Part shown: piece by piece, positions 1 through 64,000 of the stretch
How positions within the stretch are numbered: the first letter of the stretch is position 1
Layout of the letters: every line of letters starts with the position of its first letter
Source of the DNA: Candidatus Poribacteria bacterium
GTDB lineage: Bacteria > Poribacteria > WGA-4E > WGA-3G
Length of the DNA stretch: 64,000 nucleotides
Direction: 5' to 3'
NCBI GenBank assembly: GCA_022827625.1
Contig: JAJEIE010000038.1
Location: 62,001-126,000, forward strand
The notes under the pieces: model-generated
Told to the model about the DNA's origin: nothing
What the model saw: only the letters and a program-made list of their open reading frames with translations
Databases searched by the model: none
Program-made: the position numbers and the translations under genes

Positions 1-1
1 C

Positions 2-2590
2 TACAACTGCTTTGTCCCGCCGGTGATTCAACGAAATATTCTGGAGAACCCAGGCTGGTACACACAATATACACCCTATCAAGCCGAAATCTCGCAGGGA
101 CGTTTGGAAGCACTTCTCAACTTCCAAACAATGGTTATTGACTTAACGGGGTTACCCGTTGCGAATGCTTCGCTTTTAGACGAAGGAACAGCCGCCGCCG
201 AGGCGATGGGGATGTGCCTCACTCCTACGATACCCAAAGCATATCGCGATTTTTTTGTCTCCAAGACCTGTCACCCACAAACGATCGCCGTCCTACAAAC
301 ACGTGCCGAACCGCTCGGTATCCGATTAGTCGTCGGTGACCATCAGTCAACAAATTTTACGATGCCAATCTTGGGGGCTATCGTGCAATACCCTGCGACT
401 GATGGAACGATTCACGATTATAGCAAGTTCGCTGAACAGGTACACGCCGCGGGTGGTCTATTCATTACGGCAACAGATCTGCTGGCACTGACGCTTTTAC
501 GTCCACCTGGCGAGTTTGGTGCAGACATCGCTATCGGTAGCACGCAACGTTTTGGGGTGCCGCTCGGTTATGGTGGCCCGCACGCAGCCTTCCTCGCCAC
601 CCATGATGAACTTAAACGACAGATTCCGGGACGGATCGCCGGGGTCTCTCAAGATGCGATGGGCAAACCGGCTATCCGTTTAGCACTTCAAACACGGGAA
701 CAGCACATCCGACGTGAAAAAGCAACGAGTAACATCTGCACGGCACAAGTCCTACTCGCCGTTATGGCGGGGATGTACGCTGTCTATCATGGACCCGAAG
801 GACTTAAGCAGATCGCTACACGTGTGCACGCTCACACCTCTATGCTACGTGCTGGACTTGAAGAACTTGGCTATACCACTGGAGATTTGTCGTGTTTTGA
901 TACCGTTTCTGTTACCGTCCCGGCAGAAAAAACAGATGATTTCTTAACTTCTGCCCGTAGTAAACAGATAAACCTTCGCGCAATTGATACGACACATATC
1001 GGTATCTCCTTAGATGAAACAACAACAACAGCAGATGTTGACGAGCTTCTTGAAATATTTGGTGCTAAGACCGGCTTAAAAACTTTGTCCACAAGTGGCA
1101 TTCCGTTAGATTTACAACGCGAAAGCCCCTATCTGACGCATCCAGTTTTCAATAGCTACCATTCTGAAACCGAGATGCTCCGCTACATCCACAGACTTCA
1201 AACCAAAGACCTCTCTCTTGTGAATGCGATGATCCCTCTGGGTTCCTGTACAATGAAACTTAACGCTACAGCGGAGATGATTCCAGTGACATGGCGCGAG
1301 TTCTGCGAACTTCATCCGTTTGCACCGCGCGAACAAGCGAAAGGGTACGATCGCCTCTTTTCGCAATTGGAAACGTGGTTAGCCGAGATAACAGGTTACA
1401 GCGGCATCTCATTGCAACCGAACGCCGGTTCGCAAGGTGAATATGCCGGATTGTTAGTGATTCGTAAATATCACCAGAGTCGGAATGAAGCACATCGCAA
1501 CGTCTGCTTAATCCCGACCTCTGCCCACGGCACAAACCCAGCAAGCGCAGTAATGGCGGGCATGCAAGTTGTGGTCGTGGCATGCGATTCGGAAGGAAAT
1601 ATTGATCTTGAAGATCTCCAAGCGAAAGCAGATATGCATCGTGAAAATCTCGCCGCCGCCATGATTACGTATCCATCAACGCACGGGGTTTTTGAAGAGA
1701 AGATTCGCAAGATTTGTGACATTGTTCATCGAGCAGGTGGACAGGTCTACATGGATGGTGCGAATCTGAATGCCCTCGTCGGGATTGGACAGCCTGCCGA
1801 TATCGGTGCGGATGTTTGTCACCTGAACTTGCACAAAACCTTCTGTATACCGCACGGTGGTGGTGGACCAGGGATGGGCCCGATTGGTGTCAAAGCACAT
1901 CTTACGGACTTCTTACCAACACACCCACTCGTTCGTGTCGGTGGTCCAGCAGGCATCGGAGCCGTATCTGCTGCACCGTGGGGAAGCCCTGGAATTCTGC
2001 CTATCTCTTGGGCATACATCGCTATGATGGGTGCAGATGGACTTAAATCGGCGACAGAAGTCGCGATCCTCAATGCCAATTACATAGCAAAACGGCTTGC
2101 AGGATACTATCCTGTGCTTTATACCGGGAATTCTGGCTTAGTCGCACACGAATGTATCATCGATCTGCGTGGCTTCAAAAAGAGTGCTGACATAGACGTA
2201 ACCGATGTCGCAAAGCGTCTGATGGACTATGGATTCCATGCGCCGACTGTCTCTTGGCCCGTGCTCGGCACAATGATGATTGAACCGACAGAAAGTGAAT
2301 CGAAAGCAGAATTGGATCGTTTTTGTGATGCGCTCATTTCAATACGCGAGGAGATAACAGAGATTGAAACCGGGGCAGCCGATCGGACAGATAATGTCCT
2401 GAAAAATGCGCCGCATACCGCAGAAATAGTCGTCCAGTCTGAGTGGGATCATCCGTATTCACGCGAAAAAGCGGCGTTTCCGAAGGTGTGGGTGCGTGAC
2501 GCTAAATTCTGGCCCCCCGTTGCCCGCATTAATGAAGTCTACGGGGATAGGAATCTTATGTGCGCCTGTCCACCATTGGATGAATATTAA
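2..2590 (+). CDS. gcvP: Glycine dehydrogenase (decarboxylating), P-protein (5' partial)
   Basis: This is the PLP-dependent P-protein of the glycine cleavage system. It decarboxylates glycine and passes the aminomethyl group to lipoyl-H protein. The reading frame is open from base 2 and already encodes the conserved [20 protein letters not shown] block, so the true start lies upstream of the window; the GTG at 23 is internal. About 862 residues are visible against the usual 950-960. The PLP lysine is in LHKTF (codon 1835-1837), followed by the glycine-rich GGGGPGMGP loop. Both halves of the long single-chain form are present: an N-terminal pseudo-half and a C-terminal half starting near LGSCTMKLN. 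The stop is followed by 60 bases and then an HTH gene, with no terminator seen. Confidence 0.95.
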
Positions 2591-2650
2591 TAGGAGAATC
2601 CACAACGGCGATTGAAAATTGCCCTCAACTTAGCAGAAGGGAGATAAATT

Positions 2651-2986
2651 ATGACAAACCATACCGTAAGTTCAGGAAACGTTTTTAAGGATTTAGGGCT
2701 TCCCTCACCCGATGAAAGATTGGCAAAAGCAAAATTGGCATATAAGATCAATCACTTCATTGCTGAGCGGGGAATGACGCAAAAAGCGGCTGCTGGTTTT
2801 TTGGGAATCAGTCGATCCAAAATGACAGCGTTGAGAAACGGTAGGCTGAAGAGTTTTACCATTGATTTTCTATTTTCTCTGATGGAAAAATTGGAGCATC
2901 ATACTGAACACAGTACCCAAGATGGTAATACGCTACATTTGCGTAAGATTGGTCTGACTGAAGATACCTATACTGACAACCAATAA
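2651..2986 (+). CDS. HTH (XRE/HTH_37-type) antitoxin-like DNA-binding protein, no toxin partner
   Basis: This is a 111-residue protein with an AAGGGAGA ribosome-binding site 6 bases before its ATG. The N-terminal signature NVFKDLGLPSPDERLAKAKL and the helix-turn-helix GMTQKAAAGFLGISRSKMTAL match the XRE-like antitoxin family normally encoded beside a RelE/HigB-type toxin. No toxin-like gene is adjacent: gcvP lies upstream, and trkA starts 10 bases downstream. The last 30 or so residues (after EKLEHH) are polar and differ from the usual short hydrophobic ending, so the C-terminus may have diverged. It may be a free-standing regulator or the remnant of a toxin-antitoxin pair. Confidence 0.75.
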   Translation: MTNHTVSSGNVFKDLGLPSPDERLAKAKLAYKINHFIAERGMTQKAAAGFLGISRSKMTALRNGRLKSFTIDFLFSLMEKLEHHTEHSTQDGNTLHLRKIGLTEDTYTDNQ

Positions 2987-2996
2987 CGATAAAAAC

Positions 2997-4406
2997 ATGA
3001 AAGCCATAATTATAGGTGCAGGAGAGGTCGGATTTCATATCGCCAAACTCCTCACCGCCCAAGCGAACGATGTTGTGCTCATTGACGAATCCCAAGCCGC
3101 CTGCGACCGAGTGAATGAACAGTTGGACCTGCAAACACTACGCGGATCGGGAGCATCCCCACGTCTTCTAAAAACTGCCGGTATAGAGGATGCGAATCTA
3201 CTTATCGCCGTTACCAACAGCGATGAAATTAATATGCTCGCCTGTCAGATAGCAGATAGGTATAAGGTTAGCACGAAAATCGCACGCGTCTCAGATCCTG
3301 ACTATTTCTGCCCAGAAAGCGATCTAACCCCGAAGGACTTCGGCATTGATTTGCTGGTCAATCCGGAGCGGCTCTGCGTCGCTGAATTTGTCAGACTTTT
3401 ACAGGTCCCCGAAGCACGAGAGATTGTTGATTTTGAGGACGGAAGAGTCCAACTTGTCTCTTTTCGGATTAAACAGTCTAACCCATTGATTGATAAATCG
3501 CTCGCCGAATTAGACGCGAATGGTCTCCTTGACGATATCCGATTCGCTGCTATCAGCCGTCCAGGACGTTCTTCCAACAACGGACATCCCATAAATAACG
3601 GCAACCGACACATTATCATTCCGAGAGGTGCTGACGCTCTGCAACAGGGTGACGAAGTATTTGTCATCGGCAGTGCGATCGCAATCGAACAACTGCTGCG
3701 TATCAGTGGCATCACGTTCAACCAGCAACTGGACCGTGTTATAATTGTAGGTGCGAGTCCTATCGGTATCGAACTTGCGCGTGTCCTCGAAGAGAGAGAT
3801 ACTAACGTCAAACTGATCGAAGAGGACCAAACGAAAGCGGAGTTAGCCTCCCAAGCCTTAAGACGGACAACCGTTTTGCAAGGCAATTATCTTCAATTCA
3901 GACTCCTTGAAGAGGCAGGGGTAGAGGAAGTTAACGGGTTTATCTCGGTTACAGGCGACGACGAAGGCGATATTATGGCATGTATGACGGCAAAAGAGAA
4001 TGGTGCGCAGCGTGTGCTTGCGCTCGTTCAGCAGCCGCGCTACCTCCCATTGTTAGCACGTATTCCGAGACTCGATGGGGCAGTCAGCCGGCATCTGACG
4101 GTTGTCAGTAACATTCTGCGCCTTATTCGTCGCGGACATATCATTTCCGTGGCTTCACTTCACGGCATAGATGCCGAAGTCATTGAGATCGTTGCCGGTG
4201 TTAACTCGAAAATCGCGCATAAAGAGCTCGTCTCTTTCAAAACAAAATTCCCAGAAAATGCCTTTATCGGCGCGATCATCCGACGGGATAGACTTATCAC
4301 TCCAACTGGACAATCCGTCATCCAACCCACAGATCGCGTTATTGTCTTTAGCTTACCGGGGGCAATTCCGGTTGTCGAAGATCTCTTCGCAGAACGCAGA
4401 GACTAA
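2997..4406 (+). CDS. trkA: Trk potassium uptake regulator TrkA
   Basis: This is a cytoplasmic NAD(H)-binding gating subunit of the Trk K+ transporter, 469 residues, which is normal length. It has two tandem RCK_N/RCK_C units. The first Rossmann motif is GAGEVGFHIAKLL at the N-terminus with the conserved acidic LIDE, followed by LRGSGASPRLLKTAGIEDA. The second unit begins near residue 240 at IIVGASPIGIELARVLEERD. The gene starts 10 bases after the HTH gene stop and lies directly upstream of trkH. The two trk genes are separated by a heptamer-repeat element, so co-transcription through that element is likely but not proven. Confidence 0.95.
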   Translation: MKAIIIGAGEVGFHIAKLLTAQANDVVLIDESQAACDRVNEQLDLQTLRGSGASPRLLKTAGIEDANLLIAVTNSDEINMLACQIADRYKVSTKIARVSDPDYFCPESDLTPKDFGIDLLVNPERLCVAEFVRLLQVPEAREIVDFEDGRVQLVSFRIKQSNPLIDKSLAELDANGLLDDIRFAAISRPGRSSNNGHPINNGNRHIIIPRGADALQQGDEVFVIGSAIAIEQLLRISGITFNQQLDRVIIVGASPIGIELARVLEERDTNVKLIEEDQTKAELASQALRRTTVLQGNYLQFRLLEEAGVEEVNGFISVTGDDEGDIMACMTAKENGAQRVLALVQQPRYLPLLARIPRLDGAVSRHLTVVSNILRLIRRGHIISVASLHGIDAEVIEIVAGVNSKIAHKELVSFKTKFPENAFIGAIIRRDRLITPTGQSVIQPTDRVIVFSLPGAIPVVEDLFAERRD

Positions 4407-4407
4407 A

Positions 4408-4549
4408 TAGTTGTCAGTTCTCAGTTGTAGGTTATCGGTAAAGAGGTGCTTCTGTAACAATCTACCCCAGTTTGAATTATGCCAAGATGCTGTGAATTGA
4501 TACATCAAGACTCCTTAACTGACAACTGACAACCGATAACTGATAACTA
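4408..4549. repeat. MITE-like element with inverted heptamer arrays (trkA-trkH)
   Basis: This repeat fills almost the whole trkA-trkH spacer. The left end reads as successive heptamers TAGTTGT, CAGTTCT, CAGTTGT, AGGTTAT, then CGGTAAAG. The right end on the opposite strand reads TAGTTAT, CAGTTAT, CGGTTGT, CAGTTGT, then CAGTTAAG. The core contains GTAACAATCT (4454-4463) and aligns with the core of the element at 23152-23278. No protein is encoded. Confidence 0.75.
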
Positions 4550-4554
4550 CTAAA

Positions 4555-6063
4555 ATGAGCCTTAAATTAATTTTTTACACTCTCGGTAATTTGCTTATCT
4601 GTCTGGCAGGGACGATGCTGTTTCCGTTAGTGGTCGGCATCTACTATCATACAACAGTAGATGAAGTGATACGTACCGATTTAGGAGCGTTTGTCACCTC
4701 ACTAACAATCACTCTCATCGCCGGTCTGATCCTCCGTTTGAGTTTCCGCGCACGACACGAAGAACTCGGCATACGCGAAGGTTTTGCTGTCGTGGCTATG
4801 GGCTGGGTAACAGTTGCGCTTTTTGGTTCGCTGCCGTATCTGCTGGCAGGCGTGTTTCATATCGCGGGCCGCTCACCATGGATAGCGTTCTCCTTTTGCT
4901 ATTTTGAATCCATGGCGGGGTTTTCAACAACCGGTGCGACTGTCCTGACCGAGATTGAATCCCTCTCTCACGCAATGCTCTTCTGGCGGAGTTTCTCACA
5001 CTGGCTCGGTGGAATGGGAATCGTTGTTCTCGCTGTTGCGATTCTTCCGCTGCTCGGTATTGGTGGTATGCAGCTTTTCCGCGCTGAAGCACCGGGACCC
5101 GAAACCGATCGACTCACGCCTCGCATCACGCAGACTGCCAAACTCCTCTGGGGGGTTTATCTGCTGCTCTCTTTTCTTGAAACAGCACTCTTGATGTTCG
5201 GAGGAATGTCGCTATTTGACGCGCTCTGCCATACCTTTGGGACTATGGCGACCGGCGGGTTCTCAACAAAAAACGCCAGTATCGGTCATTATGATAGTGT
5301 TTATGTTGATATGGTTATTAGTTTCTTTATGTTCCTCGCCGGCACGAATTTCGCGCTTCACTATCGGGTACTCCGCGGTGATTTTAAAGCCTATTTCCGA
5401 GACACAGAATTCAAGTTCTATTGTATCGTTATTGCTGTAAGTATCACCTTAATTTCGTGGAACACCATCAGATTCCAAGTAAATGGCGACATACCTTACG
5501 ACTCGATGTGGACCTCACTCCGTTACGCTACGTTTCAGGTCATGGCAATCATCACAACGACCGGTTACGGCACTGCTGATTACGAACAGTGGCCTGCACT
5601 CTCTCAATTCATCTTAGTAACGCTCATGTTCTACGGAGGCTGTGCAGGCTCTACAGGCGGCGGTATGAAACAGGTTCGATTCCTCCTTCTCATCAAACAG
5701 AGTGGTGCTGAAATCAAACGTCTCATTTTTCCCCATGCTGTGCTGCCTATTCGTGTGAACGACCGAGTTGTTCCGCCCGAAGTGATGACGAACGTTCTCG
5801 GCTTCTTTTTCTTTTTCATCGGAATTTTTGCGATTGTAACTTGCATTATGACGACTTTAGGACTCGACCTTGTCAGTGCTGCAGGGGCGACAATTGCGAC
5901 AATGGGCAATATCGGTCCGGGACTGGGTAGCGTAGGTCCGGCTGACAACTACGCACACATCCACACCACCGGAAAATACGTCTTATCCTTCTGTATGTTA
6001 CTGGGACGCTTGGAACTTTATACCGTGCTAATCCTCTTTTCACCGAATTTTTGGAGAAGGTAA
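4555..6063 (+). CDS. trkH: Trk-type K+ transporter membrane subunit TrkH
   Basis: This is an integral membrane K+ translocating subunit that partners with TrkA, 502 residues. Hydrophobic segments run through the protein, with the four pore-loop motifs of the SKT superfamily visible: FSTTGATVL, MATGGFSTKN, TTTGYGTAD and ATMGNIGPGLG. The segment GCAGSTGGGMKQVR before the third hairpin is also family-typical. The ATG at 4555 follows the repeat element, and no good Shine-Dalgarno sequence is visible. The C-terminus (LGRLELYTVLILFSPNFWRR) is typical, and the stop lies 2 bases before the pdxH ATG, so the two are probably coupled. Confidence 0.95.
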   Translation: MSLKLIFYTLGNLLICLAGTMLFPLVVGIYYHTTVDEVIRTDLGAFVTSLTITLIAGLILRLSFRARHEELGIREGFAVVAMGWVTVALFGSLPYLLAGVFHIAGRSPWIAFSFCYFESMAGFSTTGATVLTEIESLSHAMLFWRSFSHWLGGMGIVVLAVAILPLLGIGGMQLFRAEAPGPETDRLTPRITQTAKLLWGVYLLLSFLETALLMFGGMSLFDALCHTFGTMATGGFSTKNASIGHYDSVYVDMVISFFMFLAGTNFALHYRVLRGDFKAYFRDTEFKFYCIVIAVSITLISWNTIRFQVNGDIPYDSMWTSLRYATFQVMAIITTTGYGTADYEQWPALSQFILVTLMFYGGCAGSTGGGMKQVRFLLLIKQSGAEIKRLIFPHAVLPIRVNDRVVPPEVMTNVLGFFFFFIGIFAIVTCIMTTLGLDLVSAAGATIATMGNIGPGLGSVGPADNYAHIHTTGKYVLSFCMLLGRLELYTVLILFSPNFWRR

Positions 6064-6065
6064 CT

Positions 6066-6710
6066 ATGAACACAGATAAACTCCGTAGAGAATACAAAGC
6101 ACATAATGGAAACCTGCTTGAACAGAACGCTTCATCCGATCCGTTTGAACAGTTTGAAAAATGGTTTGCAGATGCGATTGATGCCAAACTCGACCTACCC
6201 GATGCGATGACGTTGGCGACTGCGACACCGCAAGGTGTCCCCTCTGCCCGAATGGTCGTCCTCAGAGGCTTTGACGCGAAAGGTTTCTGTTTTTACACCG
6301 ACTATGACAGTCAAAAAGGGAAGGAACTCGCTGAGAATCCAAACGCTGCTTTGGTGTTCTATTGGCGGGAGCTCGATCGGCAGGTCCGAAGTACCGGCAT
6401 CGTGGAAAAGATGACACCTGAGGAATCAGATGCTTATTTCGCAAGCCGCCCGGTGAGCAGTCAACTTGCTGTGTGGACAGAACGCCAAAGTCTTATTATT
6501 TCGGGTCGTGAACATCTTATAGAGGGTTTCCAACAGGCAGAACAGACTTATCCACCTGATAAAATTCCGCGACCGCCGCATTGGGGCGGTTACCGACTCG
6601 CTCCGAATCTGTTTGAATTCTGGCAGGGGTGTCCGAGTCGTCTTCACGACCGGCTCTGTTATACGCTGCAACCCGATGGGACATGGGAGATGACGCGCCT
6701 ATCGCCATAA
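6066..6710 (+). CDS. pdxH: Pyridoxamine 5'-phosphate oxidase
   Basis: This is an FMN enzyme oxidising pyridoxine/pyridoxamine 5'-phosphate to PLP. It has 214 residues. The ATG at 6066 was chosen because GGAGAAGG sits 5-12 bases upstream, inside the trkH end; an in-frame TTG at 6051 would also be possible. Family motifs include RMVVLRGFDAKGFCFYTDY, SQKGKEL, FYWRELDRQVR, PHWGGYRL, the FMN/substrate region EFWQGCPSRLHDR, and the terminal RLSP. PLP is the cofactor of gcvP and bioB-pathway enzymes, but no specific operon logic links it to Trk. A strong terminator follows immediately. Confidence 0.95.
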   Translation: MNTDKLRREYKAHNGNLLEQNASSDPFEQFEKWFADAIDAKLDLPDAMTLATATPQGVPSARMVVLRGFDAKGFCFYTDYDSQKGKELAENPNAALVFYWRELDRQVRSTGIVEKMTPEESDAYFASRPVSSQLAVWTERQSLIISGREHLIEGFQQAEQTYPPDKIPRPPHWGGYRLAPNLFEFWQGCPSRLHDRLCYTLQPDGTWEMTRLSP

Positions 6711-6715
6711 ATCTG

Positions 6716-6780
6716 AAAAGCCGATAGCAAAACAAAATCGTCTTAAGAAATTTGTTTTGTCATCGGCTTTTATTTTTTTT
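6716..6780 (+). terminator. Intrinsic terminator after pdxH
   Basis: Perfect nested stems AAAAGCCGAT/ATCGGCTTTT (6716-6725, 6762-6771) and AAAACAAA/TTTGTTTT (6729-6736, 6751-6758) surround a 14-base loop. They are followed by ATTTTTTTT on the RNA-like strand. This ends the trk-pdxH unit and isolates the complex I operon. Confidence 0.9.
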
Positions 6781-6789
6781 GAAAAAAAC

Positions 6790-6818
6790 TTGACAATGTT
6801 TTGGAAATATGTCAAACT
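6790..6818 (+). promoter_or_regulatory. Probable nuo operon promoter
   Basis: A consensus -35 TTGACA (6790-6795) is followed 17 bases later by a weak -10-like CAAACT (6813-6818), with TATTAA slightly further on. TTGACA also forms an inverted repeat with TGTCAA at 6810-6815. It is the only promoter-like match between the pdxH terminator and nuoA. The -10 assignment is uncertain. Confidence 0.45.
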
Positions 6819-6862
6819 ATTAAGCGTATGAAAAAAATCTGTTTGCGAGTCTGAATTAAGTT

Positions 6863-6876
6863 TTCGCTTCGGCGAA
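6863..6876 (+). other. cUUCGg tetraloop hairpin in nuoA leader
   Basis: TTCGC and GCGAA enclose TTCG, giving a five-base-pair stem closed by a C(UUCG)G tetraloop, an exceptionally stable RNA hairpin type. It lies in the presumed 5' leader about 40 bases before the nuoA ATG. Its function is unknown; it could stabilise the 5' end of the operon mRNA. Confidence 0.45.
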
Positions 6877-6914
6877 GTTTTTAAGATGTGTGAGGACAAA
6901 ATAGATTAGAAACA

Positions 6915-7283
6915 ATGCTAATAGATTATCTTCCGATCTTATTGTTAGGGCTATTCGCAGTTCTCTTTGCGGCGGTTAACCTTGCCCTGACGCATATTCT
7001 TGGTCCTAAACGCCCAACCCCCGTCAAACTCTCAGTGTACGAATCCGGTGTCCGCCCAGTTGGCGACGCGCGGCAACGGTTTACGATTCGGTTCGATCTC
7101 ATCGCGATGCTCTTTATCATCTTTGATATTGAAGTGGTGTTCCTCTACCCTTGGGCATTGGTCTTCAAGAAATTCTCTGAAACAAGTGGTTTGTTCATTT
7201 TAATTGAAATGCTGGTGTTTATCGGTATTCTTCTTCTCGGCTATATCTATGCTTGGAAGAAAGGAGGCTTAACATGGGATTAG
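6915..7283 (+). CDS. nuoA: NADH-quinone oxidoreductase subunit A
   Basis: This is a small membrane subunit of complex I (NDH-1), 122 residues with three hydrophobic helices. The conserved segment [19 protein letters not shown] and the acidic [12 protein letters not shown] motif are clear NuoA/NdhC hallmarks. It is the first gene of the nuo cluster. Its last codons overlap the nuoB start by 10 bases. The Shine-Dalgarno region is weak, with GAGGA about 20 bases upstream. Confidence 0.95.
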
Positions 7284-7774
7284 ACTTTGGACCAGATACC
7301 GGAACGGATGGTAACATCATCACAACGACGATTGATAAGGTCGTCAATTGGGGACGAAAGAACTCCCTATGGCCGATGCCGTTCGGTACGGCTTGCTGTG
7401 CAATTGAGATGATGGCGACTTTGGCTTCCAAATACGACCTTTCTCGATTTGGTTCCGAGGCAATCCGTTTTTCCCCGCGCCAATCCGACCTTCTCATTGT
7501 CTCCGGCAGAATTTCCATCAAAATGATGCCGGTCTTGAAACGTATTTACGACCAGATGCCCGACCCGAAGTGGGTCATCTCAATGGGAGCATGCGCTTCC
7601 TGCGGTGGTGTGTTTGACACCTATACCCTTATCCAAGGTGTTGACCAGTTCATTCCTGTGGATGTCTATATTCCCGGATGCCCACCACGTCCCGAAGATC
7701 TCATTGATGCGGTGCTACAGGTACAGCAAAAGATTGATAGTGGTGCCTTACCTAAAGGTGTTTCTCCCTATTAA
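7274..7774 (+). CDS. nuoB: NADH-quinone oxidoreductase subunit B
   Basis: This peripheral-arm subunit carries iron-sulfur cluster N2, which passes electrons to quinone. It has 166 residues. The N2 ligands are visible: the adjacent cysteines in [10 protein letters not shown], the cysteine in MGACASCGG and the one in PGCPPRPE. The start at 7274 is supported by AAAGGAGG seven bases upstream and by homology beginning at MGLDFGP; an upstream in-frame ATG at 7253 lies inside nuoA and is not preferred. After its stop a structured leader element separates it from nuoC. Confidence 0.95.
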
Positions 7775-7780
7775 ATCCGA

Positions 7781-7910
7781 GCTGCCCTTTCGTTGTCAGG
7801 GCAGTATTCTAATCGTTAACAAACCTTTTCTAACCTAAAACTGGTTTCTTAACAATTTTAGATCGGGGTGGACAACGGACACCCCGCTCAGATGTAATCG
7901 CTAAAAAATT
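7781..7910 (+). promoter_or_regulatory. Two-hairpin leader element ending at the nuoC start codon (copy A)
   Basis: The nuoB-nuoC spacer contains hairpin 1, CTGCCCT/AGGGCAG (7782-7788, 7798-7804), with loop TTCGTTGTC. Hairpin 2 is CGGGGTG/CACCCCG (7864-7870, 7880-7886) with loop GACAACGGA. The two loops are complementary at 8 of 9 positions. Each hairpin is followed by a related tract (CAGTATTCTAATCGTTAAC and CAGATGTAATCGCTAAAA), and the second runs directly into the nuoC ATG without a Shine-Dalgarno sequence. A homologous copy precedes nuoK. Confidence 0.75.
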
Positions 7911-8459
7911 ATGAATGAAGAGAAAGCAGTCGAAGAACAGTCGAAACCTCTTGTCCTTGAAAAGTTAGAGGCAGCTCACGCAGACGCGCTTTTAGCACAG
8001 GATGAAGTCCGCGGGACCGCTGTCGTTGTTGTGCGGAAAGAACGCGCCTACGCCGTTCTGGAATATCTGAAAACAGATCCCGAACTCGCCTATACCTATC
8101 TTGTCGATGTCACAGCAGTAGACAATTCGCGGATGGAATCGGAGTTAATGCAGTTCGACTATGCAAGATTCATGGTCGTCTATCAACTCTATTCCTATCA
8201 AGGGCAGTGCCGCGTTCGGGTCAAAGTCCCTGTGCATGAAAACGACTTGAGCATCCCATCTGCTACAGGCTTGTGGCGAGCCGCAAACTGGTTGGAACGT
8301 GAAACTTATGATATGTTCGGTATCCATTTTGAGGGGCACCCCGATCTCCGTCGGATCTTAATGCCAGACGACTTTGAGGGGTACCCACTCCGTAAGGACT
8401 ACCCACTCCGAGGGCGCGGTGAGCGCGAACGGTTCAATTTTGACAAGCAGAATGTGTGA
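7911..8459 (+). CDS. nuoC: NADH-quinone oxidoreductase subunit C
   Basis: This is a peripheral-arm 30-kDa-type subunit of complex I, 182 residues. The signature [20 protein letters not shown], then [15 protein letters not shown], is diagnostic. It is a stand-alone NuoC, not fused to NuoD. No Shine-Dalgarno sequence is visible because the leader element runs up to the ATG. A MITE-like repeat separates it from nuoD. Confidence 0.95.
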
Positions 8460-8461
8460 AC

Positions 8462-8599
8462 AGGCTGTCAGCAGTCGGGTCGGTTTGCTACGCAAACCTT
8501 TCAGCATACAGTTAACAGACGGTTCTCGGCATATAAAATCTTCGCAATTACGACAGATCCCTTAACCGATAGCCGATGGTTTCCGATAGCCAATAACCA
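8462..8599. repeat. MITE-like element with inverted heptamer arrays (nuoC-nuoD)
   Basis: The left end reads AGGCTGT, CAGCAGT, then CGGGTCGGTTTG. The right end on the opposite strand reads TGGTTAT, TGGCTAT and degenerate units, ending CGGCTAT, CGGTTAAG. Near the left end lies a perfect stem GGTTTGC-TAC-GCAAACC. It has the same architecture as the elements at 4408, 21596 and 23152. Confidence 0.65.
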
Positions 8600-8617
8600 A
8601 CATAAAAGGAGCATTTT

Positions 8618-9814
8618 ATGCAAAGTGGGTTGGAACGCGCGACAGGCGAGAAGATGGTTCTCAACTTCGGTCCGCAACATCCTGCAACGCACGGCACCCT
8701 TCGCATCGTGTTAGAACTCGACGGCGAATCCATTTTAAAGGCAACGCCGCACGCCGGTTACCTTCACACAGGATTTGAGAAACTCGGTGAACACTTGGAT
8801 TACAACCAATACATCGTTGTAACGGATAGAATGAACTATCTTTCACCGCTGTCGAACAATTTCGGGTATGTGCTTGCAGTCGAGCAATTGCTCGGTATTG
8901 AGGTGCCGAAAAGGTGCCAATACATCCGTCTTTTGATGGCTGAACTCTCAAGGGTGGCTGATCATCTGCTCTGGCTGGGAACGGCAGCATTGGATTTAGG
9001 GGCATTTTCAGTATTCCTCTACAGTTTCCGTGAACGTGAAAAATTGTACAGTATCTTTGAAAAAACGACAGGCGCGCGGTTGACAACCAGTTACACACGT
9101 GTCGGCGGGGTCCTCCGAGATCTCTATCAAGGCTGCGAAGCAGATGTCCGGCAATTCATTACCGACTTCCCGAAGGCACTGCGGGAGACGCACACCCTGC
9201 TCACCCGGAATCGTATCTGGATGGATCGCACGAAAGGCGTTGGTCCTATTTCAGGTGAAGACGCGATTAACTACGGTTTGACGGGTCCCTGTCTCCGGGC
9301 AACCGGCGTTGCGCACGACCTTCGCAAGGCTGAACCCTACTCGAGTTACGATGAAGTGACGTTTGATGTGCCCGTTGGAACCAACGGTGATGCCTATGAC
9401 CGTTACCTCGTGCGCATGGAAGAAATGATTCAGAGTTGCGGTATCATTGCCCAAGTCCTTGATAACATGCCTGATGGACCGGTCAACTCCGAAAATAACA
9501 AGGTTATGCTCCCGAACAAAGAGGATGCTTACGGGCATATTGAGGGCTTAATCCATCATTTCAAAGTTATTATGGATGGACACGGCGTGGAGGTCCCAAA
9601 AGGCGATCACTACTGTGCAACTGAATCCCCGAACGGAGAACTCGGATTTTATATCGTCAGCGACGGGAGCGGAACGGGTTACCGCATCCGTATCCGTCCG
9701 CCGAGTTTCTTGAACTTCCAAGCACTACCGCACATGTTGGAGGGTGGCATGGTCTCTGATACTGTGGCTGTGTTAGGAAGTCTCAACGTTATTGCCGGAG
9801 AGTTAGATCGCTAA
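8618..9814 (+). CDS. nuoD: NADH-quinone oxidoreductase subunit D
   Basis: This is the 49-kDa-type quinone-site subunit of complex I, 398 residues, starting at an ATG preceded by AAAAGGAG. Early motifs FGPQHPATHGTLR and PHAGYLHTGFEK contain the conserved quinone-site histidine. The C-terminus GGMVSDTVAVLGSLNVIAGE followed by LDR is the family ending. Downstream the nuo order is interrupted by three small genes before nuoE. Confidence 0.96.
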   Translation: MQSGLERATGEKMVLNFGPQHPATHGTLRIVLELDGESILKATPHAGYLHTGFEKLGEHLDYNQYIVVTDRMNYLSPLSNNFGYVLAVEQLLGIEVPKRCQYIRLLMAELSRVADHLLWLGTAALDLGAFSVFLYSFREREKLYSIFEKTTGARLTTSYTRVGGVLRDLYQGCEADVRQFITDFPKALRETHTLLTRNRIWMDRTKGVGPISGEDAINYGLTGPCLRATGVAHDLRKAEPYSSYDEVTFDVPVGTNGDAYDRYLVRMEEMIQSCGIIAQVLDNMPDGPVNSENNKVMLPNKEDAYGHIEGLIHHFKVIMDGHGVEVPKGDHYCATESPNGELGFYIVSDGSGTGYRIRIRPPSFLNFQALPHMLEGGMVSDTVAVLGSLNVIAGELDR

Positions 9815-9822
9815 ATCCAAAG

Positions 9823-9917
9823 CCTGAACCGGGATTCTTATGATTTTAAGATTAACTATGATTATAGACATATACAATCACGGAGAATCTGATAATCTTA
9901 TAAATCACAGTTCAGAT
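9823..9917. repeat. Imperfect palindromic repeat between nuoD and VOC gene
   Basis: The left half starts CCTGAACCGGGATTCTTATG. The right half on the opposite strand starts TCTGAACTGTGATTTATAAG. The two halves resemble each other over about 40 bases and form a long imperfect hairpin with interspersed GATT words. This style of GATT-rich palindromic spacer is seen in several unrelated bacterial genomes. Its function is unknown. Confidence 0.55.
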
Positions 9918-9931
9918 TTAAGGAGGATTAA

Positions 9932-10273
9932 ATGGAACTCAGTGGCGTTATGCTCTTTGTCAAAGACATGAAGGGTATCATCGCATTTTACAGGGATGTC
10001 ATTGGATTGACTCCCGACGAGGATCAGCCGTTTCCAGAACACCGGTTCTTCCGTTTTAAGGCAGGTGCTTGCACGTTGTGCCTCCATAGTGCCAGCAAGC
10101 CCAACGAAGGAAGACAAAAACTGATGTTTCACGTTGAAAGCGTGAATGCTGTTCATCAGCACATAAAATCGAAAGGGAAACGATTACGGAAACTGGAAAA
10201 TAACGATGGACATGCCATTTTCGACATCCGCGATCCAGAAGGCAACCGCATTCAGTTTTACGGGAATTACTAA
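9932..10273 (+). CDS. VOC (glyoxalase/bleomycin-resistance fold) family protein
   Basis: This is a 113-residue single-domain protein of the vicinal oxygen chelate fold, with AAGGAGG seven bases before the ATG. The N-terminal strand-helix VMLFVKDMKGIIAFYRDVIG and the C-terminal IFDIRDPEGNRIQFYGNY are typical; the last strand supplies the usual metal-side acid position. The actual substrate cannot be told. It lies inside the nuo cluster between nuoD and nuoE on the same strand, so it is probably co-transcribed with complex I without being part of it. Confidence 0.85.
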   Translation: MELSGVMLFVKDMKGIIAFYRDVIGLTPDEDQPFPEHRFFRFKAGACTLCLHSASKPNEGRQKLMFHVESVNAVHQHIKSKGKRLRKLENNDGHAIFDIRDPEGNRIQFYGNY

Positions 10274-10307
10274 AACACACGATGTAAGATAAACCTTTTC
10301 GTAACCA

Positions 10308-10541
10308 ATGCACTTTGAAATCATTGGCACAATTGAAAATATTGAAACGATCGCTGTAGGTAGGCGCATCCGTGAAATTCAGAGGCTTCGTAAACAATAC
10401 GGTTCTGGGAGATGGCGGAAACTTAAAGGTATCGCCTATATTCGCCTAACGAAAGGTAGTATCCATAAAGCAGAGGTTCATTGGTATGAAGCGCATGGAA
10501 TTGGTAAAAAAAAGATGAAAATTAAACGATTTTTGGACTAA
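10308..10541 (+). CDS. Small conserved basic protein, unknown function
   Basis: This is a 77-residue protein, rich in basic residues, with no recognised domain name. The sequence IETIAVGRRIREIQRLRK...GRWRKLKG and the ending EVHWYEAHGIGKKKMKIKRF give it a compact, mixed alpha/beta look; similar short proteins occur widely in bacteria (from memory). There is no clear Shine-Dalgarno sequence before the ATG at 10308. It is followed 4 bases later by another small gene, and the two probably form a pair. Toxin-antitoxin function is conceivable but not supported by any visible motif. Confidence 0.7.
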   Translation: MHFEIIGTIENIETIAVGRRIREIQRLRKQYGSGRWRKLKGIAYIRLTKGSIHKAEVHWYEAHGIGKKKMKIKRFLD

Positions 10542-10545
10542 AACT

Positions 10546-10794
10546 ATGGAAAAGAAACGATTAGAACCCCAATTTATGCTTTGCATTGAAAACGGCGGTT
10601 GTGAAGACATAGAGCAGCGAAAACTTTACCAAATTTTACCTGATGAAAAAGCGGCTCGTGAAGGCTATCTGCGAGTCGTTGATGAATCTCAGGAAGACTA
10701 CTTGTATCCCGAATCTTATTTCATTTTTGTTGAACTGCCTCGCAAAGTACAGGAGGCATTCGTAGCAAAGGAAAATCTAATAGATGTCAGATGA
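10546..10794 (+). CDS. Small conserved acidic protein, unknown function
   Basis: This is an 82-residue acidic protein containing CIENGGCEDIEQRKLYQILP, then DEKAAREGYLRVVDESQED and YLYPESYFIFVELP. The pattern (short beta-rich module with a VVDESGEDYLYP-like core) recurs in small uncharacterised bacterial proteins. It starts 4 bases after the preceding small basic gene, and its 3' end overlaps the nuoE start by 11 bases. The overlap suggests its translation is coupled to nuoE. Function is not known. Confidence 0.7.
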   Translation: MEKKRLEPQFMLCIENGGCEDIEQRKLYQILPDEKAAREGYLRVVDESQEDYLYPESYFIFVELPRKVQEAFVAKENLIDVR

Positions 10795-11302
10795 GCTCAT
10801 TCAAATTGAAACGCCTTTCGCGTTCAACGAAGAAAATCAGCGTGCGTTCGACGCGTTGATAGGGCGGTATCCGATTAAAGAAGCAGCAATGCTGCCAACG
10901 CTCCACCTCGCACAAAAACAGGCAGGCTACATTACGCCTGCTGTTATGAAGTACGTCGCAGAACAACTTGAAGTCTCCGTGATGAAGGTCAAAGATGTTG
11001 TTACTTTCTATCCGATGTTCTTTGAAGAACCGGTAGGCGAGTACGTCATTCGGGTCTGTCATACACTGCCTTGTGCCTTGAGGGACTGCAAAGTTGTTTT
11101 GGACCATCTCAAGGAGAAGTTAGGCACAGATGTCGCCTCCGAAACCAATCTTGCGAAAGGTACGACTGCTGACAGTAAGTTCACGCTCATGAAGGTGGAA
11201 TGCCTTGCTTCGTGCGATGTCGCCCCAGTTATCATGGTAAATGATGATCTATATAAGAATTTAACCCCGGAAAAGGTTGATGAAATCTTAGACAATTTGT
11301 AG
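10784..11302 (+). CDS. nuoE: NADH-quinone oxidoreductase subunit E
   Basis: This is the thioredoxin-like [2Fe-2S] subunit of the NADH-input module, 172 residues. Cluster N1a ligands are visible as C-x4-C in VCHTLPC and C-x3-C in CLASC. The helical N-terminal part has the usual LPTLHLAQKQAGYIT motif. It begins inside the preceding small gene, and nuoF follows after 10 bases with AGAGGAG before its ATG. It forms the N-module with nuoF and nuoG. Confidence 0.95.
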   Translation: MSDELIQIETPFAFNEENQRAFDALIGRYPIKEAAMLPTLHLAQKQAGYITPAVMKYVAEQLEVSVMKVKDVVTFYPMFFEEPVGEYVIRVCHTLPCALRDCKVVLDHLKEKLGTDVASETNLAKGTTADSKFTLMKVECLASCDVAPVIMVNDDLYKNLTPEKVDEILDNL

Positions 11303-11312
11303 AGGAGAAAGT

Positions 11313-12788
11313 ATGATCGAAGAAAAACGAATTCTCTACGAGCATCTGGATGTGCCTGATATTAACACGTTCGATGTCTTTCGCCAATACGATGGCTACA
11401 CCCGCTTTGAAAAGGCTATCGCCGAATATCAACCAGAAGATATTGCTAAAATGGTGATGGATTCGGGGTTGAAAGGGAGAGGCGGTGCCGGATTTTCGAC
11501 GGGTTTGAAATGGAGCTTCGTTCCCAGAGATATAAAGCCGTGTTACCTGTGTTGCAACGCCGATGAAAGCGAGCCAGGAACGTTCAGTAACCGTTACGTT
11601 TTAGAAAAAAATCCACATCTGTTGATTGAAGGTATCTTGATTTGCTGCTACGCGATGGGTATCGAGACGACTTACGTCTATATCCGCGGTGAATTCACCC
11701 TCGGAAAGAAGATGTTGGATGCCGCTATCAAAGAGGCTTATGAAAAGGGGTACCTCGGAAAAGATGTTCGCGGTACAGGACTCAACATTGACATCTACAC
11801 ACACCCCGGTGCGGGTGCTTATATCTGCGGTGAAGAGACAGGTTTGATTGAATCGCTTGAGGGGAAACGCGGACAACCCCGTAACAAACCACCGTTTCCC
11901 GCGGTTGAAGGCGTGTTCGGGAAACCGACGGTCGTCCAGAATGTCGAGACGCTGTGTAACCTACCTTTCATTGTCGGTAACGGTGTTGAATGGTACACAC
12001 AGATGGGACCGACGTACGCCGATACACGTGCCAATCCGCCGACCCCGGATCCCAATACCGGTACGAAACTCTACTGCATCAGTGGTGATGTTAACGAACC
12101 GGGTGTTTATGAACTTGAACTCGGATTGACATCCACTGAACTCATTGAGGTCGCAGGCGGTTTGCGCGGTGAAGAGGTGAAAGCGGTGATACCCGGTGGG
12201 AGTTCTGCCCCGATTTTGACACACTATGAGTTGGACACGCGGCTCGACTTTACTTCACTCACACTCGCTAAATCGATGCTCGGTTCGGGCGGTATTATCG
12301 TGATGAACGAGACCCGAAATATCGTCGATTGCCTGCTCAATATCATGAAGTTCTATGCGCATGAATCGTGTGGACAGTGTACGCCGTGCCGTTGGGGTAC
12401 ACCGTGGGTGCGTGATATTGTCCAACGCATTGCCGACGGAAACGGACGCAAAAGCACCATCACGCGTCCGAAATTCGGTGTTGCCGAAAACGGGAGATGG
12501 GGCGATACGGGTGAAACTGAAGAAATTTATGAAGACTTAGACCTGCTGGAAAGTGTTGCTAACAACATCGCAAATGTAGACACGATGACCTGGAACACGA
12601 TTTGCGTCTTCGGTATCGCTGTCTCGTGGCCAGCCGTGAGTTATATGCGCAAATTCCGTCCTGAGTTTGAAGCCGCTATCCGAGAAGGTAAACTCGTTAC
12701 CTTATCTGTTGCCGAAGCCACAGTCCCACCGGAGGAGAACTACGCGTATCAACAGCGATTTGTTCCCAAAGAGTTCGCTGACCTGTAG
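11313..12788 (+). CDS. nuoF: NADH-quinone oxidoreductase subunit F (FMN/NADH-binding)
   Basis: This subunit binds NADH and FMN and carries cluster N3. It has 491 residues, longer than the common 420-450. The NADH/FMN glycine-rich loop GLKGRGGAGFSTGLKW and the FMN-site region PGAGAYICGEETGLIESLEG are present. The N3 ligands appear in ESCGQCTPCRWGT plus a late cysteine (TICVFG). The extra length comes mainly from an acidic insertion just after the N3 motif (around GVAENGRWGDTGETEEIYED) and a longer C-terminus. It belongs to the N-module operon segment nuoEFG. Confidence 0.95.
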   Translation: MIEEKRILYEHLDVPDINTFDVFRQYDGYTRFEKAIAEYQPEDIAKMVMDSGLKGRGGAGFSTGLKWSFVPRDIKPCYLCCNADESEPGTFSNRYVLEKNPHLLIEGILICCYAMGIETTYVYIRGEFTLGKKMLDAAIKEAYEKGYLGKDVRGTGLNIDIYTHPGAGAYICGEETGLIESLEGKRGQPRNKPPFPAVEGVFGKPTVVQNVETLCNLPFIVGNGVEWYTQMGPTYADTRANPPTPDPNTGTKLYCISGDVNEPGVYELELGLTSTELIEVAGGLRGEEVKAVIPGGSSAPILTHYELDTRLDFTSLTLAKSMLGSGGIIVMNETRNIVDCLLNIMKFYAHESCGQCTPCRWGTPWVRDIVQRIADGNGRKSTITRPKFGVAENGRWGDTGETEEIYEDLDLLESVANNIANVDTMTWNTICVFGIAVSWPAVSYMRKFRPEFEAAIREGKLVTLSVAEATVPPEENYAYQQRFVPKEFADL

Positions 12789-12805
12789 GAAGGAAAAATT
12801 AAAAA

Positions 12806-14455
12806 ATGGCATTTATTAAATTAAATGACCTCGAGGTTGAGGTTGAAGATGGAACGAATATAGTTGAGGCAGCGAGGCAACACGGCATCGAGGTCCCTCA
12901 CTACTGTTATCATCCGGGGTTGAGCCGTCCTGCGAATTGCCGAATGTGTCTCGTCGAACCTTACGTTTTCTTTCCGCCTGCTGGCGCAATTGTTCCTGAT
13001 CGGCAACTCGCAACGGGCTGCACAACGACCGTGAGAACAGCACCACCTGATAGAAAACTCGATGGAAAATATGACTTTATTGTTCAAACGGACAGCCCAC
13101 GTGTTAAAAAAGCGCGTGAGGATATTTTGGAATTCCTGCTCGTCCATCATCCGCTCGATTGCCCGGTCTGCGACCAAGCCGGTGAGTGTGACTTGCAAGA
13201 TTTCTCTCACCGACATGGACACGATAAGAGTCGTTACCTTGAAGTCAAAAATGTGCCGCCGAAGAAGGATTTGGGACCGGATGTTCTGCTCTATTCGACA
13301 CGGTGTATTGTTTGTACCCGGTGTATCCGATTCTGTGAAGAGGTTTCTGGCAGTGGCGAATTGGGCTTAATTCACCGTGGTTCTCACGACGAAATTGATA
13401 TTCCACGAAGTCACGATGGAACGCCAATACAGGTGTTAGATAATAAACTCGCAGGAAATGTTGTCGATATCTGTCCCGTCGGTGCGCTAATTAGCAAAGA
13501 TTTCTTGTTTAAATCCCGTCCATGGTTCTTGGAGAAAGCGAATAGCGTCTGCACAGGATGCAGCGTCGGATGTAATATTACAGTAGAATACAAACCCGAT
13601 GGCGTTTACCGGCTGAAACCGCGGTTCCACGGAGATATTAACCAGTATTGGATGTGTGACGATGGTCGCCTCGGTTACCACTATGTGAACAGCGAGGATC
13701 GGCTCCAACTCCCCCTGAAACGGGTTGATGATGAACTCACGCCAACACATTGGGCGGATGCCTTAACTGTAATTACAGAAAAACTATCGGAAGTAGCGGC
13801 TGAGGATATCCTTGTTATCGGCTCCGCACAAGGCACGAATGAAGATAATTACGTTTTACAGCAGTTCGCACACGATGTGCTGCAAACGACCCAGTTAGGC
13901 CTCTTTGGGCAGCTGCCGGGCGAAGAACACAAATTCCCACAATTCAGCATCGAGGCAGATAAGAATCCGAACACAGCGGGCGCGCGAACGATACTCGGTT
14001 CTGCGAACGGCAATAACGTTTTAGAAGGTGATGCGCTTTGGGAAAAGGTTTCCGGGGCAAAAGTCGTTTATCTCGTCAGCGGTGCGCCGGAACGTCCGCT
14101 TGAAGATGCCGAGAAATCGGCATTAGAAAGCGTTGACTTCCTCATCGTGCAAGATATTCTGCCTTCAGAAGTTACAGAATTAGCAGATGTGGTGCTACCC
14201 GGGACGACTTTCGCAGAAAAAGATGGGACCTTCACGAATTCAACCGGCTGGGTCCAACGGATTCGCAAGGCGATTGATCCCCCCGGTGAAGCGCGAGCCG
14301 ATTGGGAAATCACGCAGCAGCTTGCCAAGCAGTTGGGTGGTGAGATGAACTACCACTTCGCCGGTGAGATTGCTCTCGCTATCGCAGAAAACGTACCGGG
14401 TTACGGGGACGCGACGCATCAAAAAATTGGGGATGCGGGAATTAAGTTAACCTAA
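12806..14455 (+). CDS. nuoG: NADH-quinone oxidoreductase subunit G
   Basis: This is the iron-sulfur subunit of the N-module, 549 residues, shorter than the E. coli protein of about 900 because the molybdopterin-fold part is reduced. The N-terminal [2Fe-2S] motif is around HYCYHPGLSRPANCRMC. Cluster N5 is in HHPLDCPVCDQAGEC and N4 in CIVCTRCIRFC with a later DICPVGAL. Cysteines CTGCSVGC plus a downstream WMCDDGR match the optional N7 cluster. The C-terminal half keeps DILPSEVTELADVVLPG, typical of the molybdopterin oxidoreductase fold. It starts after AGGAAGG with a 12-base A-rich spacer. Confidence 0.95.
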   Translation: MAFIKLNDLEVEVEDGTNIVEAARQHGIEVPHYCYHPGLSRPANCRMCLVEPYVFFPPAGAIVPDRQLATGCTTTVRTAPPDRKLDGKYDFIVQTDSPRVKKAREDILEFLLVHHPLDCPVCDQAGECDLQDFSHRHGHDKSRYLEVKNVPPKKDLGPDVLLYSTRCIVCTRCIRFCEEVSGSGELGLIHRGSHDEIDIPRSHDGTPIQVLDNKLAGNVVDICPVGALISKDFLFKSRPWFLEKANSVCTGCSVGCNITVEYKPDGVYRLKPRFHGDINQYWMCDDGRLGYHYVNSEDRLQLPLKRVDDELTPTHWADALTVITEKLSEVAAEDILVIGSAQGTNEDNYVLQQFAHDVLQTTQLGLFGQLPGEEHKFPQFSIEADKNPNTAGARTILGSANGNNVLEGDALWEKVSGAKVVYLVSGAPERPLEDAEKSALESVDFLIVQDILPSEVTELADVVLPGTTFAEKDGTFTNSTGWVQRIRKAIDPPGEARADWEITQQLAKQLGGEMNYHFAGEIALAIAENVPGYGDATHQKIGDAGIKLT

Positions 14456-14467
14456 GAAGGAGAAACT

Positions 14468-15655
14468 ATGGAAAATTTACCATTCAGCGTTTTAATCCTT
14501 AGCTCAATCGTTAAGATTCTTTTCATCGCGCATCTGCTAATTATCGGCGTAATGGCAATGATCTGGGCAGAACGGCGGGTGAGTGGATGGATGCAGGATC
14601 GGCTCGGACCGAATCGGGTTGGCTTCCAAGGAATTTTACAGCCAATCGCTGATGGGATTAAGTTCCTCTTTAAGGAAGATCTTATCCCGGATCATGTGGA
14701 TAAACCGCTGTATGTACTTGCACCGGCAATGGTCTTGATACCGGCACTGGTTACAATTGCAGTCGTGCCGTTTGGGAGTTCTATCACGGTCCTCGGACAC
14801 GAAATCTCCCTCCAGGTGGCGGATATCAACATCGGTATTCTGTACATCTTAGCGATAACTTCGCTTGGTGTGTACGGCGTTGTCCTGGGGGCTTGGGCAT
14901 CTAATAACAAGTATTCGCTTTTAGGCGGTCTACGTTCGTCAGCACAGATGATTAGCTACGAATTGACTCTGGGATTGGCGATTATCGGGGTGCTGATGCT
15001 GACGAGTTCGCTCCACCTTCGAGCCATTGCTGAAGCGCAAGGCGCGTATCCGTGGCATTGGAATTTCCTGATCCATTTTCCTGCCTTTTTAGCGTTCACC
15101 ACGGCGATGTTTGCAGAAACAAACCGCTTACCGTTTGACCTCGCGGAAGCCGAGCAAGAACTTGTGGCGGGCTATCATACCGAATACAGTAGCATGAAGT
15201 TTGCGATGTTTTTCATGGCAGAATATATGCACATGATTGTCGGCTCTGCTGTGACGGTGACGCTTTTCCTTGGTGGCTGGCACTTTTTCGGCTTAGAAAA
15301 TATAGGGGGTCCCGTGTGGAGTGGCGTTATCTCATTCGGCATCTTTTTTGTCAAAACAGCCATTTTCCTATTCGTGTTCATTTGGGTACGCTGGACGCTC
15401 CCACGGTTCCGGTATGATCAACTTATGAACTTCGGTTGGAAATTTTTGTTGCCTGTTACGTTAACTTCAATTGTTGTAACTGGCACCCTATGGATAATAA
15501 CTGGCTCTCGCTTGGTAGTAGGTATCGGCAATGCAGTTGCTGGGTTTATTGTTGTATCTATTGTCGCAGGATTGCTTGTGATGGATGCCCCTAAACCGGC
15601 AATGCAAGATAGTGACAATCGGCTTACACCGACTGCTCTCGACGCAATAGAATAG
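14468..15655 (+). CDS. nuoH: NADH-quinone oxidoreductase subunit H
   Basis: This is a membrane subunit that forms the quinone chamber at the junction with the peripheral arm. It has 395 residues and about eight or nine hydrophobic helices. Diagnostic motifs are AERRVSGWMQDRLGPNRVG, LQPIADGIKFLFKED, AETNRLPFDLAEAEQELVAG and YHTEYSSMKFAMF. It is preceded by AGAAGGAG. The next gene is nuoJ rather than nuoI, which is unusual because nuoI normally sits between H and J. Confidence 0.96.
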   Translation: MENLPFSVLILSSIVKILFIAHLLIIGVMAMIWAERRVSGWMQDRLGPNRVGFQGILQPIADGIKFLFKEDLIPDHVDKPLYVLAPAMVLIPALVTIAVVPFGSSITVLGHEISLQVADINIGILYILAITSLGVYGVVLGAWASNNKYSLLGGLRSSAQMISYELTLGLAIIGVLMLTSSLHLRAIAEAQGAYPWHWNFLIHFPAFLAFTTAMFAETNRLPFDLAEAEQELVAGYHTEYSSMKFAMFFMAEYMHMIVGSAVTVTLFLGGWHFFGLENIGGPVWSGVISFGIFFVKTAIFLFVFIWVRWTLPRFRYDQLMNFGWKFLLPVTLTSIVVTGTLWIITGSRLVVGIGNAVAGFIVVSIVAGLLVMDAPKPAMQDSDNRLTPTALDAIE

Positions 15656-15666
15656 GAGGCGTACGA

Positions 15667-16194
15667 ATGAATGCAGAACAGATTCTATTTATTCTCTTTG
15701 GAGCGGTATCGCTGATTGGCGCAGTTGCTGTCATCTCATTTCGACATCCGATTTATAGTGCGCTCTCGCTGGTCGTGACCTTTTTCGCACAAGCAGGGCT
15801 TTTTCTGTTGTTAGGTGCACACTTTGTTGCCGCTGTACAAGTGATCGTTTATGCGGGTGCCATTATGGTACTCTTCCTCTTTGTGATTATGCTGCTGAAC
15901 CTCGGAACACTCTCGGTGAAAGGAGCCATCGGCGGAAAACTAAAGGGATTTGCGATAATTTTGGGTATCCTCTTAGCCATTGAAGGCATCTATATCGCTA
16001 CAAATGTCCTCAATAATACCGCGATTGCCTCTGCCCAACCAGCAACGGCAGCTCCAAACACAACGACGTACGATATTGGCGAACTCCTGTTCAGCAAGTA
16101 CCTCTTACCCTTCGAGGTTACCTCGCTGATTTTGTTAGCGGCATTGATTGGGGTTATTGTCTTGGTGAAACGTTCTTCTAACGATTCAATCTGA
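15667..16194 (+). CDS. nuoJ: NADH-quinone oxidoreductase subunit J
   Basis: This is a membrane subunit of complex I, 175 residues and five hydrophobic segments. The conserved FRHPIYSALSLVVTFFAQAG and the region AVQVIVYAGAIMVLFLFVIM with the pi-bulge helix motif are present. The last helix is followed by the short cytoplasmic tail VKRSSNDSI. GGAGG lies 8 bases upstream of the ATG. It is followed by the second copy of the two-hairpin leader and then nuoK. Confidence 0.95.
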   Translation: MNAEQILFILFGAVSLIGAVAVISFRHPIYSALSLVVTFFAQAGLFLLLGAHFVAAVQVIVYAGAIMVLFLFVIMLLNLGTLSVKGAIGGKLKGFAIILGILLAIEGIYIATNVLNNTAIASAQPATAAPNTTTYDIGELLFSKYLLPFEVTSLILLAALIGVIVLVKRSSNDSI

Positions 16195-16323
16195 GCTGCT
16201 GCGTCCGTTGTCCCTGCAGTATTGTAATCGTTAAAAAGACTTTCATAACCTAAAGCAAGTTTCTAAACAATTTTAACCCGTTGCCGACAACGGAGGCAAC
16301 GCCCAGATATAGTTATTAAAAAT
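16195..16323 (+). promoter_or_regulatory. Two-hairpin leader element ending at the nuoK start codon (copy B)
   Basis: This spacer is homologous to the nuoC leader. Hairpin 1 has outer pairs CTGC/GCAG (16196-16199, 16216-16219) around the loop TCCGTTGTC (16204-16212). Hairpin 2 is a perfect CGTTGCC/GGCAACG stem (16279-16285, 16295-16301) with loop GACAACGGA (16286-16294), identical to copy A. The two loops are exact reverse complements. The stem differs from copy A at four base pairs, all compensated. The tail CCCAGATATAGTTATTAAAA runs into the ATG with no Shine-Dalgarno sequence. Confidence 0.75.
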
Positions 16324-16623
16324 ATGGAATTACAGTATTACCTCATTTTAAGCGCGCTTCTGTTTACAACAGGGGTAATTGGTGTTCTTGTCCGTAGAAA
16401 CGCCATCATCATCTTTATGTGTATTGAACTGATGTTGAATGCGGCGAATCTCGCCTTCGTAGCAATCAGTCGTAGCTTGGGTGAGGCGACTGGACAAGTT
16501 TTCGTTTTCTTTGTGATGGCTGTCGCTGCCGCAGAGGTCGCGATTGGGCTTGCGATTATTGTAAGCGTCTTCAAGCATCGTGAAACGATTAATGTGGACG
16601 AAGTTAATTCGTTGAAAGGATAA
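16324..16623 (+). CDS. nuoK: NADH-quinone oxidoreductase subunit K
   Basis: This is a three-helix membrane subunit of complex I, 99 residues. Conserved acidic helix residues occur in [13 protein letters not shown] and in the [11 protein letters not shown] segment; these glutamates form part of the proton path linking J/K/N. The start ATG directly follows the structured leader element. It is separated by 4 bases from nuoL. Confidence 0.95.
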
Positions 16624-16627
16624 AAGT

Positions 16628-18517
16628 ATGTCACTTGAATTAATTGTTGTCCTGTTAATTGCCCCGCTTGTTGGGTTCCTGATTAACGGGTTGTTTGGAA
16701 AATGGCTTAAAGGGAACGAGAAACTGAGTGGGTGGATCGGTTCGGTCGCCGTGCTTATCTCGCTCATCTGCTCAATCATCGCCTTTGCCAGCCTTCAGGG
16801 CGGTGGCACTCCCTTTGACGAAACGCTTTATGAATGGATTACTGGAGAGTCATTCGCCTTCAATATCGGGTTTCGAGTGGACGCACTCACAACAGTCATG
16901 TTGTTGGTAATCACGGGTGTAGGATTCCTCATCCACGTGTACTCGATCGGCTATATGCATGGTGATGCGGGGTATACCCGCTATTTCGCTTATCTGAATC
17001 TATTTGTGTTCGCCATGTTAATCCTCGTCCTCGGCAATAACTACCTCATGATGTTTGTCGGGTGGGAAGGTGTGGGTCTGTGCTCTTATCTACTGATTGG
17101 GTTCTGGTACGACAAGAAGTCGGCGACGGATGCAGGAAAAAAAGCGTTCATTGTGAACAGGATTGGTGATTTCGGTTTCCTGCTGGGGATGTTTACCTTG
17201 TTTGCGGCTTTCGGCACCCTTGATTTTGTGGCGATATTCGATGCCGCTGAAGCGGATAATTTCCAGAAAGTCTTTGGAACCAGTACGCTCGTGATTGCAA
17301 CGCTGCTACTCTTTGTTGGCGCGATCGGTAAATCGGCACAGATTCCGCTCTATGTGTGGCTACCAGACGCGATGGAGGGTCCGACGCCCGTCAGTGCATT
17401 GATTCACGCTGCAACAATGGTAACAGCAGGTGTGTATATGATTGCCCGCTCTGCTGTGCTTTATAACATAGCGCATACCGGTGAAGTTGTCGCATGGATT
17501 GGTGTTTTGACTGCGTTCTTTGCGGCGACGATTGCCCTGGCACAGAACGACATTAAACGTATCCTTGCCTATTCCACGGTAAGTCAATTGGGATATATGT
17601 TCCTTGGGGTCGGTGTGGGTGCTTATGCCTCTGGCGTTTTCCATTTGGTAACGCATGCCTTCTTTAAGGGACTGATGTTCCTCACTGCTGGCAGTGTGAT
17701 GCATGCAATGGCGAATGAATTAGACATGCGGAAGATGGGCGGTTTGAAAGCCAAGATGCCGATAACGCATTGGACTTTTTTAGTCGGTGCGCTTGCTATT
17801 GCCGGATTTCCGTTCTTGAGCGGTTTCTGGAGCAAAGACGAAATTCTACACAGTGCATGGGGGAGTTCACCGCTGATTTATATTATAGGATTAATCACGG
17901 CGTTCCTGACGGCATTTTATATGTTCCGGCTGATTTTTGTGACGTTCTATGGCGAGTCTCGGGTCGAACCTGATGTTGCCTCACATCTACACGAATCACC
18001 GCCCGTGATGTGGGTCCCCTTAGCAATCTTAGCAATTCCGTCGGCTTTAATCGGCTTACTCTTGGGTTGGGGTGGACATGACAGTTGGTTCCACCATTTT
18101 ACAAAGAGCGTTTTTCCAGAAGCACACCATGAGGCATCAGGGAACGTAGTCTTATTTATGGTCATTTCATCGATTGTCGGTTTAGCGGGCATTGCGTTTG
18201 CATGGATGCGTTACAGCAAACGTGTGCCGTCTACAGAACCGACCAATGCGCTCTATAAACTAATTGCTAACAAATACTATATTGACGAGATTTATAACGC
18301 CCTCATTGTGCAGCCCATCAAAAACGGTTCCCACTATCTATTGTGGAGGATTGTAGACAATGGCGTTATTGATGGGATCGTCAACGGTGTGGCTTCGGTG
18401 ATTCAGATTATTGGTGGAACATTACGACGACTCCAAACCGGAATCGTCCAAGCGTACATTGTTTCAATGGTCTTGGGAATCGTGCTATTTCTTGCTTACT
18501 ATCTGTTTTTTGGTTAA
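16628..18517 (+). CDS. nuoL: NADH-quinone oxidoreductase subunit L
   Basis: This is the largest antiporter-like proton-pumping subunit, 629 residues. It carries the long C-terminal lateral helix region (near VDNGVIDGIVNGV to the end). Motifs include LMMFVGWEGVGLCSYLLIGFW, KSAQIPLYVWLPDAMEGPTP, SALIHAATMVTAGVYM and GFWSKDEIL; the key lysines and glutamate of Mrp-type antiporters sit in these. The start 4 bases after nuoK implies coupled translation. Confidence 0.96.
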   Translation: MSLELIVVLLIAPLVGFLINGLFGKWLKGNEKLSGWIGSVAVLISLICSIIAFASLQGGGTPFDETLYEWITGESFAFNIGFRVDALTTVMLLVITGVGFLIHVYSIGYMHGDAGYTRYFAYLNLFVFAMLILVLGNNYLMMFVGWEGVGLCSYLLIGFWYDKKSATDAGKKAFIVNRIGDFGFLLGMFTLFAAFGTLDFVAIFDAAEADNFQKVFGTSTLVIATLLLFVGAIGKSAQIPLYVWLPDAMEGPTPVSALIHAATMVTAGVYMIARSAVLYNIAHTGEVVAWIGVLTAFFAATIALAQNDIKRILAYSTVSQLGYMFLGVGVGAYASGVFHLVTHAFFKGLMFLTAGSVMHAMANELDMRKMGGLKAKMPITHWTFLVGALAIAGFPFLSGFWSKDEILHSAWGSSPLIYIIGLITAFLTAFYMFRLIFVTFYGESRVEPDVASHLHESPPVMWVPLAILAIPSALIGLLLGWGGHDSWFHHFTKSVFPEAHHEASGNVVLFMVISSIVGLAGIAFAWMRYSKRVPSTEPTNALYKLIANKYYIDEIYNALIVQPIKNGSHYLLWRIVDNGVIDGIVNGVASVIQIIGGTLRRLQTGIVQAYIVSMVLGIVLFLAYYLFFG

Positions 18518-18551
18518 ATTGCCTGTATTGTGATATAGTCAGGAGGTTTCC

Positions 18552-20120
18552 TTGTTACTTTCAACGGTCATTTTTTTACCACTACTCGGTGTGATAGCGA
18601 TTGCGTTGCTCAGAGGATTAGGGGCATCCGCTATCAAAAGCATCGCGCTTGCCATTGGGGTTCTAACATTTGTTATCTCGTTGGGACTTTATACGGGATT
18701 TGACGCGACGACCGGAACATTTCAAAACGTCACTCAACAAGCGTGGATTCCGGGTTTAGGTATAAGTTACCATATCGGCATTGATGGCATTTCGCTGTGG
18801 TTAGTGTTACTGACGACATTTCTAACGCCGATATGTATTCTCGCCGCATGGAATTCGGTTGAGAAAGGGTTAAGCGGCTTTATGATGTCGCTGCTTGCTC
18901 TTGAAACCGGCATGTTGGGGGTCTTCTGTGCGTTGGACCTGTTCCTCTTCTTCGTTTTTTGGGAATCCATGCTGATCCCGATGTATTTCCTTATCGGTAT
19001 TTGGGGCGGGGAACGACGGATTTACGCGACGGTGAAGTTCGTTCTCTATACGATGGCTGGCAGTGCGTTGATGCTTGTCGGTATTTTAGCACTCTATTTC
19101 CAGAACAACAATAGTTTCGACTTGACCACTTTAAGCGGTCCATTCAGTCATTCAGACCTGTTATTCCTTGGGTTCTTTATTGCGTTTGCGATTAAGGTGC
19201 CGCTCTTCCCATTCCACACATGGCTCCCGGATGCGCACGTTGAAGCACCGACGGTGGGCAGCGTCATCCTTGCCGGTGTCCTGCTAAAAATGGGGACTTA
19301 TGGGATCATCCGATTCTGCTTACCGCTCTTTCCGGAGGCAGCGGCTCAATTCACGCCACTGATTGTTACACTCGCCGTCATCGGTATCATTTACGGCGCA
19401 CTGGTGGCTATGGTGCAACCGGATCTCAAGAAACTGGTCGCTTATTCGAGTGTCAGTCATCTCGGCTTTGTTGTGTTAGGTCTTTTTTCGAGAAACCCCG
19501 CAGGTATTCAGGGGAGTGTGTTGCAGATGATTAATCACGGCTTAAGCACAGGGGCGTTATTCCTTTTGGTCGGGATGATCTATGAACGGCGACATAGCCG
19601 GATGATAGTTGATTTTGGCGGTTTATCAAAACGGATGCCAATTTTCGCTGTAATCTTCATGATTGTGACCTTGTCGTCAATCGGACTCCCAGGTTTGAAT
19701 GGGTTCGTCGGTGAATACATGATACTTCTGGGTAGTTTTGTCGAAGGGGCTTTTTCTAAAATACACGTGATTTTCGCAACCGTGGGTGTAATCCTTGCAG
19801 CGGTGTATATGCTGTGGATGTTCCAACGGGTGATGTTCGGAACGTTGGACAAAACAAATGCGGAATTACCTGATCTGAATGCTCGCGAAATCGTTGTGAT
19901 GCTGCCAATTCTGCTCTTCATCGTTTGGATTGGTGTGTATCCAAAGCCTTTCCTGAGCAAGATGGAAAAATCGGTAGAAATTGTTGTGACACAGGTGAAA
20001 ACGCAATCTGCTATCGGACATCTGGAAAAACGGGTGCCACCCAACACTCAATTTGCATTACATGGGAAGCAGCACGAACAGCATGAAAAGATTGAAAAGG
20101 AGGCAGAGACGAGTAAGTGA
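18552..20120 (+). CDS. nuoM: NADH-quinone oxidoreductase subunit M (TTG start)
   Basis: This is an antiporter-like proton-pumping membrane subunit, 522 residues. The start is a TTG at 18552, preceded by a full AGGAGG five bases upstream; no ATG fits the conserved N-terminus LLSTVIFLPLLGVIAI. Motifs present are FFVFWESMLIPMYFLIGIWG, KVPLFPFHTWLPDAHVEAPT and YSSVSHLGFVVLG. The C-terminus carries an unusually charged tail (GKQHEQHEKIEKEAETSK). Its stop overlaps the GTG start of the Na+/H+ antiporter gene by four bases (GTGA). Confidence 0.96.
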   Translation: MLLSTVIFLPLLGVIAIALLRGLGASAIKSIALAIGVLTFVISLGLYTGFDATTGTFQNVTQQAWIPGLGISYHIGIDGISLWLVLLTTFLTPICILAAWNSVEKGLSGFMMSLLALETGMLGVFCALDLFLFFVFWESMLIPMYFLIGIWGGERRIYATVKFVLYTMAGSALMLVGILALYFQNNNSFDLTTLSGPFSHSDLLFLGFFIAFAIKVPLFPFHTWLPDAHVEAPTVGSVILAGVLLKMGTYGIIRFCLPLFPEAAAQFTPLIVTLAVIGIIYGALVAMVQPDLKKLVAYSSVSHLGFVVLGLFSRNPAGIQGSVLQMINHGLSTGALFLLVGMIYERRHSRMIVDFGGLSKRMPIFAVIFMIVTLSSIGLPGLNGFVGEYMILLGSFVEGAFSKIHVIFATVGVILAAVYMLWMFQRVMFGTLDKTNAELPDLNAREIVVMLPILLFIVWIGVYPKPFLSKMEKSVEIVVTQVKTQSAIGHLEKRVPPNTQFALHGKQHEQHEKIEKEAETSK

Positions 20121-21595
20121 AATTTAAACTCACATCTTGTTTTATTTTGTGTATAGTCGTTGGACTTGCCCTATTGGTTTCAATGGAGGCATTCGGTGCA
20201 GATGATGCCGATGGCGCACACCATGGCGGCGTAGATGGGGCGAAATTGCCTATCTGGAGTATTATCCCATTTGTCGGTATCTTACTCTCAATTGCGATTT
20301 TCCCACTCGTGTTAGACTCACACTTTCTTGTGCATCACGGTGGGAAGATGTCATTGGTATGGGCATCCGTCTTCGCGATTCCGTATCTGATTGCTTTTCG
20401 TGGAGACGCTTTTTACGACATCCTGCACATCTATCTATTAGACTACATCCCATTCATTCTTCTTTTATGGGGCTTGTTCACAGTCGCCGGTGGGATTCTT
20501 GTGCGTGGCACCTTGCGTGGCACACCGATACTCAATACGTTTTTACTCTTAATCGGCACTGTGATCGCATCATGGGTTGGGACTACGGGTGCATCAATGC
20601 TCCTGATCCGCCCTTTAATCCGAGCAAATGCATACCGAAAAAATAAGGTTCATCTGATTGTCTTTTTCATTTTTCTCGTAAGTAATATCGGGGGTTCTTT
20701 AACACCAATAGGCGACCCACCCCTATTCCTCGGATTTCTCCGCGGTGTGCCATTCTTCTGGACGACCACAGCATTATTGCCGCACATGTTACTTATAAGC
20801 GTGATATTGATTATTCTGTTCTTTATAATCGACACTTTGATGTTTAAACGAGAGGGTGGTGTCGTTCCAGACGATGGAACCAACGAACCTATTCGTATAG
20901 AGGGACTTTTCAACCTCGTTTTCTTGTTTGGTATCATTGGTGCTGTTTTAATGAGCGGTACTTTCAAGTGGGGAGAAATTAACATCCTTGGTGTTCATGT
21001 GTATTGGCAAAATATTGCTCGCGAAGTATTGATTGTTGTTATGGGGTTGTTGTCGCTGAAATATACACCCTTTAGCGGCGAATTACGTCAATCCAACGAA
21101 TTCTCATGGGAACCGATTGAAGAGGTGGCCAAAGTGTTCGCTGGAATATTTATGACGATTATTCCAGCCTTGGCAATTCTGAAAGCAGGAGAGAACGGGG
21201 CACTGGCAGGTTTAATTGGTGCTATGAAGCAACCTGTTCACTATTTCTGGATTACGGGTATTCTGTCCAGTTTCTTGGACAACGCGCCAACATATTTGAC
21301 GTTCTTCAACACGGCACTCGGGAAATTACACCTTACCGAGACGGTTGTACCACAAATTCTGTCAGGTCAATTAACGGATCCACAACACCTTGAGTTTACC
21401 AGATTGCTCATCGCTATCTCCATTGGAGCAGTTTTCATGGGGGCAAATACCTATATCGGTAACGCACCAAATTTCATGGTGAAAGCGATTGCGGAACAGA
21501 GCGGTATTCGCATGCCGAGCTTCTTCGGGTTCATGCTCTGGTCAGTAGCAATCCTATTCCCTCTCTTTGTGATTGTGACGTTTGTGTTCCTATAA
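20117..21595 (+). CDS. NhaD-type sodium:proton antiporter
   Basis: This is a 492-residue membrane protein with an N-terminal signal-like segment (LTSCFILCIVVGLALLVS, ending near MEAFGA) and about twelve further hydrophobic segments. The motifs VGTTGASMLLIRPLIRAN, FLVSNIGGSLTPIGDPPLFL, DNAPTYLTFFNTALG and GANTYIGNAPNFMVKAIAEQ are typical of the NhaD branch of the ion transporter superfamily. It starts at GTG overlapping the nuoM stop (GTGA). It sits between nuoM and nuoN, inside the complex I operon, so its expression should follow respiration. The exact ion specificity is inferred from the family. Confidence 0.88.
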   Translation: MKFKLTSCFILCIVVGLALLVSMEAFGADDADGAHHGGVDGAKLPIWSIIPFVGILLSIAIFPLVLDSHFLVHHGGKMSLVWASVFAIPYLIAFRGDAFYDILHIYLLDYIPFILLLWGLFTVAGGILVRGTLRGTPILNTFLLLIGTVIASWVGTTGASMLLIRPLIRANAYRKNKVHLIVFFIFLVSNIGGSLTPIGDPPLFLGFLRGVPFFWTTTALLPHMLLISVILIILFFIIDTLMFKREGGVVPDDGTNEPIRIEGLFNLVFLFGIIGAVLMSGTFKWGEINILGVHVYWQNIAREVLIVVMGLLSLKYTPFSGELRQSNEFSWEPIEEVAKVFAGIFMTIIPALAILKAGENGALAGLIGAMKQPVHYFWITGILSSFLDNAPTYLTFFNTALGKLHLTETVVPQILSGQLTDPQHLEFTRLLIAISIGAVFMGANTYIGNAPNFMVKAIAEQSGIRMPSFFGFMLWSVAILFPLFVIVTFVFL

Positions 21596-21699
21596 TGGCA
21601 GTCGGCGGTCAGCAGTCGGCTTTCGGTGTGTGGCGGTTGTGTATTAATTCACTGTCCTAACTGCTCTACCGATAGCCGATAGCCAACAGCCGATAGCCG
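21596..21699. repeat. MITE-like element with inverted heptamer arrays (antiporter-nuoN)
   Basis: The left end reads TGGCAGT, CGGCGGT, CAGCAGT, CGGCTTT, CGGTGTG. The right end on the opposite strand reads CGGCTAT, CGGCTGT, TGGCTAT, CGGCTAT, then CGGTAGAG. The element starts one base after the antiporter stop codon and ends just before the nuoN ribosome-binding site. Confidence 0.75.
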
Positions 21700-21717
21700 G
21701 GAAAAAGGAGATTTTGA

Positions 21718-23151
21718 ATGCCGATAGAGATTAACTGGCAATTGCTGATGCCAGAACTGATTATCGCTTTGACGTTGCTCATTGTCCTCGTCTTCGACCT
21801 TTTTGATTCTATTTCAAAAACGATTCTCGGCTGGATGACAATCGTTGGTGCTGGAATCGCCTTATGGGTCTCCATTCAGATGCATCAAGCAGGCACAGTT
21901 GGCACTCAATTCAGTGAAATGTTCAAGGTAGATAATTTCTCGCTCTTTTTTAACATTATCTTCCTTGTCTCAACAATTTTAGTTGCCCTGATCTCAATAA
22001 ACTACTTAGGCGGTAGAGACAGACAGCAGGGACCCTACTACCTACTTATTCTGCTTGCGACACTTGGCATGATGTTGATGGCTGCAGGCAACGAGTTGAT
22101 TATCATTTTCTTGGGCTTGGAGTTGATGTCGTTATCGCTGTATGTCTTGGCGGGTTACTTCCGTGAGAGCCCGGCTTCAAGCGAGGCGGGAATGAAATAC
22201 CTGTTGCTCGGTGCGTTTGCGAGTGCGTTTTTCCTTTACGGTATAGCGTTGATTTACGGGGGTGCTGGAACGACGAGTGTCCCGGCAATTGCTGAGGCAA
22301 TCGCGGCACCGAATAAATCACCACTGTTGTTAGCAGGTATGTTTCTGCTTATTGTCGGGTTCGGATTCAAGGTGGCGATCGTTCCGTTCCACCAGTGGGC
22401 ACCTGATGTTTATGAGGGCGCGCCGACAACGATAGCGGCGTTCATCTCCGCTGGACCGAAGGCAGCAGGGTTTGCAGCGTTCCTTAGAATTTTCATGGAG
22501 GCATTACCAAACCTGCAAGTCGAATGGAGCGGGGTTATCATTCTGCTGGCGATGTTGACGATGACGGTTGGGAATGTCATTGCGATTGCGCAAACGAACA
22601 TTAAACGGATGCTGGCGTATTCGAGTATCGCCCATGCCGGCTACATCCTGATAGGTTTAGCAGCGGCAAACAGTGAGGGTATCTCCAGTGCGATGCTCTA
22701 CCTCCTCGTTTATTGTGTGATGAACATTGGCGCATTCGGCGCGGTTATCTTGGCAAAAACTGCTGATGGTGAGAGTCTCATGATTTCGGATTACGCCGGT
22801 CTCGGATTGCGGAAGCCGTTACTTGCTATGTTTATGACGGTCATGCTTCTGTCGCTTGCGGGCTTTCCACCGACAGCTGGGTTTGTGGGAAAATTCTACA
22901 TCTTCAAATCAGCGGTTCAGTCAGGACATATCTGGCTCGTTATTATCGGTGCGATTAACACGGCGATATCGGCGTTCTACTATCTGCGCGTCGTTGTAAC
23001 AATGTATATGCGCGAACCGGAAGAGGAATTGGAGTTCAGTCCGTATGCCTCAACCCTTGTCATCGGATTAATCATTGCAGCGGTTGGTGTGCTGCTTATC
23101 GGGGTCCTACCATCGCTGATGCTTACCCCGGCACAGAATTCCGTGTTTTAA
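21718..23151 (+). CDS. nuoN: NADH-quinone oxidoreductase subunit N
   Basis: This is the third antiporter-like proton-pumping subunit, 477 residues, with a start supported by AAAAAGGAG. Motifs include LIIIFLGLELMSLSLYVLAG, KVAIVPFHQWAPDVYEGAPT, and MLAYSSIAHAGYILIGLAA. It is the last recognisable gene of the nuo cluster and is separated from nuoM by the Na+/H+ antiporter gene. A heptamer element follows its stop directly. Confidence 0.96.
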   Translation: MPIEINWQLLMPELIIALTLLIVLVFDLFDSISKTILGWMTIVGAGIALWVSIQMHQAGTVGTQFSEMFKVDNFSLFFNIIFLVSTILVALISINYLGGRDRQQGPYYLLILLATLGMMLMAAGNELIIIFLGLELMSLSLYVLAGYFRESPASSEAGMKYLLLGAFASAFFLYGIALIYGGAGTTSVPAIAEAIAAPNKSPLLLAGMFLLIVGFGFKVAIVPFHQWAPDVYEGAPTTIAAFISAGPKAAGFAAFLRIFMEALPNLQVEWSGVIILLAMLTMTVGNVIAIAQTNIKRMLAYSSIAHAGYILIGLAAANSEGISSAMLYLLVYCVMNIGAFGAVILAKTADGESLMISDYAGLGLRKPLLAMFMTVMLLSLAGFPPTAGFVGKFYIFKSAVQSGHIWLVIIGAINTAISAFYYLRVVVTMYMREPEEELEFSPYASTLVIGLIIAAVGVLLIGVLPSLMLTPAQNSVF

Positions 23152-23278
23152 TGGTGATTGGTTATTAGTTATTGGTGGTTGGTTAAGAGGACTTTGGTAA
23201 CAATCTCATCCAGTTTGGCATATTCCAACACGCAGTAGATTGTTACAGAGAAATCTATTAACTTATAACCTATAACAA
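23152..23278. repeat. MITE-like element with inverted heptamer arrays (after nuoN)
   Basis: The left end reads TGGTGAT, TGGTTAT, TAGTTAT, TGGTGGT, TGGTTAAG. The right end on the opposite strand reads TTGTTAT, AGGTTAT, AAGTTAAT. Inside is a perfect inverted repeat GTAACAATCT/AGATTGTTAC (23197-23206, 23237-23246). The core aligns with that of the element at 4408-4549, so the two are copies of one family. Confidence 0.75.
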
Positions 23279-23291
23279 CTTTGAGGGCCTT

Positions 23292-24260
23292 ATGTCAAAC
23301 GTTAGATTGGGTTTTATTGGTACAGGTGGTAACATGAACCGTCACTTACGTGAATTAACCGAGATTGGCGGTTCACAATTTGTCGCCTTTTGTGATATTG
23401 TGATCGAAAAAGCGGAGCAGGCTGTGACGCAATACGGCGGTAAAGCATACGCTGACTATAATCAGATGTTAGCACGCGAGGAATTGGATGCCGTTTACAT
23501 CTCAATCCCACCCTTTGCCCACGGTGCCCCAGAACGCGCCGTTATCAATGCGGGACTCCCGATGTTCGTGGAAAAACCGGTACACATGGATGCCGAAGAA
23601 GCAAAAGAAATCGCAGCGGAGATAGAAGAAAAAGGCATCATCACAGCTGCTGGATACCAAGAACGCTACCTCGATATTATCGACAAAGCGCAAGAACTCC
23701 TTGCCTCGCGGCGTGTCGGATTCTTTATGGGATACTGGATGGGCGGGATGCCGGGTGGTTGGTGGCGTGAAAAAGCAAAATCCGGCGGACAACTCATGGA
23801 ACAGACGACGCACGAATTCGATATGGCGCGCTACCTCTTCGGCGAAGTTAAGACCGTCTATGCTGTTGCACGCTACGATCTGATTCCGGACACCGATTAC
23901 GATATTGAAGAGGCATCTGCAGTCTCTTTGCAATTCGAGAGCGGTGTCTTCGGTATTATGTTTTCCGCCTGTTTCACGACGAACGGCATGAGTCGTTCTG
24001 GGTTAGACATTTTCTGTGAAGACGGTTCGCTTGAATACCATCTCCGTCGCGCGCTCGTGCTCTCCACTGCCGATGAGAAAACCACATGGAACCCAGAAAA
24101 CAATTGCACGATTGATATGGATAGCACCTTTATTGAGGCTGTTCGTACAGGCGACGGCAGCGCCATCCGATCCCCTTATGCCGATGCCGCGAAAACCGCT
24201 ATTTTATCCATCGCCGCCAACGAATCTCTTGAAACCGGTCTACCTGTCCATTTGGGATAA
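23292..24260 (+). CDS. Gfo/Idh/MocA family oxidoreductase
   Basis: This is a NAD(P)-dependent sugar-type dehydrogenase, 322 residues, cytoplasmic. The N-terminal Rossmann motif VRLGFIGTGGNMNRHLRELT is followed by the conserved AVYISIPPFAHGAPERA and the catalytic-lysine motif FVEKPVHMD. The C-terminal domain contains GGQLMEQTTHEFDMARYLFG, with the usual histidine of the family. GAGGG lies about 5 bases upstream of the ATG. It stands alone, after the complex I cluster. Substrate cannot be assigned; myo-inositol or another cyclic or sugar substrate is possible. Confidence 0.88.
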   Translation: MSNVRLGFIGTGGNMNRHLRELTEIGGSQFVAFCDIVIEKAEQAVTQYGGKAYADYNQMLAREELDAVYISIPPFAHGAPERAVINAGLPMFVEKPVHMDAEEAKEIAAEIEEKGIITAAGYQERYLDIIDKAQELLASRRVGFFMGYWMGGMPGGWWREKAKSGGQLMEQTTHEFDMARYLFGEVKTVYAVARYDLIPDTDYDIEEASAVSLQFESGVFGIMFSACFTTNGMSRSGLDIFCEDGSLEYHLRRALVLSTADEKTTWNPENNCTIDMDSTFIEAVRTGDGSAIRSPYADAAKTAILSIAANESLETGLPVHLG

Positions 24261-24281
24261 CTGCAAAACTTTGCTTATCAC

Positions 24282-24358
24282 ATAGGGTTATTTGGTTTTT
24301 CTGTAGAAGCGACTTTCCAACCAGAACGGTCAGAAAGCTGAAAACTAAATAGCCCTAT
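24282..24358. repeat. Palindromic repeat downstream of the Gfo/Idh/MocA gene
   Basis: The arms ATAGGGTTATTTGGTTTTTC (24282-24301) and GAAAACTAAATAGCCCTAT (24340-24358) are imperfectly complementary over nearly their full length. An inner CTTTC/GAAAG pair lies inside. It would form a long cruciform or RNA hairpin 20 bases after the stop and could act as a terminator, though no U-run follows. It is part of the 406-base gap before copA. Confidence 0.5.
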
Positions 24359-24443
24359 TCTCATACCCAGTCCTTGCGTTTCTTGTCCGCGATGTGTTAA
24401 AATTAATAAAGAAACTTTTTTAAGTTCCAGAGACGATTGGAAC

Positions 24444-24570
24444 TATAGTAAAGTCCGAAAATAAGTGGGCACACCACGATAGATTGTCCATACTATACGT
24501 TCGTAGGGGCTGGGTAACCCAGCCCTATGTCCCTCTACCGGGTGTATAAATAATTACGGGCTCTACTATA
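24444..24570. mobile_element. MITE with TATAGTA-type terminal inverted repeats and TA ends
   Basis: The ends are TATAGTAAAGTCCGAAAATA on the left and, on the other strand, TATAGTAGAGCCCGTAATTA on the right; these are imperfect terminal inverted repeats of about 20 bases. Inside lies a GTAG-footed hairpin (24503-24525). The gatA leader, which lacks this insertion, reads straight from CCAGAGACGGTTAGACT into TAACCGAAAACC. This indicates insertion at a TA dinucleotide, the target preference of IS630/Tc1-mariner elements. No transposase is encoded. Confidence 0.65.
24503..24525 (+). repeat. REP-like hairpin with GTAG foot (inside MITE)
   Basis: GTAG (24503-24506) is followed by the perfect palindrome GGGCTGGGT-A-ACCCAGCCC (24507-24525). 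It shares only the GTAG foot, not the stem sequence, with the other hairpins in this window. Confidence 0.6.
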
Positions 24571-24667
24571 ACCGAAAACCACCGCGAAACGAAATTGTGA
24601 GTGATTAGCGAACAATTTGTCTTAGCCTTACATTGTGGAGCGGTGCCCAGATTTAATAGTTAAAAAT

Positions 24668-26902
24668 ATGGAACAGCAGCTGAACCTCCCCATCATTGGA
24701 ATGCATTGCGAAAACTGTACAAGCACCATCACACGGCACCTTAAAAAGATGGATGGCATACTTGCTGCAGAAGTCAGCCTGGCAACCGAATATGCTGCTG
24801 TTACCTTCGATACAACGACCCTTAGTGAAGCTGCTATTGTCAATAAGATCCGAGACCTCGGTTTCGATGTTGTTGATGAAGACCAAGAAGACGCAGTCCG
24901 CGCTGAGGAATCCCAACGGCAAAAACGACAATTCACTGTCGGGATAATCTTCACGCTCCCACTTTTTCTTCTCAGCATGGGCAGAGATATGAATCTGATT
25001 GGGGCGTGGGCATCAGCAAACTGGGTTAACTGGCTAATGTTCGGTATGGCGTTACCGGTGCAGGGTTACGTCGCTTGGGACTATTACATCGGCGGTGCTA
25101 AAGCTTTACGCAACCGATCCGCCAATATGGATGTACTCGTCGCTATGGGTTCATCCGTGGCGTTTTTCTATAGCCTCGCTGTAACGATTGCATTAGGCAC
25201 CGATGCAGGGGCACGCTTTGGAACCCACGTCTATTTTGAGACATCCGCAGTTATCATTACATTAATCAAGTTAGGAAAGCTGCTTGAAGCGCGCGCCAAA
25301 GGTAAGATAAACGCAGCCCTCAAAAAACTCCCCCAACTTTTCCCGACAACAGCGTGCCGCTTACAAAACGGCGAAGAACAACACATCCCTATTGAACAGG
25401 TTGGCGTGGGAGATGTCCTGCTTGTCCGTCCCGGCGAAAGTATTCCTGTTGATGGTGTGGTGCAAAGCGGCAAAAGCGCCATTGATGAAAGCGTCTTCAC
25501 CGGAGAAAGCCTCCCCGTAGATAAGACCCCGGGTGATCCTGTGACTGCGGCGACGATGAACCAGAGTGGCATGCTCACAATAGAAGCCACACATATCGGA
25601 GCCGAAACAGCCCTTGCACGTCTTGTCCAATTGGTACAAACAACGCAGCAGGGCAAGCCTCCGATCCAACGCGCTGCTGACGCAGTCACAAACGTGTTTG
25701 TGCCTGTTGTTACTGGGATTGCCGTTGTGACGTTTCTTGTTTGGTGGTTTCTTGTTGGAGCGGGGTTCACCCCGGCAATGCTCCGCTTAGTTGCAATCCT
25801 CGTCACAGCCTGTCCTTGTGCATTGGGACTCGCCACGCCAACCGCCGTTATGATGGGAACCGGTATGGGGGCGCAGCGCGGTATCCTCTTCCGAGACGGT
25901 GAAGCACTGGAACGCGCTGGAGACTTAACCACAATCGTTCTCGATAAAACAGGCACCTTGACAGAGGGGAAACTCACGCTCACCGATATTCTTACGAATA
26001 AAGACGCATCGGAACTTTTACAACTCTCTGCTGCCGCGGAGCGTGGCAGTGAACACCCCATTGGTAAAGCAGTCGTTCAAGCAGCTGAGGAACGTGGGCT
26101 TGACATCGCGACACCCAGTGCATTTAAAGCGGTCGTTGGACACGGTATCACTGCGCAGGTCGGTAAAAACAGCGTTGTGATTGGTAACCTCTCCTTAATT
26201 CAACAACATAACATCCCGACAAGGACCTTTGAAACAGCGGCGGAACGCCTACAAACAGAGGCGAAAACTGTGTTATGGGTTGCTGTCGATGGACACATCG
26301 AGGGACTCCTCGCCGTTGCGGATACGTTGAGACCGGAAGCAGCAGCAACTATTACTGATCTCCAGAGACTCGGTTGTGAAGTGGTAATGATGACGGGCGA
26401 TAACCGTAGCACTGCCGATGCGATCGCCGCTGCCGCGGGAATTCATAATGTCATGGCGGAACTCCGGCCCGAAGACAAAGCCGAGGCTATCAAGACCTTA
26501 CAAGCAGCACATGAGAACCTCGTCGCGATGGTAGGTGACGGTATTAACGATACCCCCGCATTGGCACAAGCCGATATCGGCATCTCACTCGGCACAGGCA
26601 CCGATATTGCCAGGGAGACGGCACACGTGACGCTCATGCACAGCGATCTGCGTGGACTTCCTGAGGCAATTCGGCTCAGCCGCGCCACGATGCGGACGAT
26701 TAAACAGAATCTTTTCTGGGCGTTTTTTTACAATGTGCTTTTAATTCCGATTGCAGCAGGCGCATTGTATCCGTTATCTTTTGTGCCGAATATGCTCCGG
26801 GAACTACACCCGATGCTTGCGGCGTTTGCGATGGCGTTTAGTAGTGTGTCTGTGGTGTTAAATAGTTTGCGGCTACAATGGAAAAAGAGTATTCATCTTT
26901 GA
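24668..26902 (+). CDS. copA: Copper-exporting P1B-type ATPase
   Basis: This inner-membrane heavy-metal pump has 744 residues from the ATG at 24668; that start is chosen because the leader element ends there and the sequence upstream is repeat. One N-terminal HMA domain carries the metal site GMHCENC. Transmembrane helices flank the actuator loop [14 protein letters not shown]. The intramembrane CPC motif is in [13 protein letters not shown], the phosphorylation site in DKTGTLTEG, the SEHP motif of P1B ATPases in [10 protein letters not shown], and the hinge in [21 protein letters not shown] plus the HMA motif point to Cu+ (possibly Ag+). No copper regulator is adjacent. Confidence 0.92.
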
Positions 26903-26914
26903 TTAAGGAAAGAT

Positions 26915-26942
26915 AGATGCCTGATATAGAGATATAGCATCT
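26915..26942. terminator. Possible bidirectional terminator between copA and GT9 gene
   Basis: The stem AGATGC/GCATCT (26915-26920, 26937-26942) has an inner GATAT/ATAT pairing and an AGAG loop. It lies between convergent genes and touches the stop codon of the minus-strand glycosyltransferase. It lacks a clear U-run, so the call is tentative. Confidence 0.35.
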
Positions 26943-27919
26943 CAAGCAAAGGAAATATAATGCTCTACTGCCTCCAGCACCTGCTCCACCGTAATCCCTG
27001 CAATCACTTCACAACTGCCAGCACCGCACCCACCCGGATCCCGACCCGGATGACACGGGTTGCATCCTAAATCTATCCCACTCTGTACAACGATATGCTT
27101 ATCGCCGTAGGGACCGCTCCGAATGTGGTTGGTTGATCCGAAAAGCGCAACCACGGGTGTGTCTACTGCTGCTGCGATATGCATCGGTCCCGTGTCGTTA
27201 CCGATATAGACATCACATGCCGATATTAACGCCGCAAGGTGACGCAGATTTTCTGTCGTGACGAGAAGCGGCGGGTTATCCATCATCTGCGCAACCTGCA
27301 TTTGGAGTTCCCGTTCTTCGGGGCCAGCGAAGAGTAAAATCGTTGCATCTAACCGCTTCGCTAAAGTACTTGCGACCTGGGCATAGTTCTTTGCGTTCCA
27401 CAACTTGTATTTCCAATTTCCACCCGGATGAATGCCAATCAATAATCGTTCTGATGTCCAACCGGCATCCATAAGAAAACGGTGTGCAGCGGTCTGTTCT
27501 GCCGCTGTTAATTGCAAATGCGGACGCGCGTCTGTTGTGTCAACGCCATATTCGCGAAGCACTTCAAGATATCGAGTGACAGCATGCCGGCTGCTGTCAC
27601 CAGGGACCATCCCCCAATGTTTCGCACCGATACACCGTGCGGTGAGACTGTCTCGTAGGTTAACAACGATGTCGTACTTGTGAAATCGCAAGGTTTCTAT
27701 GAGGCGCAGTCGTCCTTTCCAACCGGCGTGTTTACCTTGGTTGTCATGAACGATGGTCGCATCAATATGCGGTGCAGTCGCGAGAAGACCAAACGCTCGG
27801 GATCCGACAAGGAAAGCGATGTAGGCATCTGGAAAGTGTGTCCGTAACGGTTGGATAACGGCAGTAGAGAGGACAACATCGCCAATAAAACTGAAACTGA
27901 AAACGAGGATTTTTTTCAT
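26942..27919 (-). CDS. Glycosyltransferase family 9 (heptosyltransferase-like)
   Basis: This is a 325-residue cytoplasmic GT9 enzyme of the ADP-heptose:LPS heptosyltransferase type. The N-terminal motif MKKILVFSFSFIGDVVLST binds at the acceptor side. The C-terminal domain contains LLIGIHPGGNWKYKLWNAKN and the nucleotide-sugar motif GNDTGPMHIAAAVDTPVVALFG. A cysteine-rich tail (CNPCHPGRDPGGCGAGSCEV) resembles other GT9 proteins. It is the last gene of a three-gene glycosyltransferase operon on the minus strand, and suggests synthesis of a lipopolysaccharide core or a surface glycan. Confidence 0.88.
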   Translation of the reverse strand: MKKILVFSFSFIGDVVLSTAVIQPLRTHFPDAYIAFLVGSRAFGLLATAPHIDATIVHDNQGKHAGWKGRLRLIETLRFHKYDIVVNLRDSLTARCIGAKHWGMVPGDSSRHAVTRYLEVLREYGVDTTDARPHLQLTAAEQTAAHRFLMDAGWTSERLLIGIHPGGNWKYKLWNAKNYAQVASTLAKRLDATILLFAGPEERELQMQVAQMMDNPPLLVTTENLRHLAALISACDVYIGNDTGPMHIAAAVDTPVVALFGSTNHIRSGPYGDKHIVVQSGIDLGCNPCHPGRDPGGCGAGSCEVIAGITVEQVLEAVEHYISFA

Positions 27920-27944
27920 TTTTCTAATGTGCCTCGCGGTTCGG

Positions 27945-29180
27945 TTATTGAAAGGATTCTATCAGCGCAACGGCTGTGGTCAAACCATCTTCCGCTTCTA
28001 TCTGTTTTCCCAAAACTTGCGCTCGTGCTTTCATAGCAGGCGTATCCAGTACTTTTTGAATCCGTTTCGCCAGACGTTTGGCGGTAAGGTTCCGACGGTG
28101 CAGATGCTTCGGAGCAACGCCTAAATCTGAAAGACGTTTTCCCCAATAGGGTTGATCTGCGTTATGCGCGACAACAACGGAAGGGACCTTCGCTCGGCAC
28201 ACTGAAGCAGTCGTCCCGGCACCACCGTGATGTACAACGCAGCGGCCTTGTGGGAACAACCATTGATGCGGCACATATTCCGTGCAGAAGATATTTGGTA
28301 GTGCTTCTGGCGTACCAAGTTGCCCCCATCCCGCTTGGATGATTGCGCGTTGGTCGGTTTGGCTGACAGCGTCAATCAAGATTTCTGTTGTTTCACGTCC
28401 ATTGGATCCCCCCATAGAGCCGAATGTAATGATGATAGGTGGCGGACCTTCTTCCAAAAAAGCAACGAGTTCAGAGGATGGCACATAACTGGGGGAAGCA
28501 AGATGCCATACACCCGTGAATTTGTGATTCGATGGAAAATCAGCCGGTGGACAAAGGGTCGGGGATGCGGCAATGAGATTGAGGGACGGTGAATACATTC
28601 CCTCTAACATCACGGAAGCCCGCGGTCTACCACCGACGGAGACAATAAATTGATTAAAAAGGGCATCTATACTCCGCCCAAGACGCAGTTGCGCCACCTT
28701 CCAGACGATTGCATTGAATGCGCGTCCCCAATTCGGAAACGGATACGGTGCAAAATCGAGGGATTTTATAATAGCCGGGCAATACGTCACAGTCAACCAT
28801 GGGACCTCATTTCGGATGGCAGCCTCTTGGGCGGGAATATCCACTGAATGGCAAATTACCAAATCCGCACCTTTCATCGCAGCCAAGCAGTTCCGATACC
28901 ACTTTTCACCACGGCGTACAATTCCCTCCTCTACAATAAGGCGCATCATCGCAAGCGGATCGCGTTTAGGAATAATGGCATCCAACGCAGCGTGAAACGC
29001 TCCTAAGTCAAACTCAACGCCGATTTCATAGAATTCCGCGCCGATCTCAAGAGCCTTGTCTCTATAAAGAGCAAGGGCACAGACCTGTACCTGATGTCCT
29101 TTTTCAAGCAAACGTTCCGCCAGTGCCAAAACAGGATAAACATCTCCTGTTGTGCCCCAACCGACTACAACAATCTTCAT
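27945..29180 (-). CDS. GT1-type (UDP-glycosyltransferase-like) glycosyltransferase
   Basis: This is a 411-residue protein of the UDP-glycosyltransferase/sterol glucosyltransferase (MGT-like) type. The N-terminal Rossmann strand MKIVVVGWGTTGDVYPVLAL and the C-terminal donor-binding block FPQGRCVVHHGGAGTTASVC followed by PSVVVAHNADQPYWGKRL are diagnostic. The start at 29180 is chosen because it overlaps the upstream gene stop by four bases (ATGA); an upstream in-frame start would lie within that gene. The acceptor may be a lipid or a surface glycan, given the two GT9 neighbours. Confidence 0.88.
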   Translation of the reverse strand: MKIVVVGWGTTGDVYPVLALAERLLEKGHQVQVCALALYRDKALEIGAEFYEIGVEFDLGAFHAALDAIIPKRDPLAMMRLIVEEGIVRRGEKWYRNCLAAMKGADLVICHSVDIPAQEAAIRNEVPWLTVTYCPAIIKSLDFAPYPFPNWGRAFNAIVWKVAQLRLGRSIDALFNQFIVSVGGRPRASVMLEGMYSPSLNLIAASPTLCPPADFPSNHKFTGVWHLASPSYVPSSELVAFLEEGPPPIIITFGSMGGSNGRETTEILIDAVSQTDQRAIIQAGWGQLGTPEALPNIFCTEYVPHQWLFPQGRCVVHHGGAGTTASVCRAKVPSVVVAHNADQPYWGKRLSDLGVAPKHLHRRNLTAKRLAKRIQKVLDTPAMKARAQVLGKQIEAEDGLTTAVALIESFQ

Positions 29181-30241
29181 TTGGCTCTCACTTCTATGGT
29201 TTTTGTCGTGGCGTTCCAAACGGGTTCAACTGGAAGTTTTTTGGTGCATTCCCATCCGATTTTGCACTTATGCGCGCTACAGGGCCAGCAGGGCATATCT
29301 CTCCGTACAATAGCGGCGTTTTCGCTCAACGGATGCCATGCGATATGATCTGTCGGACCGAAGACTGCCACCATCGGGACATCCAACGCTGCGGCGAGAT
29401 GCATCGGACCTGAATCGTTACAGACGACCAAGTTGCAACAAGACAACAGTGCCCCCAGCTCGCGAATCGTTTCCGGTGCATGGACAATAGCAGGGAACTG
29501 CATTGCCTGTTGAATATTGTGTGTCAATGCCGCCTCTTCGGGACCACGCAAGAGAAGGATCGTGGCGTTATACTGTTGCACGAGTCGATCTGCGAGTTCA
29601 GCATACTGTTTTTCGGGCCAACGTTTATCAAACGAACTGCCACCGGGATGGATACCAATAAGAAATGCGTCAGTCCTAATTCCGCATGATGTAAGATGTG
29701 CTTTTGCGGTCTCAATTTCAGCAGGCAACAGATGAAATTTTAACTTTCGTCTGCCTTCTCCTTCACAGACCAATTGCACAAGTTCCAAGTTTCTATCGAC
29801 TTCGTGGGTTTCACCTTTCGGATATTTGCCGTGCCATGCGTGCGTGAGGGTAGACTTGAATCGCTTCTGATAGCGACCTAAGCGATAAGTTGCACCCGAA
29901 AGCAACGCAACAAAATGAGACCACATTCCCGTCTGCATCGCCACAACAAGTTGGAACCGTTCACGGCGCAACGCACGATAGAATCGGAACCGCGCCTTGA
30001 GACCTCGGTGTTCACTATCACGTGCGAAGGTCAGGACTCGATCAACATCAGGGTTCCCCATCAGTACAGGTGCGTTGAGTGGCCGCGCTAATACTGTGAT
30101 CTCCGCCGATGGGTAATTCTCTCGTAACAACGAGATCGCTGGTGTCGAATTCAATAGATCCCCGATACCGTCAACGCGGATGACGAGTATTTTATGGATG
30201 TTAGGAAGTGGAGTCCTGTTTCCCAAGTCACGGGCTGGCAT
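29177..30241 (-). CDS. Glycosyltransferase family 9 (heptosyltransferase-like), first of operon
   Basis: This is a 354-residue GT9 enzyme. Motifs include ILVIRVDGIGDLLNSTPAIS, LIGIHPGGSSFDKRWPEKQY and VCNDSGPMHLAAALDVPMVAVFG. A cysteine-containing tail (MPCWPCSAHKCKIGWECT) is shared in style with the GT9 at 26942. The start at 30241 is supported by AAGGAAAAGG just upstream; the longer frame up to 30313 would run through the promoter. It is related to, but clearly diverged from, the other GT9 of the operon. Confidence 0.88.
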   Translation of the reverse strand: MPARDLGNRTPLPNIHKILVIRVDGIGDLLNSTPAISLLRENYPSAEITVLARPLNAPVLMGNPDVDRVLTFARDSEHRGLKARFRFYRALRRERFQLVVAMQTGMWSHFVALLSGATYRLGRYQKRFKSTLTHAWHGKYPKGETHEVDRNLELVQLVCEGEGRRKLKFHLLPAEIETAKAHLTSCGIRTDAFLIGIHPGGSSFDKRWPEKQYAELADRLVQQYNATILLLRGPEEAALTHNIQQAMQFPAIVHAPETIRELGALLSCCNLVVCNDSGPMHLAAALDVPMVAVFGPTDHIAWHPLSENAAIVRRDMPCWPCSAHKCKIGWECTKKLPVEPVWNATTKTIEVRAK

Positions 30242-30277
30242 AACCTTTTCCTTGCTTATGCGGTTAAAGTGTCGCTT

Positions 30278-30306
30278 ATTATAACACAAAGCAGGGGAAA
30301 TGGCAA
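30278..30306 (-). promoter_or_regulatory. Promoter of the glycosyltransferase operon
   Basis: On the minus strand TTGCCA (30301-30306) is followed after 17 bases by a perfect TATAAT (30278-30283). The transcript would start about 30 bases before the ATG at 30241, leaving room for the AAGGAAAAGG site. Confidence 0.75.
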
Positions 30307-30337
30307 ATCTCAAGTGCTATAAGGGCACACATACCTT

Positions 30338-30367
30338 TTGCCTCAATACTGACTGATGTGATATACT
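30338..30367 (+). promoter_or_regulatory. Promoter of DUF6785-like gene, probably leaderless
   Basis: TTGCCT (30338-30343) and TATACT (30362-30367) are spaced by 18 bases. Only six bases separate the -10 box from the ATG at 30374, so transcription should begin at or within a base or two of the start codon. No Shine-Dalgarno sequence exists. It is divergent from the promoter at 30278-30306. Confidence 0.6.
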
Positions 30368-30373
30368 ATAGGC

Positions 30374-32266
30374 ATGGAGCACAAAGCGTCACGCACAACC
30401 GAAGATGCCCAGAAACCGTCAACATTTCGGTTTCTTGTCGGGACCTTGGTTCTGGGTTCAATTCTCATCATCCTCACCTGTTACTGGATTATCTCTGCAG
30501 AAAATCGCGTTGTTTGGGAACTCACCGACTTTTCTATTTTTCCGACAGTTCTCTTTACATTTTTCCTCTTAGCACTCATAAACCCACTTCTGAAAAAGAT
30601 TTTCAAAGGATTTGCACCGACCTCACGTGAACTCGCGGTCAGCTACATCATGGTATCAGTAGCGACCGCACTCGCCGGTCACGACATCATCCGACAACTG
30701 GTTCCAATGATTGCCAATGCCGGGTGGTTCGCGACTCCTGAAAATGAGTGGACGGAGCTTTTCTTCCGATTCATGCCGACATGGCTAACTATTACCGATC
30801 GAGGGATTTTGCAGGGCTACTTTGAGGGTGATGATACGTTTTGGCAGGAACATTACTTGCAAGCGTGGATGTGGCCGATTGTGGCGTGGAGTGGCTTGGT
30901 GATTGTTATCCTATTTATGATGCTCTGCGTCAACATTATTATCAGACGGCAGTGGGTCGATCACGAAAAGTTGAGTTATCCGCTGACGACATTGCCAGTC
31001 GAGCTGCTCGGCAATACGTCTGCGCTCTTCCGCAACAAGTTGATTTGGTTGGGTTTCGGCATCGCGTTTGGGTTGGAGATTCTGGCAGGGCTGAACTATC
31101 TCTTTCCCGCAATCCCTGCGCTAAAAATTAAGTATCAACTCTACTTTTCCGAACGTCCGTGGAATGCAGTGGGACGTTTGCCCATCTATGTCTATCCATT
31201 CGCGATAGGGTTTGGGTACCTGATGCCGCTGGAATTGGCACTATCGTTTTGGTTTTTCTACCTATTTTGGGGGGCGCAGCGTATCTTTTTTAGTGCAACT
31301 GGATGGACAACCGCTATCGGTTTACAAGGTGTGCAGCGCGGCGGGGCATGGCTCGGTATCGGTGTTCTCGCCCTCATCACGAGTCGACGACAAATTTTTG
31401 AAGTCCTCAGCGGTGTGTTTTCCTTTAGATCCAAAGACGGTTTATATCGACTCGCCGTCTTTGGACTATTGATCGGTATGGGGTCGGTGTTGGCGTTCTG
31501 GTATTTCGCCGGGTTGTCGCCGTGGGTCGCGCTCGGTTATTTCAGCATCTATTTAGTGTTATGTTTGGGGATGACGCGCATGCGTGCTGAACTGGGACCC
31601 CCGACACATGAACTTCACAATATGCATCCGGACAGGATTATGCTGCTGTTCATAGGGAGTCGACCTTTGGGTGCGCAAAACCTCACGAACACCACGCTGC
31701 TGTCGTGGTTAGCATACGGCTACCGATGCCATCCGATGCCGCATCAGCTGGAAGCGTTCAAGATCAGTAGGCATTTCCGTTTGCATGAGAATAGATTGGT
31801 CGTCGCTCTGATTGTGGCATCAATTGTGGGGACAATCGTTTCGATCGTCGGACACGTGGCACTCTATTATGAGTACCGGTTTGCCCGATGGGGTATTGGT
31901 GAATTTAACCGCTTACAAAGTTGGATTATTGCGCCGCGAGCCCCGAATATACCGGCTATCGAACATATCGTCTTTGGTTTTCTCTTCACGAGTGTCCTGA
32001 CGTTTCTGAAACGTCAGTTTTTGTGGTGGCCGTTTTATCCTGTCGGCTACGCCGTTGGTAACGGATGGGCTATCGGTTGGATGTGGTTCTCAATCTTTTT
32101 AGGTTGGCTCTTTAAGCAGTTACTTTTCACTGGCGGTGGGGTGCGAGCCTATCGGAAGGCGTTACCACTATTCTTGGGCTTTGTATTCGGTCAGTTCCTT
32201 GCCGGGAGCCTTTGGAGTCTATTAGGTATAGTGCTAAATATGAATATGTACACCCTCTTCCCTTGA
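30374..32266 (+). CDS. Large multi-pass membrane protein, DUF6785/DUF6784-like
   Basis: This is a 630-residue integral membrane protein with about twelve to fourteen hydrophobic segments. It is a paralogue of the protein at 44210. Shared landmarks are WFATPENEWTELF, RRQWVDHEKLSYPL, ALSFWFFYLFWG and the C-terminal RQFLWWPFYPVGYAVGN, GGVRAYRKALPLFLGFVFGQ. I connect it with the DUF6785 proteins common in Poribacteria and Planctomycetes from memory of such sequences; no function has been established. A transporter-like role is suggested only by topology. It is transcribed divergently from the glycosyltransferase operon. Confidence 0.8.
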   Translation: MEHKASRTTEDAQKPSTFRFLVGTLVLGSILIILTCYWIISAENRVVWELTDFSIFPTVLFTFFLLALINPLLKKIFKGFAPTSRELAVSYIMVSVATALAGHDIIRQLVPMIANAGWFATPENEWTELFFRFMPTWLTITDRGILQGYFEGDDTFWQEHYLQAWMWPIVAWSGLVIVILFMMLCVNIIIRRQWVDHEKLSYPLTTLPVELLGNTSALFRNKLIWLGFGIAFGLEILAGLNYLFPAIPALKIKYQLYFSERPWNAVGRLPIYVYPFAIGFGYLMPLELALSFWFFYLFWGAQRIFFSATGWTTAIGLQGVQRGGAWLGIGVLALITSRRQIFEVLSGVFSFRSKDGLYRLAVFGLLIGMGSVLAFWYFAGLSPWVALGYFSIYLVLCLGMTRMRAELGPPTHELHNMHPDRIMLLFIGSRPLGAQNLTNTTLLSWLAYGYRCHPMPHQLEAFKISRHFRLHENRLVVALIVASIVGTIVSIVGHVALYYEYRFARWGIGEFNRLQSWIIAPRAPNIPAIEHIVFGFLFTSVLTFLKRQFLWWPFYPVGYAVGNGWAIGWMWFSIFLGWLFKQLLFTGGGVRAYRKALPLFLGFVFGQFLAGSLWSLLGIVLNMNMYTLFP

Positions 32267-32299
32267 GCTGAGGTGCAACCCGCAAAGCAAAAAAACAGA

Positions 32300-32644
32300 T
32301 TAGAACCCTTCCAACGCCGCCGCTTCGGATTCAAAAACCCCGATACTCTGTGTAAGTCCGATGGTATTAAAAATATTGCGAACTTGTGTAGATGGGTGTG
32401 CGACGCGTAAAGATTGTCCTTTTTCACGCATCTTCCAGAGCAATCTGATAATCTCACCGAACCCACTGCTTGTAATGAAACTACGCCGTTCAAAATTGAG
32501 CAAGACCTTTTCGGCGTTCTGAACCTCACCATCCGCGTAAGCCTTACTTAATACAGGTTCAGAAGCATCGGTGAGGTACCCCGTAATGTCAAGTATTGCG
32601 ATTTTTCCTTCGTGTCGAATAGAGATTTGGGAATTTGCTCTCAC
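32300..32644 (-). CDS. STAS-domain anti-sigma factor antagonist-like protein (GTG start)
   Basis: This is a single STAS domain, 114 residues, of the SpoIIAA/RsbV type. The phosphorylatable serine is probably within FITSSGFGEIIRLL, the position of the family DSSGLG motif. The start is a GTG at 32644 with AGGAGG five bases upstream. It lies 33 bases after the metallophosphoesterase stop on the same strand, so co-transcription is likely. No anti-sigma kinase or phosphatase partner is in the window. Confidence 0.85.
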   Translation of the reverse strand: MRANSQISIRHEGKIAILDITGYLTDASEPVLSKAYADGEVQNAEKVLLNFERRSFITSSGFGEIIRLLWKMREKGQSLRVAHPSTQVRNIFNTIGLTQSIGVFESEAAALEGF

Positions 32645-32677
32645 ACTTTCCTCCTAAAAAAATAAAGACCGAATTCG

Positions 32678-33640
32678 TTAGACGCCGTACAACCCACTCT
32701 CATCTGCCAAAGTCCGCTGGAGCGGCGTATGCTCGGGTTGTTCATGGACTGTCGTGCCATCGTCAAGGTGAAGCCATGTCTCAAATTGTCGCGACCCTTC
32801 TTGTAATAGAATCACACGCGCACCGCGCGGAAATCCATCTCTCCCATAAGTATTGTAACCCGTGGCGCGCCCGTAACAGAGCCGGATTCCATGCAAATCA
32901 CCCCAAAAATCGTTGATATGTTCATGCCCGACGAAGGTCCCCATCACATCGCCAGCCTCATGCATCGCAGCAAAAAACCCGCTATTCACTCGAGGCGCGC
33001 AAACGTCCTCATACTTCACACCATAGCAGGTATGAAAATCCCATACCTCGTTATATTCGGGAATTGGGATATGGAAAAAGGCGAGTGCGGGCAGTGGATA
33101 GTCCGCTGCAGCGGTGATCTTTGCGGATTCTTGCAGATACCAAGTAATTTGCTCTCGTTTGATCCAGTCGTAGCCGCCAATATCTGTTTGGGCGTAACTG
33201 CCCGAATCAATAAAATATAAGATGGCAGTCGTTACACTTCCCTCAGCACTCTGGATGGGTAAAATGTAATTCCCAACCCCAGGGACCTCTGCAGGTCCGG
33301 GTTGTGCAAGCGATAGTGTGCTTTCCTGCATTACCGCCATGAGTTCATGGCGATCTGCGTTGCCTTCGTCATCGTGGTTGCCCAAAACAGCTGCCCACGG
33401 CACACCCCCCGATTCAACAATCTTGATAACCTGTCGGAGGGAGTCAGCAGCAGCATCGCAGCCACCACCCGCCAAAATATCACCTGTTAGCACAACTAAA
33501 TCCGGGGATTCGGCTTTCATTATCTGCTGCATCAACACTGCCGACTGCTTATCCGATGCTTCGCCGTTGTGCCAATGAATATCGGTAAACTGGACGATTT
33601 TGAAACGGTAGTCACTGCGAAATTTCAATACATTTTCCAC
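32678..33640 (-). CDS. Calcineurin-like metallophosphoesterase
   Basis: This is a 320-residue metal-dependent phosphoesterase. The dinuclear metal motifs are in order: FTDIHWH (D-x-H), VLTGDILAGG (GD), VLGNHDDEG (GNHD), and VGHEHINDFWGD (GHxH). The start is a GTG at 33640 with AAGGAGA ten bases upstream. A longer frame with an ATG at 33697 runs through a promoter (33666-33693) and is rejected. The overall shape resembles purple-acid-phosphatase-like or DevT/YkuE-like proteins; the substrate is unknown. It is followed by the STAS gene. Confidence 0.82.
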   Translation of the reverse strand: MENVLKFRSDYRFKIVQFTDIHWHNGEASDKQSAVLMQQIMKAESPDLVVLTGDILAGGGCDAAADSLRQVIKIVESGGVPWAAVLGNHDDEGNADRHELMAVMQESTLSLAQPGPAEVPGVGNYILPIQSAEGSVTTAILYFIDSGSYAQTDIGGYDWIKREQITWYLQESAKITAAADYPLPALAFFHIPIPEYNEVWDFHTCYGVKYEDVCAPRVNSGFFAAMHEAGDVMGTFVGHEHINDFWGDLHGIRLCYGRATGYNTYGRDGFPRGARVILLQEGSRQFETWLHLDDGTTVHEQPEHTPLQRTLADESGLYGV

Positions 33641-33665
33641 TATTTGCGATTCTCCTTGACGTGTA

Positions 33666-33693
33666 ATTGTAACATAATTCGCAAAAATTGCAA
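33666..33693 (-). promoter_or_regulatory. Promoter of metallophosphoesterase gene
   Basis: On the minus strand TTGCAA (33688-33693) and TACAAT (33666-33671) are spaced by 16 bases. Predicted transcription starts near 33659, just before the AAGGAGA ribosome-binding site (33651-33657) of the GTG start at 33640. Confidence 0.55.
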
Positions 33694-33852
33694 GCATTTT
33701 TTTTTAACTTCGGTTGACCAAGCATAATAGAACACACAACCGAAACGTCAAGATTTGCTATAGCAAGGTCGCTCCTACTTTTATAGAGACATTTCTCATA
33801 AAAAAGATAGTAAAAAAGCGCGTTTTATAAAAAGTTCTTTCTCAGAATAACT

Positions 33853-33889
33853 TTGCTATATCTCGCTTTTCGTGGTAACATATATGTTA
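33853..33889 (+). promoter_or_regulatory. Promoter and palindromic operator at pyrK, probably leaderless
   Basis: TTGCTA (33853-33858) and TAACAT (33876-33881) are spaced by 17 bases, with the ATG seven bases after the -10 box. A perfect 14-base palindrome TAACATATATGTTA (33876-33889) covers the -10 box and reaches the first base of the ATG. This is a good position for a repressor. No Shine-Dalgarno sequence is seen. Confidence 0.5.
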
Positions 33890-34707
33890 TGCGAAATGAG
33901 CGTTTGTCAAACAATTATGACATCCACACGACTATTCTGTCAAATGAGGCGGTGGCAGAAGCGCATTATCTATTGCGGTGCGAGTGCCCTGAAATTGCGC
34001 AGTATGCGCGTCCAGGGCAATTCATCCATGTCACGATTCCACACGGTCCCGGACTTTTACTCCGTCGTCCGTTTACTATCTATACGGTAGAAGGACACGA
34101 GATAACGATGCTTTATCAGATTATTGGGGACGGGACAAAGCATCTGTCAGAGATGCCGACAGGGGCGCGATTGCAAGTATTAGGACCGCTCGGCAATACG
34201 TTCAATTTCACACCAAAACCAGAACCCGCAATTCTTGTTGGCGGTGGTGCCGGCATTGCCTCACTCATGCTACTCGCTGTGGCATTACGTCAGAAGGGGA
34301 TAGAGACGCTCGGATTAGTAGGCGCACAGTATCACGCCCGACTCCTGAGTGTCTCGGACTTAGAATCCATTGGTATCACGGTACACATTGCGACAGACGA
34401 TGGAAGCATCGGTCATCACGGTTATGTTACGGATCTTCTCACAGACCTGCTGAAGCAGACACATTGTGACCGTCCGACGCTTTACGCATGCGGACCGCAC
34501 GGCATGTTAGCTGCTGTTACACAGATAGCGGTGGACTTTGAAGTGCCTGCCCAAATCGCTATGGAAAATCGGATGGGATGTGCAATGGGTGTCTGTCTCG
34601 GTTGTGTTTGTCCAGTCCGCACAGGCACGGATAGTTTTGAATACCAACGTGTTTGTACCGAAGGTCCAGTCTTTAACGCGACTGACATCGCGTGGAATGT
34701 TTTTTAA
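33889..34707 (+). CDS. pyrK: Dihydroorotate dehydrogenase electron-transfer subunit-like protein (PyrK family)
   Basis: This is an FAD/[2Fe-2S] ferredoxin-reductase-type protein, 272 residues. The FAD motif is LLRRPFTIYTVEG, the NAD-binding start is PAILVGGGAGIASLMLLA, and the C-terminal [2Fe-2S] cysteines are in RMGCAMGVCLGCVCPVR plus RVCTEGPVF. In PyrK the protein transfers electrons from dihydroorotate to NAD with PyrD. No pyrD is next to it; bioB follows. The start at 33889 is preferred over an upstream in-frame codon because the promoter ends there. A role as a general NADH-linked iron-sulfur reductase cannot be excluded. Confidence 0.85.
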   Translation: MRNERLSNNYDIHTTILSNEAVAEAHYLLRCECPEIAQYARPGQFIHVTIPHGPGLLLRRPFTIYTVEGHEITMLYQIIGDGTKHLSEMPTGARLQVLGPLGNTFNFTPKPEPAILVGGGAGIASLMLLAVALRQKGIETLGLVGAQYHARLLSVSDLESIGITVHIATDDGSIGHHGYVTDLLTDLLKQTHCDRPTLYACGPHGMLAAVTQIAVDFEVPAQIAMENRMGCAMGVCLGCVCPVRTGTDSFEYQRVCTEGPVFNATDIAWNVF

Positions 34708-34741
34708 TTGTAAAATTTACCGTAGTTTGGAACGTAAATGC

Positions 34742-34764
34742 CACAAACTAAAAGTTTGTGCTAC
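34742..34764 (-). repeat. REP-like hairpin CACAAACT/AGTTTGTG with GTAG foot
   Basis: CACAAACT (34742-34749) and AGTTTGTG (34753-34760) form an eight-base-pair stem; CTAC (34761-34764) is GTAG on the minus strand. It lies in the leader before bioB. An in-frame ATG at 34738 within this repeat is therefore not accepted as the bioB start. Confidence 0.65.
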
Positions 34765-34797
34765 ACTGAAATCGTTTGGAAATCCGACGTTAAAAAT

Positions 34798-35877
34798 ATG
34801 AAAACAACATTTTATCAAAAACTAACATCCACAAGTCTTCAAGGGGAACTCCTCTCTGATGCGTGCTGCGAAAAGATTTTAACTGCCTCGGAGGTGGAAT
34901 TACTTCCGCTTTTGGATGCTGCGTATCAGGTACGGAAAACCTATTTCCAAAACACAGTCCAATTACATATCTTGAACAATGCTCAAAACGGCTATTGTCC
35001 AGAGGATTGTCACTACTGTGCGCAGGCGAGCTCGGCGACAGCAGATATTGAAGCGTACCCTTTAAAGCCCGATGCTGAGATTTTAGCAGAAGCCGAACGT
35101 GCTTACGCATCAGGGGCATACCGCTACTGTATTGTGATGAGCGGACGCGGACCTTCCCCGAAACGGGTTGCGCATCTCGCTGAACTGATTAGCACCGTGA
35201 AAGCGCGCTACCCGATTGAAGTATGTCTCTCCGCTGGACTGATTGATGTAGCGGCGGCTCAAACGCTGAAAGCTGCCGGATTGGATAGATTGAACCATAA
35301 CCTGAACACATCCGAAGCGCATTATCCGAAGATATGTAGCACGCACAGTTATCAGGATAGAATGGAAACCTTACAAGCGGCACAGAGGGTTGGACTCGCC
35401 TGCTGTTCGGGGGTTATCGTTGGGATGGGTGAAGAGACAGATGACCTAATTCAGGTAGCAAAAGCATTGCGGGAACTTGAGGTGGCTTCGCTGCCGGTCA
35501 ACTTCTTCCTTCCGATATCTGGGACGCAGCTAACAGAAACGCCGACATTGACCCCAGCGTATTGCCTCCGTGTACTCTGTCTGTATCGGTTTCTGAACCC
35601 ACGAGCAGAGATACGGATCGCAGCAGGCAGGGAACACCATCTGCGGAATATGGAAGTGATGGCACTCTACCCGGCAAATTCGATGTTTATAGAGGGCTAT
35701 CTGAATGCAACGGGGACAGGGACATCGCGTACGCTCCAGATGATTGAGGATGCGGGGTTTACGATAAAAATAAACGTCGGAGACGAAGAACAACTTAAAC
35801 AGAACGAGACGAAGAAAAGAGATGTCCTACTCAAGGAATTGAAAGTACTTCGACCCCGGATGGAATCCAGCACTTAG
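34798..35877 (+). CDS. bioB: Biotin synthase
   Basis: This radical-SAM enzyme inserts sulfur into dethiobiotin. It has 359 residues. The SAM [4Fe-4S] motif is GYCPEDCHYCAQ (C-x3-C-x2-C). Further conserved features are the VCLSAGLIDVAAAQTLKAAG region, LDRLNHNLNT, and RLAxGRE-like RIAAGREHHL with ANSMFIEGYLNATG. The ATG at 34798 was chosen because the codons before it are repeat-derived; it is preceded by GACGTTAAAAAT, like the leader-element genes, without a Shine-Dalgarno sequence. No other bio gene is adjacent. The C-terminal extension (about 20 charged residues) is slightly longer than usual. Confidence 0.94.
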   Translation: MKTTFYQKLTSTSLQGELLSDACCEKILTASEVELLPLLDAAYQVRKTYFQNTVQLHILNNAQNGYCPEDCHYCAQASSATADIEAYPLKPDAEILAEAERAYASGAYRYCIVMSGRGPSPKRVAHLAELISTVKARYPIEVCLSAGLIDVAAAQTLKAAGLDRLNHNLNTSEAHYPKICSTHSYQDRMETLQAAQRVGLACCSGVIVGMGEETDDLIQVAKALRELEVASLPVNFFLPISGTQLTETPTLTPAYCLRVLCLYRFLNPRAEIRIAAGREHHLRNMEVMALYPANSMFIEGYLNATGTGTSRTLQMIEDAGFTIKINVGDEEQLKQNETKKRDVLLKELKVLRPRMESST

Positions 35878-35905
35878 TTCCAGACGAAGATATGCTCTAC
35901 ATGCC

Positions 35906-37195
35906 CTACCCAATCTGTGCCAAACCGCCCATATAAGGCTGTAGCACAGCAGGGATACGCACCGTGCCATCGGAGTTCTGATAGGTCTCAAGGAGCGCGA
36001 TGACGACGCGAGGTAATGCGGTGCCGGAGGCATTGAGTGTGTGAATAAATTCCGGTCTCGCGCCCGGTTCTGGACGGAATCGGATATTCGCACGACGCGC
36101 TTGAAATGCCTCGAAGTTGCTACAAGAGGAGACCTCTAAGAATCGCTGTCGGGCAGGTGCCCAGACTTCAATATCGTAGCATTTCGCAGCGGAGAAGCCG
36201 AGTTCCACTGTACAATGCTGCACAACGCGATACGGTAAACCGAGTGCTTGTAAAACGCTCTCAGCATTTTCCAATAGCGACTCATGCTCAGCGTAGGACA
36301 TCTCAGGCGTGGTGAACTTTACCATCTCTACCTTGTCGAATTGATGGACGCGTTGCAAGCCGCGTGTATCCTTACCGTAAGCCCCAGCTTCACGTCGGAA
36401 ACACGGGGTATAGGCGGTATAGTAGATAGGCAATTCGTCCGCAGAAAGTATCTCACCGGCGAAGAGATTTGTCACAGGCACTTCAGCAGTCGGAATCAGG
36501 AACAGATCGCTGTCAGGGTTCTCTTCATCCCTATCACACCGATACATATCTTCCTCAAATTTCGGAAGTTGCCCCGTGCCAGTCATTGTTGGTCGGTTAG
36601 CGAGGAATGGCGGGGAGACCTCGGTATAACCGTGTTCGGTGGTGTGGAGGTCAAGCATGAACTGGATCAACGCACGCTCCAACCGCGCCCCTAATCCTTT
36701 AAAGAGGACAAAGTTGCTTCCCGCGACCTTCGCGCCGCGTTGAAAATCGACAATATCCAATTGTTCAGCGATTTCCCAATGCGCTTTGAGTTCAAAATCG
36801 TAACTGGGCAATTCCCCCCACGTCTTGATTTCGATGTTATCCTCTTCACCGACACCAACAGGTGTACTTGCCTCCGGCATATTCGGAATCGTTAAGAGAA
36901 TCGCATCTACTTCGGCTTTTGTATCGTTAGCCTCGGCGGTGAGTTCTTTAATTTTTTGAGAGAGTTCCCGCATCTCCGCGATCGTCTCTGCCGCATCCAG
37001 TTTCTGCTTTTTTAGCTGGGCAATCTGTTGGGAGACCTTGTTTTGGTGTGCCTTGAGGGATTGTGTATACGTCAAATTCTCACGCCAACGCGTATCCAAT
37101 GCTACCAATCGATCCAAATCAGCATCAATGTGGCGATCCGCTAACATCTGGCGGACGGCTTCAATATTTTCGCGAATAAGTTTAAGGTCGAGCAC
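35906..37195 (-). CDS. serS: Seryl-tRNA synthetase (GTG start)
   Basis: This class II synthetase charges tRNA-Ser; 429 residues, normal length. An N-terminal coiled-coil arm covers roughly residues 30-110 (SQQIAQLKKQKLDAAETIAE). Motif 2 is PCFRREAGAYGKDTRGLQRV, followed by HQFDKVEMVKF, and motif 3 lies in LNASGTALPRVVIALLETYQ. The start is GTG at 37195 with AGAGGAG ten bases upstream. It is downstream of the tRNA genes on the same strand, but a terminator lies between. Confidence 0.95.
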   Translation of the reverse strand: MLDLKLIRENIEAVRQMLADRHIDADLDRLVALDTRWRENLTYTQSLKAHQNKVSQQIAQLKKQKLDAAETIAEMRELSQKIKELTAEANDTKAEVDAILLTIPNMPEASTPVGVGEEDNIEIKTWGELPSYDFELKAHWEIAEQLDIVDFQRGAKVAGSNFVLFKGLGARLERALIQFMLDLHTTEHGYTEVSPPFLANRPTMTGTGQLPKFEEDMYRCDRDEENPDSDLFLIPTAEVPVTNLFAGEILSADELPIYYTAYTPCFRREAGAYGKDTRGLQRVHQFDKVEMVKFTTPEMSYAEHESLLENAESVLQALGLPYRVVQHCTVELGFSAAKCYDIEVWAPARQRFLEVSSCSNFEAFQARRANIRFRPEPGARPEFIHTLNASGTALPRVVIALLETYQNSDGTVRIPAVLQPYMGGLAQIG

Positions 37196-37333
37196 AGCGG
37201 TTCCGCTCCTCTATAGTAAAGTTCTATTTGCAATCCTGTATTTACAGTTTTGAACGAAAATTTTTTTAATTTTGGAATCCACGATAAAGTAAGATTTTTA
37301 GATAGAGATTCTGTGGTAAACTGTCCTATAACG

Positions 37334-37369
37334 AAAAAGCCACAGCATTGTAGGACACAACGTGTGGCT
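37334..37369 (-). terminator. Terminator after tRNA-Asp
   Basis: On the minus strand AGCCACA (37363-37369) and TGTGGCT (37338-37344) pair, with an inner TTGT/ACAA, and TTTTT follows. It lies 19 bases past the tRNA-Asp 3' end. Confidence 0.75.
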
Positions 37370-37387
37370 AATTCGGCATAATCAAAG

Positions 37388-37462
37388 CGGGCCCGACGGG
37401 ACTTGAACCCGCGACCTCCTGCGTGACAGGCAGGCGCGCTAGACCAACTGCGCCACGAGCCC
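37388..37462 (-). tRNA. tRNA-Asp (GUC)
   Basis: This 75-base cloverleaf has acceptor stem GGGCTCG/CGGGCCC, D-arm GCGC...GCGC, and anticodon stem CCTGC/GCAGG around loop CTGTCAC (anticodon GTC). The T-arm is GCGGG/CCCGT with TTCAAGT. The discriminator base is G. CCA is not encoded. Confidence 0.95.
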
Positions 37463-37530
37463 ATAATATTTTTAATGCTTTTTCAACCTCGCAATCGAGA
37501 GACTTTTCACTTCACGACAGTCACAATGAG

Positions 37531-37604
37531 TAGGCGGGACAGGACTTGAACCTGTGGCCTACAGCTTGTAAGGCTGTCGCTCTAGCCACCTGAGCTACCC
37601 GCCC
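37531..37604 (-). tRNA. tRNA-Val (UAC)
   Basis: This 74-base cloverleaf has acceptor GGGCGGG/CCCGCCT, D-arm with GCTC...GAGC, and anticodon stem ACAGC/GCTGT around CTTACAA (anticodon TAC). The T-arm is ACAGG/CCTGT. The discriminator is A. CCA is not encoded. It precedes tRNA-Asp in the same transcript. Confidence 0.95.
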
Positions 37605-37610
37605 AAATTT

Positions 37611-37677
37611 TTCAATCTCTTTCAATCTCGCCATCAAGAATTTCAATCTCGCTATCATTTCAATCTCGCTATCAAGA
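37611..37677. repeat. Short direct repeats beside the tRNA genes
   Basis: The unit TTTCAATCTCGCTATCA occurs two to three times, with one variant reading TCGCCATCA. A related CCTCGCAATCGAGAGAC followed by TTTTCA occurs between the two tRNA genes (around 37486), resembling CTCGCTATCAAGAGGC followed by TTTTCA here. They lie in the transcribed 5' leader of the tRNA unit and may be processing-related or simple duplications. Confidence 0.55.
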
Positions 37678-37703
37678 GGCTTTTCATCTCAAGGACGTTA
37701 TTA

Positions 37704-37732
37704 AGTATACCACATAGTTTGACGTTTGTCAA
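37704..37732 (-). promoter_or_regulatory. Consensus promoter of the tRNA unit
   Basis: On the minus strand TTGACA (37727-37732) is followed by 17 bases and TATACT (37704-37709). Transcription would proceed through tRNA-Val and tRNA-Asp to the terminator at 37334. Confidence 0.85.
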
Positions 37733-37826
37733 GAAAATTCGTTTTTTTAAATAAAAAAGGCTGACCTTTTCAAATACTACCTGCGAACTCGCCTTAATTG
37801 GACAATAAACCCACTCGTGAGAACGA

Positions 37827-38531
37827 TTATTCTCGTGGTTTGTCGTTGCCGCGATACGGTCGCGTGCCACGGACCAGCACCCTTCTGGGGTTGTCTTCCA
37901 ACGCGAGTTCATCGGTACTATGGTAGCCGAGCGTCATACTCATCCGCGTGCCGTCCGTATGATTAACGCCCGCGGAGTGAACGATCATGCTATCAATAGC
38001 AAGTAAGCCGCCTGCTGGCATCGGTAAGGGAATCGCTTGACTCGTAGCGATCTCCTGAACCGCGTCGTCATGGAGGTTCGCGAAAGCCGGTAGATGATGG
38101 GACCCTGGCACAATACGCGTGCAGCCGTTCTCTAAATTGGTGTCCTCCAGATAAACCAGAACTGTCGCAATAGTTCGAGACCAGTGCCGGACATCGCGAT
38201 GCCACCCAAGTGAATGACTTGAACCTGCGTCCCGAAGATAGACGTGATTGTGGCGGTTCAACACATATTCTATATCCGAACCCAATAGCGATTCCAATGG
38301 ATTGAGGATCTCATCACAAGTGATCGTCTCTTGAAAGATACCGCCGCGCTCCCAAACTGCGGAGATCCGGATGATTCTCCCATTTTGCCGAACTACCGGT
38401 TCCACGACTTCCTCCATATCCTTTAATGCTGCTGCTTTTAGCGCCTCTACTTGATCCATAGGCAGCTGCGTCGGAAATTTGACAAAGCCGTTGTGACGAA
38501 ACAGTTGAATTTCTTGGGGCGTGAGTTTCAT
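37827..38531 (-). CDS. Phytanoyl-CoA dioxygenase (PhyH) family protein
   Basis: This is a 234-residue Fe(II)/2-oxoglutarate-dependent dioxygenase. The start has GGAGGG eight bases upstream. The N-terminal KLTPQEIQLFRHNGFVKFPT is the usual PhyH opening. The iron ligands are probably the H-x-D in SLGWHRDVRHW and the distal histidine in DSMIVHSAGVNHTDG; the 2OG-binding arginine is close by at GTRMSM. The substrate is unknown. No obvious operon partner is present; a promoter region of unknown strength separates it from amiC. Confidence 0.88.
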   Translation of the reverse strand: MKLTPQEIQLFRHNGFVKFPTQLPMDQVEALKAAALKDMEEVVEPVVRQNGRIIRISAVWERGGIFQETITCDEILNPLESLLGSDIEYVLNRHNHVYLRDAGSSHSLGWHRDVRHWSRTIATVLVYLEDTNLENGCTRIVPGSHHLPAFANLHDDAVQEIATSQAIPLPMPAGGLLAIDSMIVHSAGVNHTDGTRMSMTLGYHSTDELALEDNPRRVLVRGTRPYRGNDKPRE

Positions 38532-38660
38532 CGGTTTCCCTCCGTTTTGTTTAGAGTCAATTACAAGGTGTTAGTTTAGCACGAATTATAAGGGAAATCA
38601 ACAGAGAATTAGAGGCACGTAGATTTTACTACCAAATGGAAACAAATCGGGTTGTAATGG

Positions 38661-38666
38661 TATAAT
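38661..38666 (+). promoter_or_regulatory. Extended -10 promoter upstream of amidase gene
   Basis: TATAAT at 38661-38666 is preceded by TGG, giving the extended -10 form TGnTATAAT. No good -35 box is seen at the normal distance. It would give a leader of roughly 70-80 bases before the amidase start. Confidence 0.45.
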
Positions 38667-38751
38667 TTAGTAACGAAAAATGAAAATATTCCGTTTTATT
38701 CTAAAGTAGATCAAATAGCAAAAAAAATATATAATGAAAGAGGAAAAAAAC

Positions 38752-40242
38752 GTGAAAATATCCTGTTATTGCCTGCTGATTGTCTGCCTTGTCGTACTTT
38801 CTGGCTGTATGAGCATGTCAGGTTACAAAGAGGCTTCATTGCGCCATCACGCGTATGCGAGCGGTGAAGCAGCGGTTACTGCTGCGGAGTGGCGCGCTTT
38901 GGTTTCAGAGTTCCAGAGCGTGATTGATACAGACCCCCAGGGACCTTTCGCCGATGATTCACAATACGCGATTGCTTCCAGTTGGATGTGGAGCATTAAA
39001 AGCGGCGACACCGAAGCACCACAACAGGCAATCAAAGCACTCCAAGAACTGGTTCAGACTTACCCTAACTCGCCGTACATACCACATGCCCATTATTGGT
39101 TAGGACGTTGCTACGACGCTATTAACCAAGCTCATCAGGCTATTACACAGTACCAGATTGTAGCAAACCGCTACGCTGACTCTGGATTGTTGGCGTATGT
39201 CCAATTAGAATTGGCGCGCTTATACGCGAGGCAAGGCTCCCTCACACGCGCTGAGACGTTCTACAGCAATCTCATCAACGCCTCAAGAAATAAAGAAATT
39301 GTTGCTGCCGCCTCCGTAGAATTACAGGCATTCAAATCAAAACGAAAACCGGGAGTATCGCCTCCTAAAGATATTGTACAAACACAGACAGACAAACCGA
39401 GACAGACTTTTACAGAGCAGATAGACAAACCGAAACAGACGCTTACACAATCGAAACCACAACCTTCAGCATCGGCTAAAAAAGGGTTAGACCCGGAATC
39501 ACTGACGCGTGAGTTTGGATTGATGGCAAAAACGATTGTGATTGACCCCGGTCACGGTGGCAAAGATCCGGGAGCATTCGGGGACGGCGCGATCCAAGAA
39601 AAAGGGATTGTTCTCAACATCTCAAAAAGACTCAAAGAGATATTAACAGCAAAGGGTTATCGTGTGTTGATGACACGGGAGACCAACCGTTTTATTCCAC
39701 TCAAGGAACGCACGCAATTCGCAACGCGACACAAGGCAGACCTCTTTCTGAGCATCCATGCCAACGCCAGCGAAAGCCCGCAAGCGAACGGTATCGAAAC
39801 CTATTATCTGGATGTCAGCAGTACAGATAAAGCCTCAGAACAGATTGCAGCGCGGGAAAATGCAAACTCCGGCTATAGCATCCAAGAACTTGAATCTTTA
39901 TTGCAAGGAATCCTCCGAGAAAGCAAAAGTGAGGACAGCAGACGGTTGGCAGAACATGTCCAGCGAAAATTGGTACACACTACCGGGGCAGTAGATCGCG
40001 GGGTCAAGCATGCCCGTTTTGTAGTCTTGATTGGTACGAAGGTGCCTGCTATTCTCATTGAGACAGGTTTTGTTTCAAATGCAACAGAACGTCGAAAACT
40101 CGTAACAACGGCGTATCAATCTAAAATAGCCGCTGCGATTGCCGAAGGCGTTGACGAATTTTTGCGAAAGACAGGTGGACCTCCTTTTGTCCAAACGCAA
40201 AGTTCAAAAATCGAGACTAAAAGTATTGTGAGAAATAGGTGA
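38752..40242 (+). CDS. N-acetylmuramoyl-L-alanine amidase (AmiC-type), TPR-like lipoprotein
   Basis: This cell-wall amidase cleaves the amide between MurNAc and the stem peptide; about 496 residues. A lipoprotein signal is present: ISCYCLLIVCLVVLSGC with lipobox LSGC. Residues about 40-190 hold TPR/YbgF-like repeats (YPNSPYIPHAHYWLGRCYD). A Q/K-rich linker follows. The Amidase_3 domain starts at IVIDPGHGGKDPGAFG, with zinc-side motifs FLSIHANAS and the late LIETGFVSN. The GTG at 38752 is preferred since GAGGAA lies just upstream; an ATG at 38734 would add six residues. It overlaps the next gene by one base (TGATG). Confidence 0.88.
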   Translation: MKISCYCLLIVCLVVLSGCMSMSGYKEASLRHHAYASGEAAVTAAEWRALVSEFQSVIDTDPQGPFADDSQYAIASSWMWSIKSGDTEAPQQAIKALQELVQTYPNSPYIPHAHYWLGRCYDAINQAHQAITQYQIVANRYADSGLLAYVQLELARLYARQGSLTRAETFYSNLINASRNKEIVAAASVELQAFKSKRKPGVSPPKDIVQTQTDKPRQTFTEQIDKPKQTLTQSKPQPSASAKKGLDPESLTREFGLMAKTIVIDPGHGGKDPGAFGDGAIQEKGIVLNISKRLKEILTAKGYRVLMTRETNRFIPLKERTQFATRHKADLFLSIHANASESPQANGIETYYLDVSSTDKASEQIAARENANSGYSIQELESLLQGILRESKSEDSRRLAEHVQRKLVHTTGAVDRGVKHARFVVLIGTKVPAILIETGFVSNATERRKLVTTAYQSKIAAAIAEGVDEFLRKTGGPPFVQTQSSKIETKSIVRNR

Positions 40243-42305
40243 TGTCTTCAACTCGGTTTGCCAGCAAAAATTTACGATACACAGCAGACGACCCTTCGTA
40301 CGCCCCTCTTTCAGTAAACGCCAGAAGTCAAGGTGTTATTCGACGGATTCTCCTCGTATGGGCGATGCTCTGGGTTGTCAATGGACACAATTTTGTGTCT
40401 GCCCAGCATGCGAAGATTGCAATCGTTTTACCCTCCGTTACACCCGAAACATCAGAAGGCGATGTGCAATACGCCCGTTCCGTTAGCAAGCGATTCAATC
40501 GAATGCTCAACAGTATCGGGTTTACTGCCGACCCGCTGGAAGAGGCATCGCTTTCTAAAGCGGCACTGCAATCTCGACGGTTAATTATTCTCCCCTTAAA
40601 TTCCACAGTAACCGTACAAACAACAGAACTCCTGCAAGATTTTGTTGCAAAGGGGGGTAAACTCTTTGTAACCTATAACCTCCCAAGGACAGTGGCACCT
40701 CTTCTGGGTTTACAGCAAACGGATTGGTTAAAAGACGATCCACCCGGACGGTTCTCCACCATTCAATTGCGCGCCCCTGAAGTACTTGATATACCGGTCT
40801 CTGTCAGACAAGCCTCGTGGAACATTACAGTGGCGGAGCCGACAACGCCTCAGACCAAAATCATCGGTTATTGGCACGATGCAACGGGGAAATCGACCGG
40901 TTTACCTGCGCTTTTTATGAACGAGGTCGGTGTTTTTTTCAGTCACATTTTTCTCCCAGATGACATAGAAACGAAGACCCAACTACTTGCGGCACTCTTA
41001 GGACACCTCGTGCCGGAATTTCGGCAAACCCTTGCGCAACAGGCAATCGCGGCAGTGTCTGCTATAGGGCATACACAAACTTTTGAGAAACTGGAGGCGT
41101 TTGTTCAACAAGGCGGTGTGCAGGAAGCGATACAGGCTTTAAAAACAGGCAGCGATCTGATGCAGCAGACGCGCGCTGCATATCAAGCCAAGAACTACAC
41201 AGCAGCGATAACTGCAGCCCGCGCAAGCCGTGAAATACTTTCAAAAGCATATTTCTTATCACACACCAGCATTGAAGCAGAGGGACGCGCCGTATGGAAT
41301 CACTCCGGACTGGGTGCGTATCCGGGAGATTGGAACCGGTCTGCTAAAGAATTAGCGGCGGCGGGGATTAACATGATCCTTCCGAATATGGCGTGGGCGG
41401 GTGTCGCGCATTATCCGAGTCAGGTGTTGCCGCAAAGCAAAACTTTTGCGCAATACGGGGATCAGCTTGCACAATGTGTGACAGCGGCACGTGAACACGG
41501 TTTGGAGGTGCATGTATGGAAAATCACATGGAATTTGGAAGGTGCCCCGAAAGAATTTGTTGAAAAACTGCGGGCAGTGGGACGAACCCAAGTCTCTGCA
41601 ACCGGTAAACCGCTTAATTGGCTCTGCCCATCACATCCGGAAAATGTCCAGTTGGAACTGAAGAGCATACTGGAAATTATAACGAATTACGATGTAGACG
41701 GTATCCATTTCGACTATATCCGTTATCCGGGAAGCCATGCGTGCTACTGCGACGAATGCCGTAAAAGATTCGTGCTTGCAACACGACAGGCAATTGAGAA
41801 ATGGCCCACCGAAGTCTTACCAAAGACAGGAAAACACGCCGATCGTTACGTTGCGTGGCGTGCGCAACAGATAACGCGTCTAGTGCGTTTATTGCACAAA
41901 CGGGCACGTGAAGTGGACCCTGACATCAAAATTTCCGCAGCGGTTTTCGGAAGTTATCCGGCATGCGTTACCTCTATCGGTCAGGATTGGATTGCATGGG
42001 CAAAGGCTGGCTATATCGACTTCGTCTGCCCGATGAACTACACAGAAAATACAGGCTATTTCACGGAATTGTTAAGTAACCAACTTGCTTTACTGCCTAA
42101 AGGGTTTGCTATCTATCCGGGTATAGGTGCGACGGCTTCTAATTCGCTCCTGAAACCGGACGCTGTTGTTGAACAGATTTATCTGTCTCGGCACTTAGGC
42201 GGTTCGGGATGGGCAATTTTTGACTATTCCGTTGATATTTCTGAGACAGTGTTGCCGGCACTAACAATGGGTGTCGGGAAACGTAAAGCCAAACCCACAC
42301 ATTAA
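40242..42305 (+). CDS. Glycoside-hydrolase-like protein (GHL10/YngK type) with N-terminal GATase-like region
   Basis: This is a 687-residue protein, predicted exported. After about 30 polar residues a signal-like hydrophobic segment RILLVWAMLWVVNGHNFVSA appears. Residues about 60-270 look like a flavodoxin/GATase-type domain (FVAKGGKLFVTYNLPRTVAP). From about 345 a TIM-barrel hydrolase-like domain begins at AVWNHSGLGAYPGDWNRSAK. The catalytic-type segment is VDGIHFDYIRYPGSHACYCDE, then WRAQQITRLVRLLH. Start ATG overlaps the amidase stop by one base, so a linked role in cell-wall or glycan processing is plausible. The true start could be further inside. Confidence 0.75.
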   Translation: MSSTRFASKNLRYTADDPSYAPLSVNARSQGVIRRILLVWAMLWVVNGHNFVSAQHAKIAIVLPSVTPETSEGDVQYARSVSKRFNRMLNSIGFTADPLEEASLSKAALQSRRLIILPLNSTVTVQTTELLQDFVAKGGKLFVTYNLPRTVAPLLGLQQTDWLKDDPPGRFSTIQLRAPEVLDIPVSVRQASWNITVAEPTTPQTKIIGYWHDATGKSTGLPALFMNEVGVFFSHIFLPDDIETKTQLLAALLGHLVPEFRQTLAQQAIAAVSAIGHTQTFEKLEAFVQQGGVQEAIQALKTGSDLMQQTRAAYQAKNYTAAITAARASREILSKAYFLSHTSIEAEGRAVWNHSGLGAYPGDWNRSAKELAAAGINMILPNMAWAGVAHYPSQVLPQSKTFAQYGDQLAQCVTAAREHGLEVHVWKITWNLEGAPKEFVEKLRAVGRTQVSATGKPLNWLCPSHPENVQLELKSILEIITNYDVDGIHFDYIRYPGSHACYCDECRKRFVLATRQAIEKWPTEVLPKTGKHADRYVAWRAQQITRLVRLLHKRAREVDPDIKISAAVFGSYPACVTSIGQDWIAWAKAGYIDFVCPMNYTENTGYFTELLSNQLALLPKGFAIYPGIGATASNSLLKPDAVVEQIYLSRHLGGSGWAIFDYSVDISETVLPALTMGVGKRKAKPTH

Positions 42306-42395
42306 CAAATACAGTAAAATAAAGGCGCGAACACTCCTGAGTTTTTCAGCAGATTCTGCTTGCATATCCTCCATAAATCGTGTAAACTAAATTGG

Positions 42396-42665
42396 ATGCA
42401 AGATAAATGTAAAGATCTCAATAAAGACAGACTCAAGATTGTCTATGACCGAGAGGCGGATGTGCTCTATGTGACAAAAGGCACACCCGAACACACTGAC
42501 TACGTTGAATACACCGAAGATGTCATTCTGCGCTTCCATCCAGAGACGAAACAGTTAGTGGGCTTCACACTCATTGATTTTTCCGAGCACTTCGCTCGAA
42601 AAGACGCAAACATAGCGCTGCCTTTCGGTGTGGATTTTCATGCCTACGCTGAGCCACGTGCTTAA
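42396..42665 (+). CDS. DUF2283 family protein
   Basis: This small protein has 89 residues from the ATG at 42396; a TTG at 42360 would add 12 residues and is less likely. The core KIVYDREADVLYVTKGTPEH followed by TDYVEYTEDVILRFHPETK and LVGFTLIDFSEH is the DUF2283 pattern: beta-strand rich, and often found among toxin-antitoxin-like genes. No toxin is adjacent. The function is unknown. Confidence 0.78.
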   Translation: MQDKCKDLNKDRLKIVYDREADVLYVTKGTPEHTDYVEYTEDVILRFHPETKQLVGFTLIDFSEHFARKDANIALPFGVDFHAYAEPRA

Positions 42666-42732
42666 AAAATGTTCTAAATACATGTCGTAGGAGTCCTTGC
42701 TCTACGAAAAATTAAAGGAGACGCTTTGATTA

Positions 42733-44190
42733 ATGGCTCAAAAACCGAATATTTTATTTTTGATGAGTGATGAACATAGTCCGCACGCGATAGGGTGTGA
42801 AGGTAATACGATTGTCCAAACACCGAATCTGGACAGTCTCGCGGCATCTGGCACCTATTTTGAGAGTGCTTACTGCCAAGTCCCACTGTGTACACCCTCT
42901 CGGATGTGCATGCTCACTGGTAAATACGCGCACCGCTGTTCGGCATGGAATAACGGGTCGATTCTTTTCCCTGAACACCTCACGATGCCAGCACACTTTG
43001 CCCAACACGGCTACGCGACCGCCTTGGTCGGTAAGATGCACTTCGGCGGGAAGGAACAGCTTAACGGTTTCCAGTCTCGACCGTATGGTGACCTGCGCGG
43101 CCATGCTGGACATCAGACGGATCCCTTGACATCATCTGGTACACGACAACGGACACGATTGGCAGGCATCACAGAAATCCCAACGAGTCTCCTGCAAGAA
43201 CGGGTTATTAACACAGAGACGCTTGAATACCTGAGGTCGCAACCATCGGAACAGCCGTGGTTCTTGCTTGCGAGTTATAGTCGCCCGCATTTCCCGTTGA
43301 CAGCCCCGAAACGCCTTTTCGATAAGTATTGGCCCGATAATGTGGATATGCCGAACATTCCACCGGGCCACTTAGAACAAACCCACCGCTACGCGAAGGG
43401 TTTACGAGATAACTTCAAAACGGAGGAGATTCCACCGGAAGAAGCCCGGAAAGCGCGAGCGGCTTACTACGCCTGTTGCGAGTTCTTAGATGAGACTGTC
43501 GGGGATTTACTCACGCTCTTAGAACGCGATGGCTTCTTGGACAATACAATTATCGTCTATACAACCGACCACGGCGAGATGGCAGGCGAACACGGGCAGT
43601 GGTGGAAATCAAGTTACTATGAGGCAGCGGCACGGGTGCCGTTAATTGTGTCGGATAGAAGCTTAGCGCAATCGCACGGGGCACGGGTAACAGCACCCGT
43701 CGAATTAAACGATCTTTTCCCGACGTTATGTGCAAGGGCGGGTATCCCAATCCCTGAAGGCTTAGACGGTGACGATCTGACGAACCTTATGTCCGGGAAC
43801 AGTGAAGGTTGGCGCGACACTGCTATTACTGAGTACTGGTCGAATCAGACCACGGGTCCGATGCGGATGCTCCGAACGCCTCGCTATAAGTACGTCGCCT
43901 TCCCTGAAGATGAATCCATTCTTTTCGATTTAGAGACAGACCCGGATGAATTCGAGAACCTCGCTGGTCAAACGGCGTATCGGGAGTTAGCGGCATCTCT
44001 GCACGGGCAGCTCATGGATGGCTTCTCATGGGAAGCTGTCGCCGCCCAGAAAGCAGCGGATCAAGTGCGAAGCCGAGATTTCAAAGAACCGTGGGGGAGA
44101 GGGACACCGAATCAGTATACATTACCCGATGGTCGCGTCGTGGATGCGGAAATCTGTCTCTATAGTCCTTCGGTAAGAGAAGAAGGTTGA
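42733..44190 (+). CDS. Sulfatase (formylglycine-dependent)
   Basis: This is a 485-residue type I sulfatase acting on sulfated sugars or other sulfate esters. The start is preceded by AAAGGAGACG. Metal-binding N-terminal motif: ILFLMSDEHSPHAIG. The formylglycine site is LCTPSRMCMLTGKY (C-x-P-S-R), with the cysteine to be converted by a formylglycine-generating enzyme (none in the window). The metal motif TTDHGEMAGEHGQWWKSSYY is present. No signal peptide is visible, so it is probably cytoplasmic. It lies in a run with a DUF6785-like membrane protein and an enolase-superfamily dehydratase, which suggests catabolism of a sulfated sugar. Confidence 0.92.
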   Translation: MAQKPNILFLMSDEHSPHAIGCEGNTIVQTPNLDSLAASGTYFESAYCQVPLCTPSRMCMLTGKYAHRCSAWNNGSILFPEHLTMPAHFAQHGYATALVGKMHFGGKEQLNGFQSRPYGDLRGHAGHQTDPLTSSGTRQRTRLAGITEIPTSLLQERVINTETLEYLRSQPSEQPWFLLASYSRPHFPLTAPKRLFDKYWPDNVDMPNIPPGHLEQTHRYAKGLRDNFKTEEIPPEEARKARAAYYACCEFLDETVGDLLTLLERDGFLDNTIIVYTTDHGEMAGEHGQWWKSSYYEAAARVPLIVSDRSLAQSHGARVTAPVELNDLFPTLCARAGIPIPEGLDGDDLTNLMSGNSEGWRDTAITEYWSNQTTGPMRMLRTPRYKYVAFPEDESILFDLETDPDEFENLAGQTAYRELAASLHGQLMDGFSWEAVAAQKAADQVRSRDFKEPWGRGTPNQYTLPDGRVVDAEICLYSPSVREEG

Positions 44191-44209
44191 CGCACGTAGG
44201 AGCAAGGCT

Positions 44210-46234
44210 TTGGAGCAACAATCATCGGAACGGAGGGTAGAGGGTGGGCGAGGTTCTCTCGCCCCTACGAGTTTTGACAACACGTCCCGCCAAAAAATTC
44301 GATTTCCTGCTATCCTCGTAGGGCTGCTGTTAGTAGCGGCGATGTGCGCGGTCACGCCCTACAACAATTACTACCTCCAAAACTCCAAGATTGCGGGGAA
44401 TCACCTCCCTGTGGGTTCAATCTTTGGGATCCTCCTTCTGGTATTCCTTGTGAACGTGCCGTTGCGTAAGTTGATGCGGCGCGGACGTTTTGCTTTCTCT
44501 GCGCTTGAACTCACCGTCATCTGGATCATGCTGATTGTTGCGGTGGGCATCCCGTCAATGGGATTGTTGCAGTTTCTGCTGCCATCCCTGGTTGCGTTGC
44601 GGTACTTCGCGACAACGGAAAACGACTGGTCAGAAACACTCCACCCGCATGTCCCAGAATGGCTTGTTATCACGGAACCGCAGGCTGTAACGGACTTCTA
44701 TGAAGGCATCGGTCCCGCAGAAAGTGTTCCGTGGATGGTCTGGCTGGAGCCTCTTCTGATCTGGGGACTTTTCGTTCTGGTCTTTTATTTCACAACGCTC
44801 TGCCTTTCGACGATCCTCCGAAAGCAGTGGGTAGAACGTGAAAGATTCTCGTTTCCGTTAATCCAGATTCCGATACAACTCGCTGCGGAACCTGAGCGTG
44901 GGAATCTTCTTAATTCTTTTTTCAAAAGCAGACTGCTGTGGGCGGGGATGGCACTGCCAGTCGTGTTGCACCTCATCAACGGCTTACACGCCCACTTTCC
45001 GAAAGTGCCAGAGATTCCGCTCATCTACAACATCTACACAGTCTTTACGGAAAAACCGTGGCATACGCTTGGGTGGTGGCCTGCGATGCGGTTTGTCATC
45101 TATTTTTCCGTTATCGGGATCGCCTCCTTACTCACGCTTGAGGTGTCGTTCAGTCTCTGGTTCTTCTACCTCTTCTTCAAACTCCAATATATCATCATGA
45201 ATGCGATCGGTCTGAGCATCGGTCCGTGGATTAGCTGCAGCCGTCAAGTGATGGGTGGGTATCTCGTCTTTGTGCCTGCGGTTTTCTGGATGGGACGTGA
45301 ACACATTGGAGCAGTTTTCAGAAAGACGTTTGGCATAGAACGGGCAGGACAGGGCGGACGACAAATAGACGATTCAAACGAACCGGTTTCGTATCGGGTA
45401 GCGCTGCTCGGATTTTTCTTGGGATTTATCACACTCATCGTATTTTTAGTCGTCGCTGGCATAACAACATGGGTCGCCTTGGTCACACTCCTCTCTATCT
45501 TTATCACGTCTGTTGTGCTAACGTGGATGGTTGTCAACGGTGGGTTGTTGCTCGTGCAGGCACCGTTCTTCCCGTCAGAATACATTGATATTACCTTGGG
45601 TTCTAATGCATTAGGACATAAGAGTCTCGCGATCTTGAGTTTCCAACGGACGTTCTTGCGGGATTGGGGTGAATTCATGATGCCGAACTTCCTCCACAGT
45701 TTCAAGGCGGCGGATGAGGTGCGATTGGCACGACGGCGGCTTATTCCCATCTTAGGCATCGCAATTGTTGTTGCGGTTCTCGTTTCTGTCTACGCATCGC
45801 TAACGTTGATTTACGATAAAGGTGCGCTCTTCTTACAAGATTGGACTTACGTGGTAGCACCCCGTAACTACTTCCAACGCATGGGTAGCCTGATCCAATT
45901 TCCGATTGAGACGAAGTGGGACGAAGTGTACAGTATGATTGCAGGCGCAGGATTTACAGGCTTCATGCTCTGGATGCGGCAGAACTTCGTCTGGTGGTCG
46001 CTGCATCCGATCGGTTATCTACTCGGTGCGACGTATCCGCCGTTTCACCTCTGGTCGTCGATTCTGGTTGGGTGGTTCATCAAATACATGGCACTCAAGT
46101 TTGGGGGTGCCTCGACGTATCGGAAGATTCGTCCTATCGCTTTCGGTTTGATTTTTGGGGAATATGTGATGGTCGGGTTATGGATGATAGTGGGATTTTT
46201 CACAGGGATCGGTTATTTTGCGTTGCCGTCATGA
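44210..46234 (+). CDS. Large multi-pass membrane protein, DUF6785/DUF6784-like (TTG start, REP-derived N-terminus)
   Basis: This is a 674-residue integral membrane protein, a paralogue of the one at 30374. Shared landmarks are YFATTENDWSETL, LRKQWVERERFSFPL, SFSLWFFYLFFK, FVWWSLHPIGYLLGATY and GGASTYRKIRPIAFGLIFG. TTG start at 44210 with TAGGAG upstream. Residues 9-22 (RVEGGRGSLAPTSF) are encoded by a GTAG-type hairpin repeat (44246-44268), so the first 25 residues are probably not ancestral; homology begins near IRFPAILVGLL. It follows the sulfatase by 19 bases and may serve the same pathway, possibly as a transporter; this is inference. Confidence 0.78.
   Translation: MEQQSSERRVEGGRGSLAPTSFDNTSRQKIRFPAILVGLLLVAAMCAVTPYNNYYLQNSKIAGNHLPVGSIFGILLLVFLVNVPLRKLMRRGRFAFSALELTVIWIMLIVAVGIPSMGLLQFLLPSLVALRYFATTENDWSETLHPHVPEWLVITEPQAVTDFYEGIGPAESVPWMVWLEPLLIWGLFVLVFYFTTLCLSTILRKQWVERERFSFPLIQIPIQLAAEPERGNLLNSFFKSRLLWAGMALPVVLHLINGLHAHFPKVPEIPLIYNIYTVFTEKPWHTLGWWPAMRFVIYFSVIGIASLLTLEVSFSLWFFYLFFKLQYIIMNAIGLSIGPWISCSRQVMGGYLVFVPAVFWMGREHIGAVFRKTFGIERAGQGGRQIDDSNEPVSYRVALLGFFLGFITLIVFLVVAGITTWVALVTLLSIFITSVVLTWMVVNGGLLLVQAPFFPSEYIDITLGSNALGHKSLAILSFQRTFLRDWGEFMMPNFLHSFKAADEVRLARRRLIPILGIAIVVAVLVSVYASLTLIYDKGALFLQDWTYVVAPRNYFQRMGSLIQFPIETKWDEVYSMIAGAGFTGFMLWMRQNFVWWSLHPIGYLLGATYPPFHLWSSILVGWFIKYMALKFGGASTYRKIRPIAFGLIFGEYVMVGLWMIVGFFTGIGYFALPS
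44246..44268 (-). repeat. REP-like hairpin with GTAG foot, inside coding sequence
   Basis: The stem GGGCGAG/CTCGCCC (44246-44252, 44258-44264) with loop GTTCT is followed by CTAC (44265-44268), GTAG on the minus strand. It lies within the N-terminal codons of the DUF6785-like gene at 44210. Confidence 0.65.
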
Positions 46235-46266
46235 CCTATGCCTTCTATAAAAATTCCTACTTGTAC

Positions 46267-46285
46267 CGCAAACTGTTAGTTTGCG
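46267..46285. repeat. Hairpin CGCAAACT/AGTTTGCG
   Basis: CGCAAACT-GTT-AGTTTGCG at 46267-46285 is a variant of the CACAAACT/AGTTTGTG family in which the outer pair has changed on both sides. The CTAC foot is replaced by CAGC. It lies between the DUF6785-like gene and the enolase-superfamily gene. Confidence 0.5.
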
Positions 46286-46356
46286 CAGCATACACCACAA
46301 ACTATAGTGAATTATGAAAATACATTTACACCGATGACGTGTTTAAGAGGAACATT

Positions 46357-47562
46357 ATGCAGTCTACAGAATATCATCTTGCATCGGAGTGGAAGACGCG
46401 TGCAAAAACTCGACACACTGTTGCTGGAATCCGCACGTGGCATGTCAATCTGAACCCTCGGGCGATGCCGAGTTTGGGGTTTGCGAAAGGCGGTGAGTGG
46501 CAGAGACCAACTTCCCAGACAGGACACGTCGATTGGCGGGGTCCGTTCGCAGCGCAAGCCGGGGCATTAGTTGTCGAGATAACGACTGATAAGGGATTAA
46601 AGGGATACGGACTCGGTGGGGGTGGGCTTGCGGGTGCGCTGATTATTGAGAGACACCTCCAGCATTTTGTTCACGGACGCGATCCGCTTGATGTCGAGGA
46701 GATTTGGGACCGTCTCTATCACATCACCTCGATTTACGGAAGACGTGGGGTTGTGATCTATGCCTTAAGCGGTATAGAACTCGCACTCGTTGATCTGTGT
46801 GGGAAGATTGTGGACGCGCCTGTCTATAGCCTGATTACAGATTCACCGCGTCTTAAGATTCCTGCTTATGCGACGGGTGGGGATGTCGGCTACTACGCAG
46901 AAAATGGGTTCCCTGCTTGCAAGTTGCCGCTACGGAACGGTCTCGCGGAAGGTGAAGACGGGTTTGCGGAAAATGTGGAGATGATACACGTCGCACGCGA
47001 TGTCATCGGCGCGGATGTAGAATTGATGACGGATATCTATCTGCGTTGGGATGTGGACTATACGCTCCGTTTTGCTGAAGCGGCTTCCGACGTGGACCTC
47101 AAATGGATTGAGGAAGCAATTCCGCTTGATGACTACGCCGGTATGGCGCAATTAGTCCGCGATATCCAACCGACATGGATTGTCTCTGGTGAGCATGAGT
47201 TTACGCGATACGGGTTCCGTGAGTTATTGCGTTGGCAGGCGGCGGATATGATTCAGCCGGACATCAGTTGGGCAGGTGGTTTTACGGAATGTTTACGTAT
47301 CGCTCGTGAAGCCGCTGCGCGGGATATTCCGACGTGGCTCCACCAAGCAGGGACACCGTGGGGGTTGCATCTCACGGCGTGTCTTCCGATGCCGTGTATG
47401 GCGGAGACTTTTGGGCCCTCCCGCGACGGCGTTGAAAATGAACTGTATCGTCTTCTGCGCCCTGCTCCCGAAGATGGACTTTTCAGCCTCAACGATGCGT
47501 CGGGTTTCGGTGTGGATTTGGACGAAGCGTTGTTGGAGGCGTATACGGTGGATAGGTTGTAA
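46357..47562 (+). CDS. Enolase-superfamily (mandelate racemase/muconate lactonising) enzyme, dehydratase-like
   Basis: This Mg2+-dependent enzyme of the enolase superfamily has 401 residues. The ATG at 46357 is preceded by AAGAGGAA. Metal ligands appear in order: DIYLRWDVDY (D), KWIEEAIPLDDY (E), VSGEHEFTRYGF (E). The second-strand basic motif is GFPACKLPLRNG, and the late barrel contains LHQAGTPWGLHL with the conserved histidine. The pattern resembles the L-rhamnonate dehydratase branch, but the substrate cannot be fixed from sequence alone. It is likely co-functional with the sulfatase and DUF6785-like protein upstream. Confidence 0.85.
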   Translation: MQSTEYHLASEWKTRAKTRHTVAGIRTWHVNLNPRAMPSLGFAKGGEWQRPTSQTGHVDWRGPFAAQAGALVVEITTDKGLKGYGLGGGGLAGALIIERHLQHFVHGRDPLDVEEIWDRLYHITSIYGRRGVVIYALSGIELALVDLCGKIVDAPVYSLITDSPRLKIPAYATGGDVGYYAENGFPACKLPLRNGLAEGEDGFAENVEMIHVARDVIGADVELMTDIYLRWDVDYTLRFAEAASDVDLKWIEEAIPLDDYAGMAQLVRDIQPTWIVSGEHEFTRYGFRELLRWQAADMIQPDISWAGGFTECLRIAREAAARDIPTWLHQAGTPWGLHLTACLPMPCMAETFGPSRDGVENELYRLLRPAPEDGLFSLNDASGFGVDLDEALLEAYTVDRL

Positions 47563-47564
47563 GA

Positions 47565-47592
47565 GGGTTATAAGTTATAAGTTATAAGTTGT
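47565..47592. repeat. Heptamer array (four units)
   Basis: GGGTTAT, AAGTTAT, AAGTTAT, AAGTTGT follow two bases after the stop codon of the enolase-superfamily gene. The units fit the RRGTTRT form of the heptamer family but lack an inverted partner array nearby. Confidence 0.65.
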
Positions 47593-47648
47593 GTGAATCG
47601 CGGATTACAAGGTCTCGTAGCTTAACCTTTTAGTTTGCGCATTCACGG

Positions 47649-47673
47649 GCACAAACTGGAAAGTTTGTGCTAC
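47649..47673 (-). repeat. REP-like hairpin GCACAAACT/AGTTTGTGC with GTAG foot
   Basis: GCACAAACT (47649-47657) and AGTTTGTGC (47662-47670) form a nine-base-pair stem; CTAC is at 47670-47673. It lies between two convergent genes. Confidence 0.65.
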
Positions 47674-47688
47674 AGGTAGCGACTTAGG

Positions 47689-48582
47689 TTATATTACTGA
47701 CTTCAGATACTGCAGATTCCGTTTGGCACTGTCATAAGGGCTGCCCATGCCGGGTAAGACATCCTGCTCGACGACGATCCAACCGTCGTAGTTCCGCTTC
47801 CGCAATTCTGCGATAAACGCTGGGAAATCGACCTCGCCTTTGCCTAACTCGCAAAAAACACCTTTGCCTACGGATTCAAAGTAGTCCCAACCCTCCTCGC
47901 GAGAACGGTTCGCAATATCGGGGTGGCAATCCTTGAAATGGACGTGCCAGATGCGATCGGTGTACCGCGTAAACGCCTCAAGTGGCTCACCGCCCCCGAA
48001 CCGGTAATGCCCTGTATCGAAGCACAATCCAAGCAGGTTCGGGTCAGTGCGTTCTATCAGTATGTCAATCTCTTCTGGGGTTTCTATATACCCTGCACAG
48101 TGCGGATGCAGAACGGTTCGGAGTCCCGTTTCATCTTTGACTGCCTGCGCGATACGATGTACACCCTCTACAAAAGTATCCCACTGTTCTGACGTTAGTC
48201 CGTGTTCGGGACGGATGCGACCGGCATAGCGGATGCGTTCCTCTACAATGCCGTTCTCATCTGAAAGCACGATGAAGGGTGTCTCACCGGCGGCATCTGC
48301 CATCAACCGGGCGTGCTGGAGTGCTTTGGCTTCACCGGCTGCGTGTGTTTCTGGATCGGCGAGTGCGATGCCTACGAATCCGCCTAACATTTTTAATTGG
48401 CGTTTCGCGAGTTCGGCACGGAGCTGTTCTGGGTCGGTGGGCATGAATTCCCAATCGCCTAATTCGGTGCCGGTGTAGCCGATGGTGTTCATCTCGTCTA
48501 ACACTTGCACATAATCGGGTGCTTTGCCGTCTAATTCAAATTCTAATACGCCCCAAGAGCATGGGGCATTTGCGATGTTCAT
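47689..48582 (-). CDS. Sugar phosphate isomerase/epimerase (IolE-like TIM barrel)
   Basis: This is a 297-residue protein of the AP_endonuc_2/xylose isomerase-like TIM barrel family. The N-terminal NAPCSWGVLEFE and IGYTGTELGDWEFMP resemble IolE (inosose dehydratase). Candidate metal ligands occur in CFDTGHYRFGG, HVHFKDCHPDIANR and the late VVEQDVLPG. It is convergent with the enolase-superfamily gene and may participate in inositol or other sugar degradation together with mmsA further along the same strand. Substrate is inferred only. Confidence 0.85.
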   Translation of the reverse strand: MNIANAPCSWGVLEFELDGKAPDYVQVLDEMNTIGYTGTELGDWEFMPTDPEQLRAELAKRQLKMLGGFVGIALADPETHAAGEAKALQHARLMADAAGETPFIVLSDENGIVEERIRYAGRIRPEHGLTSEQWDTFVEGVHRIAQAVKDETGLRTVLHPHCAGYIETPEEIDILIERTDPNLLGLCFDTGHYRFGGGEPLEAFTRYTDRIWHVHFKDCHPDIANRSREEGWDYFESVGKGVFCELGKGEVDFPAFIAELRKRNYDGWIVVEQDVLPGMGSPYDSAKRNLQYLKSVI

Positions 48583-48629
48583 AATGCTATTGGTTCTTTC
48601 GTATTAACTGTTGTCATTTTCGTGAACAT

Positions 48630-48809
48630 TTATTCTGATTTCTCCAACTTTTTCGCTTCTTCCAAGAGTGAATCAATAAAGTCGCGCACTTTGTTTGCTG
48701 ACCAGACGAAAGGTCTTTGGATTTCCGGAATAACTATCTCTTCGGTCTTAAGCCAATTCAACAATGTATCAACGGAATACTGGTGTAATGAGTAACGAGA
48801 ATTCGGCAT
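48630..48809 (-). pseudogene. Truncated DUF262 (GmrSD-type) N-terminal fragment
   Basis: This is a 59-residue reading frame starting at ATG 48809 with GAAGGAGATAA directly upstream. Its sequence YSVDTLLNWLKTEE followed by IVIPEIQRPFVWSANKVRDF and IDSLL is the N-terminal DUF262 signature (IPxxQRxFVW). Full DUF262 proteins have several hundred residues; here a stop follows after KLEKSE and no continuation is visible in other frames downstream. It is either a decayed remnant or a free-standing small protein. The intact ribosome-binding site argues that it is still translated. Confidence 0.7.
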
Positions 48810-48849
48810 TTATCTCCTTCATAACATGACGATCGCCTTAACATTACCG

Positions 48850-49044
48850 TTAGGATTGTTCATCTTCAAAGATGTTGGCAGACATCTTGACTTCCGGCAT
48901 GTTTTGCGGATCGTGTCTGTAGTAGTGCTCTTCATAAGCGTCTAAAAAGCGTTTTTGGTACTCTCTTTTTAGTGTTAAAATGAAACCTGCTTTTCCAACA
49001 TCATTTAGATTTTCATAGTATTGGATTGCTGCTTTTATGTTCAT
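48850..49044 (-). CDS. Small protein of unknown function (64 aa)
   Basis: This is a 64-residue charged protein, MNIKAAIQYYENL at the start, helical in the middle (GKAGFILTLKREYQKRFLDA), acidic at the end. I do not recognise a family. It lies in a row of small genes on the minus strand that includes antitoxin-like and PIN-domain genes. It may be one component of such a system, but no motif supports that directly. Confidence 0.5.
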   Translation of the reverse strand: MNIKAAIQYYENLNDVGKAGFILTLKREYQKRFLDAYEEHYYRHDPQNMPEVKMSANIFEDEQS

Positions 49045-49099
49045 GGGTTTGTGCCTAATATATAAGGTATCTCCAGAAACGCGGTGTTGTTCTATGCAC

Positions 49100-49300
49100 C
49101 TAAAGATCCTTAAGCGTGCCTTTTTCCTTCTCTTCGAGAGCCTCAGCCATTAGGAAATCTAATTTTCCTGCATCTGAACCCGCCTCAATCTCCCGATCCC
49201 ACTTTCCCCAATCCAGTTCACTGAACCACTGTCTTAATTGGCGATAATCGGCTTCAGGAAGGGCAAGAATCTCTTGCTGAATTTTCGCAATGCGTGACAT
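49100..49300 (-). CDS. Antitoxin-like small protein (66 aa)
   Basis: This is a 66-residue protein, IAKIQQEILALPEADYRQLR followed by QWFSELDWGKWDREIEAGSD and AGKLDFLMAEALEEKEKG. The pattern of an initial helix (LPEADYRQLRQWF), a WDREIEAG box and a C-terminal EALEEKEKG is common in small antitoxins paired with RelE/ParE toxins. No RelE/ParE toxin follows. Its start is preceded by AAAAGGAG. It is probably an orphan antitoxin, or its toxin is encoded elsewhere. Confidence 0.65.
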   Translation of the reverse strand: MSRIAKIQQEILALPEADYRQLRQWFSELDWGKWDREIEAGSDAGKLDFLMAEALEEKEKGTLKDL

Positions 49301-49342
49301 TTTTGGTTTCTCCTTTTGACCTCGGAAATTAGCAAGTCCAAT

Positions 49343-49801
49343 TTAATCCTGTAGTTCGGTTTCTCGTATCTGTTGGTTTGGTTTTATACTATCATCACTA
49401 TCTGACCACGGTTGTTGCGATAGATCAACAGTCTGAGTAGCGTTGAGTTGTTTGAAGTGGTGTACGATAAATCTCAGGAACCCGTAGGCATCAAGTTTCT
49501 CTACAAGGACTTTAAGACCAAGCTCATAAATTTCAATATCGGTGAGCTCCAATAACCCCTTGCGCCATGCAGCGACTCTTTCGGTTTTGATGTATTCCTC
49601 TGCCTCTTGTGCTGCTTCCATTTTTTGGATACGCTTGGCAATTGTAGGAATATCTGGTTGATCTGCTAACCACTTATGCCGCTCAGCAGTGTAATCGTAG
49701 TCACTCGGCTTACATTGTCGGAGAAACCGCATCTTCTCAGCAGCACCGAGTTGTAACGTTAATTCTTTCAACCCTATTTCATAGATCTCAAGATCACTCA
49801 T
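49343..49801 (-). CDS. Protein with internal duplication, partner of PIN gene
   Basis: This is a 152-residue protein from the ATG at 49801; a GTG at 49816 would add five residues. It has two similar halves: SDLEIYEIGLKELTLQLG and TDIEIYELGLKVLVEKLD, each followed by a helix containing FLR. The ATG overlaps the PIN gene stop by eight bases (ATGAGTGA). The pair PIN plus downstream duplicated helical protein looks like a toxin-antitoxin module, although in most VapBC pairs the antitoxin comes first. I do not recognise a named family beyond the LEIYE repeat. Confidence 0.65.
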   Translation of the reverse strand: MSDLEIYEIGLKELTLQLGAAEKMRFLRQCKPSDYDYTAERHKWLADQPDIPTIAKRIQKMEAAQEAEEYIKTERVAAWRKGLLELTDIEIYELGLKVLVEKLDAYGFLRFIVHHFKQLNATQTVDLSQQPWSDSDDSIKPNQQIRETELQD

Positions 49802-50279
49802 CTTTAAGATGTCCACTTTCTACCGCCTCCTGTAGCCATATTTCAGGGTTTTCGACTCGAATGTAAAGTTGTGCATGGTAGCGTTGCGCTCTTCTAAGCA
49901 GTCCATCATCAGTTGTTAGGAAAAGATCTACCTCACCACTTTCAGCACAAGCGAGGTGCAAAGCATCTTGCTCCTTAAAACCCAATGATTCAAGTTCCAG
50001 TCCTCTTGATATTTCGCTTGTCCCAACGGAAACAAGCTGGTGTGCAAGATCCAGCAAGATTTTGATTTGAGCGCGCTTTTCCACATCCGGGGTCTGCGCG
50101 ACTTCATCTGCTACAGCTTTGCTGGAAATCCAATACCAATGCCCACTAAAACAATAAGTGAGGATCCGATCGATAGCTTCGGCTTCTTGAATAATCCGTT
50201 CCTGGGTTGGCGGATCAAAAAGTCGGCTTAGACAACATGTATCCAGATAAATTTTCCAGAACTGCACATCAGACTGCAC
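49794..50279 (-). CDS. PIN-domain protein (VapC-like ribonuclease)
   Basis: This is a 161-residue PIN-domain protein. The first acidic residue is in KIYLDTCCLSRLFD, the middle acid in KEQDALHLACAESG, and the third cluster in DLFLTTDDGLLRRA. It probably is a metal-dependent endoribonuclease toxin. The start is uncertain: GTG at 50279 has no Shine-Dalgarno sequence, and a further GTG lies four codons in. It overlaps the downstream duplicated LEIYE protein by eight bases, so the two form a translationally coupled pair. Confidence 0.75.
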   Translation of the reverse strand: MQSDVQFWKIYLDTCCLSRLFDPPTQERIIQEAEAIDRILTYCFSGHWYWISSKAVADEVAQTPDVEKRAQIKILLDLAHQLVSVGTSEISRGLELESLGFKEQDALHLACAESGEVDLFLTTDDGLLRRAQRYHAQLYIRVENPEIWLQEAVESGHLKDE

Positions 50280-50453
50280 GCGTATATTCAGACTCCGCTC
50301 AATAATTTCCTATCGTTAGGTTAATGCAATACAAAGTGAAACGTTTATTGAATTAGCATATCATAACGCAGAGCCAGATGTCAAGGAAAAGCGAACCGTA
50401 GGCAAGGCTATTTATAGAAGATTGTTGTGGGTTATGAGTTGTGGGTAAGAGTC

Positions 50454-50511
50454 GGGATTTGGAAATCCCTCCTACAATGAAAGATAGATGCGGTTGAGAA
50501 ACCGCACCTAC
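50454..50511 (-). repeat. Two REP-like hairpins with GTAG feet
   Basis: The first hairpin is GGGATTT/AAATCCC (50454-50460, 50463-50469) followed by CTCCTAC. The second is TGCGGTT/AACCGCA (50489-50495, 50500-50506) followed by CCTACC. Both have CTAC (GTAG on the minus strand) at the foot, but their stems share no sequence. They occupy the mmsA-PIN spacer (50280-50523), where nothing else is seen. Confidence 0.65.
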
Positions 50512-50523
50512 CATGATTAGAGG

Positions 50524-52023
50524 TTATGCCCAGCGTTCAACGACGACTTTCTTTTGGGTGAAGAAGTCTACGGCATCCCAACTCTGACCGTGGAGGTCGC
50601 CGAAGAAACTGTCTTTCCAACCGCTGAAGGGGAAGAACGCCATCGGGGCAGCGACGCCGATGTTGATGCCGATGTTTCCGATCTCTGCCTCATAACGGAA
50701 CTTGCGGGCGGATGCACCACTGCTTGTAAAGAGACACGCCATATTCCCGTAACGTCCACCGTTGACGAGTGCGATTGCGTCGTCAATCGTGTCAACATGA
50801 ATTAGCCCCAAAACGGGTCCAAAGATTTCGGTGCCTGCAATCTCGCCTTTCGGGTCGAGGGCACTGAGAACGGTGGGACGGATGAAGTTTCCGTTTTCAC
50901 CGCCGGGGATGCTCGGATACCTGCCGTCAACAAGAAGCCGCGCCCCTTCATCGGCACCGGCTTGAATTAACCTCTCAATGCGGGTTTTGCTTTCGGTGGT
51001 GATGACGGGTCCCATCTCGACCCCATCCGCTAATCCGTTTCCGACGACGCGGTCGGTGGCGGTGTCGGCGATGGCTTCTGTGAACCAGCCTTGTGCGTCG
51101 CCAACAGTGAAAGCAAGAGATGCCGCGAGACAGCGTTGCCCGGCACACCCAAAGGCACTCTCAGTGGCGGCGTTAACGGTGAACTGGGGATCGGCATCGG
51201 GGAGAATGATGAGGGGGTTCTTTGCACCGCCTTGACACTGGACGCGTTTGCCGTTTGCTGCGGCTTTCGCATAGATGGCTTTTGCTGTTGCCGTCGCACC
51301 GACGAAACTAATCGCACGGACCTCGGGATGCGTTAAGATGGCATCTACAGTGTCTCTACCGCCGTTGACCAGATTCACAACGCCTTTTGGGAGTCCAGTC
51401 TGCTCCAAGAGTTGGAACACCTTTTGCATGGTGACGGGTACCTTTTCGGAGGGTTTGACGATGTAGGTGTTTCCGCAAGCGATCGCATACGGGAGGAACC
51501 AGAAGGTAATCATGCCGGGAAAGTTGAACGGTGCGATGGCGGCGCAGACCCCTACGGGTTGGCGGATCATGAATTCATCAATGCCGGTTGCGATGTCCTC
51601 AAGATTTGTGCCTTGCATGAGCGTGGGAATACCACAGGCGACCTCAACGTTCTCAATGGCACGGCGCATTTCACCCTTTGCCTCATCAAGCGTTTTGCCA
51701 CACTCCAAGGTGATGGTTCTTGCGATGTCGTCTAAGTTGTCCTCTAAGAGATTTTTCAACTTGAATAGATATTGAATACGTTCGACAGAGGGTGTGCGTC
51801 GCCATTCTCGGAGCGCAGTCGCAGCGGCAGCGGCGGCTTCATGGACTTCGTCGGCTTGTGAAAGCGGGACTTGCGTGAGGACTTCGCCATTCGCTGGATT
51901 CGTAACGTCCAGCAGTTCATTTGTCGGAGACTGCTGCCATGTGTTGTTAATGTAGTTCAGTAGTGGCGTTTGGACATCGGATAAGACTTGCGAGCCGCCT
52001 TTAAGAAGATTTGCGTCAGGCAT
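50524..52023 (-). CDS. mmsA: CoA-acylating methylmalonate-semialdehyde dehydrogenase
   Basis: This NAD+- and CoA-dependent aldehyde dehydrogenase has 499 residues. It converts methylmalonate or malonate semialdehyde to propionyl- or acetyl-CoA, the last step of valine or myo-inositol degradation. Motifs: [63 protein letters not shown] and the catalytic cysteine in [12 protein letters not shown]. The start is supported by AAAGGAGGAAAT. The IolE-like barrel upstream on this strand and the Gfo/Idh gene elsewhere in the window fit inositol-type catabolism, but this is inference. Confidence 0.93.
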
Positions 52024-52045
52024 AGGGATTTCCTCCTTTAGGGTT

Positions 52046-52196
52046 CACAAACTAACAGTTTGTGCTACAACAGAACACAAACTAACGGTTTGTGGTACAG
52101 AAGAACACAGGCTAACGACTTCCTATGTTACAGAAGAACACAAACTAACAGTTTGTGGTACAGAAGAGCACAGACTAACAGTTTGTGGTACATTAG
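52046..52196 (-). repeat. Tandem array of five CACAAACT/AGTTTGTG hairpin units
   Basis: Units start at 52046, 52076, 52106, 52139 and 52169, with a period of 30 bases (33 for the degenerate third). Each has CACAAACT-AAC-AGTTTGTG, then G/C-TACA and a GAAGAA-like spacer. The GTAC/GTAG trinucleotide foot follows the stem in each. The last unit overlaps the stop codon of the S41 protease. It lies between that gene and mmsA, in the path of transcription. Confidence 0.85.
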
Positions 52197-53626
52197 TTCC
52201 GCTTTGCGAAGAGTTCAAGGACTTTTAATTGCTCTATAGCAGCGACGATCTGTGGATCGTGTTCGAGTTCGTCCTGAGAGGTCTCGGTAATCTGTGCGAG
52301 TGCGTATTTAATACCGACATCGCTCAGTACAATCTGCTCTTCAAGGAGTGCGTCCGAGAGGAGTTGGTAACTCCGTCTGAGTTTTGCTGCTTGTCTGTCA
52401 TCACGAGATGCGTGGAAGGCAACATCGAGTTGGTTCAAGACATCATCACCGTTTTCCTCTACAAAGGTTTTGAGTTTTTCGTGATTGCGGAGTTTCACAT
52501 GCATTTGCTGCTCGGAACGACTAAACCACGGGGATTCAACATCGGGCATGATACCGATTTTGTCAATATCAACACCGTTGGGTGTATAGTAGCGTGCGAC
52601 GGTTAATTTGACGGCAGCTTTGGTACCTCTCAGCGGAAACACGCGCTGGACAGAGGCTTTTCCGAAGGTCTTAGCACCCATGACGAGTCCGCGTCCGTGG
52701 TCTTTGATGGCACCGGCGACGATTTCTGAGGCACTCGCACTCCCCCCATTGACGAGAACAATGAGTGGAAATTCTTCCCTTTTCTCGCCTTTCGCGACAA
52801 AATCCTCACGCGTCTCAATCCCTTTACTGTAAACAACGAGTTGGCCGGGTCTGAGAAAATCACTGGCAATATCAACAGCCGAAGAGAGCAACCCGCCTGG
52901 GTTCAGACGGAGATCGAGAATAACGCCTCGGATATTCTGTTCCTTGAAATCAACAAACGTTTTATCTACGTCGTAAGCCGTGGTCTGCAGGAATTGATTG
53001 ATTTTAATGTAGCCAATCTTATCTCCAATAATGTCCGTTTCCACGCTCGGAATTCGGATGACTTCACGCGTAACGGTGACCTCAATGGGTCGTCCCTCGT
53101 TCTCACGAATGATTGTGATGGAAACCGGTGTTCCGGGTTCGCCGCGTAATTGCTCAACCGCCTCGTCCAAAGACATGAGCGCCGTGGATTCACCCTCAAT
53201 ATGGCTGATGACATCCCCGTTTTGTACACCGGCGATCGCAGCGGGACGATTCTTAAAAGGGGTAATCACAGTGAGCATATCTTCCCGAATCCCGATTGTC
53301 ATGCCGAGTCCGCCGTAATTGCCGCGATTGTCGGTCTGAAATTTGGTGTAGTCTGGAATAAATTGGCTGTACGGGTCTAACTTGCGAAGCATGCCGTTGA
53401 TGGCACCTTCCATGAGTTCTTTGGTGTCGGGTGTGTCGAGATGCGACTGTTGGATATACGCCAATATCTGTGAGAAAAGGGCGAGATTTTCGACGAGTTT
53501 CTCGTCTTCATCCGAGCTCCAACTGATTGGCAGCAGCGTACAGATAAGGCATATAGATAGCAAGATGCAAAAACAGCTTTGCGCTGCGGCTCGTGGTTTT
53601 TGAAAACGTGTTATCAAATGTTTCAT
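52193..53626 (-). CDS. ctpA: S41 family C-terminal processing protease
   Basis: This periplasmic serine protease has 477 residues. An N-terminal signal-like stretch (SCFCILLSICLICTLLPISW) is followed by the S41 N-terminal helices. A PDZ domain lies near residues 90-180 (YGGLGMTIGIREDMLTVI, AIAGVQNGDVISHIEG). The catalytic region has LRLNPGGLLSSAVDIASDFL, the serine in NGGSASASEIVAGA and the lysine in MGAKTFGKASVQRVFPL. Its start has AGAGGA seven bases upstream. It is downstream of gatA and a small membrane protein on the minus strand. Confidence 0.92.
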   Translation of the reverse strand: MKHLITRFQKPRAAAQSCFCILLSICLICTLLPISWSSDEDEKLVENLALFSQILAYIQQSHLDTPDTKELMEGAINGMLRKLDPYSQFIPDYTKFQTDNRGNYGGLGMTIGIREDMLTVITPFKNRPAAIAGVQNGDVISHIEGESTALMSLDEAVEQLRGEPGTPVSITIIRENEGRPIEVTVTREVIRIPSVETDIIGDKIGYIKINQFLQTTAYDVDKTFVDFKEQNIRGVILDLRLNPGGLLSSAVDIASDFLRPGQLVVYSKGIETREDFVAKGEKREEFPLIVLVNGGSASASEIVAGAIKDHGRGLVMGAKTFGKASVQRVFPLRGTKAAVKLTVARYYTPNGVDIDKIGIMPDVESPWFSRSEQQMHVKLRNHEKLKTFVEENGDDVLNQLDVAFHASRDDRQAAKLRRSYQLLSDALLEEQIVLSDVGIKYALAQITETSQDELEHDPQIVAAIEQLKVLELFAKRN

Positions 53627-53641
53627 GTTTTGTGTCCTCTA

Positions 53642-54121
53642 CTAATAAAAATAGTTGCGTAGCCTTTTGATGCTGGGAATGCGGAAAGCGATAAACGCCG
53701 CAACGGCACCGTAAAGCAGGTCGATGCGGCTCATGCGTGACTGCATCAGTTCCCAGACGGACTGTCCTTTAAATAAGGTTGTGGCGATGGGCATCGCTTG
53801 TTCCAATGATATATTATTCTCTTGCTGGAGTTGCGCTGCGATTTGCGCGACTGCGTTCCACTGGACATCCAGATACTTCCCGATAAAGATACCGAGTATC
53901 GCAAAAAGCGCGGCGGCGGCACTGACGACACGCCACATCGTTTCTGCGTCGCGCGCGAGGCTTCGGCTACTAGTGAAAAGTATACCGAGTCCAGTGAGCA
54001 CACCGATACCAATAGCAACAAAACCAGCGGTGCGTCCGGTCCACTGGATATACTTTGCCCAGAGTACGCCACCTATCGCTGCGCCGAGAAGTCCACCAAA
54101 CGGTGCGGTTATAGCATTCAT
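53642..54121 (-). CDS. Small membrane protein of unknown function (159 aa)
   Basis: This is a 159-residue protein with about four hydrophobic segments: [58 protein letters not shown] and [15 protein letters not shown]. The true start is ATG 54121, overlapping the gatA stop by four bases (ATGA); a longer frame into gatA is rejected. A soluble helix ([18 protein letters not shown]) lies between segments three and four. No family is recognised. Its fixed position between gatA and ctpA suggests membrane or protease-related work, without proof. Confidence 0.75.
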
Positions 54122-55599
54122 GAGGAAGTCGCTCCATTGACATGCATCTGCGGTTTCTGCAGATGGTGATCCGTATTTTGCTCGAAAGTATAGGCGACAC
54201 GTAAGACCTTCTCTTCTGCGAAAGGGGCACCGAGGAGTTGTAATCCGACAGGCAACCCATTTTGCACCAAACCACAGGGAACAGAGATACCGGGGAGCCC
54301 GGCATGGCTTGCGGGGGTCGTCATCACATCGCAAAGATACATTTGCAACGGATCTGCGGTGCGTTCGCCTATTTTGAATGCGGGGGTCGGCGAAGTAGGC
54401 GTTGCGATAACGTCCACCTGCTCAAATGCGGCATCAAAGTCAGATTTGATAAGCGTCCGTGCTTTCTGTGCCTTTTTATAATAGGCATCTTGGTAGCCCG
54501 CGCTGAGGGCAAAAGTGCCGAGCATAATCCGACGTTTTACTTCCTCACCGAACCCTTTGCTGCGTGTCTTTTTATACATGTTAATGAGGTCTTCAGGGTT
54601 TTCCTGCCGGTATCCATAGCGCACCCCGTCGTACCGTGCGAGATTCGCGCTGGCTTCGGCGGGTGCGATAATGTAGTACGTCGCGATGGCATATTCGGTG
54701 TACGGTAGAGAGATTTCTTCAACCGTCGCGCCGAGTTGTTCGAGAACAGCGATCGCTGTATGTACGCGGTCTGCGACTTCCGTATCTAACGCCGGTGTGA
54801 AATACTCTTTGGGTATACCGATTTTCATACCTTCTACATCGTTGATCAGGCTCTGCGTGAAATCAGGCACAGGCACATCCACAGAGGTCGCATCCATGGC
54901 ATCGCTGCCACAGATGGCATTGAGCAAGAGCGCGCAATCGGTAACGTCTTTTGTAAAAGGACCGATCTGATCGAGTGAAGAGGCGAATGCGACCAAACCG
55001 TATCGGGAGACCCGTCCGTAGGTCGGTTTCATACCGACGACGCCGCAGAGCGCAGCGGGTTGGCGAATGGAACCGCCGGTGTCTGAACCGAGGGAACAGA
55101 TAGCCGTATCCGCTGCGACGACTGCAGCAGACCCGCCGCTGGAACCGCCAGGGATCGTGTCAAGGTTCCACGGATTGTGTGTAATCTGATACGCCGAGTT
55201 CTCGGTAGACGATCCCATCGCGAACTCGTCCATGTTCGTTTTACCGAGAACAACGACCCCTTGTTCGTGGAGTTTGCGCATGACGGTGGCGTCGTAAGGC
55301 GGGACGAAGGTTTCAAGGATTTTAGAGGCGCACGTCGTGCGCACCCCTTTGGTGCATATTACATCTTTAATGGCAATCGGGATGCCAGCCAAAGGCGGCA
55401 GATCCTCCCCTTTTTGGAACCCTGTATCGGCAGCGTGTGCCTGTTCTAAGGCGAGGTCCTTCGTAAGCGTTAGATAGCCTTTGACATGCGGCTCGACGGC
55501 ATCAATACGGGCATAGAGAGATTCTACCAATGCTACGGCGGTAATTTCGCGAGCCTTGAGTTTCTCGTGTAGGGCGTGTGCGGTCAATTCGTATAACAT
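54118..55599 (-). CDS. gatA: Asp/Glu-tRNA amidotransferase subunit A
   Basis: This amidase subunit of GatCAB supplies ammonia from glutamine for transamidation of Glu-tRNA-Gln (and Asp-tRNA-Asn). It has 493 residues. The catalytic triad lysine is in [13 protein letters not shown], and the serines are in [15 protein letters not shown] and [15 protein letters not shown]. Its start ATG directly follows the leader element (CGTTAAAAATG) with no Shine-Dalgarno sequence. gatC lies upstream; gatB is not in the window. Presence of gatCA implies indirect aminoacylation in this organism. Confidence 0.95.
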
Positions 55600-55705
55600 T
55601 TTTAACGATTTAATCTGGTCACCGTTCCACTTCGTTTCCCGGTGGTTTTCGGTTAAGTCTAACCGTCTCTGGATTATAAAAGAATTTCTAACTATTTTTT
55701 TAAAC
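55600..55705 (-). promoter_or_regulatory. Leader element ending at the gatA start codon (MITE-free copy)
   Basis: On the minus strand the element contains GAGTAAATCGTTTAAAAAAA, CCAGAGACGGTTAGACTTAA, then CCGAAAACCACCGGGAAACG, followed by AAGTGGAACGGTG and CCAGATTAAATCGTTAAAA running into the ATG. CACCG and CGGTG can pair as a short stem. It aligns with the copA leader outside its two insertions, and its tail matches the nuoC and nuoK leaders. Confidence 0.6.
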
Positions 55706-55733
55706 GATTTACTCGGGTCTAAGTCCTAAACTT

Positions 55734-55782
55734 ATAACCTATAACCAACCACCAACTGCTAACAGCCAATAGCCAATAGCCA
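55734..55782. repeat. Heptamer array (seven units) at the gatC stop
   Basis: Reading the plus strand: ATAACCT, ATAACCA, ACCACCA, ACTGCTA, ACAGCCA, ATAGCCA, ATAGCCA. On the minus strand they are TGGCTAT-type units and begin two bases after the gatC stop. There is no opposing array within the gatC-gatA spacer. Confidence 0.75.
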
Positions 55783-55783
55783 T

Positions 55784-56116
55784 TTAGTGGCTGCGATCAA
55801 CCACTCTGGGAACTCCGAAATAGCCTTCTTCGGGTTCAGGTGCATTCGCCAAGACTTCCTCGCGTGGATACGACGGTTTGACGACATCCGGTTTCGCGAC
55901 ATGGGAGGCGCCAGTTTGTGAACCCATAATAACGACTTGGTGCGGATGAATGTGCGATGTCGGCGGCACGTCATCTGTATCCAATTCGTTTAATTTTCCG
56001 ATATAGTCAAGGATTCGGGCGAGCTGCTCGGTGAAATGTTCTGTTTCTTCGTCATTAAATTCGAGGCGTGCGAGATTTGCGACATGGCGTACGCCTTCGG
56101 TGGTAATGGTTGGCAT
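55784..56116 (-). CDS. gatC: Asp/Glu-tRNA amidotransferase subunit C
   Basis: This small subunit stabilises GatA and GatB; 110 residues. Conserved features: VRHVANLARLEFNDEETEHF, QLARILDYIGKLNELDTDDV, PPTSH and the C-terminal REEVLANAPEPEEGYFGVPR with VVD. It precedes gatA on the minus strand; the two are separated by a heptamer array and the leader element. The ATG is preceded by A-rich sequence after a CCCCCT/AGGGGG hairpin, with no clear Shine-Dalgarno sequence. Confidence 0.93.
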   Translation of the reverse strand: MPTITTEGVRHVANLARLEFNDEETEHFTEQLARILDYIGKLNELDTDDVPPTSHIHPHQVVIMGSQTGASHVAKPDVVKPSYPREEVLANAPEPEEGYFGVPRVVDRSH

Positions 56117-56130
56117 TTTTTTGTTTTTAA

Positions 56131-56156
56131 CCCCCTAAATCCCCCTTATCAGGGGG
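56131..56156. repeat. CCCCCT/AGGGGG hairpin repeat before gatC
   Basis: CCCCCTAAAT precedes a stem CCCCCT-TATC-AGGGGG (56141-56156). The pattern CCCCCTAAATCCCCC is a familiar interspersed spacer type in several phyla. It lies between the pcrA stop and the gatC start and could weakly attenuate transcription. Confidence 0.55.
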
Positions 56157-56231
56157 ACTTTAAATTTTACTATTTTTAGCCCAAGTTGTTACCTACAAAA
56201 TTTTAGTTACGAAACCTGTGCTACAATAACA

Positions 56232-58430
56232 TTAATCAGACACTGTTTGCAAGGGTGCAGCGGAAGCTGCGAGTTGCTTCGTGCCAGCACGACTGAAACG
56301 AACGGTCACATAAACATCGTGTCCGGTCTCATTGACTTTCGTTACTTTGCCTCTTCCGAATTTCGGGTGGAGCACAATCTGATTGACGTGGTAGTCTGAG
56401 GAATCTTCTTCAGAAACGATCTCATATAAACCCGTTGTTTCACGGAAAGGTGAACGGTAGCGATCCACATGCTTAATAAGATGCTCCGGGATTTCGGAGA
56501 TAAAGCGAGACGGGGTGCGATATTCTATATCTCGAAATGTTCTTCGCGAAGTGGCATGTAAGAGATAGAGCTGCTCCATTGCGCGCGTGATACCGACATA
56601 ACAGAGGCGGCGTTCTTCCTCCAATTCCGCCTGCGTCCCCAGGGAGCGTTGATGCGGTAGATACCCCTCCTCCACCCCGACGATGAAGACGAACGGAAAC
56701 TCTAACCCTTTCGCGCTGTGCAAGGTCATCAATGTCACCATATCGGTGGCATCAGTTTCCATAGTGTCTATATCCGCAATGAGCGCGACGTTCTCCAAAT
56801 AGTCTGAAAGGCTCGGCTCGGCGTGGTTTTGTTCATATTCGATAACAGCATTGATGAGTTCCTCAATATTCTCGACGCGATTTTGCGCCTCAATCGTATC
56901 TTGCCGCTGTAAGTTTTTGAGATAGCCGGTCTCCTTTAGGACATAATCCAGTGCGTCTGCGGGGAGTACCGTTGCGTCGAAGTCATCAAAGATTTTGGTG
57001 AAGCGTTGGACTTTCGCCTGAAGCCCACGGTTGATTGTGGAAATCTCATCAACCCGATGGGTAGCGTCGAAGAGTGTAATGCCCTCCACGACTGCAAAGT
57101 CGATGAGCCTTTGCAGTGTTGTGCTCCCGATGCCCCGACTCGGCACGTTTATAATCCGTCTCAGACTCATAGAATCGTTTGGGTTGCACATCACACGGAG
57201 ATAGGCAAGTAAATCTTTAATCTCCATCCGGTCATAGAAGCCGACCCCACCGACAATCTGATAAGGGATATTAGCGGTTCGGAGTGCTTCCTCAAAAATT
57301 CGGGATTGTGCGTTGGTTCGGTAAAAGATGGCAAAGTCTTTGTAATCAACACCCTCTGCGTGCCAATCTTCGATTTGGGTACCGACGTACCCAGCCTCGT
57401 CGTTTTCGTCGGTAGCCTCATAGCAGGTAACAAGTTCACCGATGTCATTTTCAGTCCAGAGTTTCTTTGCCTTTCGTTCCGTATTGTTATGGACGACACC
57501 CCATGCTGCGTCCAAGATATTTTGTGTAGAACGATAGTTCTGCTCGAGACGGAGGACACGCGTGTTCGGATAATCCTTCTCAAAATCGAGGATGTTTCTG
57601 ATGTCGGCACCGCGAAAGGCATAGATGGATTGGTCGTCGTCTCCGACGACACATACATTCTGTTTTGTGCCGGTTAGCAACTGCACGAGCTCATATTGAC
57701 ATCGGTTGGTGTCTTGATACTCATCAACGAGGATATACTCGAATTTGCGCTGATAGTACTGGCAGACCTCCGGGTTTTCACGCAGGAGTTGGGCAGTAAA
57801 GAGGAGCAGATCATCGAAATCGAGGGCATTGTTCAGACGGAGCGTGTCTTGGTAAAGTGCGTAGACTTCCGCGACGACTCTCTCAAAATAGCCGTCTGCG
57901 ACTTTTCGGAAGTCCGCCGGTGAAATAGACTCATTTTTGGCGCGACTGATATTGCTAAGGATGGCACGCGGGTGGAACTGCTTATCGCTGTAGTTGAGTT
58001 GCCGGAGGACATCTTTGACGACCGTGGTCTGCTCACCTGTATCGAAGATCGTAAAGTTGCGGGTGTAGGCGTGATCTCCGGGTCGGGTTACGTTTTTCGT
58101 TTCTGTCAACGTACCTAATTTCTCAATATCGCGGCGAAGGATACGGGCACACGTTGCGTGGAAGGTTGCTACCCAGAGGTCTTGGCTTACGCTGCCTTGG
58201 ACGAGTGCATCCAAACGTTCCTTCATCTCATTTGCGGCTTTGTTTGTAAAAGTCACAGCGAGGATACGGAAGGGTGAAACATCGTGATGTTTGACGAGAT
58301 AGGCGATTCGGTGTGTGATGACGCGCGTTTTGCCACTACCGGCACCGGATAAGATGAGGAGCGGTCCGTTGGTGTGTTGGACTGCCTCGCGCTGAACGTC
58401 GTTTAGAGATTTTAACAGGTTGTCATTCAT
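56232..58430 (-). CDS. pcrA: ATP-dependent 3'-5' DNA helicase PcrA/UvrD
   Basis: This is a superfamily 1 helicase, 732 residues, working in nucleotide excision and replication fork repair. Motif I is LLILSGAGSGKTRVIT, motif II EYILVDEYQDTNRCQYE, then VVGDDDQSIYAFRGAD, LEQNYRSTQNIL and VTLMTLHSAKGLEFPFVFIV. The C-terminus (HVNQIVLHPKFGRGKVTKVN) is the PcrA/UvrD Tudor-like domain. The start at 58430 is chosen because a good promoter ends seven bases upstream and the added longer N-terminus would be promoter-encoded. It is downstream of uvrA on the same strand. Confidence 0.94.
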   Translation of the reverse strand: MNDNLLKSLNDVQREAVQHTNGPLLILSGAGSGKTRVITHRIAYLVKHHDVSPFRILAVTFTNKAANEMKERLDALVQGSVSQDLWVATFHATCARILRRDIEKLGTLTETKNVTRPGDHAYTRNFTIFDTGEQTTVVKDVLRQLNYSDKQFHPRAILSNISRAKNESISPADFRKVADGYFERVVAEVYALYQDTLRLNNALDFDDLLLFTAQLLRENPEVCQYYQRKFEYILVDEYQDTNRCQYELVQLLTGTKQNVCVVGDDDQSIYAFRGADIRNILDFEKDYPNTRVLRLEQNYRSTQNILDAAWGVVHNNTERKAKKLWTENDIGELVTCYEATDENDEAGYVGTQIEDWHAEGVDYKDFAIFYRTNAQSRIFEEALRTANIPYQIVGGVGFYDRMEIKDLLAYLRVMCNPNDSMSLRRIINVPSRGIGSTTLQRLIDFAVVEGITLFDATHRVDEISTINRGLQAKVQRFTKIFDDFDATVLPADALDYVLKETGYLKNLQRQDTIEAQNRVENIEELINAVIEYEQNHAEPSLSDYLENVALIADIDTMETDATDMVTLMTLHSAKGLEFPFVFIVGVEEGYLPHQRSLGTQAELEEERRLCYVGITRAMEQLYLLHATSRRTFRDIEYRTPSRFISEIPEHLIKHVDRYRSPFRETTGLYEIVSEEDSSDYHVNQIVLHPKFGRGKVTKVNETGHDVYVTVRFSRAGTKQLAASAAPLQTVSD

Positions 58431-58437
58431 GCTATAA

Positions 58438-58467
58438 AGTATACACAATTTGGGATTAATTTTGCAA
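58438..58467 (-). promoter_or_regulatory. Promoter of pcrA, probably leaderless
   Basis: On the minus strand TTGCAA (58462-58467) and TATACT (58438-58443) are spaced by 18 bases. Seven bases separate the -10 box from the ATG, so the transcript should begin at or beside the A of the ATG. No Shine-Dalgarno sequence is present. Confidence 0.6.
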
Positions 58468-58480
58468 GGGGAATATGTAA

Positions 58481-58522
58481 TGGCTGTCAGCAATTGGCGG
58501 TTGGCGGTCAGCGGTCAGCAGT
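58481..58522. repeat. Heptamer array (six units) between pcrA and uvrA
   Basis: TGGCTGT, CAGCAAT, TGGCGGT, TGGCGGT, CAGCGGT, CAGCAGT follow in register, then CAGTGG. A hairpin GGCGAGGT/ACCTCGCC follows at about 58527-58548. No opposing heptamer array is seen. Confidence 0.75.
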
Positions 58523-58574
58523 CAGTGGCGAGGTTGGGAGACCTCGCCTATCTATTTCTACGGGAAAGTCGCAA

Positions 58575-61445
58575 TCAGACGAGATACTCCTTCAAGAATT
58601 GTCCGGTGAACGAGGCTTTGACTTTGGCAATGTCTTCCGGTGTACCGTGTGCTAAGACCTCTCCACCTTTATGTCCACCCTCTGGACCGAGGTCGATGAC
58701 ATAATCAGCAGTCTTGATGACATCGAGATGGTGTTCAATCACAATGACGGTGTGTCCAGTATCAACAAGACGATTGAGGCTATCTAAGAGTTTCTGAACG
58801 TCTGCTATATGAAGTCCGGTAGTCGGTTCGTCTAAGATATAGAGGTTGTGCTTTCCGCGTTTGATTTTGCCGAGTTCACTTGCCAACTTTATTCGCTGTG
58901 CTTCGCCACCGGAGAGGATCGTGGCGGGATGCCCAATCTGGAGATACCCCATGCCGAGCTGGTTGAGGACGTTTAGCTTGTGATGGATCAAGCGTTGATC
59001 GGCAAAGAATTCAACGCCTTCCTCAATTGACATCGTAAGGATTTCGGAGATATTTCTGCCGTTGTAGGTAACGTCAAGTGTGTCCTCATTATAGCGTGCG
59101 CCTTTACAGGTCGGGCAGACGACTTCGACATCGGGCATAAAATGGAGTTGGGTGGTAATCGTACCTTCACCATGACATTCCTCACAGCGTCCACCTTTGA
59201 CGTTGAAACTAAATCGGGAGGCGGTGTAGCCTCTCTCGACAGAGAGCGGGGTGCTGGCGAAGAGTTTACGGATGTTATCGTAAAATCCGATATAGGTTGC
59301 GGGGTTAGAACGCGGCGAACGCCCGATGGGTGACTGGTCTATGCTGATGACATCGCTGATGTGTTCGTGTCCCTCCAATTCATCGTGTGCGCCATAGAGG
59401 GTTCGGCTGTCGTGATAGAGTGCATAAAGTTTCTTATACAGAATCTCATTGACGAGTGTGCTTTTGCCGGAACCCGAGGCACCGGTAATGCAGATAAAGA
59501 CACCGAGCGGTATATCCACATCAATATTTCTGAGATTGTTCTCCTTTGCCCCGGTGATACTGAGGAATTTGCCGTTCAGGTCGCGCCGCTGCTCGGGCAG
59601 TAAAATCTCACGTCTCCCGCTCATATAAAGCCCCGTCCAAGACTCCGTGCAGTCAAGGATTGTATTAAGGTCGCCTTGGACGACGATATGTCCGCCGTGG
59701 ACCCCCGGTCCGGGTCCGAGTTCGATAATGTGATCGGCGGCACGGATCGTGCTTTCATCGTGTTCAACGACGATGACGGTGTTGCCGATGTCCCGCAATT
59801 TTCGGAGCGTCTCTATCATCTTAGCATTGTCCTTGGGATGCAAACCGATACTGGGTTCATCAAGGACGTAGAGCATGCCCATTAATCCGGAGCCGATCTG
59901 CGTAGAGAGACGGATCCGCTGCGATTCACCGCCGGAGAGTGTTGCGGATCGCCGATTGAGGTTGAGATAGTCGAGTCCGATGCCGAGGAGTAGGTTAATC
60001 CGAGCGACGAGTTCCTTGACAACCCGCTCCCCTGCTTCCCGCTGTTTTTCGGGCATCTCTGTGATACCCAATAAGAAGTCCCGCAATTCCTCAAAGTGGA
60101 GCTCGCCGACATCGTGGATTGTCCGGTTCTCAATCGTAACGAGCAGCCGCTGTTGCTTGAGTTTCGCGCCGCCACAATCCGGGCAGGTGCGTTCTACCAT
60201 CACTTTTCGGAGATACTCCTCCATGCCGGAATGGGCTTCCCCGCGTTTTCGGTAGTTCCGATAGTGCCTGTCGATACGGGTGGCGATGCCGTCAAAACGG
60301 ATTTTTCGACCGAGGTGGCGTCTTTCGACGGGTCGCCCGCCTTCGGGTTGTAAGATGGGAAATTCTTCGCCGTGCGTGCCGTAATAGAGGATATCAACGA
60401 CCTCTTCGGGCAAGTCAGCAAAAGGTAGGTTCAGATCAAAGTCGTAGTGGGCGGCGAGGCTGTACATTGTCCTGCCGTCCCATCGATCAGGATCGTAGTT
60501 AAAGGCTTGATGGACGAACGCGCCCTCGGCGATACTCCGGCTCTTGTCAGGGACCAATAAGTTCGGATGTACCTGTAAGTAGGTCCCGAGTCCGGAACAG
60601 GTTACACAGGCGCCGGTCGGTTCGTTAAAGGTGAAGTGGTGGGGTCCGAGTTCAGCCATGAGTACGCCGTGTTTTAGACATCCGAAACCCTCTAACAGTT
60701 CCACGGCATCCGCTTCAGCATCGTCAGGGAATTTGACATCAAACCGCATGAACCCTTCGCCGACAAGCATGGCGTGTTCAAGGGAGGCGAGAACCTGTTT
60801 GTCAATATCTTTTTTGATAAAGAATTTATCGACGATGACCTGTATGTCGTATTCGAGGTCCGGGTCGAGTTCAATTTCTTCGCTGATGTCGTGTTCAATG
60901 CCGTCGATTCTGACGTGTCTGCAGCCTTTCGTACGGATGTCGTCGAAGAGGTAATCATAATCCTCGCCGTAGATTTTAAAGACGGGTGCGTGGATTTCTA
61001 CCTCGGAATCCTCTGGTAGTGCGAGCAGGCGTTCCAAAATTTGGTGGTGTGAACGGATGGGAATCTCGGCTTCACAATACGGACAGTGGGCGACCCCGAT
61101 GGTTGCGAAGAGCATACGGAGGTAGTCCTGCAAATCGGTCATTGTGCCGACGGTGGAGCGCGGGTTCATGGTGATCGTTTTTTGTTCGATAGAGACAACG
61201 GGGGACAACCCGTCAATGAAATCGACGTCGGGTTTTTTAAGTTGGGTGATAAAGCGTTTGGCATACGTGGACATCGATTCAAGGAATCTGCGCTGTCCTT
61301 CGGCGTAGACGGTATCGAATGCTAATGAAGATTTACCGGAACCGCTGATCCCTGTGACGACGACGAGTTGGTTCCGTGGAATTTCGACTTCAACGTTTTG
61401 TAGATTGTTTTCGCGGGCACCTTTAACGGCGACGGTTTGTCTCAT
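58575..61445 (-). CDS. uvrA: Excinuclease ABC subunit A
   Basis: This damage-recognition ATPase of nucleotide excision repair has 956 residues. The two ABC modules show Walker A in [19 protein letters not shown] and in [22 protein letters not shown] signatures are [20 protein letters not shown] and [20 protein letters not shown]. The zinc finger in module two is [11 protein letters not shown]...CPTCKG. Its start has GGAGAGGA upstream. Together with pcrA this forms a DNA-repair block on the minus strand. The promoter has a striking palindrome. Confidence 0.96.
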
Positions 61446-61503
61446 TTGTCCTCTCCGATGGCTATTGTGGGTTTTTCAAGATTGGTGTCAAACTTACTTT
61501 CAG

Positions 61504-61542
61504 TATAGTATAAATTATACTATATTTTTGGATAGATGTCAA
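61504..61542 (-). promoter_or_regulatory. Consensus uvrA promoter with overlapping 10+1+10 palindrome
   Basis: On the minus strand TTGACA (61537-61542), a 17-base spacer and TATAAT (61514-61519) form a perfect consensus promoter. A palindrome with arms TATAGTATAA (61504-61513) and TTATACTATA (61515-61524) around a single A (61514) covers the -10 box and start region. This is the usual place for a repressor such as LexA, though the sequence fits no LexA box I know. Confidence 0.8.
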
Positions 61543-61672
61543 GTTTTTTTGACAATTCTAATTGCATGTCCTTTACAGTTTTTAGGGATGCCCCAACTTG
61601 TTGGGGACGCATCACAGCCAAACACTCCCGAACAAGTTCGGGCTTCCGGATCCAAATTATTAGAAAACTAAA

Positions 61673-63661
61673 TTATAGAAACGGATTGTTTGCGTCGTAA
61701 TAATATGATGGCTCCTCTACGGAGACTTGGCTGTCCATTGTCAGACGGACAGGGGCGGAGAACTGTTCGATAATTTCCTTTTGCACAAGCCATTCACACG
61801 CCAATTCAAAAGCGAGTCCACGACTGCCAAAATGCATACCGATGTCAGTTATCGTCCGCTCCTCACCGGATTCCTCTAAAAAGTCAAGCAACGGCTTGAA
61901 CAACAGTTGGAGATCGTCCTCCAGATACTGATCGACGCGTTCGAGTGCCTCGCGGAGCATGGCTTCATCTTTGGGTTTGTCTATAAGGTCAATGAAAACG
62001 GCGTTGAAAAAGTCTGGGTTGTGTTCGAGTGCTTGATAGATAACCTTGCGTCTGGGTGTTTCGTTGTGTCTGAGGACTTCAATACGCGCCAGCTCTCTGA
62101 TAGCGTATTTTAGGTAGAGGAAGGTGTAATCGATGTCGTGTTTGAGGTATAACCATTTCTCGGCTTTGGCGAGGATGGCTGTCACGCCAGCGGCGGCATT
62201 GAAAAGCTGGGATTGCTTATCTCTGTCCCCGACCTGTAAACACGCCGAATCCCCGACCTGAAAATTCGCATCGCCGTCCACAGCAAAAAGGCTGTCTTTG
62301 GAAAAGAGGACACGACTTTCGGCGAGGATTGAATGGAGTCGGCTGCCTTGCAGCGTCCTGTCCAACAATTTCTTATAGTCGCTGCGGGTATAGAGTTCAA
62401 CCCGGAACGGGATTCCGTCTTCGATGAGTTGAAATTCTTTTTGCCTGAACTTTGTGCCGTCTCGGAGAATCAATGTTATGTGAACAGCCGTCTTTTCCCA
62501 GACGTTGTCCTCAGCGAGGTTGTTCGTGAGAACCGCAGCGAGGATGTAGCGGTCCTGTTCGAGTGTGTCTGTTAAATTATTGAGTGCGTTGTGAATTTGC
62601 GTGTGGAGGTCTTCGCGAGTGGAACTCGCTCCTACAGATTCAGAGGGATCGCGAGTGGAACTCGCTCCTACAGGGATGCTGTCGCGAGTAAAACTCGCTC
62701 CTACAAGGATGCTATCGTAATAGTAGGCGGGTTCTTCCACAGCGATTTGGCTTTTTACTGTGAGATTTAAAGGGGTTGCGACTTGCCTGATGATTCCTTT
62801 CCATGTGAGCCATTGGCAGACAAGGTCGAGCGATTCTTCATTAAATTCGGGTTCCTCTTCGCTTTTACCATGCGGACGCCCTAAGTCGGCGTTTAATTCG
62901 GTACCAGTGCGGGGTGTCTTCTGTTCTTCGAGATAATCGAGAATCGGTTGGAAGATAAACTGTCGTTCATCAAGGTATCCGTTGATTGCATCAAGCGCGT
63001 CCTGAATAACAGACTCGTTCTTTTCGCAGTTGATGAGAGCTGTATAAACATGGTTGAAAAAATCAGGATTGTATTCGAGTGCGGGTTGGATGACCTCGCG
63101 TGCGGGGATTTGGTTATTTAAAAGGACTTCTATCCGTGCCAATCCGTCTACCGCGTCGAGTATGGACAGAAAAGCGGTGAGACAATCCCGATTGACGTAA
63201 AACTGTTTTTCAGCGTATAGCAGGCTCGGTAAAGTGCCAGCGACGACGCTGAGGACTTGGAGCTGCTTGTCACGTTCACCGATGTTGTTGCGGTCGGCGT
63301 TTTTGTCATACCACTCCTCAATGGAGGCATCGCGCGAAAAAAGGAGCGTGCTGTGCGAGAAATAGGAGTGCATGAAAGACCCTTGTTGCGCACTCTCTAT
63401 CATCTGCTTAAAAGCGTTCCGCGGGGTTATACTGGCGTGAATGTTGACACCATTTTCAACAAAGGAAAAAAAAGATTGCGTCGGACGGATCGCGTCTCTA
63501 CCGATGAGTTCCACATCAAGGTCGGATTTTTCCCATACCTGTGCATAGGAAAAACTACCCCCAACAATCGCAGCGAGGATATAGGGATCCTTCTGGACCT
63601 TTTCGACGAGTGCATTCGCAGCTTCGCGGTATTGTGCTTCAATGGCGTCTTGGGATCGCAT
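61673..63661 (-). CDS. Duplicated nucleotidyltransferase-like protein; second copy degenerate
   Basis: This is a 662-residue protein made of two homologous halves, about 1-325 and 355-662. The first half begins with a nucleotidyltransferase motif AAIVGGSFSYAQVWEKSDLD (GS and D-x-D). The second, at LAAVLTNNLAEDNVWEKTAV, lacks both GS and D-x-D. Both halves then share LLFS..., GERDKQLQVLSVVAG versus GDRDKQSQLFNAAAG, EYNPDFFN versus EHNPDFFN, and end EEPAYYYD versus EEPSYYYD. The linker (VGASFTRD, VGASSTRD, VGASSTRE) is encoded by three copies of a REP-like hairpin. A HEPN-like gene lies 143 bases upstream on the same strand. Confidence 0.75.
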   Translation of the reverse strand: MRSQDAIEAQYREAANALVEKVQKDPYILAAIVGGSFSYAQVWEKSDLDVELIGRDAIRPTQSFFSFVENGVNIHASITPRNAFKQMIESAQQGSFMHSYFSHSTLLFSRDASIEEWYDKNADRNNIGERDKQLQVLSVVAGTLPSLLYAEKQFYVNRDCLTAFLSILDAVDGLARIEVLLNNQIPAREVIQPALEYNPDFFNHVYTALINCEKNESVIQDALDAINGYLDERQFIFQPILDYLEEQKTPRTGTELNADLGRPHGKSEEEPEFNEESLDLVCQWLTWKGIIRQVATPLNLTVKSQIAVEEPAYYYDSILVGASFTRDSIPVGASSTRDPSESVGASSTREDLHTQIHNALNNLTDTLEQDRYILAAVLTNNLAEDNVWEKTAVHITLILRDGTKFRQKEFQLIEDGIPFRVELYTRSDYKKLLDRTLQGSRLHSILAESRVLFSKDSLFAVDGDANFQVGDSACLQVGDRDKQSQLFNAAAGVTAILAKAEKWLYLKHDIDYTFLYLKYAIRELARIEVLRHNETPRRKVIYQALEHNPDFFNAVFIDLIDKPKDEAMLREALERVDQYLEDDLQLLFKPLLDFLEESGEERTITDIGMHFGSRGLAFELACEWLVQKEIIEQFSAPVRLTMDSQVSVEEPSYYYDANNPFL
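62612..62705 (-). repeat. Three REP-like hairpins inside the duplicated nucleotidyltransferase-like gene
   Basis: Copies at 62612-62636, 62648-62672 and 62681-62705 contain GCGAGT-GGA-ACTCGC (AAA in the third) followed by TCCTACA. GTAG is on the minus strand at each foot. All three are in the same reading frame and encode VGAS-[SF]-TR-type linker residues. Confidence 0.8.
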
Positions 63662-63700
63662 GGGATTCTCCTATTTCGGTTTCCCTACTACAAACGAGAC

Positions 63701-63758
63701 GGGCAATGAATTGCCCTACTACAAACGGATTAGTTCGTAGTAGTGCGATTTATCGCAC
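63701..63758. repeat. Two REP-like hairpins of opposite orientation
   Basis: GGGCAAT/ATTGCCC (63701-63707, 63710-63716) is followed by CTAC. GTAG at 63737-63740 is followed by GTGCGAT/ATCGCAC (63743-63749, 63752-63758). The GTAG feet face each other across 17 bases, a typical back-to-back REP pair. They sit between the duplicated nucleotidyltransferase-like gene and the HEPN-like gene. Confidence 0.65.
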
Positions 63759-63804
63759 GTTTGAAAATTACCGAATTAATAAATTAATCTTCATACAGTT
63801 TGCG

Positions 63805-64000
63805 CTACAAGTGTTCGAGCGGCAGTTTTAATTCTGCGCGAACGGCTTGCCGCACGGTATCGCAGATGTGCATCGCATGCGATGCTGTGTCCGCAGTTGC
63901 AGAATTGCCCGGATAGCGAATCGCCACTGCATGTTCGGAAAGTGCTGAAAAATCGGGTGCCCACGTCCGCCACATAGGGACGCTTGGAACAATCAGTGCC
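63805..64000 (-). CDS. HEPN-domain-like protein, 3' part
   Basis: The minus-strand frame is open from 63999 down to a TAG at 63805, giving 64 residues of C-terminus; the start lies beyond the window. The sequence ALSEHAVAIRYPGNSATADT and SHAMHICDTVRQAVRAELKL resembles the C-terminal part of HEPN domains (ARxYxVxxRYPG..., then a long helix). HEPN genes often sit beside minimal nucleotidyltransferase genes as toxin-antitoxin pairs, and such a gene is downstream here. The catalytic R-x4-6-H motif would be in the missing part or absent. Confidence 0.6.
   Translation of the reverse strand, partial: ALIVPSVPMWRTWAPDFSALSEHAVAIRYPGNSATADTASHAMHICDTVRQAVRAELKLPLEHL

Follow-up and report, generated by a model that had tools for sequence, protein, structure and literature searches.

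Dispersed quasi-palindromic elements that end on start codons in Candidatus Poribacteria are candidate mobile leader modules

Results and discussion

A dispersed element occupies the nuoC and nuoK leaders

The spacers that precede nuoC and nuoK in the 64,000-nucleotide stretch of DNA analysed here (the window) are both copies of a single dispersed, quasi-palindromic element of about 148 bp carried by the sponge-dwelling Candidatus Poribacteria. Each end of the element is a module composed of a conserved-loop hairpin with a varying self-complementary stem, followed by an AT-rich tail that closes with TTAAAAA. On balance, we favor the interpretation that such elements are mobile, start-codon-locked leader modules with interchangeable ends. 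The two copies and their parts, all on the forward strand, are as follows.

7761-7907, +, full-length element of the F1/F1 type in the nuoB-nuoC gap (match C4:69761-69907, 144.6 bits with covariance model R1, which has this copy among its building sequences)
7772-7774, +, nuoB stop codon TAA, within the left end of the element (sequence, element-free loci)
7782-7804, +, left hairpin of the nuoC copy, CTGCCCT-TTCGTTGTC-AGGGCAG (sequence, RNA fold)
7864-7886, +, right hairpin of the nuoC copy, CGGGGTG-GACAACGGA-CACCCCG, with variable stem (sequence, stem covariation)
7911-8459, +, nuoC, ATG at 7911, 3 nt past the element (NCBIfam TIGR01961)
16175-16322, +, full-length element of the F1/F1 type in the nuoJ-nuoK gap (match C4:78175-78322, 142.3 bits with R1, which likewise has this copy among its building sequences)
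16192-16194, +, nuoJ stop codon TGA, within the left end of the element (sequence, element-free locus L170)
16196-16219, +, left hairpin of the nuoK copy, CTGC..TCCGTTGTC..GCAG (sequence)
16279-16301, +, right hairpin of the nuoK copy, CGTTGCC-GACAACGGA-GGCAACG (sequence, stem covariation)
16324-16623, +, nuoK, ATG at 16324, 1 nt past the element (NCBIfam NF004320, alignment beginning at residue 1)

The original prediction had recognized the two leaders as homologous, and this is borne out. The element is longer than the spacers that it delimited, with a left end that reaches into nuoB and nuoJ. Recounting likewise reproduces the complementarity of the two loops (9 of 9 positions in the nuoK copy, 8 of 9 in the nuoC copy), the four right-stem pairs that are changed on both sides between the copies, and the extension of both spacers up to the ATG without a Shine-Dalgarno sequence.

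Compared with 200 shuffles, the sense strands of the nuoC and nuoK copies fold with z scores of -3.25 and -3.46 (0 and 1 shuffles as low, respectively), whereas the antisense strands are more stable still (-5.77 and -5.03). The minimum-energy fold of the nuoK copy is one long hairpin that pairs both loops, not two hairpins. By itself, the nine-base loop shows no enrichment in the window, with 20 matches at no more than one mismatch versus 17.3 expected.

Copy number, architecture and distribution

The consensus termini, TTTTTAACGATT...AATNGTTAAAAA, are inverted repeats, and the element is small and has no coding capacity. BLAST found 55 element matches in the same genome, both orientations counted, and a model search of both strands (E<=1) gave at least 119 matches that merge into at least 74 places. 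Across the genus, element matches occur in at least 26 of 38 genomes and are unevenly distributed. R1 scoring took 150 of 1,561 first-look candidates in the genome of origin and 82 per genome in the genus survey; these copy counts are lower bounds, and a zero count does not equate to absence. Copies stand in both orientations within one genome.

For further analysis, we used 60 copies from the genome of origin, namely those of the 74 places that reach at least 40 bits, and 60 foreign copies; the latter come from eight other genomes and were chosen by high score rather than at random. Hybrid copies with unlike loops number 13 of 120 under a loose rule that mis-assigns some degenerate copies, and 6 of 120 under a strict rule. 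Single modules without a recognizable partner hairpin, as judged by eye, also occur. The non-start end mostly abuts the upstream gene, often containing its stop codon, and among 58 right-flush copies, 51 have an upstream open frame that runs as far as the element's left end.

An Rfam scan of the window at the gathering threshold returned two tRNAs only, and neither the nuoC copy nor one F2 copy had an Rfam match at E<=1. Papers that mention Poribacteria alongside repeats, palindromes or transposable elements do exist. Literature searches returned no paper combining Poribacteria with an RNA motif, and the element is not described in the titles or abstract openings retrieved, which speaks for those portions of the sources and not for the printed literature as a whole.

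Module ends coincide with start codons

Copies do not lie as often far from start codons as at them, in keeping with the association originally proposed: in 80 of 120 copies (40 of 60 own and 40 of 60 foreign), one end falls within -1 to +3 of an ATG that opens a reading frame of at least 80 amino acids. The distribution peaks at positions 0 and +1, with 10 and 26 own copies and 4 and 26 foreign copies, against a background of 0.34-0.35 per position. The pattern AATCGTTAAAAANATG has 110 matches, compared to 15 for the reversed pattern.

Flush ends precede genes such as rpsK, hisB, rfaE2, purF, lpxC-fabZ, ilvN, tsaE, gmk, carB and pheT, hand-picked as recognizable, as well as nuoC, nuoK and gatA. 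Family profiles for all of these start within the first 16 residues, except for nuoC (residue 38), and thus these starts are credible.

Two further modules in the window belong to a second loop family.

24564-24666, +, F2-type module whose loop carries an insert, before a copper/heavy-metal P-type ATPase gene with ATG at 24668 (R2 match C4:86564-86666, 62.2 bits)
55599-55660, -, F2-type module before gatA, ATG at 55599 (R2 match C4:117599-117660, 78.7 bits)

The last A of the gatA module doubles as the A of the ATG. Among the F2/F3 modules of this family, 52 of 99 have an ATG at -1 to +3, of which 43 are at +1, and a third tail type (F4) does so in 19 of 30 cases. No ATG is present in this interval for 40 of 120 copies, 47 of 99 R2 modules and 11 of 30 F4 tails.

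Two further ideas were set aside. Non-standard start codons are not called for where the junction reads ATT or ATC, since the element itself supplies an ATG in frame in these copies (C20:65914, L318, C15:73264, L294 and L308). The idea that the stem is matched to the flanking gene, as a guide would be, is unconvincing: shared 5-mers occur in 132 of 162 cases versus 125.5 on re-pairing (a value as high arises in 34 of 300 re-pairings), and 6-mers in 48 versus 39.6 (22 of 300). Separately, at two loci (L305 and L334) the junction reads ATA and no start lies in frame upstream; these genes may start further down.

Shine-Dalgarno sites are missing where the element meets the start codon

A Shine-Dalgarno-like 4-mer at -15 to -4 is found in 0 of 83 F1 and 0 of 52 F2 flush leaders (four are shared, leaving 131 distinct leaders), compared with 18 of 27 hand-picked genes of the window. 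Within the wider range of -24 to -4, a purine-rich 4-mer occurs in 24 of 83 and 19 of 52 leaders, respectively. Some of the copies that have no ATG at -1 to +3 keep a native Shine-Dalgarno sequence beside the element (L303, L317, C7:116899 and C23:34958), and the F4 family does carry a Shine-Dalgarno-like motif, as its tails contain AAGGA.

The comparison of loci with and without the element drew on 30 of the 38 nuoK loci and on 30 of the 37 at rpsK. At rpsK, all 28 element-free loci carry GGAG upstream of a TTG or GTG start codon, whereas the two filled loci start with an ATG on the element. Relatives that lack the element have Shine-Dalgarno starts at nuoC in 21 of 32 cases. At nuoC, nuoK and rpsK, the Shine-Dalgarno region of the relatives is missing from the filled site.

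Flush junctions and missing Shine-Dalgarno sites would also be accounted for if the ends were outward promoters that make leaderless mRNAs, with a -10-like box some 10 nt upstream of the AUG placing the transcription start there. Indeed, 18 of 83 F1 leaders agree with TTGACA/TATAAT in at least 9 of 12 bases at the leaderless position, versus 2.6% of shuffles. However, only 1 of 52 F2 leaders does so at the same score, compared to 1.5% of shuffles, and both results depend on a consensus that may differ from that of the sigma factors of this phylum. Furthermore, a rule-based scan of 7750-7930 gave no promoter-like site, and a promoter has no need of a covarying stem. We therefore regard this explanation as improbable.

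Stems covary, but the two loops do not

The stems covary strongly while the loops stay conserved, and the support for this lies in the right stem. For the cloverleaf as a whole, neither covarying-pair counts nor pair-type counts exceed those of shuffles, of which 133 of 500 and 317 of 500, respectively, reach the observed values.

The original prediction envisioned a folded RNA that controls translation through a kissing interaction between the two loops. Its conserved-loop hairpin, covarying stem and link to the start codon hold up, but the kissing interaction does not. Loop-loop pairing stands at 90.0%, versus 89.9% in shuffled columns, with one double change in 639 cells. This alignment (A3) holds 71 of 84 length-filtered copies, and the 13 dropped, mostly with F2/F3-type or degenerate right loops, are an omission that favors loop complementarity. 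Only 28 of 88 like-looped copies are fully complementary, and hybrids with unlike loops, counted among all 120 copies, exist alongside single modules. The complementarity of the loops arises because the element is an inverted repeat. Given also that the downstream genes show no visible common pathway, a riboregulator of the kissing type is very unlikely, even though conserved loops, a covarying stem and a position at start codons are what it would display.

Pairing in the stems need not serve translation. Stems adjoining the start codon show 6 G.T and 12 A.C mismatches, and thus no wobble excess (right-hand F1 hairpins only, with stems of fewer than four Watson-Crick pairs dropped). F2 stems are paired about equally away from the start codon (36 of 40) and beside it (40 of 44), as scored in 84 of 99 modules after 15 with loop inserts were dropped. 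Together with the stabler antisense fold, these observations keep a DNA-level alternative in play, and the pairing may act either in RNA or in DNA. One form of this alternative is a DNA-binding site, cruciform or operator, to which a transcription regulator would bind. In its favor, the element is an inverted repeat and folds on the antisense strand no less well than on the sense strand, and the authors who described the phage ESAS repeats favored such a reading for ESAS (PMC3203893). Nevertheless, the location of the element is tied to start codons, even inside the nuo operon, and Shine-Dalgarno sites are missing, which makes this the least probable of the explanations considered.

Mobility and comparison with known repeats

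Direct repeats of at least 5 nt flank 6 of 120 copies, compared to 7.0 on re-pairing, which gives no sign of target-site duplication at this length; 4-nt direct repeats at the element edges number 23 in 120 copies versus 15.7. No partner recombinase emerged from comparing Y1 transposase counts with element counts across the genus genomes. PF01797 is present in 37 of 38 genomes, and its counts do not follow those of the element: one genome (G012) has 16 copies and no Y1 transposase, whereas another (G005) has 2 copies and 12, with the copy counts being lower bounds.

A purely selfish repeat of the REPIN or MITE-like kind, merely tolerated by translation, is a rival that we consider unlikely, though it is less so than the promoter. 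Its hairpins would serve mobility as single-stranded or cruciform DNA, hairpin-templated repair would change both arms of a stem, and flushness would stem from preferred targets or, in compact operons, from survivorship. Quasi-palindromic ends, both orientations and uneven distribution fit this explanation, as do hybrids and half elements, the well-paired F2 stems off starts, the lack of wobble bias and the better antisense fold. Yet survivorship alone would not readily give the peak at 0 and +1 over roughly 0.35-0.41 per position, target duplication is lacking, and housekeeping genes sit behind the element without a Shine-Dalgarno sequence, so that its end, at least, should work as a leader.

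The closest parallel in position is offered by the SAS and ESAS repeats of cluster K mycobacteriophages, which lie immediately upstream of the starts of many unrelated genes; about half of SAS carry an added inverted repeat upstream, and their function is unknown, with a role in translation suspected (PMC3203893). SAS, at 13 bp, includes the sequence AGGAG, and its authors regard an RNA hairpin in ESAS as poorly supported (PMC3203893). Our element likewise sits directly before start codons (80/120, 52/99 and 19/30) but is about 148 bp and chromosomal, has covarying stems and a fixed loop, and lacks the AGGAG core, with a Shine-Dalgarno-like 4-mer in 0 of 131 distinct F1/F2 leaders.

REP/REPIN sequences, mobilized with TnpA-REP (RAYT), are described as dispersed, non-autonomous, inverted hairpin pairs with mosaic end types, bearing a GTAG-type tag and being mostly intergenic (PMC8266576). 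The element also consists of two inverted hairpin units. By comparison, the tag is rare here (GTAG 2 and CGTC 3 in total, no more than 8 nt from any of the four hairpin feet, in 71 copies), the element is linked to start codons through its ends, and Y1 transposase counts show no relation to copy number.

The element resembles MITE-like interspersed repeats such as BOX, RUP and Correia in size range, terminal inverted repeats and presence inside operons (PMC3049150). ERIC is similar to it in the same respects. The element differs from all of these in having no target duplication and in having ends flush with start codons and often with stop codons. Dicistrovirus intergenic IRESs are structured RNAs between two reading frames that end on the start codon; the likeness is in role only, without homology and without evidence of a pseudoknot in our element.

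Proposed function and implications

We return to the interpretation of the element as mobile, start-codon-locked leader modules with interchangeable ends. Each module would be the working 5' leader of its downstream gene, and translation is predicted to proceed from these leaders. Ribosomes would begin at the flush AUG with no need of a Shine-Dalgarno sequence, through S1-type binding to an unpaired A/U-rich stretch that the hairpin keeps open. The loop may be recognized by a host factor, by the mobility machinery, or by both. The element presumably spreads as a non-autonomous mobile element, and the junction would be either created at the start codon or trimmed to it.

A broader possibility, which we advance tentatively and hold to be less probable than the interpretation above, is that the genus harbors hundreds of mobile structured start cassettes of several loop families, which overwrite native Shine-Dalgarno sites, including those of housekeeping genes, and initiate on a flush AUG independently of Shine-Dalgarno pairing. 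Such cassettes would constitute transposable, IRES-like start modules of a cell.

The usual picture of bacterial interspersed repeats places them between genes, at no set position relative to start codons. Here the repeat is tied to starts, the ribosome-binding site is missing, and genes such as rpsK, carB, pheT and lpxC appear dependent on the element. If the element does initiate translation, the Shine-Dalgarno mechanism would have a mobile alternative, and the natural variation of the element, with many copies, dozens of stems and several loop and tail types, would ease structure-function tests. If it does not, the precise junction would still call for a targeting or trimming process.

Element copies and their range

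The hairpins and loops predicted originally in the spacers before nuoC and nuoK are present, and both spacers are copies of one element. Its position before these genes stands as claimed, while its extent is larger:

7761-7907: full element copy before nuoC
16175-16322: full element copy before nuoK
Element ends: TTTTTAACGATTnnnTCTGAGC...GCTCAGAnnnAATCGTTAAAAA
Left hairpin: CTGC...GCAG, loop TCCGTTGTC
Central hairpin: weak
Right hairpin: loop GACAACGGA

Within its own genome, the nuoC copy has 55 BLAST matches. A covariance model built from 15 copies (R1) yields at least 119 matches at E<=1, which merge into at least 74 places and fall on both strands because the element is quasi-palindromic. 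The R1 element occurs in at least 26 of 38 genomes of the genus. The common AT-rich tail led us to a second loop family (F2, in addition to F1 of the nuoC and nuoK copies), with loop GAAACGAAGTGGA or GTAATGAAATGGA and a tail identical in type. Searched with stricter filters and 74 candidates scored per genome, modules matching the corresponding model (R2) occur in 38 of 38 genus genomes and in at least 1 of 20 from other genera of the family, and none was found among the candidates scored in 14 genomes from other families of the order. The set from the window's own genome is genus-limited at the DNA level too, with matches in 6 of 21 relatives, all 6 within the genus.

Element ends often coincide with start codons

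Among 60 own copies scoring at least 40 bits, 40 have the ATG of an ORF of at least 80 codons at -1 to +3 from an end (hereafter flush), and the number is again 40 in a set of 60 copies with high scores drawn from eight other genomes. The ATG lies at +1 in 26 copies of each set and at 0 in 10 and 4, respectively, against a background of ~0.35 per position. A single end is flush in 77 of 80 flush copies, and both ends in 3. R2 modules are flush in 52 of 99 cases, 43 of them at +1 (background 0.41). A further tail type (F4, CCGAACCGCAAGGAAANTTAAAAA) is present in all 38 genus genomes at 1-166 copies, where the reversed pattern gave 0; it is flush in 19 of 30 cases sampled one per genome, and many F4 hairpins carry loops of the same kinds.

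The remainder (40/120 copies, 47/99 R2 modules, 11/30 F4 tails) includes distal ends, genes with GTG or TTG starts (C33:132243, L327, L330, L332), and cases where the native Shine-Dalgarno separates the element from the start codon (L303, L317, C7:116899). Some flush ends have ATT, ATC or ATA as the junction codon (G000:C20:65914, L318; C15:73264, L294, L308; L305, L334). The first five of these junctions have an in-frame ATG within the element, and N-terminal residues may therefore come from it.

A Shine-Dalgarno-like 4-mer at -15 to -4 is found in none of the flush leaders (83 in the F1 set and 52 in the F2 set, 4 being common to both), compared with 18 of 27 element-free genes in the window. 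In 51 of 58 right-flush copies a long upstream frame runs into the left end and stops at -7 to +17 (one at +57), often at a TAA or TGA belonging to the element.

Sites with and without the element

Judged by nuoC, the nearest named relatives are Candidatus Poribacteria MAGs. The element precedes nuoC at 1 of 33 further poribacterial loci (L198), and R1 matches no other among 31 searched. In 21 of 32 element-free loci a AAAGGAGT-like motif lies 9-14 nt 5' of the ATG, and nuoB and nuoC overlap there; at filled sites this motif is followed by the element, which extends to the ATG. For nuoK, 2 of 30 loci are filled (the own genome and G036). Relative to the element-free locus of G027, with an identical nuoK protein, an AGGAG site 5' of nuoK and a nuoJ ending ESQSEN-stop, the final nuoJ codons and the spacer have been replaced, and the nuoJ stop lies within the element. 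Among the other 28 loci, 14 carry F4-like tails, at times as tandem copies, and an F2-type module occurs at L181. The tandem F4-type leaders are near-duplicates in the nuoJ-nuoK spacer of other species (L178, L185, L189), so that one spot has been repeatedly hit or copied. A divergent second nuoK paralogue has the element directly 3', before the next gene (L313 = G030:C332; L295 = G036:C123).

The two filled rpsK loci among 30 start with ATG on the element, and the 28 element-free loci have a GGAG site followed by a TTG (25) or GTG (3) start; L363 has a weak R1 match at another place in the locus. Because the loci compared come from different species, deletions at entry are indistinguishable from later ones. 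The flush junction could arise by targeting, or by trimming under selection.

Several genes carry another repeat, TGACAACTGACAACTGATAACT with variants, on or close to the start codon (window ~4510-4554; L177, L186, L193, L340-L367); some nuoK and rpsK leaders are among these sites. A short palindromic repeat, CACAAACTAACAGTTTGTGGTACA, has tandem and dispersed copies (34742-34765, 46261-46292, 52046-52192).

Stem pairing and loop identity

The right stem shows double changes in 6 of 7 pairs in an alignment of 15 copies and again in one of 71, where 93.4% of cells are paired. All 6 stem pairs covary in 24 second-family modules (99.3% of cells paired; 26 double changes versus 5.1 in shuffles). 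The outer ends of the element are paired only in part (73-74% of cells), and for the whole cloverleaf neither covarying-pair nor pair-type counts exceed shuffles.

Such covariation could also be produced by DNA hairpin-templated repair, which would rewrite both stem arms together. Selection on stems at the RNA level is expected to leave more G.U than A.C steps. With F1 and F2 summed, stems adjoining the start codon have 6 G.T versus 12 A.C, and those away from it 10 versus 6. Fully paired F2 stems are about equally frequent away from (36/40) and adjoining (40/44) start codons, whereas F1 stems with at least 6 of 7 pairs, located with a loose finder, fare worse when away (24/40 versus 46/55). 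In both window copies the antisense strand folds more stably than the sense strand. Mismatch counts, distant-stem pairing and strand folding are compatible with RNA-level selection as well as with its absence.

The proposed kissing interaction is unsupported, since the loop-loop helix pairs like shuffled columns and the loops are unlike in some copies and imperfectly complementary in many. Among 120 copies, a loose loop rule finds F1 on both sides in 88, of which 28 are fully complementary, and F1 combined with an F2 or F3 loop in 13; under a strict rule these counts fall to 73 and 6. At one gene (product MKLSLSVRVA...), the right loop is of F3 type in two species (L069, L283) and an F1 loop in three others (L310, L320, L337), reflecting either loop exchange or independent entry at the same site. 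F2 loops are at times enlarged by an insert such as GAAACGAAATTGTGAGTGATTAGCGAACAATTTGTCTTAGCTTTACATTGTGGA (window 24564-24666; L126, L128, L108), a repeat nested inside another repeat's loop.

A new sort of repeat and its probable role

We place the element among the dispersed palindromic repeats, as a new sort whose ends are tied to start codons. REPINs and MITEs are nearest in build, and the element departs from each in one defining property. By position, the nearest published repeats are phage SAS/ESAS (PMC3203893), which contain a Shine-Dalgarno and for which the authors regard a hairpin as poorly supported.

In the window, NCBIfam assigns genes behind the element or its modules to nuoC, nuoK, a copper-type P-ATPase and gatA. 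Elsewhere, ten genes chosen as recognisable behind flush ends are named by NCBIfam as rpsK, hisB, rfaE2, purF, lpxC-fabZ, ilvN, tsaE, gmk, carB and pheT; we saw no pathway common to the named genes. Genes of this kind should be translated, and chiefly for this reason we infer that the element ends serve as working leaders with a role in translation.
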